This document shows, one piece after another, positions 1-5,603 of a stretch of DNA of 5,603 nt. The DNA lies in contig RFFQ01000123.1 in assembly GCA_003697105.1 (NCBI GenBank), forward strand, positions 1 through 5,603, written 5' to 3'. A program made the translations under genes and the position numbers. Origin of the DNA: Gemmatimonadota bacterium. Lineage in GTDB: Bacteria > 4572-55 > J002. Below the pieces are notes generated by a model. It saw only the letters and a program-made list of their open reading frames with translations. It made no database searches and was not told the origin of the DNA. The number at the start of each line of letters is the position of its first letter. Position 1 is the stretch's first letter.

Positions 1-1121
1 GACAAGCAAGCTAGCACAAACAGCAAGTTGTTGAATAAAAAGGCACTTTCCCGCGAGACCACCGAGTCAAGTTCATGTTCACTGCGTAAGTAGGGCAACC
101 GGATGATGATCAGATAGGTCAAAGCAATGACCGCAATACCGATAAACGTGAGAAAATACCAGCCAATGGAGGATGCCGCGAACGAATGTACCGATGAAAC
201 CACACCACTTCGGGTCAGGAATGTACCCAGAATAGAGAGTAGATAGGTGGCAACAATTAAAACAATGTTCCAAACTTTGAGCATTCCTTTCCGTTCTTGT
301 ATCATTACGGAATGCAGGAACGCCGTTCCGGTCAGCCACGGCATCAAGGAGGCATTTTCCACCGGATCCCATGCCCAATAACCGCCCCAACCCAACTCCA
401 CATACGCCCACTTGCCGCCGAGCATGATCCCGCAGGAGAGGAAAAACCATGAGGTGAGGGTCCAGCGGCGGGTGGCTTTGATCCAATCAATCCCTAATTG
501 GCGGGTCATTAAGGCGGCAAACGCAAACGCAAACGGAACGACAAAACCGATCAACCCAAAGTAGAGTACCGGCGGGTGAATCACCATTGCCGGATGTTGC
601 AACAACGGATTTAATCCCCGCCCATCCATTGGCATAAAGGAGGCATACGTCCCATCAGGCAGGTGTTGCATCCATTCCCCAAACGGATTGGCAACAAAAA
701 TATTGAGTACCAAAAAGAAATGAGTTGTACCCAACAGCACCATAATAATCCAGGGTTGCATCACTTGAAATTTTTTCCGGGTCAGAATAACTGCCGCACT
801 GGCGTAGGTCAAGAGTACCCAGCTCCAAAACAACAGCGAGCCATCATGCCCTGCCCATAAACCGGTGATCTTGTAAAAAAGGGGCAAATCAATATTGCTC
901 ACGCTGTACACATATTGGACGTTAAATTGGTTGTTTATAATCAAGGCGATTAGTACCGCGCAAGCAATGGAAACAAGCGCATAAGTTGCTAGCACCGACC
1001 GGCGGGCACTCTCGATTAACCCCGGGCGATACTTCCATCCCCCTAAAATTGAGGTGACCAGTCCGTAGGAGCAAACAATAAATGCCATTAGTAATGTCAG
1101 ATTTCCAAAATTGACCATCAT
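1..1121 (-). CDS. ccmF: Cytochrome c maturation protein CcmF (haem lyase subunit), 3' part cut by window edge
   Basis: CcmF is the multi-span inner-membrane core of the System I haem lyase, which takes haem from holo-CcmE and attaches it to CxxCH motifs of apocytochromes c. The first 373 codons are visible, out of a usual length of roughly 600-700. The tryptophan-rich WWD haem-handling segment lies at about residues 238-262 (WAYVELGWGGYWAWDPVEN, then MPWL). Histidines expected in the family are present: H182 in IHPPVLY, H270 in TAFLHS and H312 in SSVHSF, matching the periplasmic and transmembrane haem-ligand positions of E. coli CcmF. Hydrophobic spans occur near residues 7-27, 42-62, 94-114, 122-142, 180-205, 285-302 and 320-341. 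The start is ATG at 1121, one base after the ccmE stop; a second in-frame ATG follows at once. A GGAGG lies inside the ccmE end, 12 nt upstream. Translation is probably coupled to ccmE. Confidence 0.95.
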   Translation of the reverse strand, partial: MMVNFGNLTLLMAFIVCSYGLVTSILGGWKYRPGLIESARRSVLATYALVSIACAVLIALIINNQFNVQYVYSVSNIDLPLFYKITGLWAGHDGSLLFWSWVLLTYASAAVILTRKKFQVMQPWIIMVLLGTTHFFLVLNIFVANPFGEWMQHLPDGTYASFMPMDGRGLNPLLQHPAMVIHPPVLYFGLIGFVVPFAFAFAALMTRQLGIDWIKATRRWTLTSWFFLSCGIMLGGKWAYVELGWGGYWAWDPVENASLMPWLTGTAFLHSVMIQERKGMLKVWNIVLIVATYLLSILGTFLTRSGVVSSVHSFAASSIGWYFLTFIGIAVIALTYLIIIRLPYLRSEHELDSVVSRESAFLFNNLLFVLACL

Positions 1122-1122
1122 G

Positions 1123-1530
1123 TTATGCGCCGCCCTCCATACCTTCGCCTTCATATTTGGAGGCGCATTTGGCTTGAATGTGATCGGCTTCAAACGTACC
1201 ATTGGTCAACAGTTTGCCTTCCACCACCGCTTGAGAACCGTCCTTAAACGTATCCGGGATCGGAGCCGTACCAATATACCGTACGGGCATCGTAGCGCCA
1301 TTTAATTCAATCGTAAATGTGATCGGGCGGGTGTCCGTCTGGATCGACCCTTCCACGACATCCCCCCGAACTTTGAGACGCTTGTTGAACGCATCATTAC
1401 CCATCGCATAAACTTCATCGACATGAAGATAATATGCTTTGCTTTCTTGAAAGCCGGTTGCGGCTAATGCTACGAGTGTAACCGTGATGATAAGGCTACC
1501 AATCAAAAATTTGGTTTTGGCTTTCTTCAT
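1123..1530 (-). CDS. ccmE: Cytochrome c maturation haem chaperone CcmE, Cys-type (CxxxY) variant
   Basis: CcmE is a membrane-anchored periplasmic haem chaperone. It accepts haem from CcmC/CcmAB and passes it to CcmF. The 135-residue product has a short basic N-terminus, one transmembrane segment (about residues 8-26), then the family's YYLHVDEV opening. A beta-barrel (OB-fold) domain follows, with GDVVEGS, RYIGTAPIPDTFKDG and VVEGKL. Near the C-terminus, where E. coli has the covalent haem-binding HxxxY (His130), this protein has C122-A-S-K-Y126, a CxxxY motif. That is the known Cys variant described for sulfate reducers and archaea, so the chaperone is probably functional, not damaged. The C-terminal tail after it is short and acidic/glycine-rich. 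ATG at 1530 is preceded by AGGAGG (plus-strand 1536-1541) with 5-nt spacing, so the start is firm. It is the first gene of the leftward operon with ccmF. Confidence 0.95.
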   Translation of the reverse strand: MKKAKTKFLIGSLIITVTLVALAATGFQESKAYYLHVDEVYAMGNDAFNKRLKVRGDVVEGSIQTDTRPITFTIELNGATMPVRYIGTAPIPDTFKDGSQAVVEGKLLTNGTFEADHIQAKCASKYEGEGMEGGA

Positions 1531-1586
1531 TGCAACCTCCTAAATTGAGGGTTGAAGTGTCAAACACGCAATAATCGAGTTTTGTG

Positions 1587-1606
1587 TATTCTATCAAGGT
1601 AGAATA
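1587..1606. promoter_or_regulatory. Inverted repeat over the ccmE -10 element (candidate operator)
   Basis: The arms TATTCTA and TAGAATA are perfect 7-bp inverted repeats around a 6-bp centre (TCAAGG). The minus-strand arm TATTCTA contains the proposed ccmE -10 hexamer, so a protein bound here would block RNA polymerase. The binding protein is unknown; the adjacent TetR-family protein is one candidate. The arms differ in sequence from the repeat at 1708-1735, which argues against one protein binding both. The arms are AT-rich, so a chance palindrome cannot be excluded. Confidence 0.45.
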
Positions 1607-1629
1607 ATGTGGAAAAGTAGTTCTGTCAA
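1601..1629 (-). promoter_or_regulatory. Sigma70-type promoter of ccmE-ccmF
   Basis: Read on the minus strand, a consensus -35 TTGACA (plus-strand 1624-1629) is followed after exactly 17 bp by TATTCT (plus-strand 1601-1606), which matches four of six -10 positions. Transcription would start near 1594, giving a leader of about 60 nt before the ccmE ATG. Spacing and -35 quality are good. It is inferred from sequence only. Confidence 0.6.
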
Positions 1630-1678
1630 CGGTTTTCTATCCCTTTCATTACCTGAATGCCTCTTCTAAATTTTCCAC

Positions 1679-1705
1679 TTGACTTTCAGGCACGCCCGTT
1701 ATAAA
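1679..1705 (+). promoter_or_regulatory. Probable promoter of the tetR-hlyD-ABC operon
   Basis: TTGACT at 1679-1684 (five of six -35 positions) and TATAAA at 1700-1705 (five of six -10 positions) are separated by 15 bp, shorter than the preferred 17. Shifting the -10 to TAAATA at 1702-1707 restores 17 bp but weakens the hexamer. Transcription would begin around 1710-1714, inside the inverted repeat that follows, which fits repressor control. Confidence 0.5.
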
Positions 1706-1707
1706 TA

Positions 1708-1735
1708 GGAAACTGTAAAAACAATTTTAGTTTCC
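1708..1735. promoter_or_regulatory. Inverted repeat GGAAACT-N14-AGTTTCC, candidate TetR-family autoregulatory operator
   Basis: Two perfect 7-bp arms, GGAAACT and AGTTTCC, sit at the ends of a 28-bp element. It begins directly after the -10 of the rightward promoter and ends 18 bp before the tetR ATG. TetR-family repressors commonly bind dyads of about this size that overlap their own promoter. Position and symmetry make this the best candidate for autoregulation. The AT-rich interior does not continue the dyad well. Confidence 0.5.
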
Positions 1736-1753
1736 ATCTGCTAAGATCGATTC

Positions 1754-2398
1754 ATGAATGAACACACTCGGATACACATTATTAATACGGCGCGCCGCCA
1801 TTTTTTCAATGCCAGTTACCGTAAAGTGACAATCGATGAAATTGCTCACAGTTTGGGCATGAGCAAAAAAACACTTTATACCTATTTCTCCAGCAAAGAA
1901 GAACTCCTGCGAGAAACAATGCGATATACCCGCCAAGAAATCGCCCAAGACCTGGAATCGATTTTAGCCCAAGACCATTTGCCGTTTATGAAACGCTTCC
2001 AGAAAATCCTATTTGTCATTTTGAACTTGACACAGTCTGTACGGAAGGAATTTTTGGTTGATTTACAACGCACTCACCCCGACATTTGGCAGGAGATGGA
2101 AGCCTTTCGTAAAAACCAAATCTACACCAAATTAGGGGGATTGATCCGTGAGGGGATAGCGGCTGGGAATCTCCGCAATGACATTGATCCCCAGTTTATC
2201 ATCTTGATGTTCTATACCTTAGCCCAAAACATCATTTGCCCGGAAACACTGTCCCAGATACCGTTTTCAGCTTCGGATGCGTTTCGCTCCATTGTAAAAA
2301 CCATCTTTGAAGGTATTTTGACCGAAGAGGTGCGCCATGAATACCCGTTTATTCTACCGGAATCTGCCGGTTGGGAGGAAGACCCATCACATGCGTAA
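1754..2398 (+). CDS. TetR/AcrR-family transcriptional regulator (CecR-like position)
   Basis: The 214-residue product has the typical TetR layout. The N-terminal helix-turn-helix domain covers about residues 5-50. Its recognition part reads TIDEIAHSLGMSKKTLYTYF (26-45), followed by SSKEELL, which is the signature of the family. The all-helical C-terminal ligand-binding/dimerisation domain (about 60-205) is divergent and gives no clue to the ligand. Such proteins normally repress an adjacent efflux operon until a small molecule binds. Here the gene heads an operon with a HlyD-like adaptor and two ABC ATPases, as CecR (YbiH) does with ybhG-ybhF in E. coli. The ATG at 1754 lacks a clear Shine-Dalgarno sequence, but no better start exists, because the helix-turn-helix domain begins right after it. 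The stop overlaps the next gene by 8 bp. The class is certain; the effector and target sites are inferred. Confidence 0.92.
   Translation: MNEHTRIHIINTARRHFFNASYRKVTIDEIAHSLGMSKKTLYTYFSSKEELLRETMRYTRQEIAQDLESILAQDHLPFMKRFQKILFVILNLTQSVRKEFLVDLQRTHPDIWQEMEAFRKNQIYTKLGGLIREGIAAGNLRNDIDPQFIILMFYTLAQNIICPETLSQIPFSASDAFRSIVKTIFEGILTEEVRHEYPFILPESAGWEEDPSHA
2374..2378 (+). promoter_or_regulatory. Ribosome binding site that sets the adaptor start
   Basis: GGAGG inside the 3' end of the tetR gene lies 12 nt before ATG 2391. It favours that start over the upstream in-frame ATG at 2337, which would put a charged 18-residue extension in front of a lipoprotein signal peptide. Confidence 0.6.
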
Positions 2399-3347
2399 CA
2401 GCATACTAATTCTTGCTATTTGGATTGGGGGGTGTTCGTCCCCGGACTCCACCCAAACTATTGAAGCCTCAGGAACAATTGAAACTACGGAAGTCCGGGT
2501 CTCTACCCAAATTTCAGGACAGATTGACCGGCTCTTGGTTGATGAAGGTGATACCGTAGGCGTGGGGGATACTCTGGCAATTATCGATCAGACCCAGCTA
2601 AAATTACAACAACAACAACTCCAAGCGGATATTGATCTGGCGGAAGCGCAGTTACGGATGCTCTTAAACGGTGCGCGTGTAGAAGATATTCAACAGGCGC
2701 AGGAGCAACTGAAGCAAGCGGAAGCCCATCTTAAATTAATGCAGGAGAATCTGCGCCGGATCACGGAACTGTTCGAGTCCGGTAGTGTGTCCCAACAACA
2801 AAAAGATGATGCGGAAACCCGATTTCAGGTTGCCCAAGCCCAACGGGATGCCGCCCAGCAAACCGTTAAAAAATTACAGCGATTTGCTCGCCCAGAAGAA
2901 ATAGAAGCGGCACAAGCCCAACTTGCCAAAGCAAAAGCCGGCAAAGCACTGATTGACCATCGTATCTCAGAGGCGTTTATTACGGCGCCGCTTGCCGGGG
3001 TGGTGACCCATCGTCCGGTAGAAATGGGTGAAGTGGCGACACCAGGGCTTCCCCTATTCACCATTTCGGAACTCGACCCGGTGGAGGTTGTGGTGTTTGT
3101 TACCGGGAAAGAAGTGGGGCGGGTCCGGTTGGGCCAGCAGGCTGTAGTGCATATTGATAGCTATCCGCACCGGGCGTTTGAGGGGCAAGTGACCTTTATC
3201 GCCTCCCAAGCGGAGTTTACACCAAAGACTATCCAAACTGCAGCAGAGCGGGTGAAACTGGTGTATGAAGTCCGGCTGCGGGTCGCTAATCCAGAAGGCA
3301 TTTTGAAGCCCGGAATGCCGGCGGATGTAGTTCTTCACGCCTTATAA
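2391..3347 (+). CDS. HlyD/AcrA-family periplasmic adaptor lipoprotein (YbhG-like)
   Basis: This is the membrane fusion/adaptor subunit that links an inner-membrane ABC exporter to a TolC-type outer-membrane channel. From ATG 2391 the product has 318 residues. It starts with a short lipoprotein signal peptide ending in IGGC, so Cys15 would be lipidated; Ser16 follows it. First lipoyl half-domain: about 33-66 (SGQIDRLLVDEGDTVGVGDTL). A long Gln/Ala/Glu-rich alpha-helical hairpin spans about 67-187. Its tip carries R123, L127 and S134, the R-x3-L-x6-S spacing used by AcrA and MacA to dock on TolC. Second lipoyl half: about 197-230 (ITAPLAGVVTHRPVEMGE). The beta-barrel domain follows to the end. 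It overlaps tetR by 8 bp, so translation is probably coupled. The gene ends with tandem TAA stops. Substrate unknown. Confidence 0.92.
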   Translation: MRNSILILAIWIGGCSSPDSTQTIEASGTIETTEVRVSTQISGQIDRLLVDEGDTVGVGDTLAIIDQTQLKLQQQQLQADIDLAEAQLRMLLNGARVEDIQQAQEQLKQAEAHLKLMQENLRRITELFESGSVSQQQKDDAETRFQVAQAQRDAAQQTVKKLQRFARPEEIEAAQAQLAKAKAGKALIDHRISEAFITAPLAGVVTHRPVEMGEVATPGLPLFTISELDPVEVVVFVTGKEVGRVRLGQQAVVHIDSYPHRAFEGQVTFIASQAEFTPKTIQTAAERVKLVYEVRLRVANPEGILKPGMPADVVLHAL

Positions 3348-3586
3348 TAAAATTTACATAATTTTACTATGTCGTCAATGCCCGCACATGGCGTGCTTGA
3401 GTAAGCTAACTGTAATAATAAATAAGGGGCAAACCGAAAATGGTATTCGGCTGAAGACTTCTGCGGAGATTTCAGTAATCTAAGGATTTTACGACCAACA
3501 CGTTATCGCCGGAATTACTTGTAAACTACGGACGCTCCAATCCGCAATTTTGCCCACCTCGTGCCGTACCCCTTTGGTCTTTTGAA
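3348..3586. other. Non-coding gap between adaptor and first ATPase gene, with no convincing gene
   Basis: This 239-bp stretch interrupts an otherwise overlapping operon. The first ATPase frame is open back to about 3479 but offers no ATG, GTG or TTG there. No Shine-Dalgarno sequence precedes ATG 3587. An AT-only 7-bp stem at 3348-3366 is too weak for a terminator. TGTAATAAT at 3411-3419 resembles an extended -10, without a good -35. Open stretches of up to about 30 codons on either strand match no family I recognise. The gap could be a structured leader, an internal promoter region or the remnant of an insertion. Confidence 0.6.
3434..3475 (+). other. Two abutting hairpins, candidate structured RNA leader
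   Basis: Hairpin 1 (3434-3450) pairs CCGAA with TTCGG around a 7-nt loop. Hairpin 2 begins at the very next base (3451-3475). It pairs CTGAA with TTCAG, continues through a G-T wobble, one A-A mismatch and CTTC/GGAG, and closes on a TGC loop. Zero spacing would allow coaxial stacking in RNA. The sequence matches no riboswitch or ribozyme class I could recall. A role in the expression of the ATPase gene downstream is inference. Confidence 0.3.
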
Positions 3587-4543
3587 ATGAATACATTTGC
3601 CATTCAAACCCAGAATCTAACGAAGCATTTTGGCGATATTCCTGCCGTTAACGGGATTGATCTGCACGTTAAACCGGGTGAAATGTTCGGGATTGTCGGT
3701 CCGGATGGTGCCGGAAAGACGACAACCCTCCGGATGCTGTGCGGGGTGATCCCGCCAACATCCGGATCCGCACATGTTTTGGGGCTGGATGTTGTGCATG
3801 ATAAACAAAAGCTAAAACATAACATCGGCTATTTATCCCAGCGGTTTAGTCTGTATGGAGACCTCACAATTGATGAAAACATCGAATTTTTTGCCGAAAT
3901 CCACCAAGTGAAAGACTACAAAAAGCGCCGGCAAGAACTGCTGGATCTTACACGGTTAACCCCATTCCGCAAGCGTTTTGCCGACCGGCTTTCTGGCGGG
4001 ATGAAGCAAAAATTAGCGTTAGCGTGTACCTTAATCCACATCCCGCAGGTCATTTTTTTGGATGAACCGACAACGGGCGTTGATCCAGTGTCTCGCCGTG
4101 ATTTTTGGAAGATTTTGGCGAGTTTACTCAAAACTGGTATCACCATTGTGATGTCCACACCCTATCTGGATGAAGCGGAACGCTGCAACCGTGTTGCCAT
4201 GATGAGTCATGGTGCCATCTTGATCACCCAGACACCGTCGATGATTAAAAAAGAGATGAAAGGCGATTTGATTGAGATTATGTGTGATGATGTGCGCCGG
4301 GCATTCAACCTGTTGAAGATGAATGATGCTGTTATCGAAACACAGGCGTTTGGTGACCGGGTGCATGTGGTGGTTATGGATGCCAGCCGGGATGTCCCGC
4401 CGGTTCTGGCTCAACTGGAAAGCGCCCAGGTGCGTATCATTCAGGTTCGCCCCATTTCGCCATCGTTGGAAAATGTTTTTATCTCTTTGCTCCAAGCCAC
4501 CGCGCACCAAAAGGAACAGGCGAATGATGACCCGTGCAATTGA
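3587..4543 (+). CDS. ABC transporter ATPase, YbhF N-half type, with degenerate H-loop
   Basis: This cytoplasmic nucleotide-binding subunit belongs to an ABC-2 type exporter. The 318-residue product has Walker A GPDGAGKT (38-45), Q-loop Q85 (YLSQRFSLY), signature LSGGMKQ (135-141), Walker B VIFLDE with catalytic E160, and D-loop GVDP (164-167). The switch histidine of the H-loop is missing: the STPYLDEAE segment has Pro192 where STHYLDEAE would be canonical. From memory, the first domain of E. coli YbhF shares the same GPDGAGKT and also lacks this His, so this is the split N-half equivalent. A C-terminal domain (about 225-302) ends in PSLENVFI, as in the DrrA/YbhF group. The start has no Shine-Dalgarno sequence, yet the next Met (M33) would delete the first strands, so ATG 3587 stands. 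It overlaps the next ATPase gene by 20 bp, and the two products probably form a heterodimer. Confidence 0.93.
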   Translation: MNTFAIQTQNLTKHFGDIPAVNGIDLHVKPGEMFGIVGPDGAGKTTTLRMLCGVIPPTSGSAHVLGLDVVHDKQKLKHNIGYLSQRFSLYGDLTIDENIEFFAEIHQVKDYKKRRQELLDLTRLTPFRKRFADRLSGGMKQKLALACTLIHIPQVIFLDEPTTGVDPVSRRDFWKILASLLKTGITIVMSTPYLDEAERCNRVAMMSHGAILITQTPSMIKKEMKGDLIEIMCDDVRRAFNLLKMNDAVIETQAFGDRVHVVVMDASRDVPPVLAQLESAQVRIIQVRPISPSLENVFISLLQATAHQKEQANDDPCN

Positions 4544-5444
4544 AGTCCGTAATTTAACCAAAAAATTTGGATCGTTCACCTCCGTGGATCAGATCAGTTT
4601 TGACGTCCGTACCGGTGAAATTTTTGGCTTTTTGGGCTCGAATGGGGCAGGGAAATCCACTACGATTCGTATGTTATGCGGTTTGCTCCAGCCGACTGCC
4701 GGTGCCGCTGTTGTTGCCGGGGTGGATGTGGTAAAATATCCCGAACGGGTGAAATCCAAAATCGGTTATATGTCGCAGCGATTTTCACTTTACGAAGACC
4801 TCACCGTGCGGGAGAATATCCAGTTTTGGGGAGGGGTGTACGGCTTATCCCGGCAGGAAATAAAAGCGAGGTTGGCGCCGGTACTGGAATTCGCCAATCT
4901 TGCCGGGCAGGAAGACCGCCTCACCCGCGATCTTTCCGGTGGGTGGAAACAGCGGCTTGCCCTCGGCTGTGCGATTCTGCACCAGCCCCAAATTGTCTTT
5001 TTGGATGAACCCACGGGCGGCGTGGACCCCCTCTCCCGCCGCCATTTTTGGGAACGGATTAACCAGCTCTCAGATGCCGGTACAACGGTCTTTGTAACCA
5101 CGCATTTTTTGGATGAAGCCGAATATTGTCACAACATCCAACTGATTCATGCCGGTAAAATTATCGCCGGAGGTAGCCCCCAAACCCTGAAAACGGAGTT
5201 CATCCAGAACACGATGTTAGAGGTAGAATGCGAGCCGCTGATTGATGCCCTACAACTGTTGGAATCTCAAACGTGGATTCTAGAGACCTCCCTTTTTGGT
5301 ACGTACCTGCATCTGACCGTAGAAGATGCGGATCTCGCTACCACCAAAATAAAAAAACTACTTTCGGAAAATGCCATTAAACTACATCGCATGGAACCCA
5401 TTTTACCCTCGCTAGAGGATGTTTTTATTCATGTAGTCAGTTAG
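4524..5444 (+). CDS. ABC transporter ATPase, YbhF C-half type, with canonical motifs
   Basis: This is the second ATPase of the exporter, 306 residues from ATG 4524. AAGGA at 4511-4515 gives 8-nt spacing. A second ATG follows directly, and the long open frame upstream of it is only a shadow of the previous gene. Motifs: Walker A GSNGAGKS (38-45; the usual Pro after the first Gly is Ser), Q-loop Q85 (YMSQRFSLY), signature LSGGWKQ (137-143), Walker B IVFLDE with E162, D-loop GVDP (167-170), and H-loop H194 in TTHFLDEAE. The set is complete, so this subunit should hydrolyse ATP. The C-terminal domain (about 226-303) ends in PSLEDVFI and parallels that of the preceding ATPase, pointing to an old duplication. 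It corresponds to the second half of YbhF. The gene starts inside the preceding one in the +1 frame, which suggests translational coupling. No permease gene follows within the window. Confidence 0.94.
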   Translation: MMTRAIEVRNLTKKFGSFTSVDQISFDVRTGEIFGFLGSNGAGKSTTIRMLCGLLQPTAGAAVVAGVDVVKYPERVKSKIGYMSQRFSLYEDLTVRENIQFWGGVYGLSRQEIKARLAPVLEFANLAGQEDRLTRDLSGGWKQRLALGCAILHQPQIVFLDEPTGGVDPLSRRHFWERINQLSDAGTTVFVTTHFLDEAEYCHNIQLIHAGKIIAGGSPQTLKTEFIQNTMLEVECEPLIDALQLLESQTWILETSLFGTYLHLTVEDADLATTKIKKLLSENAIKLHRMEPILPSLEDVFIHVVS

Positions 5445-5450
5445 CTTCTA

Positions 5451-5499
5451 AGTTTGGAGTTTCAAGTTTCAAGTTTCAAGTTCATAGTTTAATGTTCAA
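5451..5499. repeat. AGTTTCA heptamer tandem repeat
   Basis: Seven consecutive 7-bp units lie in phase, starting 6 bp after the stop of the second ATPase gene. Three are perfect AGTTTCA (5458-5478). They are flanked by AGTTTGG before and by AGTTCAT, AGTTTAA and TGTTCAA after. The array is short, intergenic and decays outward, as expected from replication slippage. No coding or regulatory role is evident. Confidence 0.8.
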
Positions 5500-5603
5500 A
5501 GAGTAACAATACCTTCGCCAAAAGTGACCTTTTAGGCTGTATGAATAGCGCCAATTCCGGCGAGATGGTTTTTGATTTGTTGAATTAAAATTGGGTGAGC
5601 CAA

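Follow-up and report, generated by a model that had tools for sequence, protein, structure and literature searches.

Research on System I cytochrome c maturation has mainly dealt with the His-type CcmE of the Proteobacteria, although a Cys-type is already known. The Cys-type system of Desulfovibrio, System I*, is said to have been treated by Allen in 2006 and by Goddard in 2010. Cys-type CcmE constitutes System I* and has been described in archaea and Desulfovibrio (PMC3601427), and the function of the Cys in CxxxY CcmE is established for D. desulfuricans and M. acetivorans (PMC3601427, PMC9084895). According to a 2011 review, Desulfovibrio CcmE binds haem covalently, and CcmH occurs in about one third of the bacteria with Cys-type CcmE, so that its absence is no hallmark of the type (PMC3601427). 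In M. acetivorans, both the attachment of haem and the stability of the protein depend on residue C120 (PMC9084895), and for D. vulgaris CcmE a non-covalent binding of ferric haem was reported (PMC3884852). Here we report a ccmE gene and an incomplete ccmF gene (Table 1) in a window of 5603 bp, which is a whole contig (C197) of a genome assembly of 4.18 Mb (199 contigs, 97% complete), together with the other ccm genes of that genome. Judged by its sequence, this CcmE is of the published System I* type.

The ccmE product has a membrane anchor at its N-terminus, followed by the CcmE domain, and belongs to the CcmE family with a PF03100 score of 84.6 bits (cut-off 24.6). It contains a single Cys (C122) and two His residues (H36 and H117). 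In a profile alignment with four close CcmE proteins as query and the E. coli CcmE entries 1SR3 and 8CE8 as targets, C122 lies opposite the His of AKHDENY (H130) and Y126 on the Tyr of the E. coli protein. A 16-row alignment that included His-type proteins again placed C122 on the haem-binding His position, and the Tyr was invariant in all rows. The site therefore has the Cys and the Tyr four residues on that mark CxxxY proteins and reads CASKY, not the HxxxY of classical System I; the first-pass annotation, which had described residues 122-126 in this way and assigned the protein to the CxxxY type, was right in the first point and is supported by the alignment in the second. It had also allowed for a His at the homologous position elsewhere in the protein and for a second, classical ccmE in the genome. 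The alignment puts C122 at that position, and a PF03100 search of the 97% complete assembly returned one match, this ccmE, and no second, His-type gene. H117 was considered as the true haem ligand and rejected; it lies five residues before C122, and its alignment column is not conserved.

Table 1. Positions of the ccm genes, motifs and associated features (window coordinates unless a contig is named).
Feature	Position	Strand	Basis or remark
ccmF, N-terminal part only	1..1121	minus	PF01578, TIGR00353/TIGR03145 and 6ZMQ matches
SGVVSSVHSFA, conserved second periplasmic His of CcmF	177..209	minus	sequence, aligned with 6ZMQ
WGGYWAWD, WWD haem-handling motif of CcmF	366..389	minus	sequence; identical in T. 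thermophilus CcmF
MVIHPPVLYFG, conserved first periplasmic His of CcmF	555..587	minus	sequence, aligned with 6ZMQ
ccmE, 135 aa, CxxxY-type haem chaperone	1123..1530	minus	PF03100 match
CASKY, putative haem-binding motif, residues 122-126	1153..1167	minus	C122 codon TGC at 1165-1167
Candidate sigma-70-like promoter sites for ccmEF (weak)	1588..1629	minus	2 found, 0.7 expected by shuffling
Orphan CcmH-family gene, vicinal Cys APCCW	C160:36365-36829 (L044 8363-8830)	minus	PF03918
Zr and Cpr pair	contig C20, L152 3478-4047 and 4008-5417		between ccmF/H and ccmA in most CASKY ccm operons

The closest CcmE relatives carry CASKY without exception, dozens of other genomes have it as well, and this recurrence rules out a sequencing accident as its source. 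There is next to no chance that the Cys is a sign of decay in a CcmE no longer able to bind haem; we found no evidence in support of such a loss, and against it stand the strict conservation of CASKY in close relatives, the intact reading frame, the ccmF gene directly after it and the presence of cytochrome substrates.

The ccmE stop codon and the likely ATG of ccmF (1119-1121) are separated by 1 bp. Because the window is a complete contig, ccmF is cut at its C-terminal end, which lies beyond the contig edge, and this truncation keeps the TIGR00353 and TIGR03145 scores below their full-length cut-offs. The product matches T. thermophilus CcmF (6ZMQ) with an E value of 5e-58. No match to the C-terminal domain of CcmF (PF16327) was obtained anywhere in the assembly, most simply because the contig ends there. 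Both conserved periplasmic His residues of the CcmF family are present in the visible part. The first-pass annotation had taken the WGGYWAWD of this CcmF for a change matched to the Cys of CcmE; the idea was rejected because WGGYWAWD occurs alongside His-type CcmE in two other genomes (G020 and G029) and in 6ZMQ. WGGWWFWD was seen only in the two Proteobacterial controls. As far as these sequences go, the WWD letters of CcmF track lineage, independently of the CcmE residue, and they suggest that WGGYWAWD is the non-Proteobacterial norm.

Positions 1754-5444 of the window encode a divergent TetR regulator, an HlyD-type membrane-fusion protein and two DrrA/RbbA-like ABC ATPases, and look like an efflux operon with its permease beyond the contig. 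The two ATPases were considered as CcmA and rejected, being DrrA/RbbA-like and under the ccmA cut-off, while the gene over the cut-off is on contig C20. The shortness of the contig (5.6 kb) and the truncation of ccmF would fit a binning error, by which a contig with a CxxxY CcmE foreign to this genome had been included. We consider this very improbable, since in G + C content (47.8%) and tetranucleotide profile the contig agrees with others of its genome (correlation 0.87-0.92) but not with related genomes (0.58-0.73), and since such an error would leave a genome that has ccmABCD and many c-type cytochromes without a ccmE.

The ccm genes of the genome are distributed over four contigs, with ccmA on C20, ccmB-ccmC-ccmD on C83, ccmE-ccmF on C197 and a CcmH-family gene (PF03918) on C160. 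The ccmA product scored 132.7 bits against a cut-off of 131.6, ccmB passed PF03379, and ccmC passed PF01578 but stayed below the TIGR01191 cut-off (157 against 186 bits). A 46-aa reading frame after ccmC matched the alternative CcmD family (TIGR04391, CcmD_alt_fam; 42.8 against 24 bits), so that the genome does not share the lack of ccmD that marks the archaeal CcmABCEF system. No CcmG/DsbE above the equivalog cut-off was found in the assembly (best TIGR00385 match 46.6 bits against 123); besides this match, the genome encodes other thioredoxin-fold proteins. The assembly gave no PF05140 (ResB) match and therefore contains no complete System II, which comprises ResB plus CcsA. One CcsA/HemX-like protein below the CcsB equivalog cut-off is encoded on contig C67 (L046 5952-6776) of this ResB-less genome. 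Putative substrates are present as CxxCH proteins with one to eight motifs. The reduced ccm set suspected by the first-pass annotation, which had proposed a genome search for ccmABCD, ccmG and ccmH, is supported only in so far as no CcmG lies above the cut-off; ccmA, B, C, D, E and F (F incomplete) are present, as is the PF03918 gene, an orphan with a CC site. The genes are dispersed, and no reduction of the set is obvious.

Very probably, these genes, scattered as they are over the genome, make up an ordinary System I* of the CxxxY type for cytochrome c maturation. By analogy with the described systems, CcmABCD would export haem and attach it by a covalent bond to C122 of CcmE, where Y126 would serve as the axial haem ligand. 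CcmF would take the haem from holo-CcmE by means of its WWD motif and the periplasmic His pair, the role of which is treated in PMC10746174, and would attach it to the CxxCH apocytochromes; the orphan CcmH-family protein or thioredoxin-fold proteins may reduce the apocytochrome. Covalent attachment in this CcmE is not certain, because non-covalent binding of haem was reported for the D. vulgaris protein, whose motif is of the same type (PMC3884852). It also counts against this explanation that ccmF is incomplete in the assembly, which thus does not show a working synthase in its full length.

The first-pass annotation had implied that Cys-type CcmE is rare. Among 60 genomes spread over the domain, the source genome included, 20 encode a CcmE above the cut-off, and the residue is Cys in 18 of these and His in two (G020 and G029), which does not support the implied rarity. 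A genome scan yielded a further view in the form of 80 named loci, which show spread only and are unusable for frequency because the search pattern contained CASK; CASKY-type loci were found in Acidobacteriota, Latescibacterota, Krumholzibacteriota, Eisenbacteria, Gemmatimonadota, Marinimicrobia, Calditrichota, KSB1 and others. In the CcmE tree, all five rows of the His type fall into a single supported group, and the CcmE reported here groups with those of Calditrichota, Marinimicrobia and similar lineages. These results suggest that Cys is the common form of CcmE across many uncultured bacterial phyla outside the Proteobacteria.

The usual gene order in CASKY-type loci, which is widespread, is E-F-(H)-Zr-Cpr-A-B-C-D, where Zr is a CcmI-N-like zinc-ribbon protein and Cpr a membrane protein with Ig/transthyretin-like domains; in the source genome the operon is in three pieces (Zr-Cpr-A, B-C-D and E-F). 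A ccmH gene lies between ccmF and the downstream Zr or Cpr gene in 38 of the 57 CASKY loci that have both, and is missing there in the other 19, among which are all loci near this CcmE in the tree whose operon is readable. In Latescibacterota CP070631.1 (L090 8501-10534), ccmF appears as two adjacent reading frames, either like ccmF1/ccmF2 of Methanosarcina or through a frameshift.

The CcmH-family protein on C160 passes PF03918 well (91.4 bits, cut-off 25) and keeps the CcmH layout, but reads APCCW at the site where classical CcmH has LRCxxC. As the gene stands alone and has CC in place of CxxC, its product is a candidate CcmH only; the region 3' of ccmF lies beyond the contig end. The neighbouring genes are trxA and a gene for a thioredoxin-fold lipoprotein. 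The lipoprotein, which adjoins the orphan gene (L044 7642-8142), has a CESC motif and is related to protein disulfide oxidoreductase (TIGR02187), at a score below the cut-off. Ten CcmH-family proteins with a CC site were seen, the relatives of the C160 protein being those of G034, G197, G328, G112, G249, G377, G100, G179 and G330, and in the larger loci examined none adjoins ccmEF. Among the genomes with a CC-type CcmH, a Ccm system was found in the source genome and G034 only. Our literature search found no paper linking CcmH with vicinal cysteines.

The isolation of the APCCW gene and the position of its relatives away from ccmEF are compatible with a slimmed-down system that, rather like the archaeal ones, does without both CcmH and CcmG, and with another role for the APCCW protein. 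In the CASKY operons closest to this CcmE in the tree (Marinimicrobia, KSB1/SM23_31 type and Latescibacterota), no ccmH gene separates ccmF from the gene that follows, and G001, the only relative of the same class in the comparison, has no PF03918 match. This reading has a real chance of being correct, though somewhat short of even, given the clear PF03918 score, the CcmH layout and the adjoining trxA, the presence of ccmD, which archaea lack, and the possibility that a ccmH gene follows ccmF past the contig end.

The Zr-Cpr pair is the best side lead of our analysis. Zr shows a weak CcmI match of 17.6 bits (21.9 bits in Cytobacillus), below the cut-off of 29.3, and no Pfam or NCBIfam model matched Cpr. 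The predicted structure of Cpr (mean pLDDT 81) has beta domains, a helical hairpin and a long, presumably membrane-spanning helix; searched against the PDB, the model matched nothing but Ig/transthyretin-like, pilin and peptidase domains, and TM-scores over the full chain were low. Neither protein was detected in the His-type loci compared, which are few and in part short; one of these has an annotated DsbE/CcmG gene and another a thioredoxin-like match. No paper linking CcmE or CcmF with Zr- or Cpr-type proteins was found in our literature search. We tentatively put forward, as a possible but rather unlikely arrangement, that CASKY-type System I* uses Zr and Cpr as an apocytochrome-handling module in place of CcmG and CcmI, and that the orphan APCCW CcmH supplies the thiol chemistry here. 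If they are part of the machine, Zr and Cpr could explain how such systems manage without CcmG.

The system reported here shares the CcmE family and the CcmABCDEF set with the classical System I of E. coli, from which it differs in having Cys instead of His, no CcmG above the cut-off, and WGGYWAWD instead of WGGWWFWD. With the archaeal CcmABCEF of Methanosarcina acetivorans (PMC9084895) it has the CxxxY CcmE in common, whereas ccmD is present and CcmF was not seen to be split. Compared with the CASKY-type operon of Acidobacteriota, Latescibacterota, Marinimicrobia, KSB1 and others, it is divided into E-F, Zr-Cpr-A and B-C-D and shows no in-operon CcmH up to the contig end, but has the same CcmE and CcmF motifs, with Zr and Cpr before ccmA and ccmD after ccmC. 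It agrees with the System I* of Desulfovibrio in the Cys in place of the haem-binding His, the conserved Tyr, the presence of ccmD and the lack of a CcmG at the curated cut-off, and is set apart from it by the distribution of its genes over at least three loci, by its CcmH-family protein, and by CASKY in place of the majority CPSKY.
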